DNA from: a virus
Strand: one strand, 5' to 3'
Virus record (IMG/VR): IMGVR_UViG_3300025073_000608
Coordinates: 1 to 64,000 of that record
DNA: 64,000 nucleotides
The notes under the pieces were generated by a model that worked only from the letters and a program-made list of their open reading frames with translations, was not told the origin of the DNA and did no database searches. Made by a program: the position numbers and the translations under genes. This document shows positions 1 to 64,000 of this stretch, piece by piece; position 1 is the first letter of the stretch; each line of letters opens with the position of its first letter.

Positions 1-588
1 TCGTGGATGGATTATGATGATGTATCACAAATCATTCGTATTCACATATATAAAAAATGGGGACAATATAATTCTGAAAAACCCCTTATTCCGTGGCTAA
101 ATGCTATAATCGGAAATCAAATAAAAAATCTTATTCGAAACAATTATTCAAATTATTCTCGTCCATGCCTTAGATGCGCGGCGGCGATGGATTTAGGATG
201 TAAAATTTATGGAGAGCAGAGTTCTAAATGTCCTTTATATGCCCACTGGCAAAAAAGAAAACAAGCAGCTACCCATATTAAAATACCCGTTTCCATTGAA
301 AATCATACTCAAGAAATAAGACAAATTTTTGATGAAACATCGAACGTATTTAGACACATTTTGGTTCTTCACGAAAAAATGAAAGAACTATTAAAGCCCT
401 TAGAATATAAAGTATATGAGGGGCTTTTTATTTTGCACGAAGACGAGGCGATTATTGCCAAAAAATTAGGATACATATCAAATGAAAAAGGGCGGAATCC
501 TGGATATAAACAAATTAAAAATATACGCAAAAATATTATTATAAAAGTAAAAAAATGTTTGGCTGATGGAGATGTAGATATTTTTTAA
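1..588 (+). CDS. Sigma-70-family-like factor with Cys-rich insert (5' partial), candidate late sigma factor
   Basis: The frame is open to base 1, so the true start probably lies outside the window; the first ATG is at 7. Counted from that ATG, residues 1-45 resemble sigma region 2 (DVSQIIRIHIYKKWGQYN followed by PLIPWLNAIIGNQIKNLIR, the usual acidic/aromatic helix then a W-L-x-x-I-x-x-N-x-x-x-D/N-x-x-R helix). Residues 125-183 resemble a region 4 helix-turn-helix (AIIAKKLGY). Between them lies an insert with Cys54, Cys57, Cys65 and Cys75, which could bind zinc. The gene sits 1 base before the next gene, in the terminase block. The role as the factor that reads the GTGTAA promoters of this window is inference. 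It could also be a divergent HTH regulator. Confidence 0.6.
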   Translation, partial: SWMDYDDVSQIIRIHIYKKWGQYNSEKPLIPWLNAIIGNQIKNLIRNNYSNYSRPCLRCAAAMDLGCKIYGEQSSKCPLYAHWQKRKQAATHIKIPVSIENHTQEIRQIFDETSNVFRHILVLHEKMKELLKPLEYKVYEGLFILHEDEAIIAKKLGYISNEKGRNPGYKQIKNIRKNIIIKVKKCLADGDVDIF

Positions 589-589
589 T

Positions 590-1693
590 ATGGACGACTT
601 AACCCTAACAGCAGAACAAGAACAAAATCTATTAAATCTCTGGAACTCTACTCCAGATAACCCTCCTGGTTTAAAAGAGTTAACGATGTCTATTTTTGGT
701 CAAGAATGTGATGGTAGAAGCAAAGAGGGGAAAGCTATTAAAAAAGCTTTATCCAAACATAATATACGCGCCCGCCCGCAAGGAGAAAGGGAAGATAAAG
801 AAATTACTTTAACAGACGAACAAAAGCTTTATATAGCTAATAATTCTGCAACTATGAACTCTTTAGAGATGGCAAGAATTATGTTCGCGAATCCATCTTT
901 ATCTAATCTCCACGCGGAAACTCGTGCGGTAAACGAATATGTAAAAAGCCTAGATACTCGTGTTATTTATAATCAGGCCGCAGAAGAAGATGTTCCTGAA
1001 AGTGCCACTTATGAACCACCAAAAACTATGGATAAGGTTTTGCGCCGTGTTAATAAGTATGTTAATTTTGTGCTAGACAGGGAAAAACTAACCCCTCAGC
1101 AGAAAAAGGGTTTAGAGATGCTAATTAATTATCTTCATACTTTTAGGTTCTTAACTCAAATGGCTACTTATGAAAGTCAAACTCATAGAAGCTTATGCGA
1201 AGATGCATTTATTCGTTATACTTATGATAAACCAGATTTAACTCAAGAAGAGGTTGACCAATATATTATTTTGGCCAATGAGGTTGTTCAGCAATTTAAA
1301 ATTCAACGGCGTAGCGAAAATCTTCAGAGACAATTGGAAAATATTACCGATGATGAACAACGGGGGGATGAAACAATTAGAATTTCCATGTCATTAGTCG
1401 AAGCGATTGGTAAAGCTCAAAATGAGGGAAACCAATGTATTACTCGCCAGCAAAAACTGTTAGACGACCTTAAAGAAAAAAGAAGCACTCGATTATCTAA
1501 ACAGGTAAAAGATACAGCAAGCATTCTTAATTTGGTTCAAATGTGGAAGACAGAAGAGGGGAGACAAGACCTACTTAGATTAGCTGAAAAAGAACAAAAA
1601 GCCATGGGGGTAGAAGTAGAAAGGTTATCATCTTTGCCGGAAATTAAAGCGAGAATTTTAGGTCTATCTAAAGAGGAAATTCTTTATGGATAA
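590..1693 (+). CDS. Probable terminase small subunit-like protein
   Basis: A 367-residue protein with no enzymatic motif that I recognise. The N-terminal 130 residues look like two helical DNA-binding units in tandem (residues about 5-60 and 72-115, each starting LT-x-E/D-Q). The remainder is strongly helical and charged, with a likely coiled coil around residues 225-310 (ENLQRQLENI, QQKLLDDLKEKRS). It begins 1 base after the sigma-like gene and overlaps the nuclease gene by 8 bases, so these are probably translated together. The small-terminase call rests on position two genes before the large terminase and on this helical DNA-binding plus oligomerisation layout, not on a recognised family signature. 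Confidence 0.4.
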   Translation: MDDLTLTAEQEQNLLNLWNSTPDNPPGLKELTMSIFGQECDGRSKEGKAIKKALSKHNIRARPQGEREDKEITLTDEQKLYIANNSATMNSLEMARIMFANPSLSNLHAETRAVNEYVKSLDTRVIYNQAAEEDVPESATYEPPKTMDKVLRRVNKYVNFVLDREKLTPQQKKGLEMLINYLHTFRFLTQMATYESQTHRSLCEDAFIRYTYDKPDLTQEEVDQYIILANEVVQQFKIQRRSENLQRQLENITDDEQRGDETIRISMSLVEAIGKAQNEGNQCITRQQKLLDDLKEKRSTRLSKQVKDTASILNLVQMWKTEEGRQDLLRLAEKEQKAMGVEVERLSSLPEIKARILGLSKEEILYG

Positions 1694-2618
1694 TTTAATA
1701 TGTCAAGAATGTAAGGTTTTATTTGATTCCCTTAAATCTTTGCATTTACATTTAAGGTTACATAAAATTTCCCAAGTGGAATATTATCAAAAGCATTTTC
1801 CGCGATATGACCAATTCGATGGTTTTATTATTAAATTTAAGTCATTAGATTTTTATTTGAATAGTGATTTTAATTCGCGATTGAATGCTATTAAGTGGTT
1901 AAAAAAGGTTCCGAATAATCAGGCTATAGAATATATTCGTAAGTTTTTGTTGGAGAGAAAAGCAAAAAAAGGTCTTCGTTTTTTACCTTCTCAGGTGGAG
2001 TTGCGTTCTTTACCCATGGGTGGGATTAAATTACTAAATGAAATCACTGGGGACTATTTATCATTTGGTAAGGAAATAGGATTATCTTCTCGGTTTTCTT
2101 CTATTGAATTTGATGGAAATTGGAATAAATTTTCAAAAAAACATCGTATCATCGTAGATACAAGAGAACAAAAGCCATTATCATTTTCGATTCCGACCAT
2201 TTCAGAAGGGCTGATGTTCGGAGATTATATTTTGAATGATATTTTGTTTTCATATGATTGTCACATAGAAAGAAAATCTTTGGGAGATTTTTACACGACT
2301 TTAAGCTTGGGATTTAATCGTTTTTTAAGAGAAATAAACAAGGCCAAAGGGTCTTATTTAGTTGTGGTCATTGAAGAACCCATGGAGGAAGTATACAATT
2401 TTATTTATCGTCATCAAGTAGCCGGAAAAACAAGAATTAGTCCAGAATTTGTTCTTCACAACATGCGAGAAATTATTCAGAATAATCAATTTCTTCAATT
2501 TTTATTTGTAAATGATAGACAGGATGCAGCGAAAGCTATTGAAAGAATTTTTTGTTCTAATGGACAATTTAGAAATGTGGACCTTCAATATTTGTATGAT
2601 ATAGGAAATTTAATCTAA
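1686..2618 (+). CDS. ERCC4-type nuclease with N-terminal zinc finger
   Basis: A 310-residue protein. Residues 155-161 (IIVDTRE), 179-181 (GDY) and 194-198 (IERKS) match the catalytic signature of ERCC4/XPF/Mus81-type nucleases (D-x-R-E, GDY, E-R-K), followed by DFYTTLS and the GSYLVVVIEE strand. The family cuts branched or flap DNA. The N-terminus has a C2H2-like finger (Cys5, Cys8, with His20/His22/His26) followed by an EYYQKHFP helix. No HhH2 dimerisation domain is evident. It overlaps the upstream gene by 8 bases, and its stop codon overlaps the terminase start (TAATG), so it is translationally coupled to packaging genes. A role in resolving branched replicative DNA ahead of packaging is inferred, by analogy with T4 gp49 or T7 gp3. 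Confidence 0.8.
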   Translation: MDNLICQECKVLFDSLKSLHLHLRLHKISQVEYYQKHFPRYDQFDGFIIKFKSLDFYLNSDFNSRLNAIKWLKKVPNNQAIEYIRKFLLERKAKKGLRFLPSQVELRSLPMGGIKLLNEITGDYLSFGKEIGLSSRFSSIEFDGNWNKFSKKHRIIVDTREQKPLSFSIPTISEGLMFGDYILNDILFSYDCHIERKSLGDFYTTLSLGFNRFLREINKAKGSYLVVVIEEPMEEVYNFIYRHQVAGKTRISPEFVLHNMREIIQNNQFLQFLFVNDRQDAAKAIERIFCSNGQFRNVDLQYLYDIGNLI

Positions 2619-4453
2619 TGTGGTACGAATCAGAAAAATACAAAAAAGAAATAACAGACATTAATCACTTAATGTATAGTTTAAAAGGAGAATTAGAAGA
2701 CAACGAAGCTAAACTAACCCTCATTAAATTTCTGTATAGAAATTTAGGTTTAACCACAGAACTATTATCTGGTATTCAACTATATCCTGACCAAATCGTA
2801 ATTATTAAGGGATTATTAAATTCTAATTATTCCCTAAATGTATGGGGACGTGGAATTGGGAAAACTTGGTTAGCGTCGATTTATTGTTTTTTACAATGTA
2901 TATTTTTTCCTAATACTTCTATTCTTGTTGCTGGACCAACTTTTAGAACGTCTCGTTTTATTTTTAATCATATAGAAAAACTGGCTGACCAACCAGAAGC
3001 AGTTATGTTGGCTCAAGCTTTTGGTCATAAAATTAAACGAAACGATGAATTTCGTTGGAGTATTAACGGTGGAGAAATTGTTGCTATTCCTCTTAACGGA
3101 GAAAAAATCCGTGGTTTCCGTGCCAATGTATTAGTTATTGATGAGTTCTTATTAATGGGCGAGGAAATGGTAGAAAAGGTTTTAATGCCATATCTTGTCG
3201 CTACGCCCGCGTGGGAAATTAAGCGAAGGAAAATGATTCGTGATAAAGAAACAGATATGATTCGAAAGGGAATTATAACTGAGGAAGAAAGAATGGTCTT
3301 TCATAATAATGCTAAACTAGTTGCATTATCATCAGCATCATATACCTGCGAATATCTTTATAAAAAATATGACGAATTTGTAAAGCAAATTTATAGCGAT
3401 AACTTGCCCGAAAATAAGGCAAGATACTTTGTAAGTCAATTATCATGGGACGCTATTCCCCCTGATAGGATGGATAAAAGTATTATTGAATTAGCCCAAA
3501 GCAATGAAGCTAATTCGGCAACTTTTCAACGGGAATATTGTGCCCAATTCATTGATGGTTCAGATAGTTATTTTTCTATGAAGAAAATGATAGAATGTAC
3601 TGTTCCTGATGGAGAAGAACCCACGTTATTATTACAGGGACATAAAGACAAAAAATATATCTTAGCTATTGACCCTAACTTTAGTAATTCTCCAACTGCG
3701 GATAATTTTGCTATGTGTTTAACCGAATTAGATGATAATGGACCAGGGGCAACGATTGTCCATTCTTATGCTGAGGCTGGGAAAGATTTAAAGGACCATA
3801 TTAAGTATTTTTATTATTTATATACTAATTTTAATATTGTAATGATTGTTATTGATTATGCTGGATATCAATTTTTAGAGTCAGCTAATGAAAGCGAATG
3901 GTTTAGGAAGGATAATATCGAAATTAAAGTGTTTGATTTTGTCGCCGAAAAAGACGGGGCAGAATTAGAGGAACAATTAAAATTAGCGAGAAAGGGATAT
4001 AATAAAACTATTCATAAGGTGGCTTTCTCTCAATATTTTACAACAGATTTTATTAGAAAAGCCAATGAACATTTGCAGGGGTGTATTGATTATAAAAAGA
4101 TTTGGTTTGGGGGAAGTATTAAGGGTTCGGCCAATTCGTTTGAGAAGGCGTGTTTGGCTAAGGTAAATTTAGAATTTGTTGGGGAAGAATCTTCTTCAGA
4201 TTTAATAGATACTCAAGAAATTTTATTAAAACAAACAAAATATCAATGCGCCTCTATTGAGGTTAAAACAACCGCTAAGGGAACCCAAAGTTTTGACCTT
4301 CCACAAATCATGAAAAGAGATATGACCTCAACAAGAATGCGTCGTGATAGTTATACCGCTTTATTATTAGCTGCTTGGGGGATAAAATGTTTTAACGATA
4401 TAAAACAAGCCCCAGAAGAGAATACTTCTACCTTTGAACCTATTTTCATTTAA
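2618..4453 (+). CDS. terL: Terminase large subunit (packaging ATPase-nuclease)
   Basis: A 611-residue protein of typical TerL length. The ATPase domain shows Walker A GRGIGKT (residues 77-83), Walker B VLVIDEF with Asp175 and Glu176, and a coupling motif LSSASY near residue 230. The C-terminal RNase H-like nuclease shows ILAIDPNFS (Asp352) and MIVIDYAG (Asp413). It translocates DNA into the prohead through the portal and cuts genome units. The ATG overlaps the preceding stop by one base. The gene ends just before the first GTGTAA motif, so it belongs to a different transcription unit from the virion genes that follow. Confidence 0.95.
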   Translation: MWYESEKYKKEITDINHLMYSLKGELEDNEAKLTLIKFLYRNLGLTTELLSGIQLYPDQIVIIKGLLNSNYSLNVWGRGIGKTWLASIYCFLQCIFFPNTSILVAGPTFRTSRFIFNHIEKLADQPEAVMLAQAFGHKIKRNDEFRWSINGGEIVAIPLNGEKIRGFRANVLVIDEFLLMGEEMVEKVLMPYLVATPAWEIKRRKMIRDKETDMIRKGIITEEERMVFHNNAKLVALSSASYTCEYLYKKYDEFVKQIYSDNLPENKARYFVSQLSWDAIPPDRMDKSIIELAQSNEANSATFQREYCAQFIDGSDSYFSMKKMIECTVPDGEEPTLLLQGHKDKKYILAIDPNFSNSPTADNFAMCLTELDDNGPGATIVHSYAEAGKDLKDHIKYFYYLYTNFNIVMIVIDYAGYQFLESANESEWFRKDNIEIKVFDFVAEKDGAELEEQLKLARKGYNKTIHKVAFSQYFTTDFIRKANEHLQGCIDYKKIWFGGSIKGSANSFEKACLAKVNLEFVGEESSSDLIDTQEILLKQTKYQCASIEVKTTAKGTQSFDLPQIMKRDMTSTRMRRDSYTALLLAAWGIKCFNDIKQAPEENTSTFEPIFI

Positions 4454-4457
4454 TTTA

Positions 4458-4463
4458 GTGTAA
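4458..4463 (+). promoter_or_regulatory. Candidate late promoter motif GTGTAA
   Basis: GTGTAAATATAAAAT lies 23 bases before the fibre gene ATG, followed by an AAAGG ribosome site. It is one member of a recurring set in front of virion gene groups. Promoter function is inferred from recurrence and position. Confidence 0.5.
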
Positions 4464-4480
4464 ATATAAAATAAAGGTTT

Positions 4481-6736
4481 ATGGACAGCTATATTCGACT
4501 CAGACAAATTAATCAACAGGATTTATCTGGATATATTTCTCAGACGATGTTCCCTATATTAAGGGGGTCTGGTATCAATGTCAGCGGAAGAAACATTATT
4601 CCTACTGGTTCTGGCATCTCTAACCTTGGTTCTTCAGGAAATCCATTTCAAGAATTATTTATTAATAAGATTTCTATCCCTTCTGGAAGTGGGTTATATT
4701 TTGGTCCTCATTTTTTTACAGCTTATACATCTGGAACAAGTGCGGTTGTACAAGTTGGTTCTTATTATTTAACGGCCTCTTCTCAGGGTTTAACTATTAT
4801 TGGTCCTTCTGGGGCATCTGGGGTTACGGGGGTTACTGGTCCTAGTGGGGCAAGTGGATTAAGTATTACCGGGGCAACAGGAATTAATTCTACAGGTGTA
4901 AGATTTTTATTATCTAATGGGGCTCTTACAAACACAATTTCTTTACCATCTGGGGCTACAGGGGCAACAGGTATTTCTCTTACTGGATTTACCCAAAGTG
5001 GACTTAATCTTACCCCGCAATTTTCTAATGGAACCACAGGTTTAACTATTATAATCCCAAGTGGTGCCACGGGTCAGCAAGGAGTGGTTGGTGGAATTAA
5101 CATTGTCGGAGATATATTTACTGGATTTACTGGTGGACCACCTTCTCCAGGAGATATTGCTCCAAATTGGAAAATTTATAATATTAATCCAGATACAGTT
5201 AATAATCCCCCACTCAGATTTGTAAAAGGAATGACGTATTCTATTGATTATAGTGGTTTAAAATTAACTGGTATTACTTTTCCAAATGGGTCTTATTATA
5301 ATTCTAATTATTTTATTCAAAGTGGTATTACTGGTTATTTAAAATTAGTATTTTTTGATGATGGTGTTCTTGAAACAGTTTTAAATAATCCTTCTACTGG
5401 ACGATTTCTTCGTAGTGAAAATAATTTTGATGTTTCTGCTTATAATACTTTAGATGCTAATTTAACCACAGACGACTTAATATCAGATATTGTTGAAGAT
5501 ATTAGTAGAAATAAAATAACCTTTAAAGTTAACTTCGACGCAACCTCTTCGTATAAATACGGATTCCAAAAATACGTTTTCGCCGACGGAAGCGTAATGG
5601 ATAGTTCAATGTATTGGGGATTTTATGTTTTAGGGGATGTCGAAACAAGTTATTTTGGTCCAAGTGGTGGAAGAGGAGCTACTGGTCCTCAAGGAATTGC
5701 TGGTCCACAAGGACAAAGAGGGGCCATGGGGCTCGGAACTTCTGGGGTTGGTATTACTGGGATAGAACGAAGTAGTAATGACATTAGATTTTTATTAACA
5801 GATGGAACAACAACTGATTGGACTTCTCTTCCGGCTGGTGGTCCAACCGGGCCTACAGGACCAGCGGGTACTAGTGGAACATCAATTTCTGGTTCTACTG
5901 GTCCGACTGGTCCGACCGGACCTGCTGGGGCTAGCGATAATTATTATGCTAGTTATTATGTGACAGATATCCAGAGGACTGGTTTTTATGGATTTGATAG
6001 AACAACAAGCGGAACAAGTAATTGGGTATTATGTACCGGAACAGGAAGAAGGTTTGGTCCTGGCGACCAAATTAGAACAACTATCTCAGCAATGATTGGT
6101 AATACTTATTCCGCTGCCCAACAACTTATTTTTTCTGATGCTTCTGTTACAGGGCGTTATTTTTATGGGAGAGTAGATTCTTTTAATACTAATGATGGGG
6201 CTATTGAATTTACTTCTTTAGACAATCCTTATCCTCCTGCTGGATTAGTTTCTGGTAAAATTGAATGGTATAATTATGGATTAGTTGATACTAATGTAGG
6301 AGGATTAGGTTCTCCAGGTCCAACAGGGCCGCAAGGACCAAGTGGTGGCCGTGGGGATACCGGACATTTAGTATTTATCTGTAACACTTCTCCATCAGGG
6401 CTTTCATCTTACAATACTAGAACCATAAGTCCTCAAGAATACGACGCATGGGATTTAAGTTTCACTGACGAAGAAAACACTATTGCTTTCGATTTAACTA
6501 GATTTGCAACAGGACAAACAGTATTAGTAAAAATAAGCAATCTCGGTGTTAAAACTACAGATGAATATAATTTAATTACGTGGTATAACGATATTAGATT
6601 CCCATATAGCGTTAATGCCCCTGCTCCAAATCCGAATTTAAGTACTGTGTATACTTTTGTTAGATTTCCCGATTATATGGGTAATGATAGGATATATTGT
6701 ACTTATTCGGCTAATTATAGTAATGCAGCAATTTAA
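4481..6736 (+). CDS. Collagen-like virion fibre protein
   Basis: A 751-residue structural protein. The N-terminus (SYIRLRQINQQDLSGYI) closely resembles that of the giant fibre at 18640, suggesting a shared attachment peptide. Gly-X-Y collagen-like stretches occur near residues 107-145, 392-420, 449-486 and 614-626 (for example GPTGPTGPAG), a pattern used by phage fibres to form trimeric rods. The last 100 residues (VLVKISNLG, YTFVRFPDY, IYCTYSANY) resemble the C-terminal tip of the giant fibre. The gene starts right after a GTGTAA motif and AAAGG site and lies next to the portal, so a head- or neck-associated fibre is as likely as a tail fibre. Virion assignment is firm; location on the particle is unknown. 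Confidence 0.8.
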   Translation: MDSYIRLRQINQQDLSGYISQTMFPILRGSGINVSGRNIIPTGSGISNLGSSGNPFQELFINKISIPSGSGLYFGPHFFTAYTSGTSAVVQVGSYYLTASSQGLTIIGPSGASGVTGVTGPSGASGLSITGATGINSTGVRFLLSNGALTNTISLPSGATGATGISLTGFTQSGLNLTPQFSNGTTGLTIIIPSGATGQQGVVGGINIVGDIFTGFTGGPPSPGDIAPNWKIYNINPDTVNNPPLRFVKGMTYSIDYSGLKLTGITFPNGSYYNSNYFIQSGITGYLKLVFFDDGVLETVLNNPSTGRFLRSENNFDVSAYNTLDANLTTDDLISDIVEDISRNKITFKVNFDATSSYKYGFQKYVFADGSVMDSSMYWGFYVLGDVETSYFGPSGGRGATGPQGIAGPQGQRGAMGLGTSGVGITGIERSSNDIRFLLTDGTTTDWTSLPAGGPTGPTGPAGTSGTSISGSTGPTGPTGPAGASDNYYASYYVTDIQRTGFYGFDRTTSGTSNWVLCTGTGRRFGPGDQIRTTISAMIGNTYSAAQQLIFSDASVTGRYFYGRVDSFNTNDGAIEFTSLDNPYPPAGLVSGKIEWYNYGLVDTNVGGLGSPGPTGPQGPSGGRGDTGHLVFICNTSPSGLSSYNTRTISPQEYDAWDLSFTDEENTIAFDLTRFATGQTVLVKISNLGVKTTDEYNLITWYNDIRFPYSVNAPAPNPNLSTVYTFVRFPDYMGNDRIYCTYSANYSNAAI

Positions 6737-6745
6737 AATAATAAT

Positions 6746-8632
6746 ATGAGAAAGAAAAAAATTAACTTAACTGATGCGGAACCATTTATGGTTTCAATGG
6801 CGACAGAGTCAATCGCCTCAACATCAACGACTTCCACAAGAAGAAATATTGCTGGAACTATAGAGAGGACTCAACGATTTCAAAATATTGATGATGGTTT
6901 AGTTCCATTTAAAAATAGTAGTAGCATATATGGTAGTGGTTATTCTTCTGTAGATGTAAGGGATGCAATTATTCTTTGTCAAAAATGTTATTATAATTTC
7001 GCCGTTTTTCGTAATGTTATTGATTTAATGACGGAATTTTCAGTTAATAACATATTTTTTAAAGGAGGAAATAAACAATCACGAGATTTTTTTACTGCCT
7101 TCTGGAAGAAAATTGGATTATGGGGATTACAAGACCGTTTTTTCAGAGAGTATTATCGTTCTGGTAACGTATTTTTTTACCGATGGGATGGAGAAATCCA
7201 GCCCGATGATATTAGAAAAATTACGCAAGTATATGGAGCAGATAAGGTTCCATCGGTTCCAGAAGAAAAAATGATATTACCTATTAGATATATTATTTTA
7301 AATCCAGCAGACGTTCAAATGGTCCCAACTGCTAATTTCGCATTTGGAACTTATTTTAAAGTATTAACTGATTTTGAGCTGTCTCGTATAGCCAAACCAC
7401 AAACAGAAGAAGATTTAGCTATTTTTAATAGTCTTCCAGAACAAACTAAACAGCAAATAAAATCTGGTTCCAGGTCTGTAAGTATTCCTCTATCGTCTGA
7501 TAAGGTAGCTTCTATTTTTTATAAGAAACAAGACTATGAACCATTTTCTGTTCCCATGGGTTATCCTGTTTTAGAGGATATTAATTTTAAAGCAGAGCTT
7601 CGTAAAATAGATATGGCTATTTGTAGGACGATGCAGCAAATTGTTTTATTAGTTACTACGGGCGCGGAACCAGAAAAGGGAGGCATTAACCAAAAAAATA
7701 TTGATGCTCTACGACGATTATTTGAAAATCAATCAGTGGGCAGAGTTTTAATTGCTGATTATACTACAAAGGCGGAATTCGTTATTCCACAAATTGCTGA
7801 TTTACTAGACCCTAAAAAATACGAAATTGTCGATAGAGATATTAACATGGGACTTAATAATATCTTTATGGGTGGAGAAAAATTCGCTAATCAACAACAA
7901 AAGGTGGAATTATTTATTGCCCGTTTAAAGCAGGCAAGAAATTCTTTTTTGGAAGAATTCCTCATTCCAGAAATGAAAAGGATTTCTAAATCTATTGGAT
8001 TTAAAAATTTCCCGACTCCTTATTTCGAAGAAATTGAATTAAAAGACAACAGTACTTTATCTAAAATCTTTGCGAGAATGGTAGAAATCGGAGTTCTTAC
8101 TCCAGAACAAGGATTTAAAGCTATTGAAACAAATACTCTTCCAGACCCAGGAATTATGGAAGAAGAACAAAAGGCTTATAAAGAACAAAGGGATAAGGGT
8201 TTATACACCCCGCTTATCGGTGGACCAAAAGACCCAAATGCCGCTGGCCGTCCAGAAGGAGCAAAAGCCCCACAAACAACCAAAAAGATTACTCCTATTG
8301 GGGGTTCTGTCCAATATAGTTTATCTAAAGTAAGGGATAATTTATTATTATCTCAAGAGCTAGAAGGTAACGTTGCCTCCTTTATTAGGGAAAAATTTAA
8401 ATTAAAAAAACTATCAAAACAACAAAAAGAAGTAGTTTCAGGAATTGTTGAACAGATAATGGCTAATGAAGAACCGGCCAATTGGTTATCTAGTATTCAG
8501 GTTTATGGTGAAAATCCAGAAGATAAAAATCATCTTCGGGTAAAAACAGTTAATAATATCGCTGTCGAGCACCAATTAGACAACTTTCTTGCTAGTTTAT
8601 TATTAGCTAGTAAGGTTGACGATGGCAGCTAA
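6746..8632 (+). CDS. Portal protein
   Basis: A 628-residue protein, typical portal length. Supporting features are a YYRSGNVFFYRWDG stretch near residue 135 with a beta-rich middle, a GGEKFANQQQKVELF helix near residue 377, and a long helical segment after it that would form the stem/wing. The C-terminal 100 residues form an extra helical extension (LKKLSKQQKEVVSGIVEQI). Known role of the family: dodecameric ring at the capsid vertex, docking site of the terminase and DNA channel. The position two genes after the large terminase supports this. No short diagnostic motif exists, so the call rests on size, order and overall pattern. It overlaps the next gene by 11 bases. Confidence 0.7.
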   Translation: MRKKKINLTDAEPFMVSMATESIASTSTTSTRRNIAGTIERTQRFQNIDDGLVPFKNSSSIYGSGYSSVDVRDAIILCQKCYYNFAVFRNVIDLMTEFSVNNIFFKGGNKQSRDFFTAFWKKIGLWGLQDRFFREYYRSGNVFFYRWDGEIQPDDIRKITQVYGADKVPSVPEEKMILPIRYIILNPADVQMVPTANFAFGTYFKVLTDFELSRIAKPQTEEDLAIFNSLPEQTKQQIKSGSRSVSIPLSSDKVASIFYKKQDYEPFSVPMGYPVLEDINFKAELRKIDMAICRTMQQIVLLVTTGAEPEKGGINQKNIDALRRLFENQSVGRVLIADYTTKAEFVIPQIADLLDPKKYEIVDRDINMGLNNIFMGGEKFANQQQKVELFIARLKQARNSFLEEFLIPEMKRISKSIGFKNFPTPYFEEIELKDNSTLSKIFARMVEIGVLTPEQGFKAIETNTLPDPGIMEEEQKAYKEQRDKGLYTPLIGGPKDPNAAGRPEGAKAPQTTKKITPIGGSVQYSLSKVRDNLLLSQELEGNVASFIREKFKLKKLSKQQKEVVSGIVEQIMANEEPANWLSSIQVYGENPEDKNHLRVKTVNNIAVEHQLDNFLASLLLASKVDDGS

Positions 8633-9308
8633 TGTAACTTTTGCCCCATTTAATTTTTATCAGACTACGGGGGATGGGGTTTTCCCCATTTTTCCTGGAA
8701 CGACTCTTTTTACTGGGTCGTATTTTAATGAAGAATTAAAATTAGGGGCTAAGGATGGTTATTTTTGGTGGATAAATAATGATGCGACTGTTTGTGCTCC
8801 AGAATGGGACGTAAGAGCAAGTGGTTTTGTTAATAGCGGATATAATTTAAACAGTAGTATATCTGGTTCTTTCACAGGGACTTTTTATGGTTATCCAAAA
8901 AATACGGGTGATTTTGTTACATCATTTGGAGCTGTTTTAAGTGGTGATAAAATAATGACAGAAACCTTTTCGGGTATTGTCACTGGGGCTCTTATTAGTG
9001 GGACTATAGGGACAGGTTATTATTCTGTTTCTTGGGGTGGGGTAATGGCTCCAGAAGGAGATTATCATTATATTTCTTTACAACCCAATGGAATCGTTAC
9101 TTCTGGATATAATTTAACGGGAGAATATGTTGTTGCTTTGTCAGCTTTATTTATTCCATCTAATCGTGATGATGCGGATATCTCTTTTGAGTTTTCGTCA
9201 ATTACTTTTGAGGCAGGTCCAGAAAGATTTAATATAGATATGCAAGATGAGGAGACTTTAGCTTTTGATTTTGTAACAATAAGTTGGAAAGAGCAATTTA
9301 GTCCATAA
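8622..9308 (+). CDS. Virion protein, beta-rich, unknown role
   Basis: About 228 residues starting at ATG 8622 (MAANVTFAPFNFYQ); an upstream TTG at 8616 is in frame but less likely. The protein is rich in Gly, Ser and Thr with alternating hydrophobic positions and TG/SG turns (SISGSFTGTFYGY, GYYSVSWGGV), and ends in an acidic strand segment (FNIDMQDEETLAFDF). This composition is shared with the fibre proteins of this genome. It overlaps the portal stop by 11 bases, so it is co-translated with the portal and probably a head or neck component. No family recognised. Confidence 0.5.
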   Translation: MAANVTFAPFNFYQTTGDGVFPIFPGTTLFTGSYFNEELKLGAKDGYFWWINNDATVCAPEWDVRASGFVNSGYNLNSSISGSFTGTFYGYPKNTGDFVTSFGAVLSGDKIMTETFSGIVTGALISGTIGTGYYSVSWGGVMAPEGDYHYISLQPNGIVTSGYNLTGEYVVALSALFIPSNRDDADISFEFSSITFEAGPERFNIDMQDEETLAFDFVTISWKEQFSP

Positions 9309-9316
9309 TTAGAAAA

Positions 9317-9322
9317 GTGTAA
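9317..9322 (+). promoter_or_regulatory. Candidate late promoter motif GTGTAA
   Basis: AAAAGTGTAATTAAATAAT lies 15 bases before the ATG at 9332. There is no clear Shine-Dalgarno sequence between motif and start, so the leader would be very short. Confidence 0.5.
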
Positions 9323-9331
9323 TTAAATAAT

Positions 9332-11719
9332 ATGAATACGAATCTTAAGGTGGGATTAGAGGGAGCATTTAAAGTGGATTTATACAGCGGGGGAAAGCTC
9401 GTTTCTACGACCGATTGGTTTAATAATTTTATAACCGATACGGGGCTGCATATGGTTAAAGATTATGCTTTTGCTGACTGTTTTAGATATTTGTCTATTG
9501 GTAATGGTGTTACTGTTAATAAAAGTAGTGATGGTGGGACGATTGCGACCACTGGATTAGCCTCCCCGTTTGGAACTTTTTTAACTAATCAGGGAAAACA
9601 AAGTGGGCAATGGATAGATTGGCGTGGTTACGAAGTCGGTAGTGACAGTCCATCCTCTGCTTGTGGAACTTATTTAACAAGCACTGGTCCTAGATTTTTT
9701 CGTGCCTGGAATATTCCTACTGGAGATTCATCAGTTGTGGTTCAAGAAGCGGGGGGGGCTTTAAATATTAGTGAGTTTATGGTTTCTCCTGGTCACGAAT
9801 TAGATTTTACAGGTAAGTATGCTTTTAGTAGAATTCGCAGAAGTTTATCTATACCAAATGGTTATAAGGCTTTAGTTAGTTATCAGTTAAAAATTGTTTT
9901 TTCTCAAACGGGGGCTTCTTCTTTTGGATTAAATACTTTTGATACAACTAATGCTGACACCTCAGAAGACCCAACGAATTTTGTTACAGCTTGGAGTAAT
10001 TTGTATGGAAAATATCGTCCTGTTTATCATGGATTAAGATGTGTTGATAATAAAGGGCATTCTTTTATTCCTAAATATGGGGATTTAATGGAGCCATCAG
10101 CTACTAATTTAAGTCAGTTATCCTTTTATTTTTCTCCCGATAATAGTGAATTTGAAGTTAATAATATTGATGGTGGAGCTGTCACTAGCGAAATTTCAGC
10201 CTATAATAGTGACGGATTAATGAAGTTTATTTCTTCCGACCAAATTCCTAATGCAACATTAAGTAGAGATTTAACCGCTATCACTACCCAGGAAGATTTA
10301 AGTGGTTTTTATTATAGTCCAACGGCTGCACAATTATTTGATAGTAGTTTTCCTGGAGATGAAGTAGTGACACCAAAAAATATAAGATTGGGGGGGCCAG
10401 CTACTCCTAACCTACCATCTATTAAAAATTATAAGGTCGATAATACGTGGACAAATCCAACCGAAGTTTTTAATTATCAAGAAACTCAAACCGATGCCTT
10501 TTCTGAATCTATTTCTTTTGCTACCCCAGGCAATCAACAGTATCAAGCTATTGGTGGGGATGAACATCCAAGAATAAAGGCTGTATTTTCATCTAAATTT
10601 TTAAGAAATCCCCCAACAGCCATAGATTATTCTGGACCAAACGTTAGAAGTTCCGCGACCATTACAAGGAAGTGTTCTTTTTCTCCCAATAACAGTATGG
10701 GTTATAATGGACGGTTTGCTTCCATGGTTTTAGCTTATTGTGTAAATCCTTCAGCATCAGAGGGAGATAGAAATTATTATCCTTATTTAGATTGTCTTTT
10801 TAAAGATGCATCTGGAGCTTCTACGTTAAGTAATTCTAGATTACAGCATTATAGGTGGATAAGTGGGATAGTTTTAACGCAACGGGGAACGGGAATATGT
10901 AATGCTCATTTTTCTATTGTAGACCAATGGGGGAATGTTCCTAATACTATTGAAAGATTTAATAATATTCAAACCGTTCAGGGCGGGGTAACCGGAAGCA
11001 ATACTGAACATTCAGAACTTGGACCTTTTTCTTATTCTGGCAATGAAAGATATTTTGTTCAAGCTTTGAATTCAGCTACTCATTCCACTGGTACTCTGGG
11101 AGATATGGTTAGACAAATAACTGATGCTTCTGGTGCTGGATATGGATATGGTGGGATTTTAATGTTAAATGGTCCAGCTTATTCGCCAGCTACTTTTGAC
11201 CCATGGCCAAGTACTCAAATGGACTGTGCTTTAATAGATAGGGGTAATGGTGGGCAAACAATTCCAAGTAATTTTGATTCATTAAATACAAATACTCGAC
11301 CATTATATTGGCCTCATACTGGAGCAGCGGGAGCTAAACTACAAATAAGATGGGATTCTATTAGATTTTACGATAACGCTACTGCTAAAACTTATGGTTG
11401 GGCAAATGGTTGTAATGGAACAGCATATGTTCCCACAGGTTTGGCTGGCGGCGGTGTTGCCTCTAGTGGTTTTTGTGTCCCTACTGGTTATGTGGTTCAT
11501 TTTGAATCGTCGGGAACTAGCGAAGGAGATTCTTATAGTAGAACTCATTTTGCTCGACTTTTACCTCATGGAGCTTTTCCTAATAAAGATGATGTTTACG
11601 ATAGAGAAACGAGGCTTCAAGGAGGACTGTATCCAGCTTTGGGTTTTGATAATGGTATAGAAATGAATTTAACATTAACATGGACAAGTCCATGTGGCGA
11701 TGCATCTAATTGCACTTAG
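9332..11719 (+). CDS. Large virion protein, paralogue of the next gene
   Basis: A 795-residue beta-rich protein. Its first 60 residues (FKVDLYSGGKLVSTT, NNFITDTGL, FADCFRYLSIG) align with those of the protein at 11733, and both end in a similar strand (LTLTWTSPCG versus FILSWTSAGP). The N-terminal pattern of a short strand, Gly turn, then NxITxxGL is common in phage virion fibre/appendage proteins that bind the particle through their N-terminus. It lies between portal and prohead protease, so a head-decorating appendage is plausible. No catalytic motif seen. Confidence 0.55.
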   Translation: MNTNLKVGLEGAFKVDLYSGGKLVSTTDWFNNFITDTGLHMVKDYAFADCFRYLSIGNGVTVNKSSDGGTIATTGLASPFGTFLTNQGKQSGQWIDWRGYEVGSDSPSSACGTYLTSTGPRFFRAWNIPTGDSSVVVQEAGGALNISEFMVSPGHELDFTGKYAFSRIRRSLSIPNGYKALVSYQLKIVFSQTGASSFGLNTFDTTNADTSEDPTNFVTAWSNLYGKYRPVYHGLRCVDNKGHSFIPKYGDLMEPSATNLSQLSFYFSPDNSEFEVNNIDGGAVTSEISAYNSDGLMKFISSDQIPNATLSRDLTAITTQEDLSGFYYSPTAAQLFDSSFPGDEVVTPKNIRLGGPATPNLPSIKNYKVDNTWTNPTEVFNYQETQTDAFSESISFATPGNQQYQAIGGDEHPRIKAVFSSKFLRNPPTAIDYSGPNVRSSATITRKCSFSPNNSMGYNGRFASMVLAYCVNPSASEGDRNYYPYLDCLFKDASGASTLSNSRLQHYRWISGIVLTQRGTGICNAHFSIVDQWGNVPNTIERFNNIQTVQGGVTGSNTEHSELGPFSYSGNERYFVQALNSATHSTGTLGDMVRQITDASGAGYGYGGILMLNGPAYSPATFDPWPSTQMDCALIDRGNGGQTIPSNFDSLNTNTRPLYWPHTGAAGAKLQIRWDSIRFYDNATAKTYGWANGCNGTAYVPTGLAGGGVASSGFCVPTGYVVHFESSGTSEGDSYSRTHFARLLPHGAFPNKDDVYDRETRLQGGLYPALGFDNGIEMNLTLTWTSPCGDASNCT

Positions 11720-11732
11720 TACATAAAATTAT

Positions 11733-13469
11733 ATGTCTCAAAAGCATTCTATTAGTATTGGTGGAGAATTAAGTGTTAAGGTTTATGATTCTGGTGGACA
11801 TTTAAAATATACCAAATCAGGAATTAAAAACTTTATTACTTCTACTGGATTATGTTATCCGGCGTTCTTTCCTTTTGCCGATTGTTTTAGATTTTTATCT
11901 TTGGGATTAAGTAATACAGCTAATAATATTACAGATACTTGTTCGGAGTTGGGGGGTGCTCAATGGGGAACGACTGGTTTATATTCGAAATCCCTTGATG
12001 TCGATGGAGAGGCTTTATTTCAGTATATTGGAAGTCGTAATTATTCTACTCCAAGCGATATAAATACAGAAATAGTTTCTCAATATTTAGATGGCTCGTG
12101 TGGATTTACAGAGGTAGATGTATTAGGTGGTTCCAGTTATTTAAAATTAACAAGGGGATGGAGAATTCCAGTACAGGGAGCATTTACGTCTGCATATGAT
12201 TTTAAAGAGTTTATGGTTTCTCCAGGAACACCCCCCATGAAAGGGTTTTCTGATTGGGAATTAACAATACCAACCGAAGTATGTAGTTGTACAGAATCGG
12301 TTTTTATAGATAATCCCGATAATCCTGGGGTTGGAGATATCGTTTATAGATATGGAAATGATTGTGCGGCGATATCATTGGTAGATTTTGATACTTATTC
12401 TAATATAAAACAGGCGACTAATGCTACACAAAGAATTTGTGCGGCCCATAAAGCTTTTGCCCGAATTATTACAGACATGTCCGTTGGTATCGGCGACTAT
12501 TCTGAAGTAACATATTCTCTTAAATTAAATTTTACAACTGGACAGGGAGTAACGGCCAAGTTTATTAATTTAATTGGGGGAGGGAATTGGGGCTCAGACG
12601 CTTATTATACAGGCGCTCTTATTCATCCTGGGATTAGATTAATAAATGATGGTTCAGCATCAGATAATAATTACGATTTAGGAGCAGGTAATGAAAGAAA
12701 AACTCAATGGGCAGGATATGATTTTAAGACTGAATATGGAGAATCTTTTGTTCCTGGATGGGGAAATCCGTTAGACCCAAGTGTTGATGATGATTATTTA
12801 GTATTTTATACAAGTACAGATAACATGCAATTTATGGCTAATGGTAAAGATGGGGGCAAAATTGCTGATGGAGACGTAGCTAAACAATTAAATTTGCCAG
12901 GAATTATGCAATGGCAGAGGCAGGCGACATCTAATTTAAAAACCGAGGGTATTCCTGATAAATGGAAAAATATCCGTCGAGATGGGACTCTTCCTTTTTA
13001 TCCTCAACCGTCAGATATTTCTACAGAAGGAGAAATTGATACATTATTAGAAGTTGCCGAGGCTGGAACGAAAGTAGAATACGGTTCATCATCTAAAATT
13101 TCTCATGTAGCTATTTTAGAGGATTTAACTGATAATACTTATAAAGCTGTAAGAACTCATACTAGCCAATATTCATCTGAAATAGTGGGTTCGACAGCAG
13201 GATTTTCTAATATGGTCGATAAACCAGTAAGGGCTATGGTGTGGGGATTCGCCGATGTATCTTCGGCGGTTATCGTTCCTTTTTTTGATTTATTATTTAG
13301 GAATACTGATTCAGATAGTCCTGTTATACCACCAATAAATAGAATTAGTGCCCTAACTACATATACTCTTCCTAGTAATGATGCGGTAGCTGCTAAATAT
13401 AATTATATTCATAATGGTGGGGTTTTAACCACTAATTTTATTTTATCGTGGACTTCTGCTGGACCATAA
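11733..13469 (+). CDS. Large virion protein, paralogue of the preceding gene
   Basis: A 578-residue protein sharing the N-terminal signature KNFITSTGL and FADCFRFLSLG with the 9332 gene, while the middles differ in length and sequence. It is cysteine-rich between residues 120 and 240. A shared RRSLSIPNGYKALVSYQL / ITDMSVGIGDYSEVTYSL type segment also occurs in both, as does a PDN/STDN-x-F/Q-F segment. This is consistent with tandem duplication of a virion appendage followed by divergence. The spacer before it (13 bases) has no GTGTAA motif, so it is probably in one unit with 9332. Confidence 0.55.
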   Translation: MSQKHSISIGGELSVKVYDSGGHLKYTKSGIKNFITSTGLCYPAFFPFADCFRFLSLGLSNTANNITDTCSELGGAQWGTTGLYSKSLDVDGEALFQYIGSRNYSTPSDINTEIVSQYLDGSCGFTEVDVLGGSSYLKLTRGWRIPVQGAFTSAYDFKEFMVSPGTPPMKGFSDWELTIPTEVCSCTESVFIDNPDNPGVGDIVYRYGNDCAAISLVDFDTYSNIKQATNATQRICAAHKAFARIITDMSVGIGDYSEVTYSLKLNFTTGQGVTAKFINLIGGGNWGSDAYYTGALIHPGIRLINDGSASDNNYDLGAGNERKTQWAGYDFKTEYGESFVPGWGNPLDPSVDDDYLVFYTSTDNMQFMANGKDGGKIADGDVAKQLNLPGIMQWQRQATSNLKTEGIPDKWKNIRRDGTLPFYPQPSDISTEGEIDTLLEVAEAGTKVEYGSSSKISHVAILEDLTDNTYKAVRTHTSQYSSEIVGSTAGFSNMVDKPVRAMVWGFADVSSAVIVPFFDLLFRNTDSDSPVIPPINRISALTTYTLPSNDAVAAKYNYIHNGGVLTTNFILSWTSAGP

Positions 13470-13470
13470 T

Positions 13471-13926
13471 ATGACTATTGAATTAAATAAAAATATAGAA
13501 TTAGTTGAAGATAAGTATTTAGATTATACTCGTCAGATTTTATCTTCATTGAAACAAATTAGAAATAACCATAATTCCTCGTCTTCGCAAAAGATAAGGA
13601 TGAGTCAATTAATAGAAGTATTTTTATCTGGGGCTAATGATGAAAATCCACATAAATCATTACAAGAGAAATGCTTGGCAAGGGTATTTATGTTTTTAGA
13701 TATTTTAAGAGGAACGCTGTCTTTTAATAATATTCATAAAAAAACTCTCTATCATATTAATAAACAAATGGTAGATTTAACCTCTTCATGGACTCCTTCA
13801 GAAGAACATTATTCGGCGGCGGAAGAATGTATTAAACAATCAAGTCTAACGTTTAATTTATCCTCCATAGACAGCCTTTATTTATCTTATTCACGAGACG
13901 CTTCTTTCTATCAGCAATATCTATAA
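13471..13926 (+). CDS. Hypothetical helical protein
   Basis: A 151-residue, mostly helical protein without recognised domain, signal peptide or membrane segment. It begins 1 base after the preceding stop with no visible ribosome site, so it is probably translated by coupling with the two appendage genes. Being small, helical and placed directly after large beta-rich virion genes, it could be an assembly chaperone for them; that is only positional inference. Confidence 0.45.
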   Translation: MTIELNKNIELVEDKYLDYTRQILSSLKQIRNNHNSSSSQKIRMSQLIEVFLSGANDENPHKSLQEKCLARVFMFLDILRGTLSFNNIHKKTLYHINKQMVDLTSSWTPSEEHYSAAEECIKQSSLTFNLSSIDSLYLSYSRDASFYQQYL

Positions 13927-13946
13927 TTCTTTTTCGGTTATTTTAA

Positions 13947-13952
13947 GTGTAA
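13947..13952 (+). promoter_or_regulatory. Candidate late promoter motif GTGTAA
   Basis: TTAAGTGTAAATAATTAAC lies 20 bases before the protease/scaffold ATG in a 40-base gap. It would drive the protease, accessory and major capsid genes up to the terminator at 17302. Confidence 0.5.
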
Positions 13953-13966
13953 ATAATTAACGAATT

Positions 13967-15451
13967 ATGAAGAAATTTCAATTTGAGTCATCATTTAGCT
14001 GTTTGCTTAAACCATTAGTGTCAGAAGAGAAGGACAAATTTTTAGCAATGGCTTCTTTAATAGAAATAGGAAAATTCATTCCTAATATTGACATGGCTCA
14101 AAATTTAGATTTATTACCAGTTGCATTTAATGCTTGTGTGGCCAATAGAGTAAATAAAAATGGCGATGTCATAGATACTAAAACGGCAATTGCTATTTTT
14201 AATAAGTTTATTAATAAACCAATTAATACAGAGCATGATAGACAAAAAGTAATTGGAACCGTTTTAACCGCTGGCTTCAGCGAATTTGTTACAGATAAAC
14301 CATTGAGACTTGAAGAGGTCCAAAATTTAACCATTCCTTTTAATATTACTCTAGGGGGTATCGTTTGGAGATTAGTAAATCCTGATATTAGCGATTTAAT
14401 TGAAGAGACTAATGACCCGACATCTGATAAATACATGGGTATTTCAGCTAGTTGGGAATTGGGATTTAGTGATTATTATATAGCTGCTATTGAGGGAACA
14501 TCTAAAAATCTTGCCGAAGCGAGATTAATTACAGAACCATCTGAGATAGAATCACTTAAAATAAATCTTAAGTCTTTTGGCGGTGATGGAAAAGTTGATG
14601 ATACTTTTTATTATAGAATGCCAGTTAATGATGTTTTACCTTTAGGAATTGGTTTTACGGAAAAACCAGCCGCCGAAGTAAAAGGTGTCGCTACCTCACA
14701 AGAAGAAACCGTTCTGGCTCAAGAGGATTCTAAAAATATAATTTCCCAAAATGAAAAAATAAATGTAAATGAAGAAAGACAACTTATTATGAAAATCACA
14801 TCTATTCAGGACATTACTGACGAATCTATCAAAGTAGCTAAAGCTGCTGATGTGGCCGATTTAATTGCTGCTGAACTTAAAAAAGGAAGTGTCGTATGGG
14901 AAAAAGAAAAAACAGAATTAAATACGCTACTCTCCGACACTAAGGCTGCTCAAGTTAAAGCGACCGAAGAAAACGCTAAACTATCTGAAGAATTTAAGAA
15001 ATTACAGGCAACAGTAGAAGCCCTTTCAACCGAGAAACTTGAACGAGAAAAAGTTGACAAATTTAACGTCCGTATGTCAGAAATCGCTGAAAATTACGAA
15101 CTAGATGATGAAGTAAGAGCTGCTATTGTAGAAGATGTTAAGGCTCTAGCAAGCGATGAAGATTTTGATAAATGGAAAAAGAAAGCCTCGGTCCTTCTTA
15201 AGGGTTTCGCCAAAAAGAGCAAAGCCGAAAAGGGTAAAGAAGACAAAGAATCTGGAAAGTGTGAAGATGAAAAAGAGGAAATGGATTCTAAAAAGAAAAG
15301 TAAGGCTTCAGAAGAAGTGGTTGCCGCAGCATTAGAAAATGCTAATAAAGAAAAAGGTGGACTTCCCAACGGAACATCTGGAGAACCACAGACCTTGAAG
15401 GAAAAATATCAATCAGCTTTTGCAAAAGATAATTTTGTAATTAAAATGTAA
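13967..15451 (+). CDS. Prohead protease fused to scaffold-like domain
   Basis: A 494-residue protein. The N-terminal half has the pattern of phage prohead serine proteases: NTEHDRQKVIGTV (His90) and, 70 residues later, GISASWELGF (Ser160 or Ser162). From about residue 275 the protein becomes a long charged helix (coiled coil near 305-360) ending in a Lys/Glu/Ser-rich low-complexity tail (about 415-450), as in capsid scaffolding proteins. Such proteases digest scaffold and capsid N-termini during maturation. An in-frame ATG at 14789 (residue 275), preceded at about 10 bases by GAAGAAAG, could give a separate scaffold product. Position directly before the capsid genes supports the call. Confidence 0.65.
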   Translation: MKKFQFESSFSCLLKPLVSEEKDKFLAMASLIEIGKFIPNIDMAQNLDLLPVAFNACVANRVNKNGDVIDTKTAIAIFNKFINKPINTEHDRQKVIGTVLTAGFSEFVTDKPLRLEEVQNLTIPFNITLGGIVWRLVNPDISDLIEETNDPTSDKYMGISASWELGFSDYYIAAIEGTSKNLAEARLITEPSEIESLKINLKSFGGDGKVDDTFYYRMPVNDVLPLGIGFTEKPAAEVKGVATSQEETVLAQEDSKNIISQNEKINVNEERQLIMKITSIQDITDESIKVAKAADVADLIAAELKKGSVVWEKEKTELNTLLSDTKAAQVKATEENAKLSEEFKKLQATVEALSTEKLEREKVDKFNVRMSEIAENYELDDEVRAAIVEDVKALASDEDFDKWKKKASVLLKGFAKKSKAEKGKEDKESGKCEDEKEEMDSKKKSKASEEVVAAALENANKEKGGLPNGTSGEPQTLKEKYQSAFAKDNFVIKM

Positions 15452-15483
15452 GTTTAAAAAAATTTAAAATTTAGGAGAAATAT

Positions 15484-16113
15484 ATGCCAACATTAAGACC
15501 ATTCAGAGACTATGACGAGAAAGATGTTATCAATCTTTTCACCGTTTCTGGTACTACTCTCCCTTGTAATAAGGGAACACTAGTTAAAATAGCTGGACCT
15601 GGGATGACTCTCAATAATCCTGACGCTGTTGAAATGCTAGGAAACATGGGCGACTTTTCAGTATCGAATGTCGTTGCCCAACGATATGGAGTTATTCCAA
15701 AGATTACGCCTATTACTGCTCAAACAGATACCGTATTGGGGATGACCCTTTTCGATATGAGAGAGACAGACGAGAATGGTATTCCTCTAAAGTATAATCC
15801 TCGTAAAGCTGCCGAAATGGAAGCTTGTATTTCAGGTCAAGCTGTTCCTGTAGTTGTTAAGGGTATTTTCGCTTATAGTGGAATTACGACTGGAAATAGT
15901 TTAACTGGAGCTGTTACCGCTGGGGCAAAATTGTATGCTGGGGCTAACGCTTCTCTTACAACCCAAAACTATAACGCTTATACGACCACTGGAACAACTG
16001 GTGGACTACCAATTAACGTTTCTGTTTCTGGACGACCAATCGCCATTGCTTTAGGTAATAGTGATGCTTTCGCCGTTACAGTAGTTAGATTTGACGCGGG
16101 AGGGCTTTACTAA
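15484..16113 (+). CDS. Probable capsid decoration/stabilisation protein
   Basis: A 209-residue protein with an excellent ribosome site (TAGGAGAAATAT before ATG), which implies high expression. It has a low-complexity Gly/Thr/Ala middle (TTGNSLTGAVTAGAKLYAG) with a beta-rich character similar to capsid decoration proteins. It sits between the protease/scaffold and the major capsid gene, the usual place for a decoration protein. A variant of the promoter motif (TTTGTAATTAAAA near 15434) lies upstream within the end of the protease gene. Function is inferred from position, size and expression signals. Confidence 0.5.
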   Translation: MPTLRPFRDYDEKDVINLFTVSGTTLPCNKGTLVKIAGPGMTLNNPDAVEMLGNMGDFSVSNVVAQRYGVIPKITPITAQTDTVLGMTLFDMRETDENGIPLKYNPRKAAEMEACISGQAVPVVVKGIFAYSGITTGNSLTGAVTAGAKLYAGANASLTTQNYNAYTTTGTTGGLPINVSVSGRPIAIALGNSDAFAVTVVRFDAGGLY

Positions 16114-16152
16114 GCTTTAATTAGTTTAAGTAATTTATAAGGAAACAATTTT

Positions 16153-17283
16153 ATGGAAATCAAACTTAAAAACACACCAGAGCAAGTAGAGCTTATTAAG
16201 GCTATGGGTTCTAAGAGCCCAACCGTAGCTCGCGAAGCTACTGAAGCGGTCGCAGCTTTTATCTCTCCTGTTATCGAGGAAGTATTAATGACTGCTGGAA
16301 CAGTTTCTCGTATTTATCGAGATGTAGAATTTGACGAGGATTCAGACCCATCTATTCCTCTAGACCTTTTCTACAATGAAGGAGCAGGATATGTTACCGT
16401 CTGGTCACAACATGTAGCCGGTGGTCTTCCTACTTCTCAAATCGAAGGGGTTAAGGAATTAAAATTCGGAACCTATCGCCTAGATAGCGCCGTCAGCTTT
16501 AACAAAAAGTATGCTCGCAAGAGTCGTCTCGATGTTGTTAGCAAGGCTATTGAACGAATGGTTAACGAAGTCCTTATTAAGCAGGAACGTAATGGTTGGG
16601 CTGTTATTTTAAAAGCCCTTGCTGAAGCTTCCACTACAACTGTTAATGGCGGGGCTCTTGGTCACGTTATTGATTCTGTTGCTGCTGATACTTTCTTATT
16701 AGCCGACCTTAATGCTCTTATTACTCGTATTAAGAGAATCAACGAGTCGTATTCTGGAAATACTGCTGTTCAGCCTTATACAAATGGTATAACTGACCTT
16801 TATGTATCGCCAGAAGTCAAAGGACAAATCCGAGCTTTTGCTTACAATCCTATTAATACTGCTCAAACGACTGAAACCACAGCTATTGCTGGTATCCGTG
16901 GACAGTATTTAACTGACGATGTTCGTAACGAAATTTTCCGCAATGCTGGAATGCAATCTATCTATGGAGTTAACCTCGTTGAAATGATTGAATTCGGTGT
17001 CGGACAAAAATACAACGTTTTGTTCGGAAGTTTTGCTACTGCTGCAAGTTTAGCTAACTGGACTACCGCTTCAGACGAAATCTGTGTTGGAGTGGATAAT
17101 ACCCGTGGAGTATTCTTACGCCCAGTATCTCGTCAGTCTGACACTGGCTCAACATTTACTGTTGTTCCTGATGGTCAGTTTGATATGTATGGTTCTCGCG
17201 TTGAGAAAGTTGGGTTCTATGGTTCTCTTGAAGAGGGTCGTGTTTGTCTTGATGCGCGAAGTGTGGCGGGCATAATTGTTTGA
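16153..17283 (+). CDS. Major capsid protein (HK97-fold expected)
   Basis: A 376-residue protein with a clear ribosome site (ATAAGGAAACAATTTT before ATG) and more C-ending codons than most neighbours, as expected for a highly expressed gene. It follows protease/scaffold and decoration genes and is followed immediately by a strong terminator. A helix around residues 130-160 (LDVVSKAIERMVNEVLIKQE) resembles the spine helix of HK97-type capsid proteins, and ITDLYVSPEVKGQIRAFA is typical of the segment following the axial domain. An N-terminal helix may be removed by the protease. The fold is inferred from the pattern; the identity is well supported by context. Confidence 0.75.
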   Translation: MEIKLKNTPEQVELIKAMGSKSPTVAREATEAVAAFISPVIEEVLMTAGTVSRIYRDVEFDEDSDPSIPLDLFYNEGAGYVTVWSQHVAGGLPTSQIEGVKELKFGTYRLDSAVSFNKKYARKSRLDVVSKAIERMVNEVLIKQERNGWAVILKALAEASTTTVNGGALGHVIDSVAADTFLLADLNALITRIKRINESYSGNTAVQPYTNGITDLYVSPEVKGQIRAFAYNPINTAQTTETTAIAGIRGQYLTDDVRNEIFRNAGMQSIYGVNLVEMIEFGVGQKYNVLFGSFATAASLANWTTASDEICVGVDNTRGVFLRPVSRQSDTGSTFTVVPDGQFDMYGSRVEKVGFYGSLEEGRVCLDARSVAGIIV

Positions 17284-17301
17284 TAGTCAACAATTTACAC
17301 G

Positions 17302-17331
17302 CATGGGAGAAGAAATTCTCCCATGTTTTTT
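17302..17331 (+). terminator. Rho-independent terminator after the capsid gene
   Basis: A perfect 10-base stem CATGGGAGAA / TTCTCCCATG with a GAAA loop followed by six T residues, starting 19 bases after the capsid stop codon. It would end the protease-capsid unit and isolate the homing endonuclease gene. Confidence 0.93.
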
Positions 17332-17365
17332 AGAAAAATTAGGTCGAATCTGTTAAGATACTTAT

Positions 17366-18250
17366 ATGAGTAATTATTTTTTATGGACAATTGAAGAAAC
17401 AGAAAAATTAAAACAATATTCTGGCAAGATGAGTTTCCATAAAATGAAAGAACTATATTTTCCAAATAGAACAGCTATTAGTTTACAAAAAAAAGCCATT
17501 AAATTAAAACTAATAAGTAATTTTAGAAAAAAGAAACATATTTTTAATCAAGAATTTTATCATCAACCAAATTTAGTAAATTCTTATTTTGCTGGAAATT
17601 TTGCAGCAGATGGTTATTTAAAATATAGGGGGAATTCAACAATGTATGTTCTTCAAGTTAATTCTAAAGATTTAGAACTTTTAGAAAGTTTTAAAAAGGC
17701 ATGTGATTTTTCTGGACCAATTCGCTCTTACCAAAGAAAAAATTATAAAAAAGAAACGTTAAAAAATGTTTCATCTTTAATTATGACAGGGGTAAATCCT
17801 TGGAGAGAGTCTTTAGAAAAGAACTTCGGGATTGTCGAAAATAAAACATTAAGAATGTCTCCCCCCAATATAATTTCCCAAGAATTAAAAATGGCATATA
17901 TAATTGGATATTTAGACGGAGACGGTTCTATTTTATTAAGACCAAAAGAAAATAGATTAAGCATTAGATTTTATAGTTGTAATTTAAAAATTATGGAGTG
18001 GATTCTTTTTGAATTAAATAATTTTTTAAAACTAAAAAATATTTTAAATAAAGCAAATCTTCAGAAAAATAAAAATTTATTTTGTATGGAAATAACTAAT
18101 TTACGAGCAGCAATTATTATTTATTATCTTAAAGACTTCCCCGTTCCCAAACTCTCTCGCAAATGGTCTAATCCGCTAGTCCTTCAATGTATCGAGGACT
18201 ATAAACAAAAATATCCAGAATTCTTTTTAGATAAACCAATAATAACTTAA
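17366..18250 (+). CDS. LAGLIDADG homing endonuclease (free-standing)
   Basis: A 294-residue protein with two LAGLIDADG motifs, SYFAGNFAADG (residues 73-83) and AYIIGYLDGDG (residues 177-187), each with the acidic catalytic residue, so it should act as a monomer. The first 50 residues look like a SANT/Myb-like helix-turn-helix (WTIEETEKL, followed by AISLQKKAIKLKLI), which often accompanies homing enzymes for extra DNA contact. It lies just after the capsid terminator with no late motif in front and is a probable mobile insertion. The usual target would be the intact intergenic site or neighbouring capsid gene in related phages that lack the gene. Confidence 0.9.
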   Translation: MSNYFLWTIEETEKLKQYSGKMSFHKMKELYFPNRTAISLQKKAIKLKLISNFRKKKHIFNQEFYHQPNLVNSYFAGNFAADGYLKYRGNSTMYVLQVNSKDLELLESFKKACDFSGPIRSYQRKNYKKETLKNVSSLIMTGVNPWRESLEKNFGIVENKTLRMSPPNIISQELKMAYIIGYLDGDGSILLRPKENRLSIRFYSCNLKIMEWILFELNNFLKLKNILNKANLQKNKNLFCMEITNLRAAIIIYYLKDFPVPKLSRKWSNPLVLQCIEDYKQKYPEFFLDKPIIT

Positions 18251-18257
18251 CATAGAT

Positions 18258-18608
18258 ATGGCAAAGAATAAAAAATCAACGCAACCAACTATTGAAACTC
18301 ACGGTAAGATTGATGATGGCAAGCCCACGATGTTAGAACAAATTTGGGGTTTTAATGAACATGCAAAATATGGGACTCTTGATGAATCAGAATACGAAAA
18401 AACATTAGCCAATATGAATCGTTCTGATTTAGAAGCTCATGCTCGTAAATTAGGAGTAGTTATTTTAGAAAGTTCGGAAAGACTCCAAAATAAATTACGT
18501 CAAGAATTCAAAAATTACATCTTATCTCTTCGTCGTCCTGCTAATCCCAATAAACCTGTTACAACTGCCGACGCCGATGTTAAAAAAATTCTAGCTGAAG
18601 GCCGATAA
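18258..18608 (+). CDS. Small protein with SAP-like helical motif
   Basis: A 116-residue protein with a Lys-rich N-terminus (MAKNKKSTQP) and a helix-turn-helix stretch, MNRSDLEAHARKLGVVILES, followed by KLRQEFKNYI, which resembles SAP-type short DNA-binding helices (residues about 54-90). It starts 7 bases after the endonuclease stop. Before insertion of the homing endonuclease it would have directly followed the capsid gene, so it may be a capsid-associated or head-completion protein. No function can be assigned. Confidence 0.45.
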   Translation: MAKNKKSTQPTIETHGKIDDGKPTMLEQIWGFNEHAKYGTLDESEYEKTLANMNRSDLEAHARKLGVVILESSERLQNKLRQEFKNYILSLRRPANPNKPVTTADADVKKILAEGR

Positions 18609-18624
18609 TATTTATTACATTTCC

Positions 18625-18630
18625 GTGTAA
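18625..18630 (+). promoter_or_regulatory. Candidate late promoter motif GTGTAA
   Basis: TTCCGTGTAATATGAATAT lies 15 bases before the ATG of the giant fibre gene, in a 31-base gap. There is no Shine-Dalgarno sequence between motif and start. Confidence 0.5.
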
Positions 18631-18639
18631 TATGAATAT

Positions 18640-21600
18640 ATGCCTAATAGTTGGGTAAGGTTAAAGCAATTAAATAAACCAGAAGTTTCTGGTTATATTT
18701 TAGAGGTAGTTGGAGAATATTTAAATACTGGGTCTATTACAGGAACAGCAACAAATACTGGCCAACTCACTGGAGAATTTTATCCCCGTCATTCTAATCC
18801 TTCTGGTTATATATCTTCTGTCGAATCCGACACTTTCGTTACTTATCCATATTTATCTGGTAATAATACTAATATTCTTACTCAGGTAGATAATGGTTAT
18901 TATCCTCGTTCTAATCCTAGCGGATTTTTAGTATCTGGTCAAGTAGTATCTGGAATGATGGCCCAAACAGGATTTGCTTTTAATAGCAATGGGCAATATA
19001 CTGGATTTGTTTTATGGGCTAATACTCAAGAACTTCCATTTTTAAAATTCGATGGGGCTCAAAATCTATTTCAAATTAAAAGTCTTAATAATACAGGAAT
19101 CATTAATTTAAGTCCAGGAATTTCTGGACGTTCTATTATTTCTGGATTTGATTTATTTGTTTCTAAAATTAATAACGAGCCGTATCTTTCTTCTGGTTAT
19201 ATTACTGGAAACTTCATGAAGTCCGCTTATTTTAATGGCGCGAGCGGATTGATTTTAGATTATTTAAGTTTACAGGATGTTATTCGTGGTGGGGTATTTC
19301 ATTTTAAGACAGGCACATCAGAGAATTATTATTTGCTTGGAAAAAGATTAGGTTTTCCATCAGAAAATATAGTAATGGATATGTATGGTTTAACTAATTC
19401 CTTATATGGAATAAGTTCAAATCGTCCATTTGTTCTTGGTTTTAATGTTTATGCTCAAGAGTTATATTCTAGTGGTTATCGAGCCGTTACGACTCTTGAT
19501 TTTGCAAATAGCGGATATGTTACATTTGTTCAATTAACTGGGGCCAGCGGAGCTTTATCAGATGCCATAAATCAGGTAACTACAAATTTAGCTATTACTG
19601 GCAATTATTTACTTAATCGTTTTACTGGATTAGAGAATAGCGGAAATGTAAAGACGACAGGTAATCAAACTATTACAGGAATAAAAAGATTTACATCTTC
19701 AGTAGAATTTTCTGGCGTGGATGGATTAAGTGGTATTCAAAATATAAATTCTACTTATTGGAAATTGACTTCTTCTGGTTTAACTATTGGTAATACTGGC
19801 GGATATCAAGTTATAATAAATCCGAATAATTCTACCGGGGTTTTTCTTGTTAAGGATAGTACTATTGGTTATACGGGACCATCTCTTGGGGTTGGTTTTA
19901 GATATGATGGAGGAGGATTTTTATCAAGGGGGAAAATAGCTTTTGATGACGAGGGAAATACTGTTATTACTGCTGGACAAGTAAGATTCGCTGGGACAAC
20001 AGCGATGGTTACAGCAGGGGGGATTTTTTCTGGAAATGGAAGTCTTCTTACTAATTTAAATACTGGACAACTTACTGGCGTATTAGTTCAACAAAGTGAT
20101 TTAAATAATATTCGTCTTGTTCTTTATAATACTGGAGCGGGAACTAATCCTTTAGTTTTTACCTCTTCTGCATTTTATTTAACTAATCAATCTGGGACAT
20201 CAAAAATTAATTTATATGATGCTTCTCCATATATTAGTGGGTTTACATTTAAAAATTGTATTATTTCTGGATATGTGGCTACCACTGGAAATCAAACGAT
20301 TGCTGGTATTAAAACTTTTACTAATAATATTTACGTTTCTAACATTTCAAATACGGGAAACGTCGCTGGAATTAGTGTTGTTTTGGGAATATTGTCTGAC
20401 CCAGATTCTTTAGCGAGTATTAATTGGAGTGGTCGTCAACTATTAGATTATTCAGAACAGGAAAAACTTAATTGGAATAGTGGAATATTGGTGGGTAATT
20501 GGACTCTTAGTGGCTATAACCTCATTACTCAAGCCCAAACGGGACTTTTTGTTTCAACTGGTCAATCAGGAAATTTTTATCCAAGATATTCTAATCCAAG
20601 TAACTATATTACGGCTGCTGAGGCTGGTGGTGTTACTAGTATTAATGGACTATCAGGTATATTAACTGTTACTGGAGCTGGGCAAGTAATTTCTACATTG
20701 GTTGGTTCTACTTTTACTTTTAGCGGAACGACAAGTGGATTAGTTACAACTGGTGTTACTGGGCAGTTTGCTATGGCTAGTAAAACAGGAATATTTATTA
20801 ACACTGGTCAGACTGGACAGTTTGCTATCGCTTCTAAAACCGGAGTATTTATTACTACAAGCCAAACGGGTCAGTTTGCTAGAAGTGGTAGTTATATTAC
20901 TGGAGCGGGAACAACTGGTTATTATAATCTAACGGGAATATTAAGAATATCAGGACAAGGAACTATAACTATTACTACTGGAAATGTAGCTTCTGGACAA
21001 ATGGGACTAATTATTTCTGGTGGAGTTCCTAATACGGGAAGTTTTATTACGACGGGTCAGACAGGACAATTTTATTCAATCTTAAATCCAGCACAATTTA
21101 TTCGTTCGGGAGACGTGGCGGCTACTTATGTATCTGGAACAAAAACTGGGGCGTTTGTAGAAACAGGAAGGACTGGAATTTTAGCTGATAGGCGATATGT
21201 ATCTACAGGATATGTTGCGGTAATTGGAAATACTTCTATTAGCGGAACGAAAACATTTTTAGGGACAGTTGTAACGACCAACATCGCTGCTAAATCTACG
21301 ATTACATCTCCTACCGCTCAAATTCATTTTGCTCCAAGTTATACTGGTCCAAATACGGCCCCAATGAAATTTAATAGTGGTTGGTTAATGACGACACCAG
21401 AAAGCGGAGCTGTTGAATACGATGGACAGTTTCTTTATTTAACTGATGGAACTGGTGTTAGAGATAAATTTTTAACATCAGGAACAGGATTAAATCTTTT
21501 TGCTCTTAATACTAAAACTGGTGGATTTGTTGAAAGTTCAAAAACGGGTTCATTTGTCGAGAGTGGTAAAACTGGTTCTTTCGTTGAAAATTTTAAAACA

Positions 21601-24600
21601 GGAGCTTTTGTTGTATCTGGAAAGACAGGAAGTTTCGTTGAGAGTAGTAAAACTGGAGCTTTTGTAGAAAATAGCGAAACTGGAAGTTTTATCACGTCAT
21701 CTTTAACTGGTTCGTTTATTACATCAGGTCAAACTGGACAGTTTTATCCAATAAGTAACCCAGCTCAATTTACTAACTCTGGGAACATTTCTGGTTTAGT
21801 AGAAAATTGGAAAATTAGTAATAGAGGAAATGCTGTATCTAACTCAGCTATGATTGGTGGTTCTCCAGGAATATATAATTCGGGAGGAGCAATGCCATCT
21901 AGTTGGATTTATGCTAACGCTGCGGGACTAGGACAGATTTATGCTATTTTAGGTCAAACGGGTTTTGAGAGTGGATATAACACTTTAGATATAAGGTTTT
22001 CTGGTGTTGCTACTTATGATTCTACTATTATTGTTTATTATTTATATGCTACTCAACCAGCGAGTACTCATTCGGGGCAATATTGGACTACTAATTTTGA
22101 TGCAAGATTAATTAGTGGTACTGGGATTATATTAACACCAGGTATTGTAGAGAGAAATTCTTCTTTTACATCTTTAGGTAGTATCAATGGACCTTCGGTA
22201 AGTTTAATTAATTCTGGTTATTTAACTTTAACTGCAACTAGTAAAATGACCCAACCTACGGTGGCTTATTTTGCACCAGTAATATATAGTTATTATGCTT
22301 CTGGGGTAACGGTAGATGCCTCGATTAGATTACGAAAAATATCTGCTAGACAAACAAGTTGGGAGTCTGATTATATTGTAACGTCGGGTATTCCTATTTA
22401 TGCAACCACTGGACAAATTGTGTTTGTTTCAATGACCGGGGAATTTTATCCTCGTTCTGGAAATCCTTCTGGATTTGTAATGGGTAGTCAAACAGGAGTA
22501 TTTGTAACCACTAGCCAAACGGGGGCTTATTATCCAATCAATAATCCCGCAAGTTTTATTCGTTCTGGAGATGTAACCACAACCTACGCATTAAACACCA
22601 AAACGGGAGATTTCGTTGAGGATACAAAAACTGGTTCATTCGTGGAAATATCCAAGCTGATAACCGGGTCGGTAATAACTACTGGTAATCAAACAATTTC
22701 TGGGGTTAAAACTTTTGTTTCCATGTTACATATTAAAACCCCCGTTGATTATACCGGACCAGACGCGGCCCTTATTAAATTCAACAGCGGGGTGTTGATA
22801 AGTCCCCCTTACGAAAGCGGGACGGTAGAATATGATGGTTATCATCTATGGTTAACGGACGGAACGGGAGTTAGAAATGCTATCATGACCTCGGGGGATA
22901 TTACTGGGCAATTTTATCCCATTTCTAATCCTGCCTCATTTATCCGTTCTGGAGACGTAACGACCACGTATGCGTTAAACACTAAGACGGGGAATTTCGT
23001 AGAAGATTCCGATACGGGTAAGTTCGCCGACGCTTCGTTAAGCACGTATTACGCGCTTAATACTAAAACGGGAGCTTTTATTACAAGTAGCCAAACGGGT
23101 AATTTCATCGAACAAAATAGAACGGGTATCCTTAGTGGACTTATTCTTACAACTGGATTAAGAATGCAAGGTCCGTTAACTACAAATTTCAATTCTTCAT
23201 TAATTGAAGCACATAATAATGTTGCATTTTATGCCAATAATAGTGGTGGGACAACTGCTTTTACAGGAATAATAAAATTAACTATGCCTTTTTCTTGGAC
23301 AACATCTATGATGTCTTTAGAATTAGATGGATTTGTACATGATTATTCAGGAGCTTGGAAATTATTATTAGGGGGAACCAATCATGCGACGACTATTCCT
23401 GCCCAATGGTTTTATTGCGATGCAAAATCATTAGGCACATTACCTTTTTCTGGGGTTCGTTTTGGTCATGATGGAACAAATTGTTGTGTTTTATTAGGAT
23501 TTACGGGAACTGTTTGGCAATATCCAAAAATTATATTATCTAGAGTTCTTTTGGGTCAAAGTAATTTTTTAAATAGGGCTACTGGATGGAGTTTTTCTCC
23601 GATTACAGATGATTCATCAATAACAGGTATTGTTACTGGAAGACTTAATTATTTATCTCAAGCGGATACTCTTGATGGATATCACGCTTCATCGTTTGCG
23701 TTTGCGAGCCAAACGGGAAGTTTCATTACATCTAATCAAACGGGAGCTTATTATCCGATTAATAACCCGGCTCAATTTATTAGAAGTGGAGATGTTACCA
23801 CAACATATGCTCTTAACACTAAAACTGGCTCATTTGTTGAATCTTCTAAGACTGGTTATTTAGAAAGAGATTTATATTTTAATTCTTATCTATCGTCTAC
23901 TGGTACATTAAGTAGTTGGTGGTATAGAATTGCTATGAGTCCATGGTCTGATAGCGGTAGAGGGGCTGCTTGGGTAAGTGTAGGTGGTGAAGGTGGATTT
24001 ACTGTTCCTGGCACTCACGTTTTTTATATTAGTAAAGATTGGACTACTGGAGCAGCTATATCTTTATTACATCAAACTAATAATAGATTTATTAAAGCCA
24101 GAATTGTATTAAATAGTGTCAATGCATTTTCTGCATTTGATATTTTTGCAACTAATACAGATACAGGGTCTACACCCTCAATGTTTTGTTTAGTTAAGAA
24201 TGATGATTCATTTCATCATTCTTCTTATAAATGGAGTGGTTGTCCTTGGAGTGGATATACATCTTTACCAGCAAATGAAATGATAATGACGGAGTTAGAT
24301 ATTTCTAATAATGCTGGATTAGGTTTTGCTTATGGGATGAATACTGGAATATTTAAAGCTGATATTTTCGGTATTCAAACTAGTAATATAAATATGACCG
24401 GGGGTATTTATGGGGCCACTAATACAGGAGCTTTTGTTGAGAATTCTGATACGGGAAAATTCGCTGACGCATCGTTGAGTACATATTATACCCTTAATAC
24501 TAAGACAGGCAATTTTGTTGAACAAAATAAAAATGCCAACCTTAGCGGTTTACTTACAAGTGGATTACAGATTAGGGGACCAACTACTGTAGATTTAGAC

Positions 24601-27600
24601 CAAAACGTTAGTATTGTTCGATATAAAGATGTGGCTACTTTTGTCGGAGATTATAGTGGGGCACCAACACCACAAACGGGGACATTAAAATTAAGACTCC
24701 CATTTTCTTGGTCTGAAACAATGTTGTATTTGGAAATAGACGGGTATAGCTATAATGCTAGTGCTAGTTATCCCACAACAGGAGCTTGGAAATTATTATT
24801 AGGTGGATTCTGTGCATCATCTACTAATAGTTGGTTTCAATATTCAGCGAAGTCTTTAGGCTCTATTCCCTTTTCTGGGGTAAGATTTGCCCATGATGGA
24901 ACAAATAATTGTATATTATTAGGACAAACAGGCACCGTTTGGTGGTATCCTAAAATATTTCTTTCTCAAATAACAATGGGTTATTTGAATTTTCGTAATA
25001 AATCTACTGGTTATAATTTTACTTTAGTTACTGACGAATCAAATATTACGGGTCAAAAAACTGGTATTTTAAACGAATATTCTAATTCTGACTTATTGGA
25101 TGGTTATCATGCGTCATCGTTTACTTTGGCTTCTCAGACGGGCTCATTTATTACGAGCAGTCAAACGGGTCAGTTTTATCCAATTACGAATCCCGCTTCG
25201 TTTATCCGTTCTGGAGACGTAACGACCACGTATGCGTTAAACACTAAGACGGGGAATTTCGTAGAAGATTCCGATACGGGTAAGTTCGCCGACGCATCGT
25301 TAAGCACGTATTATGCGCTGAATACGAAAACTGGCTCATTTGTCACTTCATTATCTACTGGGGGATTCGTTACTACTGGTCAAACTGGAAATTTTGTGCC
25401 AGCTAGCGTAGGAACTGGATATTTTGATAGATATTATTATCCAGTTAAAGGAATTATTGATAATTGGAGGTTAAGTAATATAGGTAATGCTGTTCCTAAT
25501 TCAGCATTAAAAGGAACGAATACTCCTGGGATTTATGGTTCTGGTGGAGCGATGCCTTATGGATGGAGTTATGCTTATGGAAATCCAACACAGGTTACTG
25601 GAATTGTTGGAAATACTGGCGTTGAAAGTGGTTATGAATATATAGATTTTAGATTATCTGGAAGACCAAATATCGTAAGTGCTGGTGGAGTGTATGCAGC
25701 ATTTAATACCGCAAGATTTTCGCCTGCTAGTGTGGGGGATATTTGGTTAGGAAGTTGTGAAGCAAGATTACTAAGCGGAACAGGGATTACTTTGTCGGTT
25801 TTAATTACAGAAAGAAACTCAGCAGATTCTTCTTTAAATTCTACTTATGGTTCCACAATTACCCTTCTTTCATCTGATACTGGATATCAGACATCAAGTG
25901 GAGTCAGGACTTTTACAGAAGCCACCGTCGCTTATCCTGGTTTACAATTTTTTCATCAAAATACAGCAAATGTAACTGTAGACGCATCGTTTCGTATTAG
26001 AAAACCGTCTTTACGTCTTATTTCTTGGGAAAATGATTACGTTTCGACAACTGGGACTGGTATTAGACCAACGACTGGAGAGATAGTTTTTGCTTCTATG
26101 ACTGGTGGTTTTATTACTACTGGTCAGAGTGGTCAATTTTATCCGATTACCAATCCGGCCTCGTTTATCCGTTCTGGGGATGTAACAACAACGTATGCGC
26201 TGAACACTAAAACGGGCAATTTCGTAGAAGATGCTGATACAGGTAAGTTCGCTGACGCATCATTGAGCACGTATTACGCACTGAATACCAAAACGGGAAG
26301 TTTTATAGATGGCACCGCTTTAACTACTGGATTTGTAAGAACTACAGGTAATCAAACAGTTAGCGGAATTAAGACCTTCGCTTCCCAATTAAAAGTTTCT
26401 TCTATCGTCTCATCTGGAAGTTCTCTTTCGATGGTCGATTTAGAAAATTCTAGAACAACAACAAGCGCGGGCTCGGCAAGTATTGACTGGGATAGTCGTG
26501 ATTTATTAAAGAATACAGAAGATTCGACGTTAAATTGGCAATCAAAATTGCTAACAGGTGGAGCTTGGAATGCAGAAGGACTAACTTTAAGTGGTTATAA
26601 TGTTATTACTGAAGGAAACATAAGTTCTTTTGCGGGGACGCCTTCTTCTACCGGATTTGTAAGAACTACTGGATTACAAGTGGTGAGTGGAACCAAATCT
26701 TTTCTTTCAACTATATATGCGATATATATTGGTTCGGATGGAAGTTCTCAATATATTGATTTTGTAGGCTCACAAATAATAGCCGATGATGGATTAGCTT
26801 CGATTTGGTGGAGTTTAAGAGAGTTGTTAGATAATGGAGAATCTACGACTTTAAACTGGAATACTCGTTTATTAACTGGGGGAAATTGGTATGCCCAAGG
26901 ATTAGTTCTTAGTGGTTATAATGTCGTTACAGAAGGAAACATAACCCAATTTACTTCTGGGACTTCATATACTGGAATTGTTAAAACAACAGGAAATCAA
27001 ACAATTTCAGGAACAAAAACATTTGCCGATAATATTAATGTAAATACAATCGGTCCGGCAGCGGGGGGAAGTTCTATTTCCGTAGATAGCAAACAACTTT
27101 ATAGTTTATTTGGGGTTTCTTTAGATTGGGCATCTTATATTTTAAACGATAATTTAGAGAATTTATCTATTAATTGGTCTGGAAGAATTCTTACTGGAGA
27201 CTGGAAAGCTAAATCATTATCGCTTAGTGGATATAATGTTGTAACAGATAATAAAACTGGAGGATTTTTAGATAGCTCCGCTTTAACTACCGGATATGTA
27301 AGAACTACTGGCAATCAGATAGTTTCTGGAAATAAAACTTTTTATAATAATGTAGGATTTAGAGTAGAAAATGTTGGCATTGCCCAAGCTTATTTCAGTG
27401 GAAATAGTGCCGGAAAAGCTGCTTGTGCCCCAATGAGATTCGGTAGCGGAGCATTAATTGCCAGCCCTGAATCTGGAGCGGTAGAATATGATGGAAATGC
27501 CCTTTATTTAACAGACACCAGGGGTAATAGACGAAGAATCGCTTCTGACAATACCATTTCAGTTAATCCTGGTGCCACCGTCCATCTAAACGCAATATCT

Positions 27601-27876
27601 GGCACAACTTTTAAAGTAAGATTAAAGGAAGATACGTCAATAATTATTACTGGATTATATGATGGACAAGAGATAAGGGTTATCGTTACCAATCCTAAAT
27701 CTCAGTCATGGGTAGTAACATGGACTGGAGAATACTTTTTCTGTTGGGATGGTGCCGGTTCCCCAGTTCAAACGGTGGGGAGCGCGAGTGGGGATAAAAC
27801 GGACTTTTATCGTTTTTCTCGTATTTCTTCTGGGGTATTCGGTTCTTATACTCAGAATTATAATTGGCCAGTGTAA
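18640..27876 (+). CDS. Giant modular receptor-binding fibre
   Basis: A 3078-residue virion fibre. The N-terminus (SWVRLKQLNKPEVSGYI) matches that of the fibre at 4481. The shaft contains eight copies of a TTGNQTISGTKTF-type repeat, many TGQTGQF / YPISNPASF / SGDVTTTYALNTKTG linkers, and a tandem 9-residue repeat near residues 957-1032. Globular modules occur in mirror order: A1 (about 1051-1267), B1 (1504-1687), unique C (1740-1925), B2 (1967-2161), A2 (2267-2491). A modules share GNAVxNSA and GGAMP; B modules share GAWKLLLGG, HDGTN and LDGYHASSF. The tip (about 2930-3078) has VEYDGNALYLTDTRG and a strand-rich end (YRFSRISSG, NYNWPV). The A/B/C modules are likely carbohydrate-binding, but that is inference. 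Confidence 0.85.
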   Translation: MPNSWVRLKQLNKPEVSGYILEVVGEYLNTGSITGTATNTGQLTGEFYPRHSNPSGYISSVESDTFVTYPYLSGNNTNILTQVDNGYYPRSNPSGFLVSGQVVSGMMAQTGFAFNSNGQYTGFVLWANTQELPFLKFDGAQNLFQIKSLNNTGIINLSPGISGRSIISGFDLFVSKINNEPYLSSGYITGNFMKSAYFNGASGLILDYLSLQDVIRGGVFHFKTGTSENYYLLGKRLGFPSENIVMDMYGLTNSLYGISSNRPFVLGFNVYAQELYSSGYRAVTTLDFANSGYVTFVQLTGASGALSDAINQVTTNLAITGNYLLNRFTGLENSGNVKTTGNQTITGIKRFTSSVEFSGVDGLSGIQNINSTYWKLTSSGLTIGNTGGYQVIINPNNSTGVFLVKDSTIGYTGPSLGVGFRYDGGGFLSRGKIAFDDEGNTVITAGQVRFAGTTAMVTAGGIFSGNGSLLTNLNTGQLTGVLVQQSDLNNIRLVLYNTGAGTNPLVFTSSAFYLTNQSGTSKINLYDASPYISGFTFKNCIISGYVATTGNQTIAGIKTFTNNIYVSNISNTGNVAGISVVLGILSDPDSLASINWSGRQLLDYSEQEKLNWNSGILVGNWTLSGYNLITQAQTGLFVSTGQSGNFYPRYSNPSNYITAAEAGGVTSINGLSGILTVTGAGQVISTLVGSTFTFSGTTSGLVTTGVTGQFAMASKTGIFINTGQTGQFAIASKTGVFITTSQTGQFARSGSYITGAGTTGYYNLTGILRISGQGTITITTGNVASGQMGLIISGGVPNTGSFITTGQTGQFYSILNPAQFIRSGDVAATYVSGTKTGAFVETGRTGILADRRYVSTGYVAVIGNTSISGTKTFLGTVVTTNIAAKSTITSPTAQIHFAPSYTGPNTAPMKFNSGWLMTTPESGAVEYDGQFLYLTDGTGVRDKFLTSGTGLNLFALNTKTGGFVESSKTGSFVESGKTGSFVENFKTGAFVVSGKTGSFVESSKTGAFVENSETGSFITSSLTGSFITSGQTGQFYPISNPAQFTNSGNISGLVENWKISNRGNAVSNSAMIGGSPGIYNSGGAMPSSWIYANAAGLGQIYAILGQTGFESGYNTLDIRFSGVATYDSTIIVYYLYATQPASTHSGQYWTTNFDARLISGTGIILTPGIVERNSSFTSLGSINGPSVSLINSGYLTLTATSKMTQPTVAYFAPVIYSYYASGVTVDASIRLRKISARQTSWESDYIVTSGIPIYATTGQIVFVSMTGEFYPRSGNPSGFVMGSQTGVFVTTSQTGAYYPINNPASFIRSGDVTTTYALNTKTGDFVEDTKTGSFVEISKLITGSVITTGNQTISGVKTFVSMLHIKTPVDYTGPDAALIKFNSGVLISPPYESGTVEYDGYHLWLTDGTGVRNAIMTSGDITGQFYPISNPASFIRSGDVTTTYALNTKTGNFVEDSDTGKFADASLSTYYALNTKTGAFITSSQTGNFIEQNRTGILSGLILTTGLRMQGPLTTNFNSSLIEAHNNVAFYANNSGGTTAFTGIIKLTMPFSWTTSMMSLELDGFVHDYSGAWKLLLGGTNHATTIPAQWFYCDAKSLGTLPFSGVRFGHDGTNCCVLLGFTGTVWQYPKIILSRVLLGQSNFLNRATGWSFSPITDDSSITGIVTGRLNYLSQADTLDGYHASSFAFASQTGSFITSNQTGAYYPINNPAQFIRSGDVTTTYALNTKTGSFVESSKTGYLERDLYFNSYLSSTGTLSSWWYRIAMSPWSDSGRGAAWVSVGGEGGFTVPGTHVFYISKDWTTGAAISLLHQTNNRFIKARIVLNSVNAFSAFDIFATNTDTGSTPSMFCLVKNDDSFHHSSYKWSGCPWSGYTSLPANEMIMTELDISNNAGLGFAYGMNTGIFKADIFGIQTSNINMTGGIYGATNTGAFVENSDTGKFADASLSTYYTLNTKTGNFVEQNKNANLSGLLTSGLQIRGPTTVDLDQNVSIVRYKDVATFVGDYSGAPTPQTGTLKLRLPFSWSETMLYLEIDGYSYNASASYPTTGAWKLLLGGFCASSTNSWFQYSAKSLGSIPFSGVRFAHDGTNNCILLGQTGTVWWYPKIFLSQITMGYLNFRNKSTGYNFTLVTDESNITGQKTGILNEYSNSDLLDGYHASSFTLASQTGSFITSSQTGQFYPITNPASFIRSGDVTTTYALNTKTGNFVEDSDTGKFADASLSTYYALNTKTGSFVTSLSTGGFVTTGQTGNFVPASVGTGYFDRYYYPVKGIIDNWRLSNIGNAVPNSALKGTNTPGIYGSGGAMPYGWSYAYGNPTQVTGIVGNTGVESGYEYIDFRLSGRPNIVSAGGVYAAFNTARFSPASVGDIWLGSCEARLLSGTGITLSVLITERNSADSSLNSTYGSTITLLSSDTGYQTSSGVRTFTEATVAYPGLQFFHQNTANVTVDASFRIRKPSLRLISWENDYVSTTGTGIRPTTGEIVFASMTGGFITTGQSGQFYPITNPASFIRSGDVTTTYALNTKTGNFVEDADTGKFADASLSTYYALNTKTGSFIDGTALTTGFVRTTGNQTVSGIKTFASQLKVSSIVSSGSSLSMVDLENSRTTTSAGSASIDWDSRDLLKNTEDSTLNWQSKLLTGGAWNAEGLTLSGYNVITEGNISSFAGTPSSTGFVRTTGLQVVSGTKSFLSTIYAIYIGSDGSSQYIDFVGSQIIADDGLASIWWSLRELLDNGESTTLNWNTRLLTGGNWYAQGLVLSGYNVVTEGNITQFTSGTSYTGIVKTTGNQTISGTKTFADNINVNTIGPAAGGSSISVDSKQLYSLFGVSLDWASYILNDNLENLSINWSGRILTGDWKAKSLSLSGYNVVTDNKTGGFLDSSALTTGYVRTTGNQIVSGNKTFYNNVGFRVENVGIAQAYFSGNSAGKAACAPMRFGSGALIASPESGAVEYDGNALYLTDTRGNRRRIASDNTISVNPGATVHLNAISGTTFKVRLKEDTSIIITGLYDGQEIRVIVTNPKSQSWVVTWTGEYFFCWDGAGSPVQTVGSASGDKTDFYRFSRISSGVFGSYTQNYNWPV
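21508..21735 (+). repeat. Tandem 27-base / 9-residue repeat in fibre shaft
   Basis: About eight consecutive units of consensus S-x-K-T-G-x-F-V-E (SSKTGSFVE, SGKTGSFVE, NFKTGAFVV and so on, drifting to SSLTGSFIT). The third positions vary, so the units are old or codon-diversified. A regular Gly turn every nine residues fits a trimeric beta-spiral shaft. Confidence 0.8.
22939..23033 (+). repeat. Direct repeat copy 1 (95 bases), within the fibre gene
   Basis: This stretch is identical to 25201-25295, 2.26 kb downstream. It encodes the linker SGDVTTTYALNTKTGNFVED and DTGKFADA. A diverged third copy lies near 26162-26257, and partial copies near 22556, 23778 and 24435. Confidence 0.85.
25201..25295 (+). 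repeat. Direct repeat copy 2 (95 bases), within the fibre gene
   Basis: Identical to 22939-23033. It lies between module B2 and module A2 of the giant fibre, and its G/C-ending codons contrast with the AT-ending codons on both sides. Confidence 0.85.
27871..27876 (+). promoter_or_regulatory. Candidate late promoter motif GTGTAA overlapping a stop codon
   Basis: CCAGTGTAATTAAAACC: the motif contains the last Val codon and TAA stop of the giant fibre, 14 bases before the next ATG at 27885. The same GTGTAATTAA string occurs at three other gene starts. Confidence 0.4.
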
Positions 27877-27884
27877 TTAAAACC

Positions 27885-28220
27885 ATGACAACTTACGATT
27901 TAGAAATTTATCAGGGGGCGACGTATTCTTTAGGTTTAACGCTTAGAGACGATGATAGCGTTCCTATTGACTTAACTCCTTATACCATGAGCGGTTATTT
28001 AAAAAAGAGATATTCAGATACCACTAAATTAGCTGATTTAAATGCGACGGTAGTCACTCCCGCTAGTGGGACCATTACTTTAAGTATTGCATCAACTGGA
28101 ACCGCTATTTTACCTATTGCTTATTTAGTATATGACGTAGAGATTAGACATACAGGAACAGCGGTCGTATCTAAAGCTTTAATGGGTAAGGCTTCCGTAT
28201 ATCCAGAGGCCACATATTAA
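27885..28220 (+). CDS. Small beta-sandwich virion protein (BppU N-terminal-like)
   Basis: About 111 residues from ATG 27885 (MTTYDLEIYQGATYSLGLTL); a TTG at 27864 is in frame but overlaps the fibre. The pattern of an opening strand, QGATYxLxLxLRDDD, a PIDLTPYTMSGYLKKR segment and a closing YDVEIRHTG strand is the small beta-sandwich seen in phage baseplate/fibre attachment proteins such as the BppU N-terminal domain. It lies between the giant fibre and a second short fibre, so it may serve as a collar or adaptor for them. Family placement is by pattern only. Confidence 0.5.
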   Translation: MTTYDLEIYQGATYSLGLTLRDDDSVPIDLTPYTMSGYLKKRYSDTTKLADLNATVVTPASGTITLSIASTGTAILPIAYLVYDVEIRHTGTAVVSKALMGKASVYPEATY

Positions 28221-28228
28221 AATAATAA

Positions 28229-29026
28229 ATGAATATTACGGTTACTGTTATTTCAGGACTGAATGTTGAGGCAAGTGTCGGTGGGAGCCCTCAATATTCT
28301 ACTTCTTTATCTACTCAGGAAGTTTCAGTTACCCAATCTAATTTAGAAGTCATTGTTTCTGATATCCCTTTCGTTCAAACGGGAGCTTCTACTGGTAGCT
28401 CTGTAGACACTGGTTGGATAGACTCAACCTATTATCCTCGTTCTAATCCAAGCGGTTTCGCTAGTGGTATCGACGCAAGTTCTTTATATCCAAGAACTAA
28501 CCCAAGCGGATACATTAATTCTGGATTTGTTACCGGATACACGTATTCTGGATATGTTTCAACAGGGCAAACCGGAAGCTTTGTTTCTATTTATAATACT
28601 GGTTCTTTTGTTACTACTGGACAAACAGGTTCTTTTGGGGGCGGGTCTACTCCAACAGGAAAATTATTAGATACAGGACAGGCCGCTTTAATTTATTATC
28701 CAATTTCTAATCCATCTGGTTTTATTACTAGTGCAGAATCATCTGGAGTTTTAAATATAAATGGTTTAATGGGAGCGGTTGATATTTTAAGTAATGATTT
28801 AAGTATCTCTACTGGAATTACCTCTTTAACTTTAGATTATTTTAAAAGTAACGCTACAATATTAAGAGACGGCGCTGATACGATTACGGGTGTAAATTAT
28901 GCTAATGGTCGAAGCGTAAGAATATATCGTAATATAGACGAGCAAATTACTGGCGTATCTTATGGTTATTATCAAAAAAGAATATTAAGGGATTCATCTA
29001 ATATTACTGGAATAGAATTTTTATAA
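28229..29026 (+). CDS. Short fibre protein sharing linkers with the giant fibre
   Basis: A 265-residue protein with the same linker vocabulary as the giant fibre: YPRSNPSGF, YPRTNPSGY, STGQTGSFV, TTGQTGSF, YYPISNPSGF. The last 80 residues contain three imperfect repeats (ILRDGADTITGVNYANG, RIYRNIDEQITGVSYG, ILRDSSNITGIEF) of roughly 25 residues. The N-terminal 50 residues form a separate beta-rich unit. It is probably a structural companion or accessory fibre, translated together with the genes on either side (gaps of 8 and 3 bases). Confidence 0.6.
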   Translation: MNITVTVISGLNVEASVGGSPQYSTSLSTQEVSVTQSNLEVIVSDIPFVQTGASTGSSVDTGWIDSTYYPRSNPSGFASGIDASSLYPRTNPSGYINSGFVTGYTYSGYVSTGQTGSFVSIYNTGSFVTTGQTGSFGGGSTPTGKLLDTGQAALIYYPISNPSGFITSAESSGVLNINGLMGAVDILSNDLSISTGITSLTLDYFKSNATILRDGADTITGVNYANGRSVRIYRNIDEQITGVSYGYYQKRILRDSSNITGIEFL

Positions 29027-29029
29027 TTT

Positions 29030-31723
29030 ATGGCAAGCGTAACCCTTTCAGATGGTCAAACATATTATCACGATAGTACTGCTTGTACTGGTCTTAATAA
29101 TGGGGAAACCTATACGATTAACGGAAACTCCACCTTAATAATAGACCAAGACTGGCAATGGTCATTATCTCACCCAAAATTTCCTGGACCAATAAACGTA
29201 AGCGATGGAAAATTTATTATAGACGGAACAAAAATTCGTAGTATTTTTTATACAGGACATAGCGGAGTTTTACCTTCCTCTGGTTCTGTATTAACAGGTT
29301 TATGGAGTAATGTTACTGGAGAAATCATATATACTGGTCATTATCAAAATTCTGGATTTTATTCAGGAGAATTAAAATGTAGAAGTTTAAGTGGACCGAT
29401 GATTACCAACGAACCCTTTGCTAATAATGATTTTTCTGGTTATTTAAGTGGAACAGATAGGGTAGGATGGATACTTTTGACTAAACATAGAGCAGATAAT
29501 TCGATTTCTCCTTCTTTATGGACAACTACATCTTTGGGCTCTTTAATCATATCTGGTGAGTGGTATGACTTGGGAACTGGCAACGGCCAAACAGGACAAA
29601 CATTTAGATATTTTATTGATAATTTTGTTCCTGCTGTTTGGGTAGAAACAGCTTCGGGTTCTGACGTTTATACTAGATATATTAATATCCATACTGCTAG
29701 AAATGTTTGGGATGTTATTCATTTAACAGGATTAAGTGAAAGATGGGGAAATTGGTGTTGGCAAGATACAGGAAGAGGTAATCCAGATAATCCTTCTTTG
29801 GGTTTTAGTTATAGCGGAAGTAGAGATATTATTTTTCCTTCTGTTTCGGGGGTGTTTATTCCTTCTGGGGCGAAAGTGAGAGTTCCGAATATTCATATTA
29901 GCGAATTCACAACGACTGGACGATATTCACCAACTGGATATTTCAGTTTTCTTCCCCTTGCGATGTCTACAAATAATAATATAGGAACTATGACCTCTAC
30001 TACTGCTGGAGGAGATGTCGTATTAAAAAGAATGTCTACAGTTAATTTTCTTTCATTAGTCCAAACAAACAACCTATATATAGAATCTATTGGTATAGAC
30101 GAAAGATTATCTATAGCCGATATCTCCGAGTCTTTAATTATAAAAGATTTGGCTTTGGGAAGTATAACCGGAGCTTGCCAAACGTATGCTATATCTATCT
30201 CTAATGTAAATTTATCATTTTTATTTTCTGGTTGGACTATCACAAATGCTTGTGAGAGTGTCGTTTCGAGTTCTTCTATATATCTAGGTTTTTTATCAAA
30301 TGGACAAATGGAAGATATAGATGTGTATGGGATAAGATTGGTTCCTGCTGGTGGTTATCATCATTTTCGACCAGAATATTGCGATAATGTTTCTTTTAAT
30401 AATATAAGATTATATGGTCATGATTTTTATATAACTACAACCAACTGTACCTTTTTAAATTTGACTTGTGCTACAGATATCACCGGCTCTGGCCATTTAA
30501 TATTACCATACAATAATGGTTATTGGCATAAACAAAGATATGCAATTAATATACTAAGTACTTCAGATTCGAATTTAATAGATGGGGTGACTATTCTTCC
30601 ACCATTTAGTCTTTATAAACCTATTATCTTTGGGGCCGCTAAGAATAATATTATTCAAAATGTGGGTTCTACTACTAACCCTGTCCCTTATACGTTGAAA
30701 GGTGATAGTGTTTTTATAAGTGGAACGTTGAGTTTGGCGTCTGCTGGAGTAAATGATAATCGTATTCAGAGACTATATTTAAGTGGAGGGGCTGGAACAT
30801 CATCTTCTTATTCGTATCTGTATTTGACCAATGACACTAATGGGGCGATTATCCAAAATGTTTATGAATTTGATACAGGGATAAATAGAACAAATACTGC
30901 GGGTAATCTAATGGGGACTTTACCAAAAAATTGTATTATTAGGGGTTGTTATTTTTCTGGGGCCACATTTCCTTTGCCGTCTACTAGTAATCCTTCTTAT
31001 AATTCTTCTTATTACGACTATTGGTTTAATGAACATTCTGGATTTATGAATGTTATGTTTTCTCCTGGAAGTAATATTACTGGTAATTTTAGAGGATTTT
31101 CTAACGGAATTATTTATTTTAACAATTCGGGTGATTATGCTGATTTTACTTGGTCCTATTATATTAAAGGATATACGGGATTTTATAGAACAGGAAATGT
31201 TTCCCCTATCAATCTTTCAACGCCGTCTGGAGTAGAAATTTTTTATGACATAGATAATAGTGGAACTGGTTTTTATGGAGAATGGAGAAATACCGGACAA
31301 ATAGAAAATGAAATACTAGACCCATATTTTGGATTTAAACCTAAATTCAGAATGATTTGTCGTGGACCAAATACACCCCAAACAAGATTTGTAATAACAG
31401 GACTAACTAATTGGGATTTAATAACTGGTAGTTTATATCCATTAAATTCTGTTAATACTTCTTTAGTTATTAATGGTCTTGAAACTGGGTCTGAAGTTAG
31501 AGTATATAAATCAAGTAATTTAAATTATATAGCTGGAATTGAATCGTCTGATACGTCTTTTACATATAATTACGTTTGGGAAGGGGAAGATATTTCGATA
31601 GATATAATAATAATGTCTTTAGGATATATTCCTATAAGATATAATAGCCAAACGTTAGGGGAAGATGGTTTATCCTTGTTTGTTCAACAAAAATTAGATA
31701 GAATTTATTTAAATCCTAATTAG
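29030..31723 (+). CDS. Probable beta-helix tail spike
   Basis: An 897-residue protein. From about residue 330 to 660 it consists of short strands spaced by 20-30 residues with Asn and Ser/Thr ladders (NNLYIESIGI, NLTCATDITG, SDSNLIDGVTI, KNNIIQNVGST, NGAIIQNVYEF, NCIIRGCYFSG). This is typical of a right-handed parallel beta-helix as in phage tailspikes and pectate lyase-like enzymes. The N-terminal part (SDGQTYYHDS) is a separate strand-rich head. No catalytic acid pair can be assigned by eye, so polysaccharide degradation is possible but unproven. It ends the receptor-binding cluster, and its stop overlaps that of the antisense gene. Confidence 0.6.
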   Translation: MASVTLSDGQTYYHDSTACTGLNNGETYTINGNSTLIIDQDWQWSLSHPKFPGPINVSDGKFIIDGTKIRSIFYTGHSGVLPSSGSVLTGLWSNVTGEIIYTGHYQNSGFYSGELKCRSLSGPMITNEPFANNDFSGYLSGTDRVGWILLTKHRADNSISPSLWTTTSLGSLIISGEWYDLGTGNGQTGQTFRYFIDNFVPAVWVETASGSDVYTRYINIHTARNVWDVIHLTGLSERWGNWCWQDTGRGNPDNPSLGFSYSGSRDIIFPSVSGVFIPSGAKVRVPNIHISEFTTTGRYSPTGYFSFLPLAMSTNNNIGTMTSTTAGGDVVLKRMSTVNFLSLVQTNNLYIESIGIDERLSIADISESLIIKDLALGSITGACQTYAISISNVNLSFLFSGWTITNACESVVSSSSIYLGFLSNGQMEDIDVYGIRLVPAGGYHHFRPEYCDNVSFNNIRLYGHDFYITTTNCTFLNLTCATDITGSGHLILPYNNGYWHKQRYAINILSTSDSNLIDGVTILPPFSLYKPIIFGAAKNNIIQNVGSTTNPVPYTLKGDSVFISGTLSLASAGVNDNRIQRLYLSGGAGTSSSYSYLYLTNDTNGAIIQNVYEFDTGINRTNTAGNLMGTLPKNCIIRGCYFSGATFPLPSTSNPSYNSSYYDYWFNEHSGFMNVMFSPGSNITGNFRGFSNGIIYFNNSGDYADFTWSYYIKGYTGFYRTGNVSPINLSTPSGVEIFYDIDNSGTGFYGEWRNTGQIENEILDPYFGFKPKFRMICRGPNTPQTRFVITGLTNWDLITGSLYPLNSVNTSLVINGLETGSEVRVYKSSNLNYIAGIESSDTSFTYNYVWEGEDISIDIIIMSLGYIPIRYNSQTLGEDGLSLFVQQKLDRIYLNPN

Positions 31724-32088
31724 TAAGCAATAATTATAGTTAAATCTCTAATATAAAAAATATTTGGAGAATTATTTTTATCTGTAGCAACGACCCAATT
31801 TGGAAGATGTTCTATTGATATTATTTCTTCTTTTAAAATCAACCATGAAAAAGGCTCCTCTTTAAAATTAAAATATTCTTTTACTTTATCTGTAAGTTCC
31901 GGATAAGATAAAACATGAAAAGCAGACCCCATTATTCTTCTTCGTATGTTATCTAATTCTCTAATAATTAAATTATATTGTTGTTCTGGGTCGCGATGAG
32001 GTTCAAATGAGGGTAAGATTCTAAATATTTGTTGTCCAGATGACAATGGAGATAATCCCACAAGTTCATTTTCTGTGTAAATATTCAT
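31720..32088 (-). CDS. Antisense hypothetical protein
   Basis: A 122-residue protein and the only minus-strand gene inside the 59 kb virion region. It has a helical N-terminal half (QQYNLIIRELDNIRRRIMG) and a strand-rich C-terminal half (SWLILKEEIISIEHL, NIFYIRDLTIII). No family recognised and no signal peptide. Its stop overlaps the spike stop by 4 bases, and its start lies in a 61-base divergent region that carries a GTGTAA-type motif on each strand. It should therefore be a late gene, perhaps an independently acquired accessory gene. Confidence 0.55.
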   Translation of the reverse strand: MNIYTENELVGLSPLSSGQQIFRILPSFEPHRDPEQQYNLIIRELDNIRRRIMGSAFHVLSYPELTDKVKEYFNFKEEPFSWLILKEEIISIEHLPNWVVATDKNNSPNIFYIRDLTIIIAY

Positions 32089-32111
32089 ATATTATTGATA
32101 CTACTATTATT

Positions 32112-32117
32112 TTACAC
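32112..32117 (-). promoter_or_regulatory. Candidate late promoter motif GTGTAA, minus strand
   Basis: Reading leftward, CATGTGTAAAATAATAG lies 29 bases before the ATG of the antisense gene. Presence of the motif in the correct orientation for a minus-strand gene supports a promoter role over chance in AT-rich DNA. Confidence 0.5.
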
Positions 32118-32125
32118 ATGAAGAG

Positions 32126-32131
32126 GTGTAA
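32126..32131 (+). promoter_or_regulatory. Candidate late promoter motif GTGTAA
   Basis: GAGGTGTAATCTCTAAAGG lies 24 bases before the ATG at 32150, with an AAAGGAAAAT ribosome site following. It is back to back with the minus-strand motif at 32112, 8 bases apart. GAG/CTC flanks also give the plus-strand motif weak dyad symmetry. Confidence 0.5.
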
Positions 32132-32149
32132 TCTCTAAAGGAAAATATT

Positions 32150-33499
32150 ATGGCTATTTTACAAGACCCAGATTTTCTCAACCAAGGAGTTGAGGTAACA
32201 ATTGATACTACAGGTAAACAGTTGATACTAAATACGTTAGGTAATCTCAGTAACGATGGGGTTACTCTTCAATGTTTGTATTCATGGTTAAAAGAAGAAT
32301 GGAAAAATGACAATACTTTAATTAAGTATGAATTTCCAATGGAGGCTATTACTAGCGAACAGTTCGAGTTAATTAACGGATGGAATTTTTCTGGAGCAGC
32401 GACAAAAAATCTTGTTAGAGAAGGCGGTTGGGCGTTAAGAAATACAACTGGCGTTGTCACAGAAGAATATATGAATATTACTACATTAGGTAGTTTTTAT
32501 TCAACGGGAGACACGGCTTATTATCAACAATCTTCTAGCGGACAAGCTATTGATACCGCTTTTTCTAATGTTGTAAATCAGCCAGTTCAAATTTATGGTT
32601 CTGGAGATTCAAGTTATCGTCGGGATTATTTTAAAATATTTCTTAGACAATCTGGGGAAACATATTCTAGTTATGATTTGCCAACAGAACAGAGTATTTC
32701 GGCATTAACGTATAGAAAATACGGTGTTCCTCTTGCTAACACTTCTGATATTAATATTACATATCCAGATTCCGTTATTGCTACTGGAGATAATTATACA
32801 GGTATTAGTGGTACATTTTATACTGGATATGTTTCTCGAACTATTGGTGCTTCTGGTTATAGATTTAATATTATTGTTGACGCTAAGGATAATGATTTAG
32901 ATTATGTATATGAGAAAAGTCAATATTTATTAAGACAAAATGTTAACATTAATTCTGGATGGAATATAGAAGCGAGTACGGGTTTATACACTGGAAAGTT
33001 AACAAGAAGGTTAATGTCATTTGTTGGGGATATTTTGACTTGTGCTTCGGGGGTATTTATCGACAATGTCCCATCTACTGATATTAATAATGTTTCTTTT
33101 ATGGATATCTCAGGTGTGGAAAGAACTTTTCCATATGTTTCCGCTGGGACTATTACCTTTGGAACAAATTTAATTAATGATTTATCTTCAAAATATTGGG
33201 TATTTTTTACGTCTGTTCCTTCTGGTGATTTTGGTTCTAGTGGGGCTGTAATAGTTAAAGATAATGATTCTGTAGATATTAGTGGATTAATTAATGGTCA
33301 ATCATCTGTAAGTTTTAGTTTTGATTATGATGGAAATGTTCAAGGAGGAAGAACCGCAGAAGCAAATGCTGCTGTTACAGCAATAGGTATTGGATTGTCG
33401 GGAGCCCAATATGTTTCTTCTACAGCCACCATTGTAAGAAGTTCTTCTAACGCTATTTCTTTGTCAGCGGCCAAAGAAAGAAATTATTTAAATACATAA
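32150..33499 (+). CDS. Virion structural protein with LYSWLKEEW motif
   Basis: A 449-residue protein. Near residue 42 it has LYSWLKEEW, matched by LYSDWKEW at residue 27 of the next protein, so the two may share an N-terminal domain. The remainder is beta-rich with recurring TG/SG turns. A long stretch (about 175-290) contains YRKYGVPLAN and DLDYVYEKSQYLLRQNVN. It starts with a good ribosome site. Position ahead of the connector genes suggests a head-neck or collar structural protein; no function is recognised. Confidence 0.5.
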   Translation: MAILQDPDFLNQGVEVTIDTTGKQLILNTLGNLSNDGVTLQCLYSWLKEEWKNDNTLIKYEFPMEAITSEQFELINGWNFSGAATKNLVREGGWALRNTTGVVTEEYMNITTLGSFYSTGDTAYYQQSSSGQAIDTAFSNVVNQPVQIYGSGDSSYRRDYFKIFLRQSGETYSSYDLPTEQSISALTYRKYGVPLANTSDINITYPDSVIATGDNYTGISGTFYTGYVSRTIGASGYRFNIIVDAKDNDLDYVYEKSQYLLRQNVNINSGWNIEASTGLYTGKLTRRLMSFVGDILTCASGVFIDNVPSTDINNVSFMDISGVERTFPYVSAGTITFGTNLINDLSSKYWVFFTSVPSGDFGSSGAVIVKDNDSVDISGLINGQSSVSFSFDYDGNVQGGRTAEANAAVTAIGIGLSGAQYVSSTATIVRSSSNAISLSAAKERNYLNT

Positions 33500-33511
33500 T
33501 TTTAAAAATTT

Positions 33512-33943
33512 ATGGCTTTTACTTTCGATGGTAATAATAAAAGGGTTTATTTACCAAGCGGGGTTAATACTTTGTCGGTGCAAGGTTTATATTCCGACTG
33601 GAAAGAATGGGTTTTGTCTGGAGATAATAGTAAATATTTGCCGACTTTTTCTACTGTGGGGGGTGACCCAATTTCTGATGTGGTTTCTGTGGGTCGCTAT
33701 TTTTTTATATTAAACGATTGGAAAATAAAACCATACGAATCTGGTCATGTTTTGGCTGTAGATGGTAATTTATTTGTAGACGGCGGTAGCGGGAATCCTT
33801 TTGTTCAGACTAGTGGAAATTTCAATGTTTTAATTAATCTTTCTACTTCTAATCAGGCAGTATTAGTTCAGGGTGGTGGAGAAACGGCAGCTCTTACCAG
33901 AATTGAACGAAAAGTAGATGATATAACAGCTTTAGTTCTATAA
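33512..33943 (+). CDS. Small virion protein with LYSDWKEW motif
   Basis: A 143-residue protein with the pattern LYSDWKEWVLSGDNSKYLPTF, GGDPISD, FFILNDWKIKPYESGHVLAVDGNLFVDGG and a C-terminal coiled segment (ALTRIERKVDDITALVL) that could trimerise. It shares the LYS-x-W-K-E-W core with the 32150 product and is probably a partner in the same structure. The strand-rich core plus C-terminal helix is typical of small phage collar or fibre-joining proteins, but no function is known to me. Confidence 0.5.
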   Translation: MAFTFDGNNKRVYLPSGVNTLSVQGLYSDWKEWVLSGDNSKYLPTFSTVGGDPISDVVSVGRYFFILNDWKIKPYESGHVLAVDGNLFVDGGSGNPFVQTSGNFNVLINLSTSNQAVLVQGGGETAALTRIERKVDDITALVL

Positions 33944-33945
33944 TG

Positions 33946-33951
33946 GTGTAA
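33946..33951 (+). promoter_or_regulatory. Candidate late promoter motif GTGTAA
   Basis: AATGGTGTAAATTAATAT begins 2 bases after the preceding stop codon and 14 bases before the ATG at 33960, filling the entire intergenic gap. Confidence 0.5.
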
Positions 33952-33959
33952 ATTAATAT

Positions 33960-34451
33960 ATGAAAATTGTTGATGTCGCAAACGAAATATACCTTGATGC
34001 TGGAAGTCCCACTTCAACTAGTATCCCAGCCATTGCTTCTTGGATTCGCGGTAAGGTTGGAGCCATTAATAATTTATTATATGAGTCTTTTTATGTAGAT
34101 GATGGGTCATTTGAAATACTAGGGGAAAGTGGTGAAGAAATATCTGTTGAAGCTGTTTCGATTATTAAACAAATGTATAGAATCTACGATTATGAGATTC
34201 AAATACGGACTAATATGAATGCCCTAGCGACTGATTCTATTTTAAGGGTTGAAGACCAGGGCTCTAGCGTGACGAAGGTTAACAGAAACGAAATAAGCAA
34301 AACTTTAGCAACTGTTAGAAGAGACGAAATAGCGGCGTTAGATTTATTAATTACCGCTTATAGAAGTCGAAGTTCTCCTCCATCGCAAGTGGCAGGAGAC
34401 GATACCGTTGTTGGAATTTATCCTTCTACAAGATATTATATTAGGGATTAG
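33960..34451 (+). CDS. Probable head-tail connector (adaptor) protein
   Basis: A 163-residue, largely helical protein (MKIVDVANEIYLDAGSP, SIPAIASWIRGKVGAINNLLYESF, SVEAVSIIKQMYRIYDYEIQI, KTLATVRRDEIAALDLLITAYRSR). Size and the all-helical pattern fit adaptor proteins that ring the portal. It begins the run of four small genes before the tail tube (gaps of 2, 2 and 6 bases), which is the standard place for adaptor, stopper and tail completion proteins. The assignment is positional. Confidence 0.5.
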   Translation: MKIVDVANEIYLDAGSPTSTSIPAIASWIRGKVGAINNLLYESFYVDDGSFEILGESGEEISVEAVSIIKQMYRIYDYEIQIRTNMNALATDSILRVEDQGSSVTKVNRNEISKTLATVRRDEIAALDLLITAYRSRSSPPSQVAGDDTVVGIYPSTRYYIRD

Positions 34452-34453
34452 TT

Positions 34454-34897
34454 ATGGCAAGTTTAATTTCTTCAACTGAAAGAGCCCTTTTAACGGGAAT
34501 TTTTAATGATATTTTTGATACATTTTGTCGAAATATTGTTATTGTTAAATCCCCAAGTAAAACTCCTGTTGCTAGTCTATCTTCTTCTAACTTATTTGGT
34601 TTTGGAGAAAGTCAGGTAGAAGAACAGTATACATATACGCCAGTATCAGGAATCTATCCTGCTGTTATTTATTATGATAAGTCGTCTAACGCCGAATTAA
34701 ATCCAGAAATCGTATCCCATATTTTTGCTGATAAAGTAAAGATTAAAGTAAGAGAAAACGCACGAGCTTATATTCAAGATGGGGAAACTCAACATATTAT
34801 TGTCGATGGGCGAACGTTTTTATTAGATAGCGATGAAAGAAAACAATCATTTTTAGATAGTGCCTATTATGTCTTTTCGTTGGTTAATACTCATTAA
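34454..34897 (+). CDS. Probable head-closure (stopper) protein
   Basis: A 147-residue protein with an N-terminal helix (STERALLTGIFNDIFDTFCRNI), a central loop, and strands (KVKIKVRENARAYIQDG, QHIIVDGRTFLLD). A small beta-barrel with a flexible loop is usual for stopper proteins that close the DNA channel. It is second in the connector gene run, between the adaptor candidate and the tail completion candidate. No direct sequence signature; positional call. Confidence 0.4.
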   Translation: MASLISSTERALLTGIFNDIFDTFCRNIVIVKSPSKTPVASLSSSNLFGFGESQVEEQYTYTPVSGIYPAVIYYDKSSNAELNPEIVSHIFADKVKIKVRENARAYIQDGETQHIIVDGRTFLLDSDERKQSFLDSAYYVFSLVNTH

Positions 34898-34899
34898 AT

Positions 34900-35508
34900 A
34901 TGAAAATTTCTATTTCTATAAACCAACAAAGTATTCAAGACAAGATTAAAAAAACTTTACTCTCTACAAAAGTCGAAAAGTTGGCCTATAATCGTGCTTA
35001 TGGTCAGTTTTATAGAGCCAAAAGTTCTTTATTAACCGAATTTGATTATCACCCAGTTACAGCGGAATTATTAATGGGACCAAAAGGTATTAATTTGACT
35101 AATTCTTTGGATGGATACGGAAATTTATTCTCTTTTATTGGTTTTAAACAGGGAGATAAACCAACAGATAATTTAAAACAATACCTATCTCAAAGCATTA
35201 GATTCGTTAAGACATCTTATATAAATGGAAATTACTATTTTCGAGTCTCTGTACCAACTTTAAAAGACGTTCATGATGTTACACCAATGCCATGGGAAGA
35301 TGGCTCTACAAGCTGGGTAGAGGCCGTAGAAGATGGTCTGGATAGCGCACCACAATATATGTTTAAGCAATGGCAAAAAAGTCGTTCTTCTATGGGGTTA
35401 CAATTACCTGGAGATATTGAGAATAATGAAGATTTACAACAATCTCCCGTTAAATATATGAGCGAATTATTAAATAACTTTAGAAATAGAATAAATAGCC
35501 AAAGATAA
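34900..35508 (+). CDS. Probable neck/tail completion protein
   Basis: A 202-residue alpha/beta protein, basic at both ends (KIKKTLLSTKVEKLAYNRAY, NNFRNRINSQR). A central segment, VTPMPWEDGSTSWVEAVEDG, is acidic and Trp-rich. It is third in the connector run. Proteins here in other siphoviruses include the HK97 gp10-type tail component; by eye I cannot confirm homology. Confidence 0.4.
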   Translation: MKISISINQQSIQDKIKKTLLSTKVEKLAYNRAYGQFYRAKSSLLTEFDYHPVTAELLMGPKGINLTNSLDGYGNLFSFIGFKQGDKPTDNLKQYLSQSIRFVKTSYINGNYYFRVSVPTLKDVHDVTPMPWEDGSTSWVEAVEDGLDSAPQYMFKQWQKSRSSMGLQLPGDIENNEDLQQSPVKYMSELLNNFRNRINSQR

Positions 35509-35514
35509 TGAGAT

Positions 35515-36348
35515 ATGATTGCCCAATTAGATAATAAAGTAATTAGTAGTTTTTTATTATTCGTAGACCACTCTTTACAGTCTACTGGGCAAGCTTTTTT
35601 TAATACTTCTGGGCTTTTTTATCAGGTTCCAAGTAATATAGCTAATACTTATTGTTATGCTTCTACTTATAAATCGTTATGTAATGATAAATCGGTAACG
35701 GGGGTAACTGTTTTGTCAGGTATTTATTTAAATAATGTGCCTATTTCAATTGGTCAAAGTGGATATCAAGGCATTAATCATTATCAAGGAATGCTTTATT
35801 TTACAGGGGCTTTACCTGCTGGAACAGTAGTCAGTGGAGACTTTGGGGTTAAAGAATTTTCAGTACAATTAACCGATAAACCCGAGTGGAAGTTGTTGTT
35901 TGATACAAAATATGTTTCTAATAATTCATCTCCATCTTCGGTAACGGGATTAGATATTGAGGTTAAAACGAGCCCGATTGTATTTATTAAACCTAAAATT
36001 CAGGATTCTAGACCCTTTGCCCTTGGTGGAATGGATAATAGTCAGATAAGACTAAGAGCTATTATTGTCGCCGATAACGAATATCAAAAAATTGCCGCAT
36101 CTTGTGTATTAAAAAATCTAAACTATAGATTTCTACCTATAGCATTATCGACACCATTTTCTCCGCTAGGAACATTAACTGGAACAAATTTCTATCATTA
36201 TAATAATTTAGCGTTTGATTCCATTTACCAACCAATGATTTTAAGTGTAAAAGTAATTGATATACCACAGGATGGTAATTTTAAAAATATCAACAGGAAT
36301 ATGGCTATGGTAGATTTTGATATCTCCGTACTCATAAGACATTGGTAA
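35515..36348 (+). CDS. Virion protein, possible tail terminator or tail component
   Basis: A 277-residue, beta-rich protein. It has two parts: residues 1-130 with TG/SG turns and a segment (SGIYLNNVPISIGQSG) typical of phage tail sandwich domains, and residues 130-277 with DTKYVSNN, IKPKIQDSRPFALGGMDNSQ and a terminal strand (VDFDISVLIRHW). It lies directly before the tail tube gene, where a tail terminator is expected, but it is larger than most terminators. The function is a positional guess. Confidence 0.4.
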   Translation: MIAQLDNKVISSFLLFVDHSLQSTGQAFFNTSGLFYQVPSNIANTYCYASTYKSLCNDKSVTGVTVLSGIYLNNVPISIGQSGYQGINHYQGMLYFTGALPAGTVVSGDFGVKEFSVQLTDKPEWKLLFDTKYVSNNSSPSSVTGLDIEVKTSPIVFIKPKIQDSRPFALGGMDNSQIRLRAIIVADNEYQKIAASCVLKNLNYRFLPIALSTPFSPLGTLTGTNFYHYNNLAFDSIYQPMILSVKVIDIPQDGNFKNINRNMAMVDFDISVLIRHW

Positions 36349-36377
36349 ATTGATATTTCACAAACATCCAAAAAAAC

Positions 36378-36387
36378 TGTATATTAT
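36378..36387 (+). promoter_or_regulatory. Possible variant late promoter
   Basis: TGTATATTAT lies 32 bases before the tail tube ATG. It matches the variant at 37351 (GTGTATATTA) in nine positions but lacks the first G, so it is weaker evidence than the GTGTAA sites. Confidence 0.3.
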
Positions 36388-36409
36388 CTTAGACTAAAAA
36401 GGAAAATTT

Positions 36410-37300
36410 ATGCCAGCCAGAATTTTATATGTTGGACAACAAGTAGCAATTTCACCCTACAACACTGGGGTTTCCATAACTCGTTATTTACCAGTTCAAT
36501 CTGCCAGTTGTGAAGTCACTCGACCAATTGAAGATATTCTTTCTTTCGGAAGATTAGGTTCATTGGGCCGTATCCAAAATAGCGTAAGTACTTGCCGAGC
36601 TGATATTAAAACCTATCTTCCTCTTTCCACGGGGGTAGGTCTTATTGATGACTCTTCTCGAACGAACATTCTTGACACGTTGTTAATTCAAACTCTTACG
36701 GGAGAAGCTTTGAATGGACAGGTTTCAACCATAGCCGTTACTCCTAATGGGTTCTATATGTCTGGTATTTTAACTAATATCGGTGTAGAAATTTCTAATG
36801 GGGCTTTCGCTACCGCTTCCCTTTCTTTTGCCGGTGTTGGTGAACCAACGTTTTCTTCCGCCCCAACTGGTGTTGGATTTACCCAACAAACAAACATGCC
36901 TGCTACATTTACTCCTGTCGTATCTAATTATGTATCTGGAGCAGTAAATACTGGATGTGCCAATAGTTTTAGATTTAGTCTTGACCTTCCAAATGAAACG
37001 ATTTCATGTCTTGGGGGTAAAACATCGGGAACTCAACAACAAGTAGCTTCAAGTTTTTCTATGGTTGCTAAACCTCCATTTAAAGCATCTATCAGTGTAG
37101 AGGGAACGTCTGTTGATACTCCTTCTGCTGCGTCTGGTGCCGCCGTATTTACTGTCGGGCGATTAAGTATTCAATTACCTCAAGGGGCAGTTGTTTCTAA
37201 ATCGTTTAATAACGCCGTTGGTAACGTTGGAGCAAGCTACTCTTATTCATTGGAAGACGTTTCTGCCAACTTTAGTGATTTTGGATTGGCTTATCCATAA
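36410..37300 (+). CDS. Probable major tail tube protein
   Basis: A 296-residue, strand-rich protein with a good ribosome site (AAAAAGGAAAATTT before ATG), more C-ending codons than its neighbours, and a strong terminator just downstream; all three mark a highly expressed virion protein. It lies between the connector run and the tail chaperone/tape measure genes, the standard tail tube position. VQSASCEVTRPIEDILSFGR and SYSYSLEDVSANFSDFG fit the strand and loop pattern of tube proteins. No sheath gene precedes it. Confidence 0.6.
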   Translation: MPARILYVGQQVAISPYNTGVSITRYLPVQSASCEVTRPIEDILSFGRLGSLGRIQNSVSTCRADIKTYLPLSTGVGLIDDSSRTNILDTLLIQTLTGEALNGQVSTIAVTPNGFYMSGILTNIGVEISNGAFATASLSFAGVGEPTFSSAPTGVGFTQQTNMPATFTPVVSNYVSGAVNTGCANSFRFSLDLPNETISCLGGKTSGTQQQVASSFSMVAKPPFKASISVEGTSVDTPSAASGAAVFTVGRLSIQLPQGAVVSKSFNNAVGNVGASYSYSLEDVSANFSDFGLAYP

Positions 37301-37324
37301 TTTTAGTCTTTCCGTTAAAGTTAC

Positions 37325-37350
37325 AAACCCCGAGAAATCGGGGTTTTTTT
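37325..37350 (+). terminator. Rho-independent terminator after the tail tube gene
   Basis: AAACCCCGA / TCGGGGTTT stem with a GAAA loop followed by a T run to 37350. It has the same loop as the capsid terminator. A GTGTAT promoter-like motif starts at the next base. Confidence 0.93.
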
Positions 37351-37356
37351 GTGTAT
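37351..37356 (+). promoter_or_regulatory. Candidate late promoter, variant GTGTAT
   Basis: GTGTATATTAAGG begins directly after the terminator T run, 26 bases before the ATG at 37377. Terminator and promoter abut, which would reset transcription between tube and chaperone genes. Confidence 0.45.
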
Positions 37357-37376
37357 ATTAAGGTAAGGAAAAAGGT

Positions 37377-37730
37377 ATGCAACCGGAAAATGATTTAATT
37401 ACAATACAAGTTCACAAAGAAATTACTCATCTTTATAAAACTTTCTTAGAGCTTTTAGAAGATGTTCGTAACCAACATAATATAATGCTTCAAAAAGTGG
37501 AAAAATCAGTCGGTCCAGAAATAACAGAGCAGGTTAATTTTTTTACTGTTGAATATTATGACCAATTAAGAAAAAGAGTTTTAGATAATGGTAACGATTG
37601 TCAAAGACAACTCCTTTCATTTTTAGATTTTTTTAATTTTCAAATAGACGCTAAAAAAGTAGAAACTATTGCTTCTTCTAAAAAAGTAATTAAAAAATTT
37701 GTAACATCTCAACCGATAGAGATACCATAA
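37377..37730 (+). CDS. Small helical protein of the tail assembly region
   Basis: A 117-residue, nearly all-helical protein (THLYKTFLELLEDVRNQHNIML, YYDQLRKRVLDNGNDCQRQLLSFLDFF) with a Lys-rich end. A strong ribosome site (AAGGAAAAAGG) precedes it. It is the first of three genes between tail tube and tape measure, which are probably assembly chaperones. No family recognised. Confidence 0.45.
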   Translation: MQPENDLITIQVHKEITHLYKTFLELLEDVRNQHNIMLQKVEKSVGPEITEQVNFFTVEYYDQLRKRVLDNGNDCQRQLLSFLDFFNFQIDAKKVETIASSKKVIKKFVTSQPIEIP

Positions 37731-37746
37731 TTAGGCAAAAGGTATT

Positions 37747-38568
37747 ATGAAAGACATGAAATTTTTATTCGAAACAACTATTAGTAAATTAATAGAAAAC
37801 CCCACTATTGAAAAAACTGTTGACGCCAACGGAAATAAAATAGAAATTAAAAGAATCCTCAAAAAGCTTCAACCAATTAAAGTTGCCATCCTTAAACCTG
37901 ACAGACGTTTATTTAAAGCCGCAGAAATTTTTTATTCTAAAACCCTTGCTGATTATTTAAAGGCGGGGCTATTACCTTATTCATTAGTATCTAAGCGTTA
38001 TGCTAATGATGGTGGGCCGCTTTCAGAGACAGAAAAAGTAAGAATCGAGACTTTAAAGGCTCAAGCTATTAAATTAGAACAAGAGTTCTTCGCTAAAACG
38101 GGTCCAGATGCCGATGGAAATACTGAGTCAAAAAACGAACTTCTTGTTCAAATTAATAAAATCAACTCGGAATTGGGGCAAATTCAAAGTGCTTATTCTG
38201 ATATTTTTGAAAGCACCGCTGAGATGAAGGCTCGTAACGATACGTTAGAATGGTGGTCTTTACAATTGAGTCTTATTCAAGAAAATAGTAAAGAATATAA
38301 ACCTCTTTTCGGAGAGGGAAGTTTCGACGAAAAAATGTCTAAATTAGATGAATTTGATGAGATGAATGATGGCTTTTATTCAGAAGTAATTCGACGCCTC
38401 TCATTTTTAGTTAGTTTTTGGTTTACAGCTCGAAATACAACCATTTCCACTACTGATTTTTCTAATGTCGAAAAGTTATATTTAGAAACATCTAATAATT
38501 ATAATCCTGTGGAAGACCCAGACCCACAACCATTAATTACCGAAACCCCAGCTAATGTCAGCACTTAA
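37747..38568 (+). CDS. Probable tail assembly chaperone (first of pair)
   Basis: A 273-residue acidic helical protein with a long coiled coil (about residues 95-165: SETEKVRIETLKAQAIKLEQ and QINKINSELGQIQSAY). In siphoviruses the two genes before the tape measure encode chaperones that coat it during assembly. Here the second gene overlaps by 14 bases in the +1 frame. I see no classical slippery heptamer at the junction, so separate translation by coupling is more likely than a programmed frameshift. Confidence 0.5.
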   Translation: MKDMKFLFETTISKLIENPTIEKTVDANGNKIEIKRILKKLQPIKVAILKPDRRLFKAAEIFYSKTLADYLKAGLLPYSLVSKRYANDGGPLSETEKVRIETLKAQAIKLEQEFFAKTGPDADGNTESKNELLVQINKINSELGQIQSAYSDIFESTAEMKARNDTLEWWSLQLSLIQENSKEYKPLFGEGSFDEKMSKLDEFDEMNDGFYSEVIRRLSFLVSFWFTARNTTISTTDFSNVEKLYLETSNNYNPVEDPDPQPLITETPANVST

Positions 38569-39403
38569 ATTATCTGAAATTCAGCAGTTAAGATTAATTT
38601 ATAAAGAAATTATTGACGGTTACAGTTTTTTAGACCCAATTTCCGCTTATATTAAGCATCTATCTGAACCAGATAACATTTCTATTTTAAAGAAAAGGCA
38701 AGATTTTTTTAATTTCTATGTCTCTAATGGAATTCTTCCAGAAAAAGAAAAACTAGAAATAGCCTATTTAACAGAACAGTGGACACCAATAAAAGAAGAA
38801 GAAATAGCTGCTCTTAAATTAAGAATCAAAGATAATAGTAAGATGATAGAATCTATTATCCCTCAACAGCAAGAATTTATTAAAAAAGCCATAGAAAAAG
38901 ACAAATTAGACCTCGCTATTTTACTTTTAGAAAGAGAACAATCTTTAGGATTAACTGCCGAAGAATTAAGCGAGAAGGATTGTTTTAGGTATTTAATTTA
39001 TTTTTGTTTTTTTAAAGACAAAGACTGTTCAATCCCATTTTTTAATTCATGGGAAGAATTTGAATTATTAAGCGAGGAAGAAATTGCAAAATATAGTCAA
39101 CTCTTAGAATCTAATATGGTATTATTCTCTGAATTGAATATCCGTCTTATTTCGGTCATGCCATTTTTTATTAATGCATTCTCATACGCGAAAGAGAATG
39201 TCTTCTTTTTTTTAAATAGACCAATTGCATATTTAACCAATCACCAACTTCTTTTAATTGCTTGTGGCTCAAGAAATTTAAATATAGCCTCTCAAAGTAA
39301 AGGTAATCCCCCAGAACCATCTGATAATCAACCCGTTCAACATATTTTGGATTGGTATGACCAAAATTATAGTATCATGTTAGGTAAGAGAGATACTCGC
39401 TAA
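38555..39403 (+). CDS. Probable tail assembly chaperone (second of pair)
   Basis: A 282-residue helical, acidic protein (EEEIAALKLRIKDNSKMIESI, IEKDKLDLAILLLEREQSLG) with a C-terminal part resembling a folded alpha domain (YLTNHQLLLIACGSRNLN). The ATG lies inside the end of the preceding gene. It is placed immediately before the tape measure gene. Confidence 0.5.
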   Translation: MSALKLSEIQQLRLIYKEIIDGYSFLDPISAYIKHLSEPDNISILKKRQDFFNFYVSNGILPEKEKLEIAYLTEQWTPIKEEEIAALKLRIKDNSKMIESIIPQQQEFIKKAIEKDKLDLAILLLEREQSLGLTAEELSEKDCFRYLIYFCFFKDKDCSIPFFNSWEEFELLSEEEIAKYSQLLESNMVLFSELNIRLISVMPFFINAFSYAKENVFFFLNRPIAYLTNHQLLLIACGSRNLNIASQSKGNPPEPSDNQPVQHILDWYDQNYSIMLGKRDTR

Positions 39404-39407
39404 ATAA

Positions 39408-39413
39408 GTGTAA
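39408..39413 (+). promoter_or_regulatory. Candidate late promoter motif GTGTAA
   Basis: AATAAGTGTAATATTAAAC lies 29 bases before the tape measure ATG, followed by an ACGGAAAAAG ribosome site. Confidence 0.5.
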
Positions 39414-39436
39414 TATTAAACATAACGGAAAAAGTT

Positions 39437-42400
39437 ATGGGATATAACATGATGTTAAAGATTGGTACGGAAGTGGATTCTTCCCCGGTAACGAGGTTTA
39501 TGAACGACATGCGTTCTAAATCGGCTGCTCTTGGCGCGTCCCTCTCTAAAAGCGATTTTATACCGGCTCTAGGAAGAATTACTGGTAAAGCTACCGAATT
39601 CCAAAAATCATTAGCGGCTTCTAATGCTCGTGTTATTGCTTTCGGTGCTTCTGCTGGGTCTATTTATGCGTTAAGAACCGCCTTCGTTAAATTAGTAGAA
39701 TCTACCGTTCAAGTAGAAAAAGCCTTATCTAGCATTAATTCTTTACTTAATTTGGGTTCTCGCGACCTACAATCATTTTCTAATAATTTATTTAGAATAG
39801 CTAATCAAACTGGGGTTAGTTTTCAAGATGCGGCCAAAGCTGCTACCGAATTTTCTCGTCAGGGTTTAGGGGTAGAAGAAACCCTTAAAAGAACCAGCGC
39901 AGCTCTTGCTCTTAGTCGTCTTTCGGGTTTAGGATATGAAGAAGCCGTTTCTTCTTTAACTGGTGCTCTAAACAGCTTTACCAAAGAAGCTCTTGACGCC
40001 GAAGATGTTGTTAATAGATTAGCGTCTGTAGATGCTAAATATGCTGTTAGTGCTGGAGATTTAGCTAAAGCCCTAAGCCGAGTAGGTGCCTCTGCGAGCG
40101 ATGCCAATGTTTCTTTTAATGAAACCATTGCCCTAGTTACTGCTGCCCAACAAGTTACTGCTCGTGGTGGTAGCGTCATCGGTAACGCCTTTAAGACCAT
40201 TTTTACTCGTCTACAACGTCCCGAGGTTCTTTTAGACCTTGAAAGTGCGGGAGTAATGGTTCGAAATTTACAGGGAGAAATGCTTCCTCTTATTCAAGTA
40301 TTAAAAAATTTATCTTCTACTTATGATAGTTTAGCGGTTGCCCAAAAATCGTTTGTTGCGGAAATGGTCGGTGGAGTTTATCAAATTAACATTTTGAAAG
40401 CTATTATGGCTGACCTTGGTTCTAATATGAGTATTTTTGGTGGGGCCATGAAAACTGCCGAAGAATCAATTGGTTCAGTGGATGCTCGTTTAAAAATTCT
40501 TAACAATACTATTTCAGCTCAACTTATCAGAACAACGAACGAGCTAGAAAAATCTTTTAATAATATTGGAACTTTATTACTAGGTGGTTCTATGCGTTCT
40601 GGATTAGATGTTTTTAATTCTCTTCTTAGTAAAGTAACGGCATTTACTGATAAAAGTTCAACTGAAGACGAAGGGATTTATCAAAAGATTGAATCTGTCG
40701 GGGCTCAAGGATTACTTAAAGGGGTGGCTACTATTTTAGGTGGGCCAGCAATTCAATTCGCATTATTTGCTATTTTAAAATTATTCGAACGTTTGCAGAA
40801 GTTCGTTATTGACTCTACTAAAGATTTCGTTGGATTAGACCAGAAAGCTAAAGAACGAGAGGCTATAGAACAAACAATCGTTGCATTACTAACTCAAGAA
40901 AAAGATGCTTTAGATAAATTAGTTTCTGGAGAGGAAACGGTATTATCAAAATCTCAGGCGATTTTAGCAACATTACAAAAACAAAATACAGAATTAAAAT
41001 TACGCGCTACTTATGCGAGCGCCATGACTAATATTCTAGCTCCATCTATTAGTATGGGCAAAACGGCTGCTGGAGGATTTGTCCCTAACCTAGCTTTAGA
41101 CCCAGAGCAAGCTGCCGCTAGGTCATTAGGATATTTTGCCGGAAGAACATTGTCTACTCAGGTAAAAGTAGGGAGTTCTTCGTTGAGAGTATTGGCTAAT
41201 GCTAATGAAAGTAAATCAACTGTCATTGGACCTAATGGAATGGCTTATGATTATATTCATCCACCAGAGGGGACTAAAGCTTGGGACTTACATAGAGCTA
41301 ATTCTATAGCGACCAATGGCATAGACCCAAAATTGTTAGCTAGAAGACCCGTAGCTGGGGGTTTTGTTCCTAATTTGGCAATTCCAAAATCAGCCCGAAG
41401 TTTGGGTTCTGGTTCTTATGGGGAGTTTTTTGATTATAGAAAAAATATTGGTGGTTATAGTATTGGCGCAAAAAAATTTAATACATCTTATTTAGATGAT
41501 GGTTCTGTCGATGAAATGATGTTGCATGAATCTGTTTCAAAAGAATATACTACCGGAAAAAAATTAGAAGCTCTAAATAAAGAGGGTTCGTTATTTACTT
41601 ATCCCAAAATATTTGGTGGATTATCGGGGTCAATGAGGGCTGGAAGAGTTGGTAAAGAAGTTCTTCCTGGAAGAAATCTATGGGATGCTTCTAAAAGTTC
41701 TATTCAAAGAAGTAGGCAGTTTGGTCGATATGAAGATTTAATGTCAGCTTTACAATTGTCTGCATTTCGAGAGATGATGAGTGTCGGAGTCCATGCTAAT
41801 GATTTTATTGGTCATCCAGGAAATACTGTTTTTAATGATAGAGCATTAGATATTTTTGATAAAATTAATAAAAATCCTAATAAAGCTGGTAAACTATCCG
41901 ATAGATTAAGAAAGAACCCACGACTTCAGTCTCAAGTGGGAGCGTCAATGGCAAGACAAGGGGCTAGACTTGGTGTTGTAGACCCTGTTTATGCTGGTGG
42001 TTTTATTCCTAATTTAGCTTTTGAAGATAATTTCTTTCAACCGAATGATTTATCTGAAGCCGCAAAACAATTCTTACCTGGACCTCAATATGATTTATTC
42101 ATGAAAAGAGCCCAGAAAAAAGGGCTAATTCCAAAAAGCAAAGAAGATTTAAGAAAATGGCTAGGTGGTGTCGCCGTGGGCAAAACTGGATTTGAAGGAT
42201 TTTCCTCAGAATCGGCAGACGCTTTCGCAAGTATCATGACCCGAAGTAATATAGCTGGAGAAAGAATGGCCAAACAGTCAGCTATTAATACTAAAATTAA
42301 TCCTGCCGATGCCCAAGAAATGCTCTCTTGGCTAGCACCGCAATTTCCCATGATTGCTGCCTATGCCCAATCTAGTAATGTTAAACCTTTTAAGAATTAT

Positions 42401-45400
42401 TCCTATGTAACCCCATTTCAAGCTGGAGAAAATTCTTTTAGAGTTCCTTTGAAATTTTTATCTCATTCTCAAGGACCAGCTTTATACGAAAAATTAATGG
42501 CAGACGCAAAGACGATGGGTTTTCCTCTTCCGAAAGAATCAATGGGGAGCGTGTTTGGAAATATATTCGATGCCTCAATGAAGAACTTCTTTCAGGAGCG
42601 CGGAGTGCCTGTTGGGGGTAAAAACGCAGCATTAGATATTATGGGATATCATCCTGATATCGCCCAATATATTGGAACAAACGAAAAATTCTCTGGGGCA
42701 GAAATTAAAGCTAGTATCGAAGAGGGTATAACTTCAATGCCTGGAAAGATTTTTAGAACTTTAGTAGGCGATGACGCTGGAAGATTAGTCGGTCCATCTT
42801 CAAAAGTTCCTCCTATTTTGGGGGTTAATACTTTTAATGAAAAAAGAGGTAATATTGGAATTTTAGATAGGGATACTTTTCAATCATCGGCTTCTCGTAG
42901 CACTAACTCTTTTGAATCATTGTTATATGGAGCAATGGCTACTCGTAGACCTTTAATGGTCCAAACTGGACCAATGGGAGCGGGGAAATTGGCGGCGGCT
43001 AAGGGTATGGGTGGTAAAATGATTTTATCCCAAGCCGACTTGGCAGGAGTAGAACAACTCTTATTAAATACTACCTCTCAAGCTGATACTGGAGTTTATG
43101 GATTAGCTTATGGACTTGCGTCTAAGATTAAAGCATTTAGGGGTTCTATTCCTTCTCTTAGAGCCAGAATGATTTCAGAAGGACGAAAAGAAAATCCTAA
43201 TGCTACTATTCACGAGGGAACAATGCAAGAATTTGAGGCTTTATTTGCTCGTTTAGAAAAGGAAATGGGGCCGTTAGGTCGATTATCTTATATGTCTGCT
43301 GCTGGAGGATTTATTTCTCCACTTGGGGAAGCTTTAAGGGCAGAAAATTCCATGACGGGGGGAAGAGGTCGAGTTGGTTCTCATCCCTTATTAGTTTCTC
43401 CATCTAATCCGATGGGTTTAGCTGCTTTTGATTCTAATCAGGGGACTGTTGGTAATGCAATTAATCAACATTCTTCTCGACAAAGTTTAGGACAAATTAA
43501 GCGACAACGAAGTTCTGCGGGAGGATTTATTCCTAATTTAGCAGAAGGAGAAATTTTTGGAACAAATTTAGGTAATTCTGTAATGTTAAGTTTAGTTGGA
43601 TTTGCCTCTCAATTAAATTATTCTCGGGATATCATGTCTAAGGTAAATAGCAAATATGGATTCTTTTTAAATTCTCACGATAAAGAATTGCAAAAAATGA
43701 ATCTCGTCACCCAAGAATATTCCAGATTACATAAATCCTTATTAAAACAAGAAACTGCACAAGTGTTCTTTACTTCTTCGTTAGATAAAAGTGCTGAAAA
43801 AGTTAGATTTACATCTCCAAAAGAAATGGAAGATAAATTTGGGGCATCCATTCAAGGATATTCTGAGGCTTTAAATAAAGAAAAATCAAGACTAGAAACA
43901 TCAAAACAATCAACTTTTAAAGCAGGACTTTTCACTAGTTTCGGTGGAGCTATGCTTGGGGGAATGGCATCTTCTATCGCGGGAAAATTTAGTCCTACTG
44001 CTGGGGCAGCTTTTGATAATTTAACTACTGCTGCCACTAATGCTGGACAGGCACTAGTGACATTTCCAAATAGAATAGGCAAAACAATTGCTGGCGGTAT
44101 TGCTGGGGCAGGAATAACACAGTCTTTAGATACCTGGATGAAAGGATTAGAGGGTTCTCGTTTTCAATTAGAGTTACAAACATCTAAAACTCAAAAATTT
44201 ATATCAAAACTTGATGCTCTTACCAGAACATTAGGAGAATATGATACTCTTGTTCATGATTCTGCTGTTCCTCTTCGGGTTTTAAATCAAGAAACAGTTA
44301 AATATATTAATCTTCTTTCCGAACTTAAAACTTCATCGGCTACGACTAATGGAGAAGGAAAGGTTTTGGCCGCAAGAATTGAATCGGCACCTACAAGTGC
44401 CGCAAAAATAGGACTATTACAAGAAGCAAGAGCCCTTAAGGAAAAAGAATTAGAAAAAGCTCAACTTGGACAATTAATTATGGAGTTGTCGGGAAAAAGG
44501 TCTGGATTAGGAATGAGTAGCGGAACCTTTAGTTATAATTCGGAATTAGAAAAAAGTTCTGTAGAACAAAATATCTCGTCTATCGCTGGGGGTATTGTTA
44601 ATCAATTATCTGAAGAGGTTAAAACTTCATTAAAAAATAACGTTACACAAGCGGGAACTTTTAGAAATATTTTAAATAACGATAAGACATCTAGTTCTTT
44701 TATAAATTCTATAGGAGAAAGAGGAAAAGGAGAACAAGATATTCAGGTTATTGTTCAAAAAATGAGGAATATCATGGCTCAACAACAGATGTCCTCATTG
44801 CCTGAAGCTGTTTCCGCACGAGAAACTCTTACTCAACAGAATTCTGTCCGACAACAAAGACTAGAAATGGTTACTCAACGAGAGCAATCACTTAGAAGAT
44901 TATATATTAATCAGGGGTCGTTTGCTACAGATAATGCGTTGGGATTAAGGGGTCTTGCAGCAAAACAATCATATGGAAAAACCACTTTAGAGGCCGAAAA
45001 GACTAACGCCCTTATGCCATTATTGCAACAACAATTTGGGGAAAGGTCTATAAGAAGTTTAAGAACCTCTATGGAACTTAACCAGGTTTCTAATGAGGGA
45101 CAATTTAAAGAGGGAGAAATAGCTAGAGACGTTCAGGGCTCTTTAAAAAATATTTATGTTCAATCTTTCGATAGCATGGCTAAAAATCTTACCGCAACTC
45201 AATTGGGCGCTAAAGGATTACAATCTACTATTAATCCTAGTTCTCAAGTGCTAATTGAAGGACTCAATACTGGTTTAGCTAAAGTATTGGGCCAAGGAAA
45301 TATTTTAAAAGACTTTAAGACTCCAACTGGTGGGTTTAATTTTGAAGCTTTTGAAAAAATGGTCGCTGCTTCTTCTGGCACATCTATTGGTGACCAATCA

Positions 45401-47293
45401 AAAATACAAAAATACATGGAATCGAATAGGTCACCAGAAGTATTAAAAGCTATTCAACAGGGAGTATTTTTAACAGCTAATAACACCCTAGATACCGCTG
45501 AAAAATCAGACAAAATCGTGGCCGGATTTGAAGCTTTTAGACAAGAAATGAATTTCAAACAGTTAGCAAATTTCATGGGCGGAATGAAAAATTTCATGGA
45601 TAGAGATTCTCGTCGCACTTTTAGACAAGATATCGTGCGCGGGCTCTCTCTCATGGAAAAGGGAACTAATCCAGAAATTAAAGGCCAAGGGGCAATGTTA
45701 TTTTTAAATAAAATGAAGGAAAGTAATGTTGCTATTGATTTAAGTGGCAAAAATCCTCTTTCTAAATTAATGTCAAGAGCTTTTTCTACAGCCCAATCGG
45801 GAATATCGTTTTCTCAAGATAAGTCATTTAATGAAATGTCGGGGATGTTACAACGACTTGGTTTATCTAAAGAAACAGTGAGCGGTTTTAAAGGATATAA
45901 ACAGGCAGGCTCAGAGATGTCTGCTTTAGCTTCATTACAGCTCCAACTACAACCAGAAAACGCAAAAATGTTACAGGCTGGAGATAAAGATATTTCGACT
46001 ATCCCAAAACAACTTAATGAAGCATTTTCCCAAACCTCTAAAGAAATTAAGGGATTTGGAGAATCTTTAGTTACCACAGGTAAGCAAGTAAAATCCGCTT
46101 TACAAGATATTACGGATGTCAGAAAACTAAATGCTGCTTCTGAAGCAACCGATTTAAAACGTTTTACTGATGTTATGGAAAAGATTGCTAAACGTTTTGA
46201 GGGGGCGACACAGGAACCAGAGCTTAAAAAACAATGGAACATCGCTGGTTCCTTACCAAGTGTTGGTGGGGCTGTGGCTGGAGCAGCCATTACTGGGGCC
46301 ATACAATTATTTGCCTATAATAGATTAGGAAAACTATTAGCTCAACAAGCAGCTTATAAACCTCAAGCACAATATTCTTCTTCTAAATATTATCCAGTTA
46401 ATTTTGATGATGATGTTGGTGTTCCTAGAGGCCAAGGTCCATATCGTCCTTATAATCCTGTTAGTCGTCCAGGAACACCTATATTTATGCCGGGGGTCGG
46501 TGGAGAAGAAGCTAGAAGGAAAATGTCATTTTTCCAAAATATGAAAAATAGGGCGGGAAAGATGAATTGGAAAGGAATAGGAAAAGGAGGAATGATAGCT
46601 TCGGCAATGATGCTTCCTATGATGTTACAAGCAGGAGAAGAATCAGGGGGAACTTCAGCTCTTGGAACTGCCGCTTCTTACGGAGGATTAGCTTCTATGG
46701 GAATGGCTGCTGCTAATATTGGGTCGAAATTTGCTGGTCCGGTTGGACTAGGAACCTCTGTGGCTTATGGAAGTTTCTCTGCCGGTCAAGCCCTTTATAA
46801 ATCAAGAATGGGAGATGTAAATCTTAGTAGTCGAGGGTTTGAAATCGAGCAATATGTTCAATCTAGATTGATGAAGGGGGACAGTAACGAAAAAATGACC
46901 CAATATTTAGACAAACTTATTAAAACTAATGATGAAAGCGCAAAATCACTAGATGGATGGCAAAAAGCATTTAGTCCTACAGCAAATGGACAATTGGGAA
47001 GTTTACAATCATCTACTCAAGAATTAAAGGCTATCCGAGCTAATTTAGACGTTATTAAACAAAATGGAGAACAACAAAAAGCCTTAGAAAACGCTGCTAA
47101 AACTGGAGAACCAGCCACAGTTAACTCTAATATGAAAGTCGAGATTTCATTAAAAGACGCCGCTAATGTTCCAGACATGATTATGAAAACATTTATTGAG
47201 CCATTAAAGGCTAAATTAGCTGAGTTACAAGCTCAAGTTGTTAATCTTCAATCAATAAATAATGTTACCGTAGCTCCCGCTGCCATAGAATAA
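39437..47293 (+). CDS. Tape measure protein with inserted enzyme-like domains
   Basis: A 2618-residue protein. Residues about 60-330 match the TP901-type tape measure core (FQDAAKAATEFSRQGLG, EEAVSSLTGALNSF, GGSVIGNAFKTIFTRLQ, EMVGGVYQINILKA). Residues 544-1369 are unusual: five GGF(V/I)PNLA-type motifs (544, 639, 852, 1288 degenerate, 1361) bracket segments unlike tape measure sequence. Residues 649-851 carry kinase-like motifs (GSGSYGEFF, Lys679/680, His786/Asp789/Asn796, Asp805/Asp808). Residues 862-1287 carry a PD-(D/E)XK-like set (Asp1067, Glu1089-I-Lys1091) and a P-loop-like GPMGAGKL. The rest is helical with Gly/Ala-rich hydrophobic segments near 1500-1560, 2275 and 2385-2450, as expected for the membrane-interacting part. 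It sets tail length and is ejected at infection. Confidence 0.95.
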   Translation: MGYNMMLKIGTEVDSSPVTRFMNDMRSKSAALGASLSKSDFIPALGRITGKATEFQKSLAASNARVIAFGASAGSIYALRTAFVKLVESTVQVEKALSSINSLLNLGSRDLQSFSNNLFRIANQTGVSFQDAAKAATEFSRQGLGVEETLKRTSAALALSRLSGLGYEEAVSSLTGALNSFTKEALDAEDVVNRLASVDAKYAVSAGDLAKALSRVGASASDANVSFNETIALVTAAQQVTARGGSVIGNAFKTIFTRLQRPEVLLDLESAGVMVRNLQGEMLPLIQVLKNLSSTYDSLAVAQKSFVAEMVGGVYQINILKAIMADLGSNMSIFGGAMKTAEESIGSVDARLKILNNTISAQLIRTTNELEKSFNNIGTLLLGGSMRSGLDVFNSLLSKVTAFTDKSSTEDEGIYQKIESVGAQGLLKGVATILGGPAIQFALFAILKLFERLQKFVIDSTKDFVGLDQKAKEREAIEQTIVALLTQEKDALDKLVSGEETVLSKSQAILATLQKQNTELKLRATYASAMTNILAPSISMGKTAAGGFVPNLALDPEQAAARSLGYFAGRTLSTQVKVGSSSLRVLANANESKSTVIGPNGMAYDYIHPPEGTKAWDLHRANSIATNGIDPKLLARRPVAGGFVPNLAIPKSARSLGSGSYGEFFDYRKNIGGYSIGAKKFNTSYLDDGSVDEMMLHESVSKEYTTGKKLEALNKEGSLFTYPKIFGGLSGSMRAGRVGKEVLPGRNLWDASKSSIQRSRQFGRYEDLMSALQLSAFREMMSVGVHANDFIGHPGNTVFNDRALDIFDKINKNPNKAGKLSDRLRKNPRLQSQVGASMARQGARLGVVDPVYAGGFIPNLAFEDNFFQPNDLSEAAKQFLPGPQYDLFMKRAQKKGLIPKSKEDLRKWLGGVAVGKTGFEGFSSESADAFASIMTRSNIAGERMAKQSAINTKINPADAQEMLSWLAPQFPMIAAYAQSSNVKPFKNYSYVTPFQAGENSFRVPLKFLSHSQGPALYEKLMADAKTMGFPLPKESMGSVFGNIFDASMKNFFQERGVPVGGKNAALDIMGYHPDIAQYIGTNEKFSGAEIKASIEEGITSMPGKIFRTLVGDDAGRLVGPSSKVPPILGVNTFNEKRGNIGILDRDTFQSSASRSTNSFESLLYGAMATRRPLMVQTGPMGAGKLAAAKGMGGKMILSQADLAGVEQLLLNTTSQADTGVYGLAYGLASKIKAFRGSIPSLRARMISEGRKENPNATIHEGTMQEFEALFARLEKEMGPLGRLSYMSAAGGFISPLGEALRAENSMTGGRGRVGSHPLLVSPSNPMGLAAFDSNQGTVGNAINQHSSRQSLGQIKRQRSSAGGFIPNLAEGEIFGTNLGNSVMLSLVGFASQLNYSRDIMSKVNSKYGFFLNSHDKELQKMNLVTQEYSRLHKSLLKQETAQVFFTSSLDKSAEKVRFTSPKEMEDKFGASIQGYSEALNKEKSRLETSKQSTFKAGLFTSFGGAMLGGMASSIAGKFSPTAGAAFDNLTTAATNAGQALVTFPNRIGKTIAGGIAGAGITQSLDTWMKGLEGSRFQLELQTSKTQKFISKLDALTRTLGEYDTLVHDSAVPLRVLNQETVKYINLLSELKTSSATTNGEGKVLAARIESAPTSAAKIGLLQEARALKEKELEKAQLGQLIMELSGKRSGLGMSSGTFSYNSELEKSSVEQNISSIAGGIVNQLSEEVKTSLKNNVTQAGTFRNILNNDKTSSSFINSIGERGKGEQDIQVIVQKMRNIMAQQQMSSLPEAVSARETLTQQNSVRQQRLEMVTQREQSLRRLYINQGSFATDNALGLRGLAAKQSYGKTTLEAEKTNALMPLLQQQFGERSIRSLRTSMELNQVSNEGQFKEGEIARDVQGSLKNIYVQSFDSMAKNLTATQLGAKGLQSTINPSSQVLIEGLNTGLAKVLGQGNILKDFKTPTGGFNFEAFEKMVAASSGTSIGDQSKIQKYMESNRSPEVLKAIQQGVFLTANNTLDTAEKSDKIVAGFEAFRQEMNFKQLANFMGGMKNFMDRDSRRTFRQDIVRGLSLMEKGTNPEIKGQGAMLFLNKMKESNVAIDLSGKNPLSKLMSRAFSTAQSGISFSQDKSFNEMSGMLQRLGLSKETVSGFKGYKQAGSEMSALASLQLQLQPENAKMLQAGDKDISTIPKQLNEAFSQTSKEIKGFGESLVTTGKQVKSALQDITDVRKLNAASEATDLKRFTDVMEKIAKRFEGATQEPELKKQWNIAGSLPSVGGAVAGAAITGAIQLFAYNRLGKLLAQQAAYKPQAQYSSSKYYPVNFDDDVGVPRGQGPYRPYNPVSRPGTPIFMPGVGGEEARRKMSFFQNMKNRAGKMNWKGIGKGGMIASAMMLPMMLQAGEESGGTSALGTAASYGGLASMGMAAANIGSKFAGPVGLGTSVAYGSFSAGQALYKSRMGDVNLSSRGFEIEQYVQSRLMKGDSNEKMTQYLDKLIKTNDESAKSLDGWQKAFSPTANGQLGSLQSSTQELKAIRANLDVIKQNGEQQKALENAAKTGEPATVNSNMKVEISLKDAANVPDMIMKTFIEPLKAKLAELQAQVVNLQSINNVTVAPAAIE
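41066..43543 (+). repeat. Five GGF(V/I)PNLA motifs bracketing tape measure inserts
   Basis: AAGGFVPNLA at 41066-41095, VAGGFVPNLA at 41351-41380, YAGGFIPNLA at 41990-42019, SAAGGFISPLG at 43295-43327 (degenerate) and SAGGFIPNLA at 43514-43543. Spacing is irregular (95, 213, 436 and 73 residues), so they are separators between domains and not a tandem repeat. Confidence 0.9.
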
Positions 47294-47295
47294 AT

Positions 47296-48996
47296 ATGCC
47301 AATTAACCTATCAGGAATTACAACAGGACTACTAGGTTATACTCTTAAAAAAGAACTTTTAGGAGACTCTACATTTTGGCGAGAAACACAAATATTTGAC
47401 TACGAATTACTTTCATTAAATCTTACTGGTGGAAATTTTAATTCTTCGGCAGTTCATTCATATTTTCTTAATGATTTTAAAAATAGATTTTCTGGAGATA
47501 TAAGTGTTAAAGTTCTTCAAACCCAAGCTGATTATTCTTTTCCCAGCGATTCTTTACGAGGACTAAAGTATAATGTCCAAATAGAGGTTAAAACGTCTCC
47601 ATTGTCAGTAGGACAAACCCAACCAGAATTAAGTGGAGCTTTTTATACTGGAGTAAATCCCTCTTTCTTTACCCAATATTCTTCTGGACTTAACGACTTT
47701 AAAGAAGAGTTTTCGTTAGAGCGAAGCGAAGCTGGCATTAAAAGTTTTCTCCATAATGTCTCTTTTGGATTAGCGACCGGAAATAGAACCGCGGCTTTAA
47801 CGATTGCCTCTGGAATTTTTAGCGTTGATTATTATTCTAATTTAGGGTCGATAGGTGTTTCTGGTGGAGAATCTTTGGGGGATACTGGATATTTTAGAGA
47901 TTATTATAGTGAAACATTTGATACTTTTAGACATACCTATAGTTTTAGCAAACGAAGAGAAGTTTTTCCTTTTTCTGGGTCGCAAGCGGCATCTCCTCGT
48001 TCGTATAATCTAAAACATAAATTAGAATTAAGAGATAATGGTATTATTGACGTGGTAGAATCCTCTAATATTAAAGGATATATGTCTTTTGCTCAATCAA
48101 GAGATGCTTGCAATAGCCTTCTTTCTTCTGCATATTCTAGATGCAATGATGTATATAATAAATTTAAAAATTTTTCGTCGCAATATAATATCACTGATAT
48201 TTTAATAACTGGCGCAAAACGAACGAGCATTACATATAATCATTTGGCAATGACCTCTGATTATGAAATAGAATTTACTAATGATGCTCAGTTTTCAGCT
48301 AGTGGCGTGTCCACGAATGAAACCATGGAAATGAATGTTGACGAAAAAAACCTAATAGACATTAAACATTCTTTTGATTATGTTTTTAATAGAAAATCGC
48401 CCCCACAAGGAAATATTATTTATACTTTGTCTGGGGTTAATATTTCGTCTCCGAAAACAGTAACAGGCTATTATTTAAATAGTCAATTTTATAATGCCGC
48501 TTTACCTATCAAATGGATTCAATCATCATTTTCTTGGCCATCTAAAAAAAATAAGGCTACGGCCACATTCCAATATTCTAATCATCCAAGATTTTTTGTT
48601 ACGATTAATAATGTATTTTTCTATTTTTTAGATACAAAAGTTCAGGACACTCGACCAGTAGATATAGTTACAGAATATAAAGTGGTCAATAGACCATCAA
48701 AGTTAAGTGTCATTAATTATGCTTATCAAACACAAAGAGGACAAATTCAAATAACCTTAGACGGTGGAGCGGGATATAATCCTAATGAATTTTTGACGAC
48801 ATTTAGAAGTAATACGTCTACATATTTAACGGCCTTATATAGACATGGAATAGAATTATTTATGAAACAATTTGTTAATATAATTCCCATAGCTTTTACT
48901 TATCAATTATCTGACATAAAATATACAATTAATTCAGAGGGGATTATTCAATTGGTTATGACCGTTGATTATACAGTAAAGAAATATACATCTTAA
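47296..48996 (+). CDS. Tail-tip/baseplate protein
   Basis: A 566-residue, beta-rich protein beginning 2 bases after the tape measure gene, the standard position for distal tail proteins. Recognisable parts are an N-terminal domain ending in YNVQIEVKTSPLSVG, a middle with YSETFDTFRHTYSFSKRR, and a helical segment (SRDACNSLLSSAYSRCNDVYN). The order of these elements parallels the next protein, suggesting distant paralogy. No peptidase or lysozyme motif found. Confidence 0.55.
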   Translation: MPINLSGITTGLLGYTLKKELLGDSTFWRETQIFDYELLSLNLTGGNFNSSAVHSYFLNDFKNRFSGDISVKVLQTQADYSFPSDSLRGLKYNVQIEVKTSPLSVGQTQPELSGAFYTGVNPSFFTQYSSGLNDFKEEFSLERSEAGIKSFLHNVSFGLATGNRTAALTIASGIFSVDYYSNLGSIGVSGGESLGDTGYFRDYYSETFDTFRHTYSFSKRREVFPFSGSQAASPRSYNLKHKLELRDNGIIDVVESSNIKGYMSFAQSRDACNSLLSSAYSRCNDVYNKFKNFSSQYNITDILITGAKRTSITYNHLAMTSDYEIEFTNDAQFSASGVSTNETMEMNVDEKNLIDIKHSFDYVFNRKSPPQGNIIYTLSGVNISSPKTVTGYYLNSQFYNAALPIKWIQSSFSWPSKKNKATATFQYSNHPRFFVTINNVFFYFLDTKVQDTRPVDIVTEYKVVNRPSKLSVINYAYQTQRGQIQITLDGGAGYNPNEFLTTFRSNTSTYLTALYRHGIELFMKQFVNIIPIAFTYQLSDIKYTINSEGIIQLVMTVDYTVKKYTS

Positions 48997-48997
48997 T

Positions 48998-50593
48998 ATG
49001 GGAGACTTATCTGTAACATATAATAATAGCACTCTTAGCCCAACCCCGCTAGTTAGGTTTTCTCAACAGTTTATTGATTACAATCAACGATGGGGACAAG
49101 TAGCCCAAATAACTTTAGATGGATTTATCACAGGCATTAACGGTTCTGGGGCCATTAACACTCTAACTAATATTTTTACTGGACAATTTGGGAGATTGAC
49201 TGTATCTGAAATCGGTGGTTCTACTTTATATGATTGGACAAATGTTGTTATTGATAATTTAAGTTTCAGTAATAATTATTTTTATTCTGGAGGGCAAGTT
49301 CCATATTCTATTTCTTTAAAGTCTTATACTATTCCAAGCGGGGTCATTGAACCGATTAATGAATATTCTTTTAGTCAAGGTGATGACGGAATAGTTTCTT
49401 TATCTCATAAAATATCAGCCAAGGGTATTAAAAATTCTTCCTCAGCCTTTAATAATGCTGTAACATTTGTAAAATTTTTCACGGGGGCTAATTCAACGTC
49501 ATTTTTTATTCCCACTGGAAAGCCTGTTTTATTTAATGTTGTTGAGGTGATTGATAGATTAAGTTCTTCTTTTTCAGTTACAGAAACCTATAAATATGTT
49601 ACTGGTTCGACCGACACTTATTTAGAGACATTTTCTGCGACTATTAATAATCCAGTAGACGCTATTTATCCGACGATTGAAACTAATTTAAAAATTCAGG
49701 GTTCTCCATATAACGACTCGGCTGGAAATTTAAGTTCTTCGGTCACAGGGATTAATATTCTTTCTCGTATACAAAATCTTGGTATATTAACTGGCTTTTT
49801 GGGTATTAGTAACTTTTCGTTAAATCAGGATTCAGGAACAAATACTTTTGAAATAAGAAGTAATTATATTTCTGGTTTAACGTCTGGAGATATTACAGGA
49901 TATTTTGATTATAATATTTCTGTAGATGTAGATAGAGTCTTACCAAAAAATGTTTGGAAAATAGAAGGGGAATTTTTTTGTTTGGGACCATTGGATTATA
50001 AATTAAATCAATTATCTCTTTTTAAATCTCAAATAAGCAATTGGAGAACTTATCTTTCAGGATTAATAGTAAGTTCTCCGTTGTTCTCTGGAATTGCAAC
50101 CCCAGGAAATTTTCTTTCTGCCAATCTTCCAATTTCTATTCAAGAGAATTCTGGTGTTGGTAATTTTAAAATTAACATGTCCATGCCTGAAGGGGGAGAT
50201 TTATTAGGAGCTAATCAAAAATATAATGTTTCTGTCCAACCATCTTTATGGAAATTTGATACGTTAGCTGCTGGAAATATTGAAGGACATTATGTAGTTC
50301 AAGATTCTCAAATGAGAAATAGGGCTAAAATTTCTATTGATGTTACTGCTGATTCTTTGAATCCTAAAACTCTTACAAGTATTGCTTCTGGCATTTTGGA
50401 TAGATTAAGAGACATTTATGTGTCAGATGGAGTGGTAATTAATGATAATTTATCAACGGGTTTGTCTGATATCTCTTATAATAAAGAGTGGATAGGTATG
50501 GATACACAAAGTTCTGGCGTATTATATACTAAACTAGTAGGTTCCACGTCTAGAAGTTTTACGAGAATTCCTGGCTACTCTTTTGGTTATTAA
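48998..50593 (+). CDS. Tail-tip/baseplate protein, likely paralogue of the preceding one
   Basis: A 531-residue protein. The opening (PLVRFSQQFIDYNQRWGQVAQITLDGFITG) is a pattern often seen in phage distal tail/baseplate proteins (a strand pair around ITLDG). Later elements parallel the 47296 product: VPYSISLKSYTIPSG, then SSSFSVTETYKYVTGSTDTY, and a helix SGILDRLRDIYV. It starts 1 base after the preceding stop without a separate motif. Confidence 0.55.
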   Translation: MGDLSVTYNNSTLSPTPLVRFSQQFIDYNQRWGQVAQITLDGFITGINGSGAINTLTNIFTGQFGRLTVSEIGGSTLYDWTNVVIDNLSFSNNYFYSGGQVPYSISLKSYTIPSGVIEPINEYSFSQGDDGIVSLSHKISAKGIKNSSSAFNNAVTFVKFFTGANSTSFFIPTGKPVLFNVVEVIDRLSSSFSVTETYKYVTGSTDTYLETFSATINNPVDAIYPTIETNLKIQGSPYNDSAGNLSSSVTGINILSRIQNLGILTGFLGISNFSLNQDSGTNTFEIRSNYISGLTSGDITGYFDYNISVDVDRVLPKNVWKIEGEFFCLGPLDYKLNQLSLFKSQISNWRTYLSGLIVSSPLFSGIATPGNFLSANLPISIQENSGVGNFKINMSMPEGGDLLGANQKYNVSVQPSLWKFDTLAAGNIEGHYVVQDSQMRNRAKISIDVTADSLNPKTLTSIASGILDRLRDIYVSDGVVINDNLSTGLSDISYNKEWIGMDTQSSGVLYTKLVGSTSRSFTRIPGYSFGY

Positions 50594-50596
50594 AAA

Positions 50597-50602
50597 GTGT
50601 AA
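50597..50602 (+). promoter_or_regulatory. Candidate late promoter motif GTGTAA
   Basis: AAAAAGTGTAATTAAAAATGG lies 25 bases before the ATG at 50622, followed by a GGAAAAAGG ribosome site; it begins 3 bases after the preceding stop. Confidence 0.5.
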
Positions 50603-50621
50603 TTAAAAATGGAAAAAGGTA

Positions 50622-53078
50622 ATGAATATTGGCCCATTTCTAACATGTATAAGTTATTATAATATTTCTACTGGAGCTTCAAATGCTTTAGAAGGAGTAT
50701 ATTCTTTTAATAGTGGAACAACGGGAATAATATATAATCAACTTTATACTACTGGTCAACACTTTATAAGTGGAGAAATCTCTTCTCAAGCAGTCCCATT
50801 AATTAATCTTTCCCCTTTTCCTTTTACAGGAAATCAATTTTCAGGAAATAACGGATATAGCATTGGATATAAACATACAGGAAATTTCGGTATTATCTTA
50901 GATATTGCCTCGAATGGATGTTCTAAAAGAAGTGGGGCATTTTTAGGTAAAAATCAAATTATAATATCTACAGTTGATAATATCAGCGGATTATCTAGTG
51001 GTTTTTATTTGGGAATTACTGATTCAAATAGACTATTTCTTCAAACATCTGGTAAATTAGAAACATTAAATAAAGAACTTAGTGTTAGAGATTTAATATA
51101 CGTTGGATTAGTAGATAATAGATATATAGATTTTGGTATTGTTAATATGGCCGATAATAGTTATTTTAATGCTTCTTTGTATTTTTCTGGAGCATTTTTA
51201 AATACTTCAAATTTATATTTAGGTGAATTTTTTAATAATAACAATACTGGGGCAACGGGATTCTTTGGTAATATTTATCATGCTATTTTATTTAAAGATT
51301 CTATTTTACCGTATGATATTTCTGTGTGTGCTGATTGTTCTTTTGTTTCTGGATATAATACGGTTACAGGATACTATGCTAGTAGTGGATATCAAATAAC
51401 AGGAACGTATTTTTCAGGAATTCAAGAAGTGGCGGTTACTGGACTATCATATATAACAGGGACAATGACTAGAACTAATGGACAAGTAGTTAATGTTATT
51501 GTCCAATCTGGATTATCTGGATTAGTGACAACTGGTGAAATTGTTTTTCCTTTATTTTCTGGTATTCCATTTACAGGAACACGAAACGATACTGCATTTT
51601 TATATGATTTGGCGACGTTAAGTTCTTTTTCTCAGTATTCTATAGATTTTGATTTATCTTTAACTTCTGGAGATGTTGTAGAAATTTATACTTATTCTAG
51701 AGAAATTCCCTATCTAAGTAGAAAAATTACCGGCAACATGTGGCCTCAAGATACAGGATTTATTCAATTATTTGGTAATGGTTTAGCTGAAACAAATGGG
51801 GTGGATTATTATGTATCCAGAAATAGTATTAGTGGTTTTTTTGATGACGATAATTTAACGTATGATATTTTAAAGAAAAATTCAACCGTTATCCCATATA
51901 GTGGTTATTGGTATCAAAGTAGAATAGCTGTTAGTGGCGGAGGATTTTTTCCTCCATCATCGCAGTTTAATGAACCTACTGGAATAACTGGGGCGATTTT
52001 TATTACTGGGCTATCTGGTATTTGTACTGGAAATAATACTTATCCGTTCTTTGGATATGATTTATATTTAAATGGTCAGAAATTAGTATCGGGATATCAA
52101 TATTCTATTTCTGGTTCTGGGACTAATGGTTTTGTGGTTATATTAACTGGAACAGGATTACCATATTTTTCTGCCGACCAAATTCCAGAGACAGGAATTC
52201 CGTCTGGATTTTCGGATATACAAGATAATGAGTTGTCTTTTATTCCTCAATATAGTGGTTTTTATCGTTATCTTTTTAATATTACTGGTTCCCAAGTGAA
52301 TCTTACTAATATTACTGGATTTTCAGAACAGGTATGGTTAAATGGAATTCGTCAATATTATCAACGAGATTATCGTCGTTTTGTTCCCTGCTCTTTTGTT
52401 AGCGGAATTATTGATATTCCAATTTTAGAATATGTTTTGTATTCTTCTTTAAATTTAGATACTACTGGATATTGGAATTTTGTATTTCCAACAACATATC
52501 ATGTATCTGGGGCGACAGGAATGTGGGTAAGCGGTTCTACAGGATATTCGATTGGATGGACTGGTGGCATTAATTATTATCCAACAGGATTATTTGTCGA
52601 ATTATATAGCAAATTGACTTATCCAGATGGTTCATCAGATGAATATTTTATTCCTTCGGGAATGGTTAGCACTCAAGCCACAGGTATAACTGGATGGTTA
52701 CCATCTAGTAGAAACCACCGAGGTTTTGTTCAGGCAAGGTATCATAGCGGAAATGTTTTTGGACCATTTGGGGTAACTAAAGCTATTAGTGGAATGCCCC
52801 AGGCACCAAATAAAACCGGAGAAACAATAAACTATAATGGACCATCAACATCTTTTACGGGAAGTTTCGACACTTCATCAGCGTTTAGTAATTATTATTT
52901 ACAAACTGAGAGAAATACTGGAAATGGATTTTCTGGTTTTTCTACTTCTGGTTATCCAAATTTTAATGTCGTAGATACGGTTCCAATTACTTTAACATAT
53001 AATTATCGAGCCAAATTTATTGATGGGACAACGGCAAGTCCATATTATACTTGGTATTGGTATTCAGAGATTCCTTAA
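50622..53078 (+). CDS. Tail protein with LamG-like and FN3-like domains
   Basis: An 818-residue protein. Residues about 20-235 look like a concanavalin/LamG-type jelly roll (GYSIGYKHTGNFGIILDI, LYLGEFFNNNNTGATGFFGNIYHAILFKDSI), a fold that often binds glycans. The middle consists of beta-sandwich units with repeated DLYLNGQKLVSGYQY / VWLNGIRQYYQRDY elements. The last 90 residues (SGMPQAPNKTGE, then YLQTERNTGN and YNYRAKFIDGT) resemble a fibronectin type III domain. It is likely a tail-tip or side-fibre component that contacts the cell surface. Confidence 0.6.
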   Translation: MNIGPFLTCISYYNISTGASNALEGVYSFNSGTTGIIYNQLYTTGQHFISGEISSQAVPLINLSPFPFTGNQFSGNNGYSIGYKHTGNFGIILDIASNGCSKRSGAFLGKNQIIISTVDNISGLSSGFYLGITDSNRLFLQTSGKLETLNKELSVRDLIYVGLVDNRYIDFGIVNMADNSYFNASLYFSGAFLNTSNLYLGEFFNNNNTGATGFFGNIYHAILFKDSILPYDISVCADCSFVSGYNTVTGYYASSGYQITGTYFSGIQEVAVTGLSYITGTMTRTNGQVVNVIVQSGLSGLVTTGEIVFPLFSGIPFTGTRNDTAFLYDLATLSSFSQYSIDFDLSLTSGDVVEIYTYSREIPYLSRKITGNMWPQDTGFIQLFGNGLAETNGVDYYVSRNSISGFFDDDNLTYDILKKNSTVIPYSGYWYQSRIAVSGGGFFPPSSQFNEPTGITGAIFITGLSGICTGNNTYPFFGYDLYLNGQKLVSGYQYSISGSGTNGFVVILTGTGLPYFSADQIPETGIPSGFSDIQDNELSFIPQYSGFYRYLFNITGSQVNLTNITGFSEQVWLNGIRQYYQRDYRRFVPCSFVSGIIDIPILEYVLYSSLNLDTTGYWNFVFPTTYHVSGATGMWVSGSTGYSIGWTGGINYYPTGLFVELYSKLTYPDGSSDEYFIPSGMVSTQATGITGWLPSSRNHRGFVQARYHSGNVFGPFGVTKAISGMPQAPNKTGETINYNGPSTSFTGSFDTSSAFSNYYLQTERNTGNGFSGFSTSGYPNFNVVDTVPITLTYNYRAKFIDGTTASPYYTWYWYSEIP

Positions 53079-53080
53079 TT

Positions 53081-56000
53081 ATGGCATATCAAATATTACA
53101 AGGTATAACAATTTCTCCAAAGGGTAATTATAATTCATTACGCTTTGGAAAAAATTTGGTCAGGGGTTCGTGGCCAACTGCATTTGCTTTTGGTGGATGG
53201 ATTTATAATGCTTCTTGTGAGATTGGTTATAGTTCTTCTCCCACAGAGATAAAATTAAGTATCGTATTAGAGGTTGAAAATAGAGCACAAAATTATGCCG
53301 TATTTGATATTAAAGATGACGATTTAAAATGCGGAGCTGGAGACGGAGGGAAAGAAAATTTATATGATATTGATTTCAATGGGGTAACATTTACAGATTT
53401 CATTTTATATCAATATGATATTGAAATACAAAATGAAACTAAAATCCTCAATGTAGTTTTTAAAGATTATTCTTTAATATTAGATAAGATTTATGTTGGT
53501 TTAATAAAAAAACAAGGAAATCAATTTGTTTATACGTTAAATGCAAATATGGAATTTTCTGTAGTTTGTCCAGATTGTTTGCTAGCTGGGGATAGTATTA
53601 CCATGCTGGGACGAGCTAGTAGAGATTTAGCATTTGGTTCCTATGTTGGAATTAACGGTAAAGTATACGATAACTTCGCTTCTACGCTAAAAGTCTCTCA
53701 TATTTATCGTCAATGGGAACAACTGTTTGAATTGAAAACTGAAAAGGTTACATTTGATTTGAATGGAGGATATTTAATATTAGGAACGGAAGAGGCTAGT
53801 GAAGAAAGATGTGGTGATTTAGCTGGGGTTAGTTATAATTTTAATCAATTATTGGCATCTTTAAGACTAAGAGGATTAAAATTTGATGGTGTATTTCCCG
53901 TTGCTGTAAACGATGCTGATTATATTTATCGTCAAAATTATATAGGTTCATTAAGAGAGGTGTTACAACAATGGTGCTCTGATTTAGGATATGATTTTTA
54001 TTGTAGGGGTAAGTCATTTATTGGCATCAATTTAAATAGAGCTATAGATATCTCTAACATTGTCAATATCGCTGACCCAACAACCGCACTGGGTTCCCAG
54101 TTTGCCATTAATCAAAATACAGCCATTCTTTCTTATAAAGCATCAACTAGTTTAGATAACACATTCAAACAATCTGTTATTACTACAAATACTAGAGCAA
54201 AACAATCAAAAACCCATTCTAAAGCCCCTAAAAGATATATAGGAATTTTGCCGTTACATCCAATTGATTTTAATAAAAAATCAAACACGCCAGTATTAAG
54301 AACAGATGTTTTTGGAACTTGGTTTTGGGATGTTGCGTGGACAAATAGTTTCGAAATTGGACATAATGACCGAGAGAAAACTTTATCCGAACTAGACGGA
54401 AGAACGTTTGGTGACATTGATACTTCTATAGCTTTATCAAGATATGATGAAACGTTACGAGATTTATATTGTCAAGACCAAGCTATTTATGGGATGACAG
54501 AGGAAATAAGGGCTTCTAATTTTAGAGCATTAGGGATGGTTCCATTAGTAGAGTTAACTGGCGTAGATAAATCCGCTGTTATTCAAAAAATTGTTGGTGG
54601 TGGTAATGGGGATGAAATATCTAATATCTGTTTGGACCAAAGATTTTATAAGGTTTATGTTGGATATTATTATTCAAGTTTTAAAGAGGATATTCAGCGT
54701 TGGGAACAAGACGCCGCTAGTTCCATGTATAAATATGGGATAGTTACCCAAGGACTTTTAAATAGATTCCCTTATATGTCGGCTAATCAATTGAAAGATT
54801 TAAGCCCAAGTGAAGGGTTTTATGGAGAAGAGGGAACTTCTTTATTAAGAATTTCCCATAATTGTGAGCCCTCTATCACCCAATATTATCAGTTGAAATT
54901 TGCTCCATTTAAAGATTTAATTTTATATTCAGGATTGTTAACCCCAATATCAGAAGCATTACCAATTGCGGTTGACCAAATTGGAACGGGGGTTTTTCCT
55001 GCTGGATTATTTTATTCAGATATAGACAATGAGTGGGGAACGAGCGTAGAAGAATTTAAACGAACTATGTCATTAAATCTTGGAGACGCATGTGTTCAAG
55101 AGTTTAGTTCAGAAGATAATTTTACTAATATTAATAATGCTATTTCAAAAAAATATCAAGATTGGAATTTAGAGTTATTTAAACCAAAAGCATCTCCTAA
55201 TTTAACTGAATTTAGGGGCGAAGTAGCTTTTGCATTGAACAACTTGCCAGTAGTAAGTGATTTGGATAGGCATATTGAATCTTATTATGATTTACATTAT
55301 ATTTCGCAACAAACTTGTTCGAAATTACATTTATTAGTATTAACAGATACAAGAAGCCATCCAAATGTTTATCTATCTTTTAATGCTCGGGGGACTAATT
55401 TTATAAACGGAACAGTTCTTCAACAATTTATTGATAAAGAAAGAGAAGCAACAAAACGAAGAATAGAGACTAAAACACAAAGCATTTGTGACTTATCATT
55501 ACTACAAGAAATGTGCAATAATCTTTTATCTGGCAAATGGGTAGAAGGAGGAAATACTGACCCGAGATATGGTTGTATTATTGATGAAAATAAAGTAAAT
55601 TATTTTACAGAAGGCTTCCCATGGGAATATTTAATTCAACCAAACTCTAGGGGTCTTCAAATAAAAATTGTAAAAAATCCTGTCAGAAATACGGAAATTG
55701 ATAAACTTATTCAAGCTGGGGCAAACTCTGACGTTTATGGAAATCTTTATTGGGCCGATGTTACATCTAATAGTTTATCTTATACGTCTGCCGAAGCAAA
55801 TATGACTATTATTTATCCAGTTTCGACTAATGCTTTGGGGGGATATCGTGGGGTTTTGCAATCACAGGTTGATTTAGAGCTTCGTTCCCCAGAAATTAAC
55901 GAAATATATGGAGAACCAGTTAATACTGATAATAATGGAACATCATCTATTAAAATATTAAATAATAGTGTTGACCCAGACCTTCCCCCACAATTAGACC

Positions 56001-56329
56001 CATATTCTATGAGATTTTTATCTTATATGACAGTTATTACTGGCGAAACACAAGTTCTAACTACTGTTGAATCTTATCATAATTTTATTAAACAAATTAA
56101 TGGATATGAACTAACTACTCCAATGAAATCAGTAGAATTATCTTTAGCTGGTGGTCCAAGTGATTTTGGGGAATTTGTTTCTTATCTTAGTCCCGATTAT
56201 GGATTAAACAGTTTATCCTTAAGTGTAAGTGATAATGGATTAACAACCTCTTTGTCGTTTTCAGATAGACCAAAAGTGCTACCTCGACAAGAGGCGATTT
56301 TAAATAAAATAATACCAAGGATAAAATAA
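53081..56329 (+). CDS. Large tail-tip/hub protein
   Basis: About 1082 residues from ATG 53081 (MAYQILQGITISPKG); an upstream TTG at 53051 overlaps the previous gene and is unlikely. The segment near residues 270-330 (LRLRGLKFDGVF, YIGSLREVLQQWCSDLGYDFYC) resembles hub proteins in which a short domain binds the tail tube end. The size, the position as third large gene after the tape measure, and mixed alpha/beta composition fit a central tail hub. It shows no lysozyme or NlpC/P60 motif. Confidence 0.5.
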   Translation: MAYQILQGITISPKGNYNSLRFGKNLVRGSWPTAFAFGGWIYNASCEIGYSSSPTEIKLSIVLEVENRAQNYAVFDIKDDDLKCGAGDGGKENLYDIDFNGVTFTDFILYQYDIEIQNETKILNVVFKDYSLILDKIYVGLIKKQGNQFVYTLNANMEFSVVCPDCLLAGDSITMLGRASRDLAFGSYVGINGKVYDNFASTLKVSHIYRQWEQLFELKTEKVTFDLNGGYLILGTEEASEERCGDLAGVSYNFNQLLASLRLRGLKFDGVFPVAVNDADYIYRQNYIGSLREVLQQWCSDLGYDFYCRGKSFIGINLNRAIDISNIVNIADPTTALGSQFAINQNTAILSYKASTSLDNTFKQSVITTNTRAKQSKTHSKAPKRYIGILPLHPIDFNKKSNTPVLRTDVFGTWFWDVAWTNSFEIGHNDREKTLSELDGRTFGDIDTSIALSRYDETLRDLYCQDQAIYGMTEEIRASNFRALGMVPLVELTGVDKSAVIQKIVGGGNGDEISNICLDQRFYKVYVGYYYSSFKEDIQRWEQDAASSMYKYGIVTQGLLNRFPYMSANQLKDLSPSEGFYGEEGTSLLRISHNCEPSITQYYQLKFAPFKDLILYSGLLTPISEALPIAVDQIGTGVFPAGLFYSDIDNEWGTSVEEFKRTMSLNLGDACVQEFSSEDNFTNINNAISKKYQDWNLELFKPKASPNLTEFRGEVAFALNNLPVVSDLDRHIESYYDLHYISQQTCSKLHLLVLTDTRSHPNVYLSFNARGTNFINGTVLQQFIDKEREATKRRIETKTQSICDLSLLQEMCNNLLSGKWVEGGNTDPRYGCIIDENKVNYFTEGFPWEYLIQPNSRGLQIKIVKNPVRNTEIDKLIQAGANSDVYGNLYWADVTSNSLSYTSAEANMTIIYPVSTNALGGYRGVLQSQVDLELRSPEINEIYGEPVNTDNNGTSSIKILNNSVDPDLPPQLDPYSMRFLSYMTVITGETQVLTTVESYHNFIKQINGYELTTPMKSVELSLAGGPSDFGEFVSYLSPDYGLNSLSLSVSDNGLTTSLSFSDRPKVLPRQEAILNKIIPRIK

Positions 56330-58299
56330 TGTTTTTTACTGGGAATAATACATTAAGATTACAAAGGGCAAATGAATTTTCTTTTGCTTTTAATAATATT
56401 CGTGTGTCTGACTGGGGAGAATGTCGTTTTATTTTTTCAGGTTTATCTTTCGAAAAGAATATTTTTTTAAGAAGTGGTTTTATTTTATCTTCTAACAAAC
56501 AAACTGTTTTGTCTTCGTATAATACTGGAGAACCATTTTCGTTGTCTGGCTGGTTTATAAATGATGCCAGTAATAATACTGGAAATATTTGTTACATATT
56601 AGCAAATAGTGTTCCGTTTGTAGAAAGAAATTGCTTAAGACAGACATTAGATGCTATTGGAATAAATGTTGGGGCCGAGAATTTACAATGTGATGTTGAA
56701 GTCTCATCAAGCCCATTTTCATATTCTTTGTCGATGCCAGAAACATTTCGCATTAATGGGACTTTAACAGGAATATATTCTAGTGATATAGTATCTTGGG
56801 TTTATGGACATAGAGCAGAATTTTATAATTCTTTGGAAGAGTCGTTAACTGGAAATCAGATTATTGGATGTTTGGGGACAGGTCAAGAAAGATTAATATT
56901 TAATGACAATGATAGTTCTCAATTAAATAATGAAATTTCATGGAAATTATCTTTATTTGCTAATGAGGGAGAGCAAAATTTAGAATCTTCAACTGAGAGA
57001 AGCGGATTATTCGATGTTTCTATAGAAAATTTAACTGGATTTAATAATTCAAATATTGCTTTTGTTCCTTTTGAGGGAACTTGGTCAGGAAATAATTTTC
57101 TTCATAGTGGGACTAACAGTTCGATTACATTATCTTATTATGCATCTAAAATAGATGGATTAGGAAATATTGATTCTTCGGGTATTCATATTACCGGAAG
57201 AATATCTGGTATCCGTCCTATTGATGGTAATACTTATAGTGGGGTGTATATTACTGGTTTTACTTTAACGAGTAGTGGAGAATATTTAGATATTCCTTTC
57301 GTTAAATTTAGCGGATATTATTATGTTACCGGCATCCAACAAAATTTTAATACTCTTTTATTTAGTAGTGGTTGTACTGGAAATTTGGGTATAAATTTTT
57401 CTGGTATTGGCAATTTTGGGACGGGGGCCACGGGAAAATTACTAACAACAAGAGTTTTATTTCAAGATGTGTATGGTTCGGGTAATCAATACTTTTATGT
57501 AGTTAATGGTTATTCAGGAATAGGTGTTGGTTCTGGATATACTCAGGCTCCAAGAGCAATTATTAATACGGGGGAATGGGGAACTGGATGTTTTGATATT
57601 CCATTAAAATCTGGATATAATGAGGGTTGGTTTTCCCCATTTAATACTTATGGAGCTATTGATATTGCTGCGGGCTATTTAACTGGAGAAGTATTATATA
57701 CTACTGGCACTTTTGGAACAGGAATAACGGGTTATAAAGTAACAGGTATTGATATTACAAATTTAGGTTCGGGATATTCTTCTGGTTTACGACCAATCAT
57801 GAATTTCGAACGAAATTCATTGACAGATACTTATACTGGACAAAATGCCTCTGGGACTCTTCAGATGAGGTTTACAGGGTCAGGGGGTGCTTATAATTTT
57901 TGGAATAAGTGGTCTATTTTTACAGGATTAATGGGAGAAACCCCACAATTATATTATTCTGTTGCCTCTCCCATATTATTTGCTTTTGAACTCCCCCCAG
58001 AGGAAAATTATTTTAATATCAAATTAGTATTTAATGGATTAGATATTACAGAAGAAATGGGTATTAATTTATCATTAGGATTTAATTCAAATTCTATTAC
58101 AAACGTTATATCCGGTTTACGTTCTTATTCAACAGACCCGTATAGCTTAAAAAAAAAGCGTAATGATTTAACAGGAATTTATTCAGAAGGAAATGACCTC
58201 GGATTTTTATTAACACAAGGAGAACTCGATTCGGTTTATAGTTCTGAGGCTTATACAAATAATCCTTGGACTGTCTCTTTGGGAGATTTAGATTTTTAA
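56329..58299 (+). CDS. Tail-tip structural protein
   Basis: A 656-residue, strand-rich protein with many TG/SG turns; the ATG overlaps the preceding stop by one base. Residues about 365-500 contain repeated Gly-rich elements (GIGVGSGYTQAPRAIINTGE, VTGIDITNLGSGYSSGLRPI). The pattern GSGYxxxxRxIxN is frequent in phage fibre and baseplate beta-prism or spiral domains. Possibly a tail fibre attached at the tip. Confidence 0.5.
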   Translation: MFFTGNNTLRLQRANEFSFAFNNIRVSDWGECRFIFSGLSFEKNIFLRSGFILSSNKQTVLSSYNTGEPFSLSGWFINDASNNTGNICYILANSVPFVERNCLRQTLDAIGINVGAENLQCDVEVSSSPFSYSLSMPETFRINGTLTGIYSSDIVSWVYGHRAEFYNSLEESLTGNQIIGCLGTGQERLIFNDNDSSQLNNEISWKLSLFANEGEQNLESSTERSGLFDVSIENLTGFNNSNIAFVPFEGTWSGNNFLHSGTNSSITLSYYASKIDGLGNIDSSGIHITGRISGIRPIDGNTYSGVYITGFTLTSSGEYLDIPFVKFSGYYYVTGIQQNFNTLLFSSGCTGNLGINFSGIGNFGTGATGKLLTTRVLFQDVYGSGNQYFYVVNGYSGIGVGSGYTQAPRAIINTGEWGTGCFDIPLKSGYNEGWFSPFNTYGAIDIAAGYLTGEVLYTTGTFGTGITGYKVTGIDITNLGSGYSSGLRPIMNFERNSLTDTYTGQNASGTLQMRFTGSGGAYNFWNKWSIFTGLMGETPQLYYSVASPILFAFELPPEENYFNIKLVFNGLDITEEMGINLSLGFNSNSITNVISGLRSYSTDPYSLKKKRNDLTGIYSEGNDLGFLLTQGELDSVYSSEAYTNNPWTVSLGDLDF

Positions 58300-58300
58300 T

Positions 58301-59215
58301 ATGTCAGACAATACAGAAAAAATTAAAACTAGAAATAACGAAAAAGCTGAAATAAAAGAAGCTCGCGTTATTGCTAATTATGGTGACCCTGGCCTTGATG
58401 AAGATTATCATTTTGACATTCTTAGCAGATATGTTATTGTAATGATTGAGTCTGTAGATAGAATTTTAACAGCCGATTCCTGGCCATGGACATTAGCTGT
58501 CGTTAAGCGTCCAGAACATTTATGGATTAATGTAGAGGGAGCCCTTACTACCCCAACAGAGCAAAGAAGGTCTGATGCACTTGGTAATGTAAGTATTGGA
58601 TTAGCTGGAAACTATAGCACTTCATCTATAGCCAGAATAAATAATCCATATTATTTAGGGGAAACTATTAAAATTAAAAAACTTCCAAAAGCATTAACCC
58701 CAGCGAATAGTGATATTTTTTTATCTCGCGAAGCAGTTTTTTCCCCAAATATTACATATGGAACATGGCACTCAGAGGGTTCGACTCTTCCATATTTTGC
58801 CGGAAACAGCGATAGAATATTAGCTTTAAGACAAAAAACCATAGAACCATACGAGGGCTCTAATGGATATTATCGTTGTTTTTTGCAGAAGTATCAATAT
58901 GAAGCATTTGCATTATCTATCAATTCTTCGAATAGTAGCAAAAGCGAAATATTAACGAAAGTGTTTTCGAGAACATGGGGAGGGGTGACTCCGGTTTATT
59001 CTTCAAATGGGGGATATCTATTTTATAATTATCCATATATTACATTGGCGGCAATAGATTACGAAGATATTAATATAGATAATAAACAACGAAGTGCTAC
59101 TAATGAATGTATTCCTTTAGTTATTACTACTCCAAATCAGTTTCCGACAGCAAAAACAAGGGCTGTAGGAACTATTTCCTACAACCCTACATATTCTAAT
59201 ATTGTTCGCGGATAG
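58301..59215 (+). CDS. Last gene of the tail operon, unknown virion protein
   Basis: A 304-residue alpha/beta protein with a charged N-terminal helix (TEKIKTRNNEKAEIKEARVI) and a Trp/Pro-rich core (SWPWTLAVVKRPEHLWI). It closes the plus-strand region and ends 1 base before a converging gene. No hairpin terminator is visible at the junction. No family recognised. Confidence 0.5.
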   Translation: MSDNTEKIKTRNNEKAEIKEARVIANYGDPGLDEDYHFDILSRYVIVMIESVDRILTADSWPWTLAVVKRPEHLWINVEGALTTPTEQRRSDALGNVSIGLAGNYSTSSIARINNPYYLGETIKIKKLPKALTPANSDIFLSREAVFSPNITYGTWHSEGSTLPYFAGNSDRILALRQKTIEPYEGSNGYYRCFLQKYQYEAFALSINSSNSSKSEILTKVFSRTWGGVTPVYSSNGGYLFYNYPYITLAAIDYEDINIDNKQRSATNECIPLVITTPNQFPTAKTRAVGTISYNPTYSNIVRG

Positions 59216-59216
59216 A

Positions 59217-60008
59217 TTATTTTTTTTCTTCTGCTTGAGCTTCGGCAACTTTAGTTTTAATACGAGCTATTAATTCTAATTGCTTAAATTTTGGAATATC
59301 ATAAATAGATTGAAATAATGATGCTCCCTCTACATTTTCAGCAACAAGTTTTTCTTTGACTTTTGCGAAGGAAATTCCATATTTTTCCATAGTATCTTTT
59401 AAAAGAGTCGATGCTGGGTCTTCTTCAAAAGCGACTGTTCCACCGATTTCTTCTTGAGATACGATATTAATTTTAAGAAAATTTCTAACACAACGGACAA
59501 AAGCTCTATTTTCTGCTATAGGACCAAGAAAATTCTGCCCAAAATTGGTCGTATTTCTTGGATGAGCATCTCCAATAGCAGAAAAAGTAATAGGTCGATT
59601 TTCTGTTTCATAATTTGCTATCCAATCAATGGAACAAACAGCAATAACATATTCTGGTGTTGGGCTGCTAACGACATATTTAACAGAAGTAAATCCTCGA
59701 CATTGAGCTAATTCTTTAATTCCGCCTAATAGGATTAGAAGTTCTTTATCATCTAATCCTTCGATTGACGGTGGAACTGGTTTATTTCGTTTTTCAAAAA
59801 TTTGTTTGTTCGGAACCAGAAACTCTGGTTTTATCATTTTCCTCCAATTAATAGTATTATCAGGATTAAATATATAGTTATTCCCAATAATTAGTCCAGC
59901 ATCATTTCTTGAAATGACGGCTGGAGGAATCCAGCCTATGACTCTATCTGGTTTAAGAGGGTCTAAAACGGGGGCGTTTGTTAATTGATTATCTGGAGAA
60001 TTATTCAT
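59217..60008 (-). CDS. Possible Rad52-like single-strand annealing protein
   Basis: A 263-residue protein. Residues 144-190 contain SAIGDAHPRN, a gap, then AENRAFVRCVRNFLKI and SQEEIGG. The order G-D-A-x-P-x-N followed by an A-E-x-R-A-x-x-R-x-x-R helix is reminiscent of Rad52/DdrA-type annealing proteins of phages (AETxAIxRALRxxLGI). The preceding strand segment (TSVKYVVSSPTPEYVIAVCSIDW) would form the beta-sheet of that fold. The C-terminus is an acidic/basic helix (AEAQAEEKK). The call is by pattern only; an unrelated DNA-binding protein is possible. Confidence 0.35.
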   Translation of the reverse strand: MNNSPDNQLTNAPVLDPLKPDRVIGWIPPAVISRNDAGLIIGNNYIFNPDNTINWRKMIKPEFLVPNKQIFEKRNKPVPPSIEGLDDKELLILLGGIKELAQCRGFTSVKYVVSSPTPEYVIAVCSIDWIANYETENRPITFSAIGDAHPRNTTNFGQNFLGPIAENRAFVRCVRNFLKINIVSQEEIGGTVAFEEDPASTLLKDTMEKYGISFAKVKEKLVAENVEGASLFQSIYDIPKFKQLELIARIKTKVAEAQAEEKK

Positions 60009-60020
60009 AGACTTATGATA

Positions 60021-61226
60021 TCAAGTAGTTATTGGAGTGTCAAGTTTTTCTACTATTGTATAGAAATCTAAATCTCTCCAAAATAATGGGGAATCTACAG
60101 CTTTTTGATATTCTTGATTATTTTGAGAAGGTGTATTATTATCTAAAGCTGAAAAGGAATAGAAAATTTGCCCTTGAGAAATAACAATTTTACTTGATTT
60201 AAAATATAATTTGTCTATTTTAGGAAGTAATTCTTGTCTGATTTTTTCATTAATTACCCCTGTTCTGGTAATTGGACCAAATTCATAGTAATTAATTTTT
60301 TTAGGTAATAGTTTGTCATCTGGCAATTCAGAAGATAAAACTATTGGAATTCCGATAGATATAACGTTTCTTACGAATTCTATATCATCATATTCTGGAA
60401 TCTTATATACTATTGTCGGAATATTTCCTTTAAAATAACGTAATAGGTTTAAATTTATTGGCTTATCTGTAACTAAAATTGCCTTTTTAAGATAATTTAA
60501 ATGATGAGCAAGAAGCTGCTCATCTAAAAATTTATCTATTCGAACCTCTACTGGAGAATCAGGATTTCCTATATTTGATGGATGATTAGGAATTAGCTCT
60601 CGGATAAGAACATTAGAATACCTATCCCCTAAATGAACGGTCTGTATTGGTAAAACGAAATTAATATTTAATAATTTTAATATTGCGTTAGCTATTTCTT
60701 CAGGTAAGATTTTATTAATTGATTTAGGATTCTCTTGTAATGCATAAGAGGGCTTTTTATTTCCAACTCTTTCATAACATTTAAATAAAATCGTTTTATC
60801 TTTAGAACTAAAATATGGGCCAGCTATTTCTGGACGAGTTGAACTATATAATGCGACAATCGGAATATCATAATGAGAGCCCAAATGAATACCAAAACTA
60901 TCAGGACCAAAATGTAATAAAGAACCCTTCATTAAATATGCTAATTGATTAATAGATGTCGCCCCTCTAAGGTCAACTACTCTTCCATAGGGAGCTTCAT
61001 AAGGAAGTCCAACTTGTAATATAGAAATATTATTCTTTAATAGGATAGGATAAATCATGTCAATGACATCTTGCCAATAAGAATAATTTTTAGCGTCTAT
61101 ATTTTGCTGGGATTGAGCCTGAAAAGTAATATATTTCTCTATCGGAATAGGAAAAAACGTTTCATAAATGAATGGTTTATGAATTTTAGCTCCACACTGT
61201 AAAGCGTATGTTTCTACAAGATGCAT
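60021..61226 (-). CDS. C-terminal half of a GT9-type glycosyltransferase plus extra domain
   Basis: A 401-residue protein. It begins MHLVETYALQCG, which is where the second half of GT9 (heptosyltransferase family) enzymes starts, and continues with SINQLAYLMKGSLLHFGPDS, GIHLGS and IPIVALYSSTRPEIAGP, the donor-binding D-S-x-x-x-H region of that family. The matching N-terminal half is the end of the upstream gene, in the same frame, separated by TAA and three codons. Residues about 200-401 form another domain (KKAILVTDKPINLNLLRYF) that I do not recognise. It may work only together with the upstream product. Confidence 0.7.
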   Translation of the reverse strand: MHLVETYALQCGAKIHKPFIYETFFPIPIEKYITFQAQSQQNIDAKNYSYWQDVIDMIYPILLKNNISILQVGLPYEAPYGRVVDLRGATSINQLAYLMKGSLLHFGPDSFGIHLGSHYDIPIVALYSSTRPEIAGPYFSSKDKTILFKCYERVGNKKPSYALQENPKSINKILPEEIANAILKLLNINFVLPIQTVHLGDRYSNVLIRELIPNHPSNIGNPDSPVEVRIDKFLDEQLLAHHLNYLKKAILVTDKPINLNLLRYFKGNIPTIVYKIPEYDDIEFVRNVISIGIPIVLSSELPDDKLLPKKINYYEFGPITRTGVINEKIRQELLPKIDKLYFKSSKIVISQGQIFYSFSALDNNTPSQNNQEYQKAVDSPLFWRDLDFYTIVEKLDTPITT

Positions 61227-61235
61227 AAGGTTTCT

Positions 61236-63158
61236 TTATTTTAAATTTAAATCAAGTTTATCTTCTCCACCATGATAGTAGGCGATATATCTTTGAGTAA
61301 GAGCATGGGGTAAATATGCGACATTAAAATATCCATTATGAGAAGAGTTTCCCTCAAGCCAAGTTAAGTTTTCCATCATAGGATGATAATCAAGGCATTT
61401 ATCCACAAACGGATTAGCAATTAAAATATCTTTAAATTGGGGCTTTGTCGCAACATATAAGGCCCAATCTGGGTAACGGTCCTTAATAGATTTAAAAATA
61501 GAAGTCGTTAAAAACACATCTCCAGCACTCTCGGGCATAACAACTAATACTCTTCCTTTATCTTCTTTATTTAAAAGACAATCAAAAGTAAGGGGAGCAA
61601 TTTGATTTTTTTGATTTTCAACGGTAGCTGTATGTCTAAAGAATTTTTCTATTTCTATCCTTGGGACGCCTTCTTTTATGCGAGCTATCCAATGTAAAAA
61701 ACCTGGGTCGTCTTTACCAATAGGCATCTTTAATATGTTGTGATACATATGAATTAGCCAATCCCCATCATCTTTAATCTCAGGGATGGCTGCCTCTGGA
61801 TTTTTTGCAGGAACATCTTCGATAAAACAAGAATCTTCGGCAAATGGAGCTGATTCAATAAATTCTTCTATTTGTTTTCCAATTATCTCTGTTGCGAAAT
61901 TATCTATCGCCCATTGCCTAGATTTCTTTTCTAGTTCTCTTTTATTTTGGGGTTTTAATTTAAATACTTTTTCTAATTGTTTGGCTATTGAAGCTGGATA
62001 TGTAGAAGCCTTAATAAATTGAGTTCCTGGTTCTCTATATTCCGACCATTCTAATGGAAAAGACCCAGATTCTTCTACGCACAAATCTTCTCCGCAACTA
62101 TAATTAGTAACCAAAGTTATCAATTCAGCCAATTTTGCTTCTTGGACAGGGATTTCTTGTCCCCCACTAGTAAATGGATGGCAGTAAACATCCATAAGAT
62201 TATATACTTCATTTAATTCTTGCTCAGAAATACCAAATGAAGGATGAGTAGTTATTTGTGACTTAGCAGTTCGACAATGAGGACAATCTTGTTCTGTTGC
62301 TAATGGAGATTTTATTTCGTATTTTTTACAAGAACGACAAACAAAAGTCGTAAGAACGTTTTCTTTTTTAATTTCGTTTTCGTCTAAAAGTTTTGGAATA
62401 TCCCAACCCTCTGTCCAGTTCGTATGTAATAAGAGTTTAGTTTTAATTTGAGGGTTTCTGTCAATAAATAATTTATAACCCTGTAAAAGGTTAGGAACCG
62501 ATTTCCTTAATTGGTTTCTAAACACAAAACCAATAACCCAAGTATTTTCATTAATATTATGTTGTTTTCGAAGACTTTTCCTATTTTCCTCAGATAATCT
62601 ATAAAATAATTTCGTAGCTAACGCTCCACGAATTGTTTTGACATGTTTATGTCCCATTTTGTGAAGGTCTTGCGTAGCGAAGTCAGCCCAAGACCAAAAA
62701 TGTTTAATTTTAGAAGCTACTTCAACAGCTTTTGGAAGAATAGGGCGAGAATCTAACGTCGTCCATAAAGCGGCAGTAATTTTAGGAAACCATGCTTTTT
62801 CGGCGCAGAAATCAATTCCCCAAATATCTTGAATAGCAATAAATACATCTGGTTTTTCGCTTTTAACCGCAGCGTCTACCGAGAAAGCTCCGTATCCAGC
62901 CATTCTATCTATATTTTCCCAAGCCCTTGGGTCATTTTGCTTTTTTATTTCTTCTAATTGTGGCGGGAAAACAGTTGGGAGAGTTTTCCATGGGGTGCGC
63001 GATAAATCTGGAGAATTAACTGCGCCAACAGCCAAATTAACTAATTCATATTTATTGGTTAAATATAAATACTCCAATAAAGCTCTTGCATTTCTTCCAA
63101 AACCTGTTTTAGCTAACGGGTGGTCCGTTAGGATTAGAACCTTTTTTTTGCGACTCAT
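61236..63158 (-). CDS. Multidomain glycosyltransferase: GT4-like, Zn ribbon, DUF4214-like, GT9 N-half
   Basis: A 640-residue protein. Residues 1-430 form a GT-B fold of GT4 type (VLILTDHPLAKTGFGRNARALL; donor-side LMDVYCHPFTSGGQEIPVQEA). A zinc ribbon, C-x2-C-x14-C-x2-C, is inserted at 274-295. Residues 466-512 (DWLIHMYHNILKMPIGKDDP, then HWIARIKEGVPR) match the DUF4214 pattern found in surface-polysaccharide and phage proteins. Residues 535-640 (RVLVVMPESAGDVFLTTSIF, KSIKDRYPDWALYVATKP, NPFVDKCLDY) are the N-terminal Rossmann half of GT9. The protein stops at TAA in the middle of the GT9 fold. It may modify host surface glycans, phage DNA or virion proteins; the target is unknown. Confidence 0.8.
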   Translation of the reverse strand: MSRKKKVLILTDHPLAKTGFGRNARALLEYLYLTNKYELVNLAVGAVNSPDLSRTPWKTLPTVFPPQLEEIKKQNDPRAWENIDRMAGYGAFSVDAAVKSEKPDVFIAIQDIWGIDFCAEKAWFPKITAALWTTLDSRPILPKAVEVASKIKHFWSWADFATQDLHKMGHKHVKTIRGALATKLFYRLSEENRKSLRKQHNINENTWVIGFVFRNQLRKSVPNLLQGYKLFIDRNPQIKTKLLLHTNWTEGWDIPKLLDENEIKKENVLTTFVCRSCKKYEIKSPLATEQDCPHCRTAKSQITTHPSFGISEQELNEVYNLMDVYCHPFTSGGQEIPVQEAKLAELITLVTNYSCGEDLCVEESGSFPLEWSEYREPGTQFIKASTYPASIAKQLEKVFKLKPQNKRELEKKSRQWAIDNFATEIIGKQIEEFIESAPFAEDSCFIEDVPAKNPEAAIPEIKDDGDWLIHMYHNILKMPIGKDDPGFLHWIARIKEGVPRIEIEKFFRHTATVENQKNQIAPLTFDCLLNKEDKGRVLVVMPESAGDVFLTTSIFKSIKDRYPDWALYVATKPQFKDILIANPFVDKCLDYHPMMENLTWLEGNSSHNGYFNVAYLPHALTQRYIAYYHGGEDKLDLNLK

Positions 63159-63160
63159 AA

Positions 63161-63706
63161 TTAAATATCTATTGTTTTAGACTTTGAATTATTGTTTTTA
63201 TTCGCAGCTAAAGATGTTCTTTCTTCAAAGAAATGGTGAAGGGCAAACAATAGAAACTCTCTTAACAGTCTTGCTTCTCCAAAATTTAAACCTATATAGA
63301 AACTATTTTTATTAGTAGAGTCTTCCTTGTCAATTACAGAGATAGAGAAAGAAAATCCTTGCTGGCAGGCTTCTTTAATAACTGCTCCAGAGACATCTTT
63401 TTGAGCGGCTCCCATCCATGTAGTAAAAGATATATGTTTTGGTTTCAGTTCATTATCATGATATGTTTTGAAATCGCGATTTTTATCTAGACATTCTAAA
63501 ATATGTCCGACTTCTATATCTGATAATTTAATATTAACGTGCTTTGTTGGGTCTTCTAAACTTGCTTTAAAAAGACCGTTGTCTGCTTTTTCGTCCCATC
63601 CAGCTTGTTTAACAATAGTAGCAAAAACACACTTTTCTCTTATTGAAAACCAGAATGAACAGGCAAACCCCTTATTAGTTTTAGTCGGATGGTATATATG
63701 AAACAT
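63161..63706 (-). CDS. Unknown protein, first gene of the leftward unit
   Basis: 181 residues from ATG 63706 (MFHIYHPTKTNKG). An upstream in-frame ATG at 63757 lies inside the -35 element, whereas 63706 has AAGG at about 8 bases, so 63706 is preferred. The pattern of ACSFWFSIREKCVFATIVKQ, VNIKLSDIEVGHILECLD, SFYIGLNFGEARLLREFLLF suggests a beta-sheet plus helix single-strand nucleic acid-binding fold (Whirly/PC4-like), but that is only an impression. A Lys/Asn/Ser-rich tail follows. It starts the early-type leftward operon. Confidence 0.55.
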   Translation of the reverse strand: MFHIYHPTKTNKGFACSFWFSIREKCVFATIVKQAGWDEKADNGLFKASLEDPTKHVNIKLSDIEVGHILECLDKNRDFKTYHDNELKPKHISFTTWMGAAQKDVSGAVIKEACQQGFSFSISVIDKEDSTNKNSFYIGLNFGEARLLREFLLFALHHFFEERTSLAANKNNNSKSKTIDI

Positions 63707-63719
63707 AATGTATAACCTT

Positions 63720-63725
63720 GTGTAA
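63720..63725 (+). promoter_or_regulatory. Candidate late promoter motif GTGTAA
   Basis: CTTGTGTAATTAATAATATC, 48 bases before the ATG at 63768. It overlaps the start region of the leftward sigma70-like promoter on the other strand. Confidence 0.45.
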
Positions 63726-63728
63726 TTA

Positions 63729-63757
63729 ATAATATCATAAGATAAGGCAAAAGTCAA
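63729..63757 (-). promoter_or_regulatory. Sigma70-like promoter for the leftward operon
   Basis: On the minus strand: TTGACT (63757-63752), a 17-base spacer, TATTAT (63734-63729), then AAGG and ATG 63706. Near-consensus boxes and ideal spacing suggest recognition by host RNA polymerase, unlike the GTGTAA sites. Confidence 0.65.
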
Positions 63758-63767
63758 ACAAAATTAC

Positions 63768-64000
63768 ATGAAAATTGGAGAATTTCCTGGGGTTACAGTT
63801 GAAAATGATATCTTAACTGGATTTTATTTTAAAATTCATAATAGGGGTATCAGGGGAAAGATGTTTGAATTTTCAAGTCCTTCTTATCCAACCGAAAATT
63901 TTGAACCACCATTTGGAGCATATTTAGATAATAAAGTTCATAGAAAATCTGGCGTGGCTAGAAAATTTACTTCTTCAGAAGTAGCAGTAAGTGATAGGAC
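63768..64000 (+). CDS. Unknown protein, 3' partial
   Basis: The frame is open from ATG 63768 to the window end (77 codons). The beginning reads MKIGEFPGVTVENDILTGFY, with mixed strands and an aromatic/Pro-rich stretch (SSPSYPTENFEPPFGAYLD). Too little is visible for assignment. A GTGTAA motif upstream suggests it opens another late unit. Confidence 0.55.
   Translation, partial: MKIGEFPGVTVENDILTGFYFKIHNRGIRGKMFEFSSPSYPTENFEPPFGAYLDNKVHRKSGVARKFTSSEVAVSDR

What the first reader, a model, noticed from the sequence alone, without database searches (positions are those of the whole stretch)
21790..26110. Mirror-ordered duplicated modules A-B-C-B-A in the giant fibre
Within 4.3 kb the fibre carries two copies of module A (21790-22440 and 25440-26110) and two of module B (23150-23700 and 24540-25120) around a unique C (about 23860-24410). 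The copies are well diverged in sequence but share fixed motifs, so one fibre could display several related binding specificities. The symmetric order is striking.
Basis: seen in the sequence. Interest (0 to 1): 0.6.

Follow-up and report, generated by a model that had tools for sequence, protein, structure and literature searches.

The report
Giant modular phage fibre, duplicated domains
A very long fibre protein of an uncultured long-tailed phage carries two pairs of duplicated globular domains, one of them shaped like sugar-binding modules, strung on a repetitive shaft; the duplications are real, but the 'mirror' order is no more than chance would give.

Summary
The duplicated modules are real. 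One 3078-residue open reading frame (18640-27876, +) holds two A modules (48% identical), two B modules (51%) and a single C, at the stated coordinates. Both pairs come from duplication in this fibre's lineage (A1+A2 and B1+B2 are sisters at full support). The mirror is not special. AABBC falls into a palindrome in 2 of 30 orders. Three copies of a D motif and four of an E motif make the full order E-D-A-D-B-C-B-A-E-E-E-D, which is not symmetric. All copies run the same way on one strand, and no inverted DNA repeats were found.

A belongs to an unnamed phage tail-protein domain family and is predicted as a beta-sandwich closest to CBM4 carbohydrate-binding modules. B belongs to another unnamed family, predicted as a compact beta-sandwich found in shufflon and tail-fibre proteins. 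C is an orphan of unknown fold. Between them lie conserved shaft linkers. Related phages keep the fibre's anchor and position but carry other modules and no A, B or C. Best reading: a modular adhesion fibre whose globular modules are gained, duplicated and swapped on a fixed anchor and shaft. Several binding specificities remain possible but untested. Mostly ordinary.

The parts
18640..27876 (+). giant fibre gene, 3078 aa
   Evidence: single open frame, ATG start; BppL_N shaft motifs, Pfam E 4.3e-25
18640..18939 (+). N-terminal anchor shared with fibres of related phages
   Evidence: 39-52% identity to anchors of L174, L175, L217, L184, L171; 25 loci in IMG/VR
21499..21738 (+). 9-residue shaft repeat array (xxxTGxFxx)
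   Evidence: motif positions; tandem 27-nt spacing
21787..22440 (+). module A1
   Evidence: 48% identical to A2; A-family profile match at 21817-22374; CBM4-like fold
22720..22896 (+). D element, copy 2, lying between A1 and B1; breaks the mirror
   Evidence: 41-59% identical to D1 (21307-21483) and D3 (27376-27552)
22863..23072 (+). shaft linker L2
   Evidence: 210-nt direct repeat family, 80% to the copy at 25125; dS 0.34-0.38 to L5
23131..23700 (+). module B1
   Evidence: 51% identical to B2; B-family core about 23248-23625; predicted beta-sandwich
23707..23857 (+). shaft linker L3
   Evidence: 151-nt direct repeat family
23857..24411 (+). module C, single copy, orphan
   Evidence: no match in phages, viral contigs or genome contigs; not resolved by AlphaFold2
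24529..25122 (+). module B2
25125..25334 (+). shaft linker L5
25438..26115 (+). module A2
   Evidence: A-family profile match at 25480-26037
26088..26297 (+). shaft linker L6
   Evidence: 82% identical to L5 over 210 nt
26467..27246 (+). three E elements (26467-26610, 26788-26931, 27103-27246); a fourth lies at 20386-20529
   Evidence: 40-62% amino-acid identity among copies

Best explanation
This is a modular adhesion fibre, probably trimeric like other fibres with this kind of shaft. A short conserved N-terminal anchor fixes it to the virion. A long shaft is built of repeated linkers. Globular beta-sandwich modules (A, B, probably C) sit along it as sugar- or surface-binding domains. A and B were each acquired and then duplicated inside the fibre lineage, separately or with later rearrangement; one tandem duplication would give ABAB, and an inverted one would put copies on the other strand. 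Near-identical linkers are the likely sites where homologous recombination adds, removes or moves modules. Two copies of each module most likely raise avidity for envelope glycans, and may also widen specificity. Shown: module identity, pairwise duplication, predicted A and B folds, linker repeats, a shared anchor with different modules in relatives. Inferred: trimer, glycan binding, avidity, recombination at linkers.
For: Duplication. A fold: 164 PDB matches at E at most 0.001, led by CBM4-2 (2y6j, E 2.8e-8), with phage tailspikes/fibres CBA120 TSP4, K2-2 TSP and Kp7 gp52 among the top ten. A family: 116 distinct domains in viral contigs, up to five per protein (L118 x5, L054 x4, L060 x3); profile E 1.7e-19 and 3.3e-25 for A1 and A2. 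B family: 20 related loci in viral contigs, repeated in L023 (x2) and L024 (x3), Vibrio phage long tail fibre distal subunits, BFVD shufflon and tail proteins E 1e-13. Linkers: 210-nt direct repeats, two copies at 80-82% to the reference; L2 and L5 are much closer (dS 0.34-0.38) than the module copies (dS 1.2-1.4), so linker DNA has moved or been converted after the modules diverged. Swapping: relatives keep anchor and linker motifs but none of the loci from the capsid-gene and anchor searches holds A, B or C.
Against: No binding data. A has no Pfam or PHROGs match of its own, and TM-scores to CBM4 structures are moderate (about 0.33-0.64). B has no significant PDB match (best E 0.016, T4 gp9). 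The young L2/L5 linker pair could be a single chance gene conversion. C is unresolved. No host is known.
Confidence: 0.7

Rival explanations
1. The fibre is attached to the capsid (a head fibre), not to the tail, and its sugar-binding-like modules hold the phage near host cells or exopolysaccharide.
For: The gene lies just after a capsid-like gene (16153-17283; phrog_1650 major head protein, best E 9e-4 among 12 relatives) and well before the tail-tube-like gene (36410) and tape measure (39437). In all 36 related loci with at least 4 kb of downstream DNA, an SG/TG-rich fibre-like frame starts within about 2.5 kb of that gene. Head-attached proteins such as Hoc, pb10 and phi29 gp8.5 are reported to enhance cell binding through carbohydrates (PMC7602432).
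Against: Gene position does not fix protein position; the capsid assignment is weak; the shaft motif BppL_N is named after a tail baseplate protein; the anchor has no known attachment partner.
Confidence: 0.3
2. A, B and C are mainly structural spacers or folding units in the fibre, with receptor binding done at the C-terminal tip (27553-27873).
For: Receptor binding is often at the distal tip (general knowledge); divergence between copies is even across strands and loops; dN/dS about 0.35.
Against: A matches sugar-binding folds; both families recur in host-contact proteins; relatives with the same anchor lack A, B and C altogether, so they are not needed to build the fibre.
Confidence: 0.2
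3. The mirror order reflects a specific mechanism, such as an inverted duplication, or a functional symmetry of the fibre.
For: The order of A, B and C alone is palindromic.
Against: 2 of 30 orders are; the full order is not; no inverted repeats; all copies run the same way. A fibre with all chains parallel is polar, so symmetry in order has no structural meaning by itself (inference).
Confidence: 0.03

Closest known systems
CBM4 carbohydrate-binding modules (e.g. 2y6j, 1k42, 3p6b)
   Same: predicted beta-sandwich of A; best Foldseek matches
   Different: no sequence-profile match in Pfam; 13-15% identity; binding not tested
Unnamed phage tail-protein domain family (consensus RTNSIRNxTMxGAVAGTPGTxPTNW...VVGTGTExGIxYIDxR), present in proteins that match PHROGs tail families 5939 and 1419
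   Same: A1 and A2 match its profile; multi-copy proteins occur
   Different: A1 and A2 form a long isolated branch (length 1.97) on a different shaft
Phage fibre beta-sandwich family of module B (shufflon protein, Vibrio phage long tail fibre distal subunits)
   Same: conserved GaIKIxLP...FGHDGTNCCIyIG...W.YP core; structural match E 1e-13
   Different: window copies are a separate pair, at most 42% identical to others
crAssphage BACON tandem-repeat tail protein (PMC6949934)
   Same: phage fibre domains multiplied by sequential single-domain duplication
   Different: BACON array is one domain type in tandem; here two types are interspersed with shaft
Fibres of uncultured relatives (L174, L175, L217, L184)
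   Same: N-terminal anchor and shaft motifs TTGNQTISGxKTF
   Different: carry SHAEG or SNFIG repeats and other C-termini; no A, B or C

Membership tests
CBM4 / CBM_4_9 carbohydrate-binding module | beta-sandwich fold of the CBM4 type | tested here: met
   predicted only: AlphaFold2 pTM 0.74; Foldseek top hit CBM4-2, E 2.8e-8, TM-score up to 0.64
CBM4 / CBM_4_9 carbohydrate-binding module | sequence-profile match | tested here: not met
   no CBM family in Pfam at E up to 10
CBM4 / CBM_4_9 carbohydrate-binding module | binds a polysaccharide | not testable with these tools
   needs a binding assay
phage tail-protein domain family of module A | profile match over the whole domain | tested here: met
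   E 1.7e-19 and 3.3e-25; hhalign probability 98.9
phage fibre beta-sandwich family of module B | profile match and conserved FGHDGTN / W.YP core | tested here: met
   E 3e-38 and 6.4e-39, with the window copies in the profile; independent tblastn hits; alignment
fibre with BppL_N shaft motif (PF18338) | BppL_N above curated cut-off | tested here: met
   86.8 bits against 25.8, 8 stretches
phage head fibre / decoration protein | attached to the capsid | not testable with these tools
   only gene position supports it
true inverted (mirror) duplication | second copies on the opposite strand or inverted DNA repeats | tested here: not met
   0 inverted repeats; all modules on + strand in one frame

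The most novel reading that the evidence does not exclude
An uncultured siphovirus group keeps a giant adhesin gene beside its capsid gene, with a constant anchor and a repetitive shaft into which sugar-binding-like modules are loaded, duplicated and swapped through linker recombination, making a capsid-borne, multi-lectin fibre.
Probability: 0.2. Interest if true: 0.55.

Novelty: new member of a known kind. Interest (0 to 1): 0.3.

Why it matters
It links two common but unnamed phage domain families to a fold and a setting: A to the CBM4-like sugar-binding fold, B to a compact fibre beta-sandwich. It gives a case where near-identical linkers and diverged modules suggest how long fibres gain and multiply binding domains. 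If the fibre proved to sit on the head, the group would be a good test bed for capsid-borne adhesins.

Tried and rejected
Mirror as signal: rejected by counting and by the D and E elements. Single tandem duplication of A-B: would give ABAB, rejected by order. C as a diverged B or A: profile comparison at background (probability 0.5 and 0.2). C relatives: none in cultured phages, viral contigs or genome contigs; a degenerate W-Y-R-I-A pattern gave no true relative, so a resemblance of C to other fibre domains that I recalled is unsupported. A profile search for A in viral and genome contigs with exact patterns from A1/A2 found nothing; a first DNA pattern for A (GSGG.PTGW) found nothing in frame; a second, built on the E.G..Y.D.R..GT motif, found the family. 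DNA-level relatives of the fibre in cultured phages: none. PDB sequence searches for A and B: nothing useful; the papain matches to B are chance-level. The capsid assignment could not be confirmed against solved structures. Self-BLASTP of the whole fibre printed no off-diagonal hits because of its settings; redone in pieces.

Full report
What is there. The region lies inside one open reading frame, 18640-27876 on the + strand, 3078 residues. The window is the first 64 kb of a 105-kb virus contig of a long-tailed phage: it has a terminase, a tape measure of 2618 residues and a tail-tube-like gene. No DNA relative of the stretch 18640-40000 is known among 50,697 phage records; the terminase has only remote relatives (about 22-31% identity) in Bacillus, Clostridioides, Staphylococcus and Microcystis phages.

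The modules. A1 (21787-22440) and A2 (25438-26115) are 48% identical. B1 (23131-23700) and B2 (24529-25122) are 51% identical with E 6e-66. C (23857-24411) is single. Neither A nor B occurs elsewhere in the contig. The trees place A1 with A2 (100/100) against 50 other A-family domains and B1 with B2 (100/99) against 20 other B-family domains, so each pair arose by duplication in this lineage or a very close one.

The mirror. Two of the 30 orders of AABBC are palindromes. The fibre has further repeated elements: D (21307-21483, 22720-22896, 27376-27552) and E (20386-20529 and three between 26467 and 27246), with 40-62% identity among copies. The whole order is E D A D B C B A E E E D. Its longest unbroken palindrome is three, which 91% of random orders equal or beat. 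D lies between A1 and B1 but not between B2 and A2. All copies point the same way and there is no inverted repeat. The symmetry is therefore an effect of looking at three of five element types.

What A is. A pattern built on the shared E.G..Y.D.R..GT motif found the family; a profile then gave 116 distinct domains in the fetched viral contigs. A profile of 42 of them matches A1 and A2 with E 1.7e-19 and 3.3e-25, and a profile-profile comparison gives 98.9%. Pfam has no model for it; longer members match PHROGs tail proteins 5939 and 1419. Proteins with several copies are common: L118 has five, L054 four, L060 three. The AlphaFold2 model (52 sequences) has mean pLDDT 79 and most core residues above 90. 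Foldseek against the PDB gives 164 matches at E at most 0.001, led by CBM4, with other carbohydrate-binding modules and phage tailspike or fibre domains among them. A is built like a sugar-binding module; membership in CBM4 fails on the sequence profile and is untested on binding.

What B is. Twenty loci in viral contigs and eight Vibrio phage records, mostly annotated as long tail fibre distal subunit or tail fiber protein, share a core of about 130 residues. It occurs in otherwise unrelated proteins, some of which I read as gpJ-like tail-tip proteins (L009 and L023; my reading, not a test), and in two or three copies in L023 and L024. The model of B1 is confident over most of residues 40-180. 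PDB matches are weak, with T4 gp9 first; predicted viral structures match strongly, with a shufflon protein at E 1e-13.

What C is. No relative was found anywhere and AlphaFold2 could not fold it from one sequence. That it is a third globular module is inference from its position between linkers and its composition.

The shaft. Between modules lie linkers of one kind: TG.F nonapeptides, FYPI.NPA.F and TTTYALNTKTG blocks, repeated as direct repeats of 151-210 nt, and BppL_N motifs. L2 and L5 differ by dS 0.34-0.38, while the module copies differ by dS 1.2-1.4 and most other linker pairs are near or at saturation. Linker DNA has thus been copied or converted more recently than the modules, as expected if linkers are where recombination happens; one event would also explain it.

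Relatives. A search with the capsid-like gene gave 60 loci and one with the fibre's N-terminal anchor 25, some from the same contigs. In all 36 loci with enough DNA, a fibre-like frame lies just downstream of the capsid-like gene; several of these frames are cut by the locus end.

How it works. Most likely the anchor holds the fibre on the virion, the shaft extends it, and the beta-sandwich modules hold envelope sugars, with copy number giving avidity and perhaps range. Divergence between copies is even over strands and loops and dN/dS is about 0.35, so nothing in the sequence singles out specificity change. Where the fibre sits, head or tail, is open: a place beside the capsid-like gene and before the tail genes is unusual for a tail fibre (general knowledge), and head-borne proteins that bind carbohydrates are known (PMC7602432).

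Verdict. The closest precedent for multiplied domains in a phage fibre is the BACON array of crAssphage (PMC6949934).

Noticed in passing
window 17366-18250: A LAGLIDADG-type homing endonuclease gene sits between the capsid-like gene and the fibre gene.
   Followed up: no
window 28229-29026: A 265-residue protein just downstream of the fibre carries the same TG.F and YYPxxNPSG shaft motifs, so it may be a second, short fibre or a fibre partner; relatives L217 and L230 also have a second short frame with the anchor.
   Followed up: partly
window 60021-63158, - strand: Two glycosyltransferase genes (Glyco_transf_9, Glycos_transf_1) on the opposite strand near the end of the virion genes.
   Followed up: no
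L217:11736-16469, L184:3167-7687: Fibres of relatives contain long SHAEGxxTxASG arrays resembling trimeric adhesin head repeats (resemblance from memory).
   Followed up: no
L118 and L054, - strand frames of 2571 and 3132 residues: Very large proteins with five and four A-family domains, in phages without this fibre's shaft motifs.
   Followed up: partly
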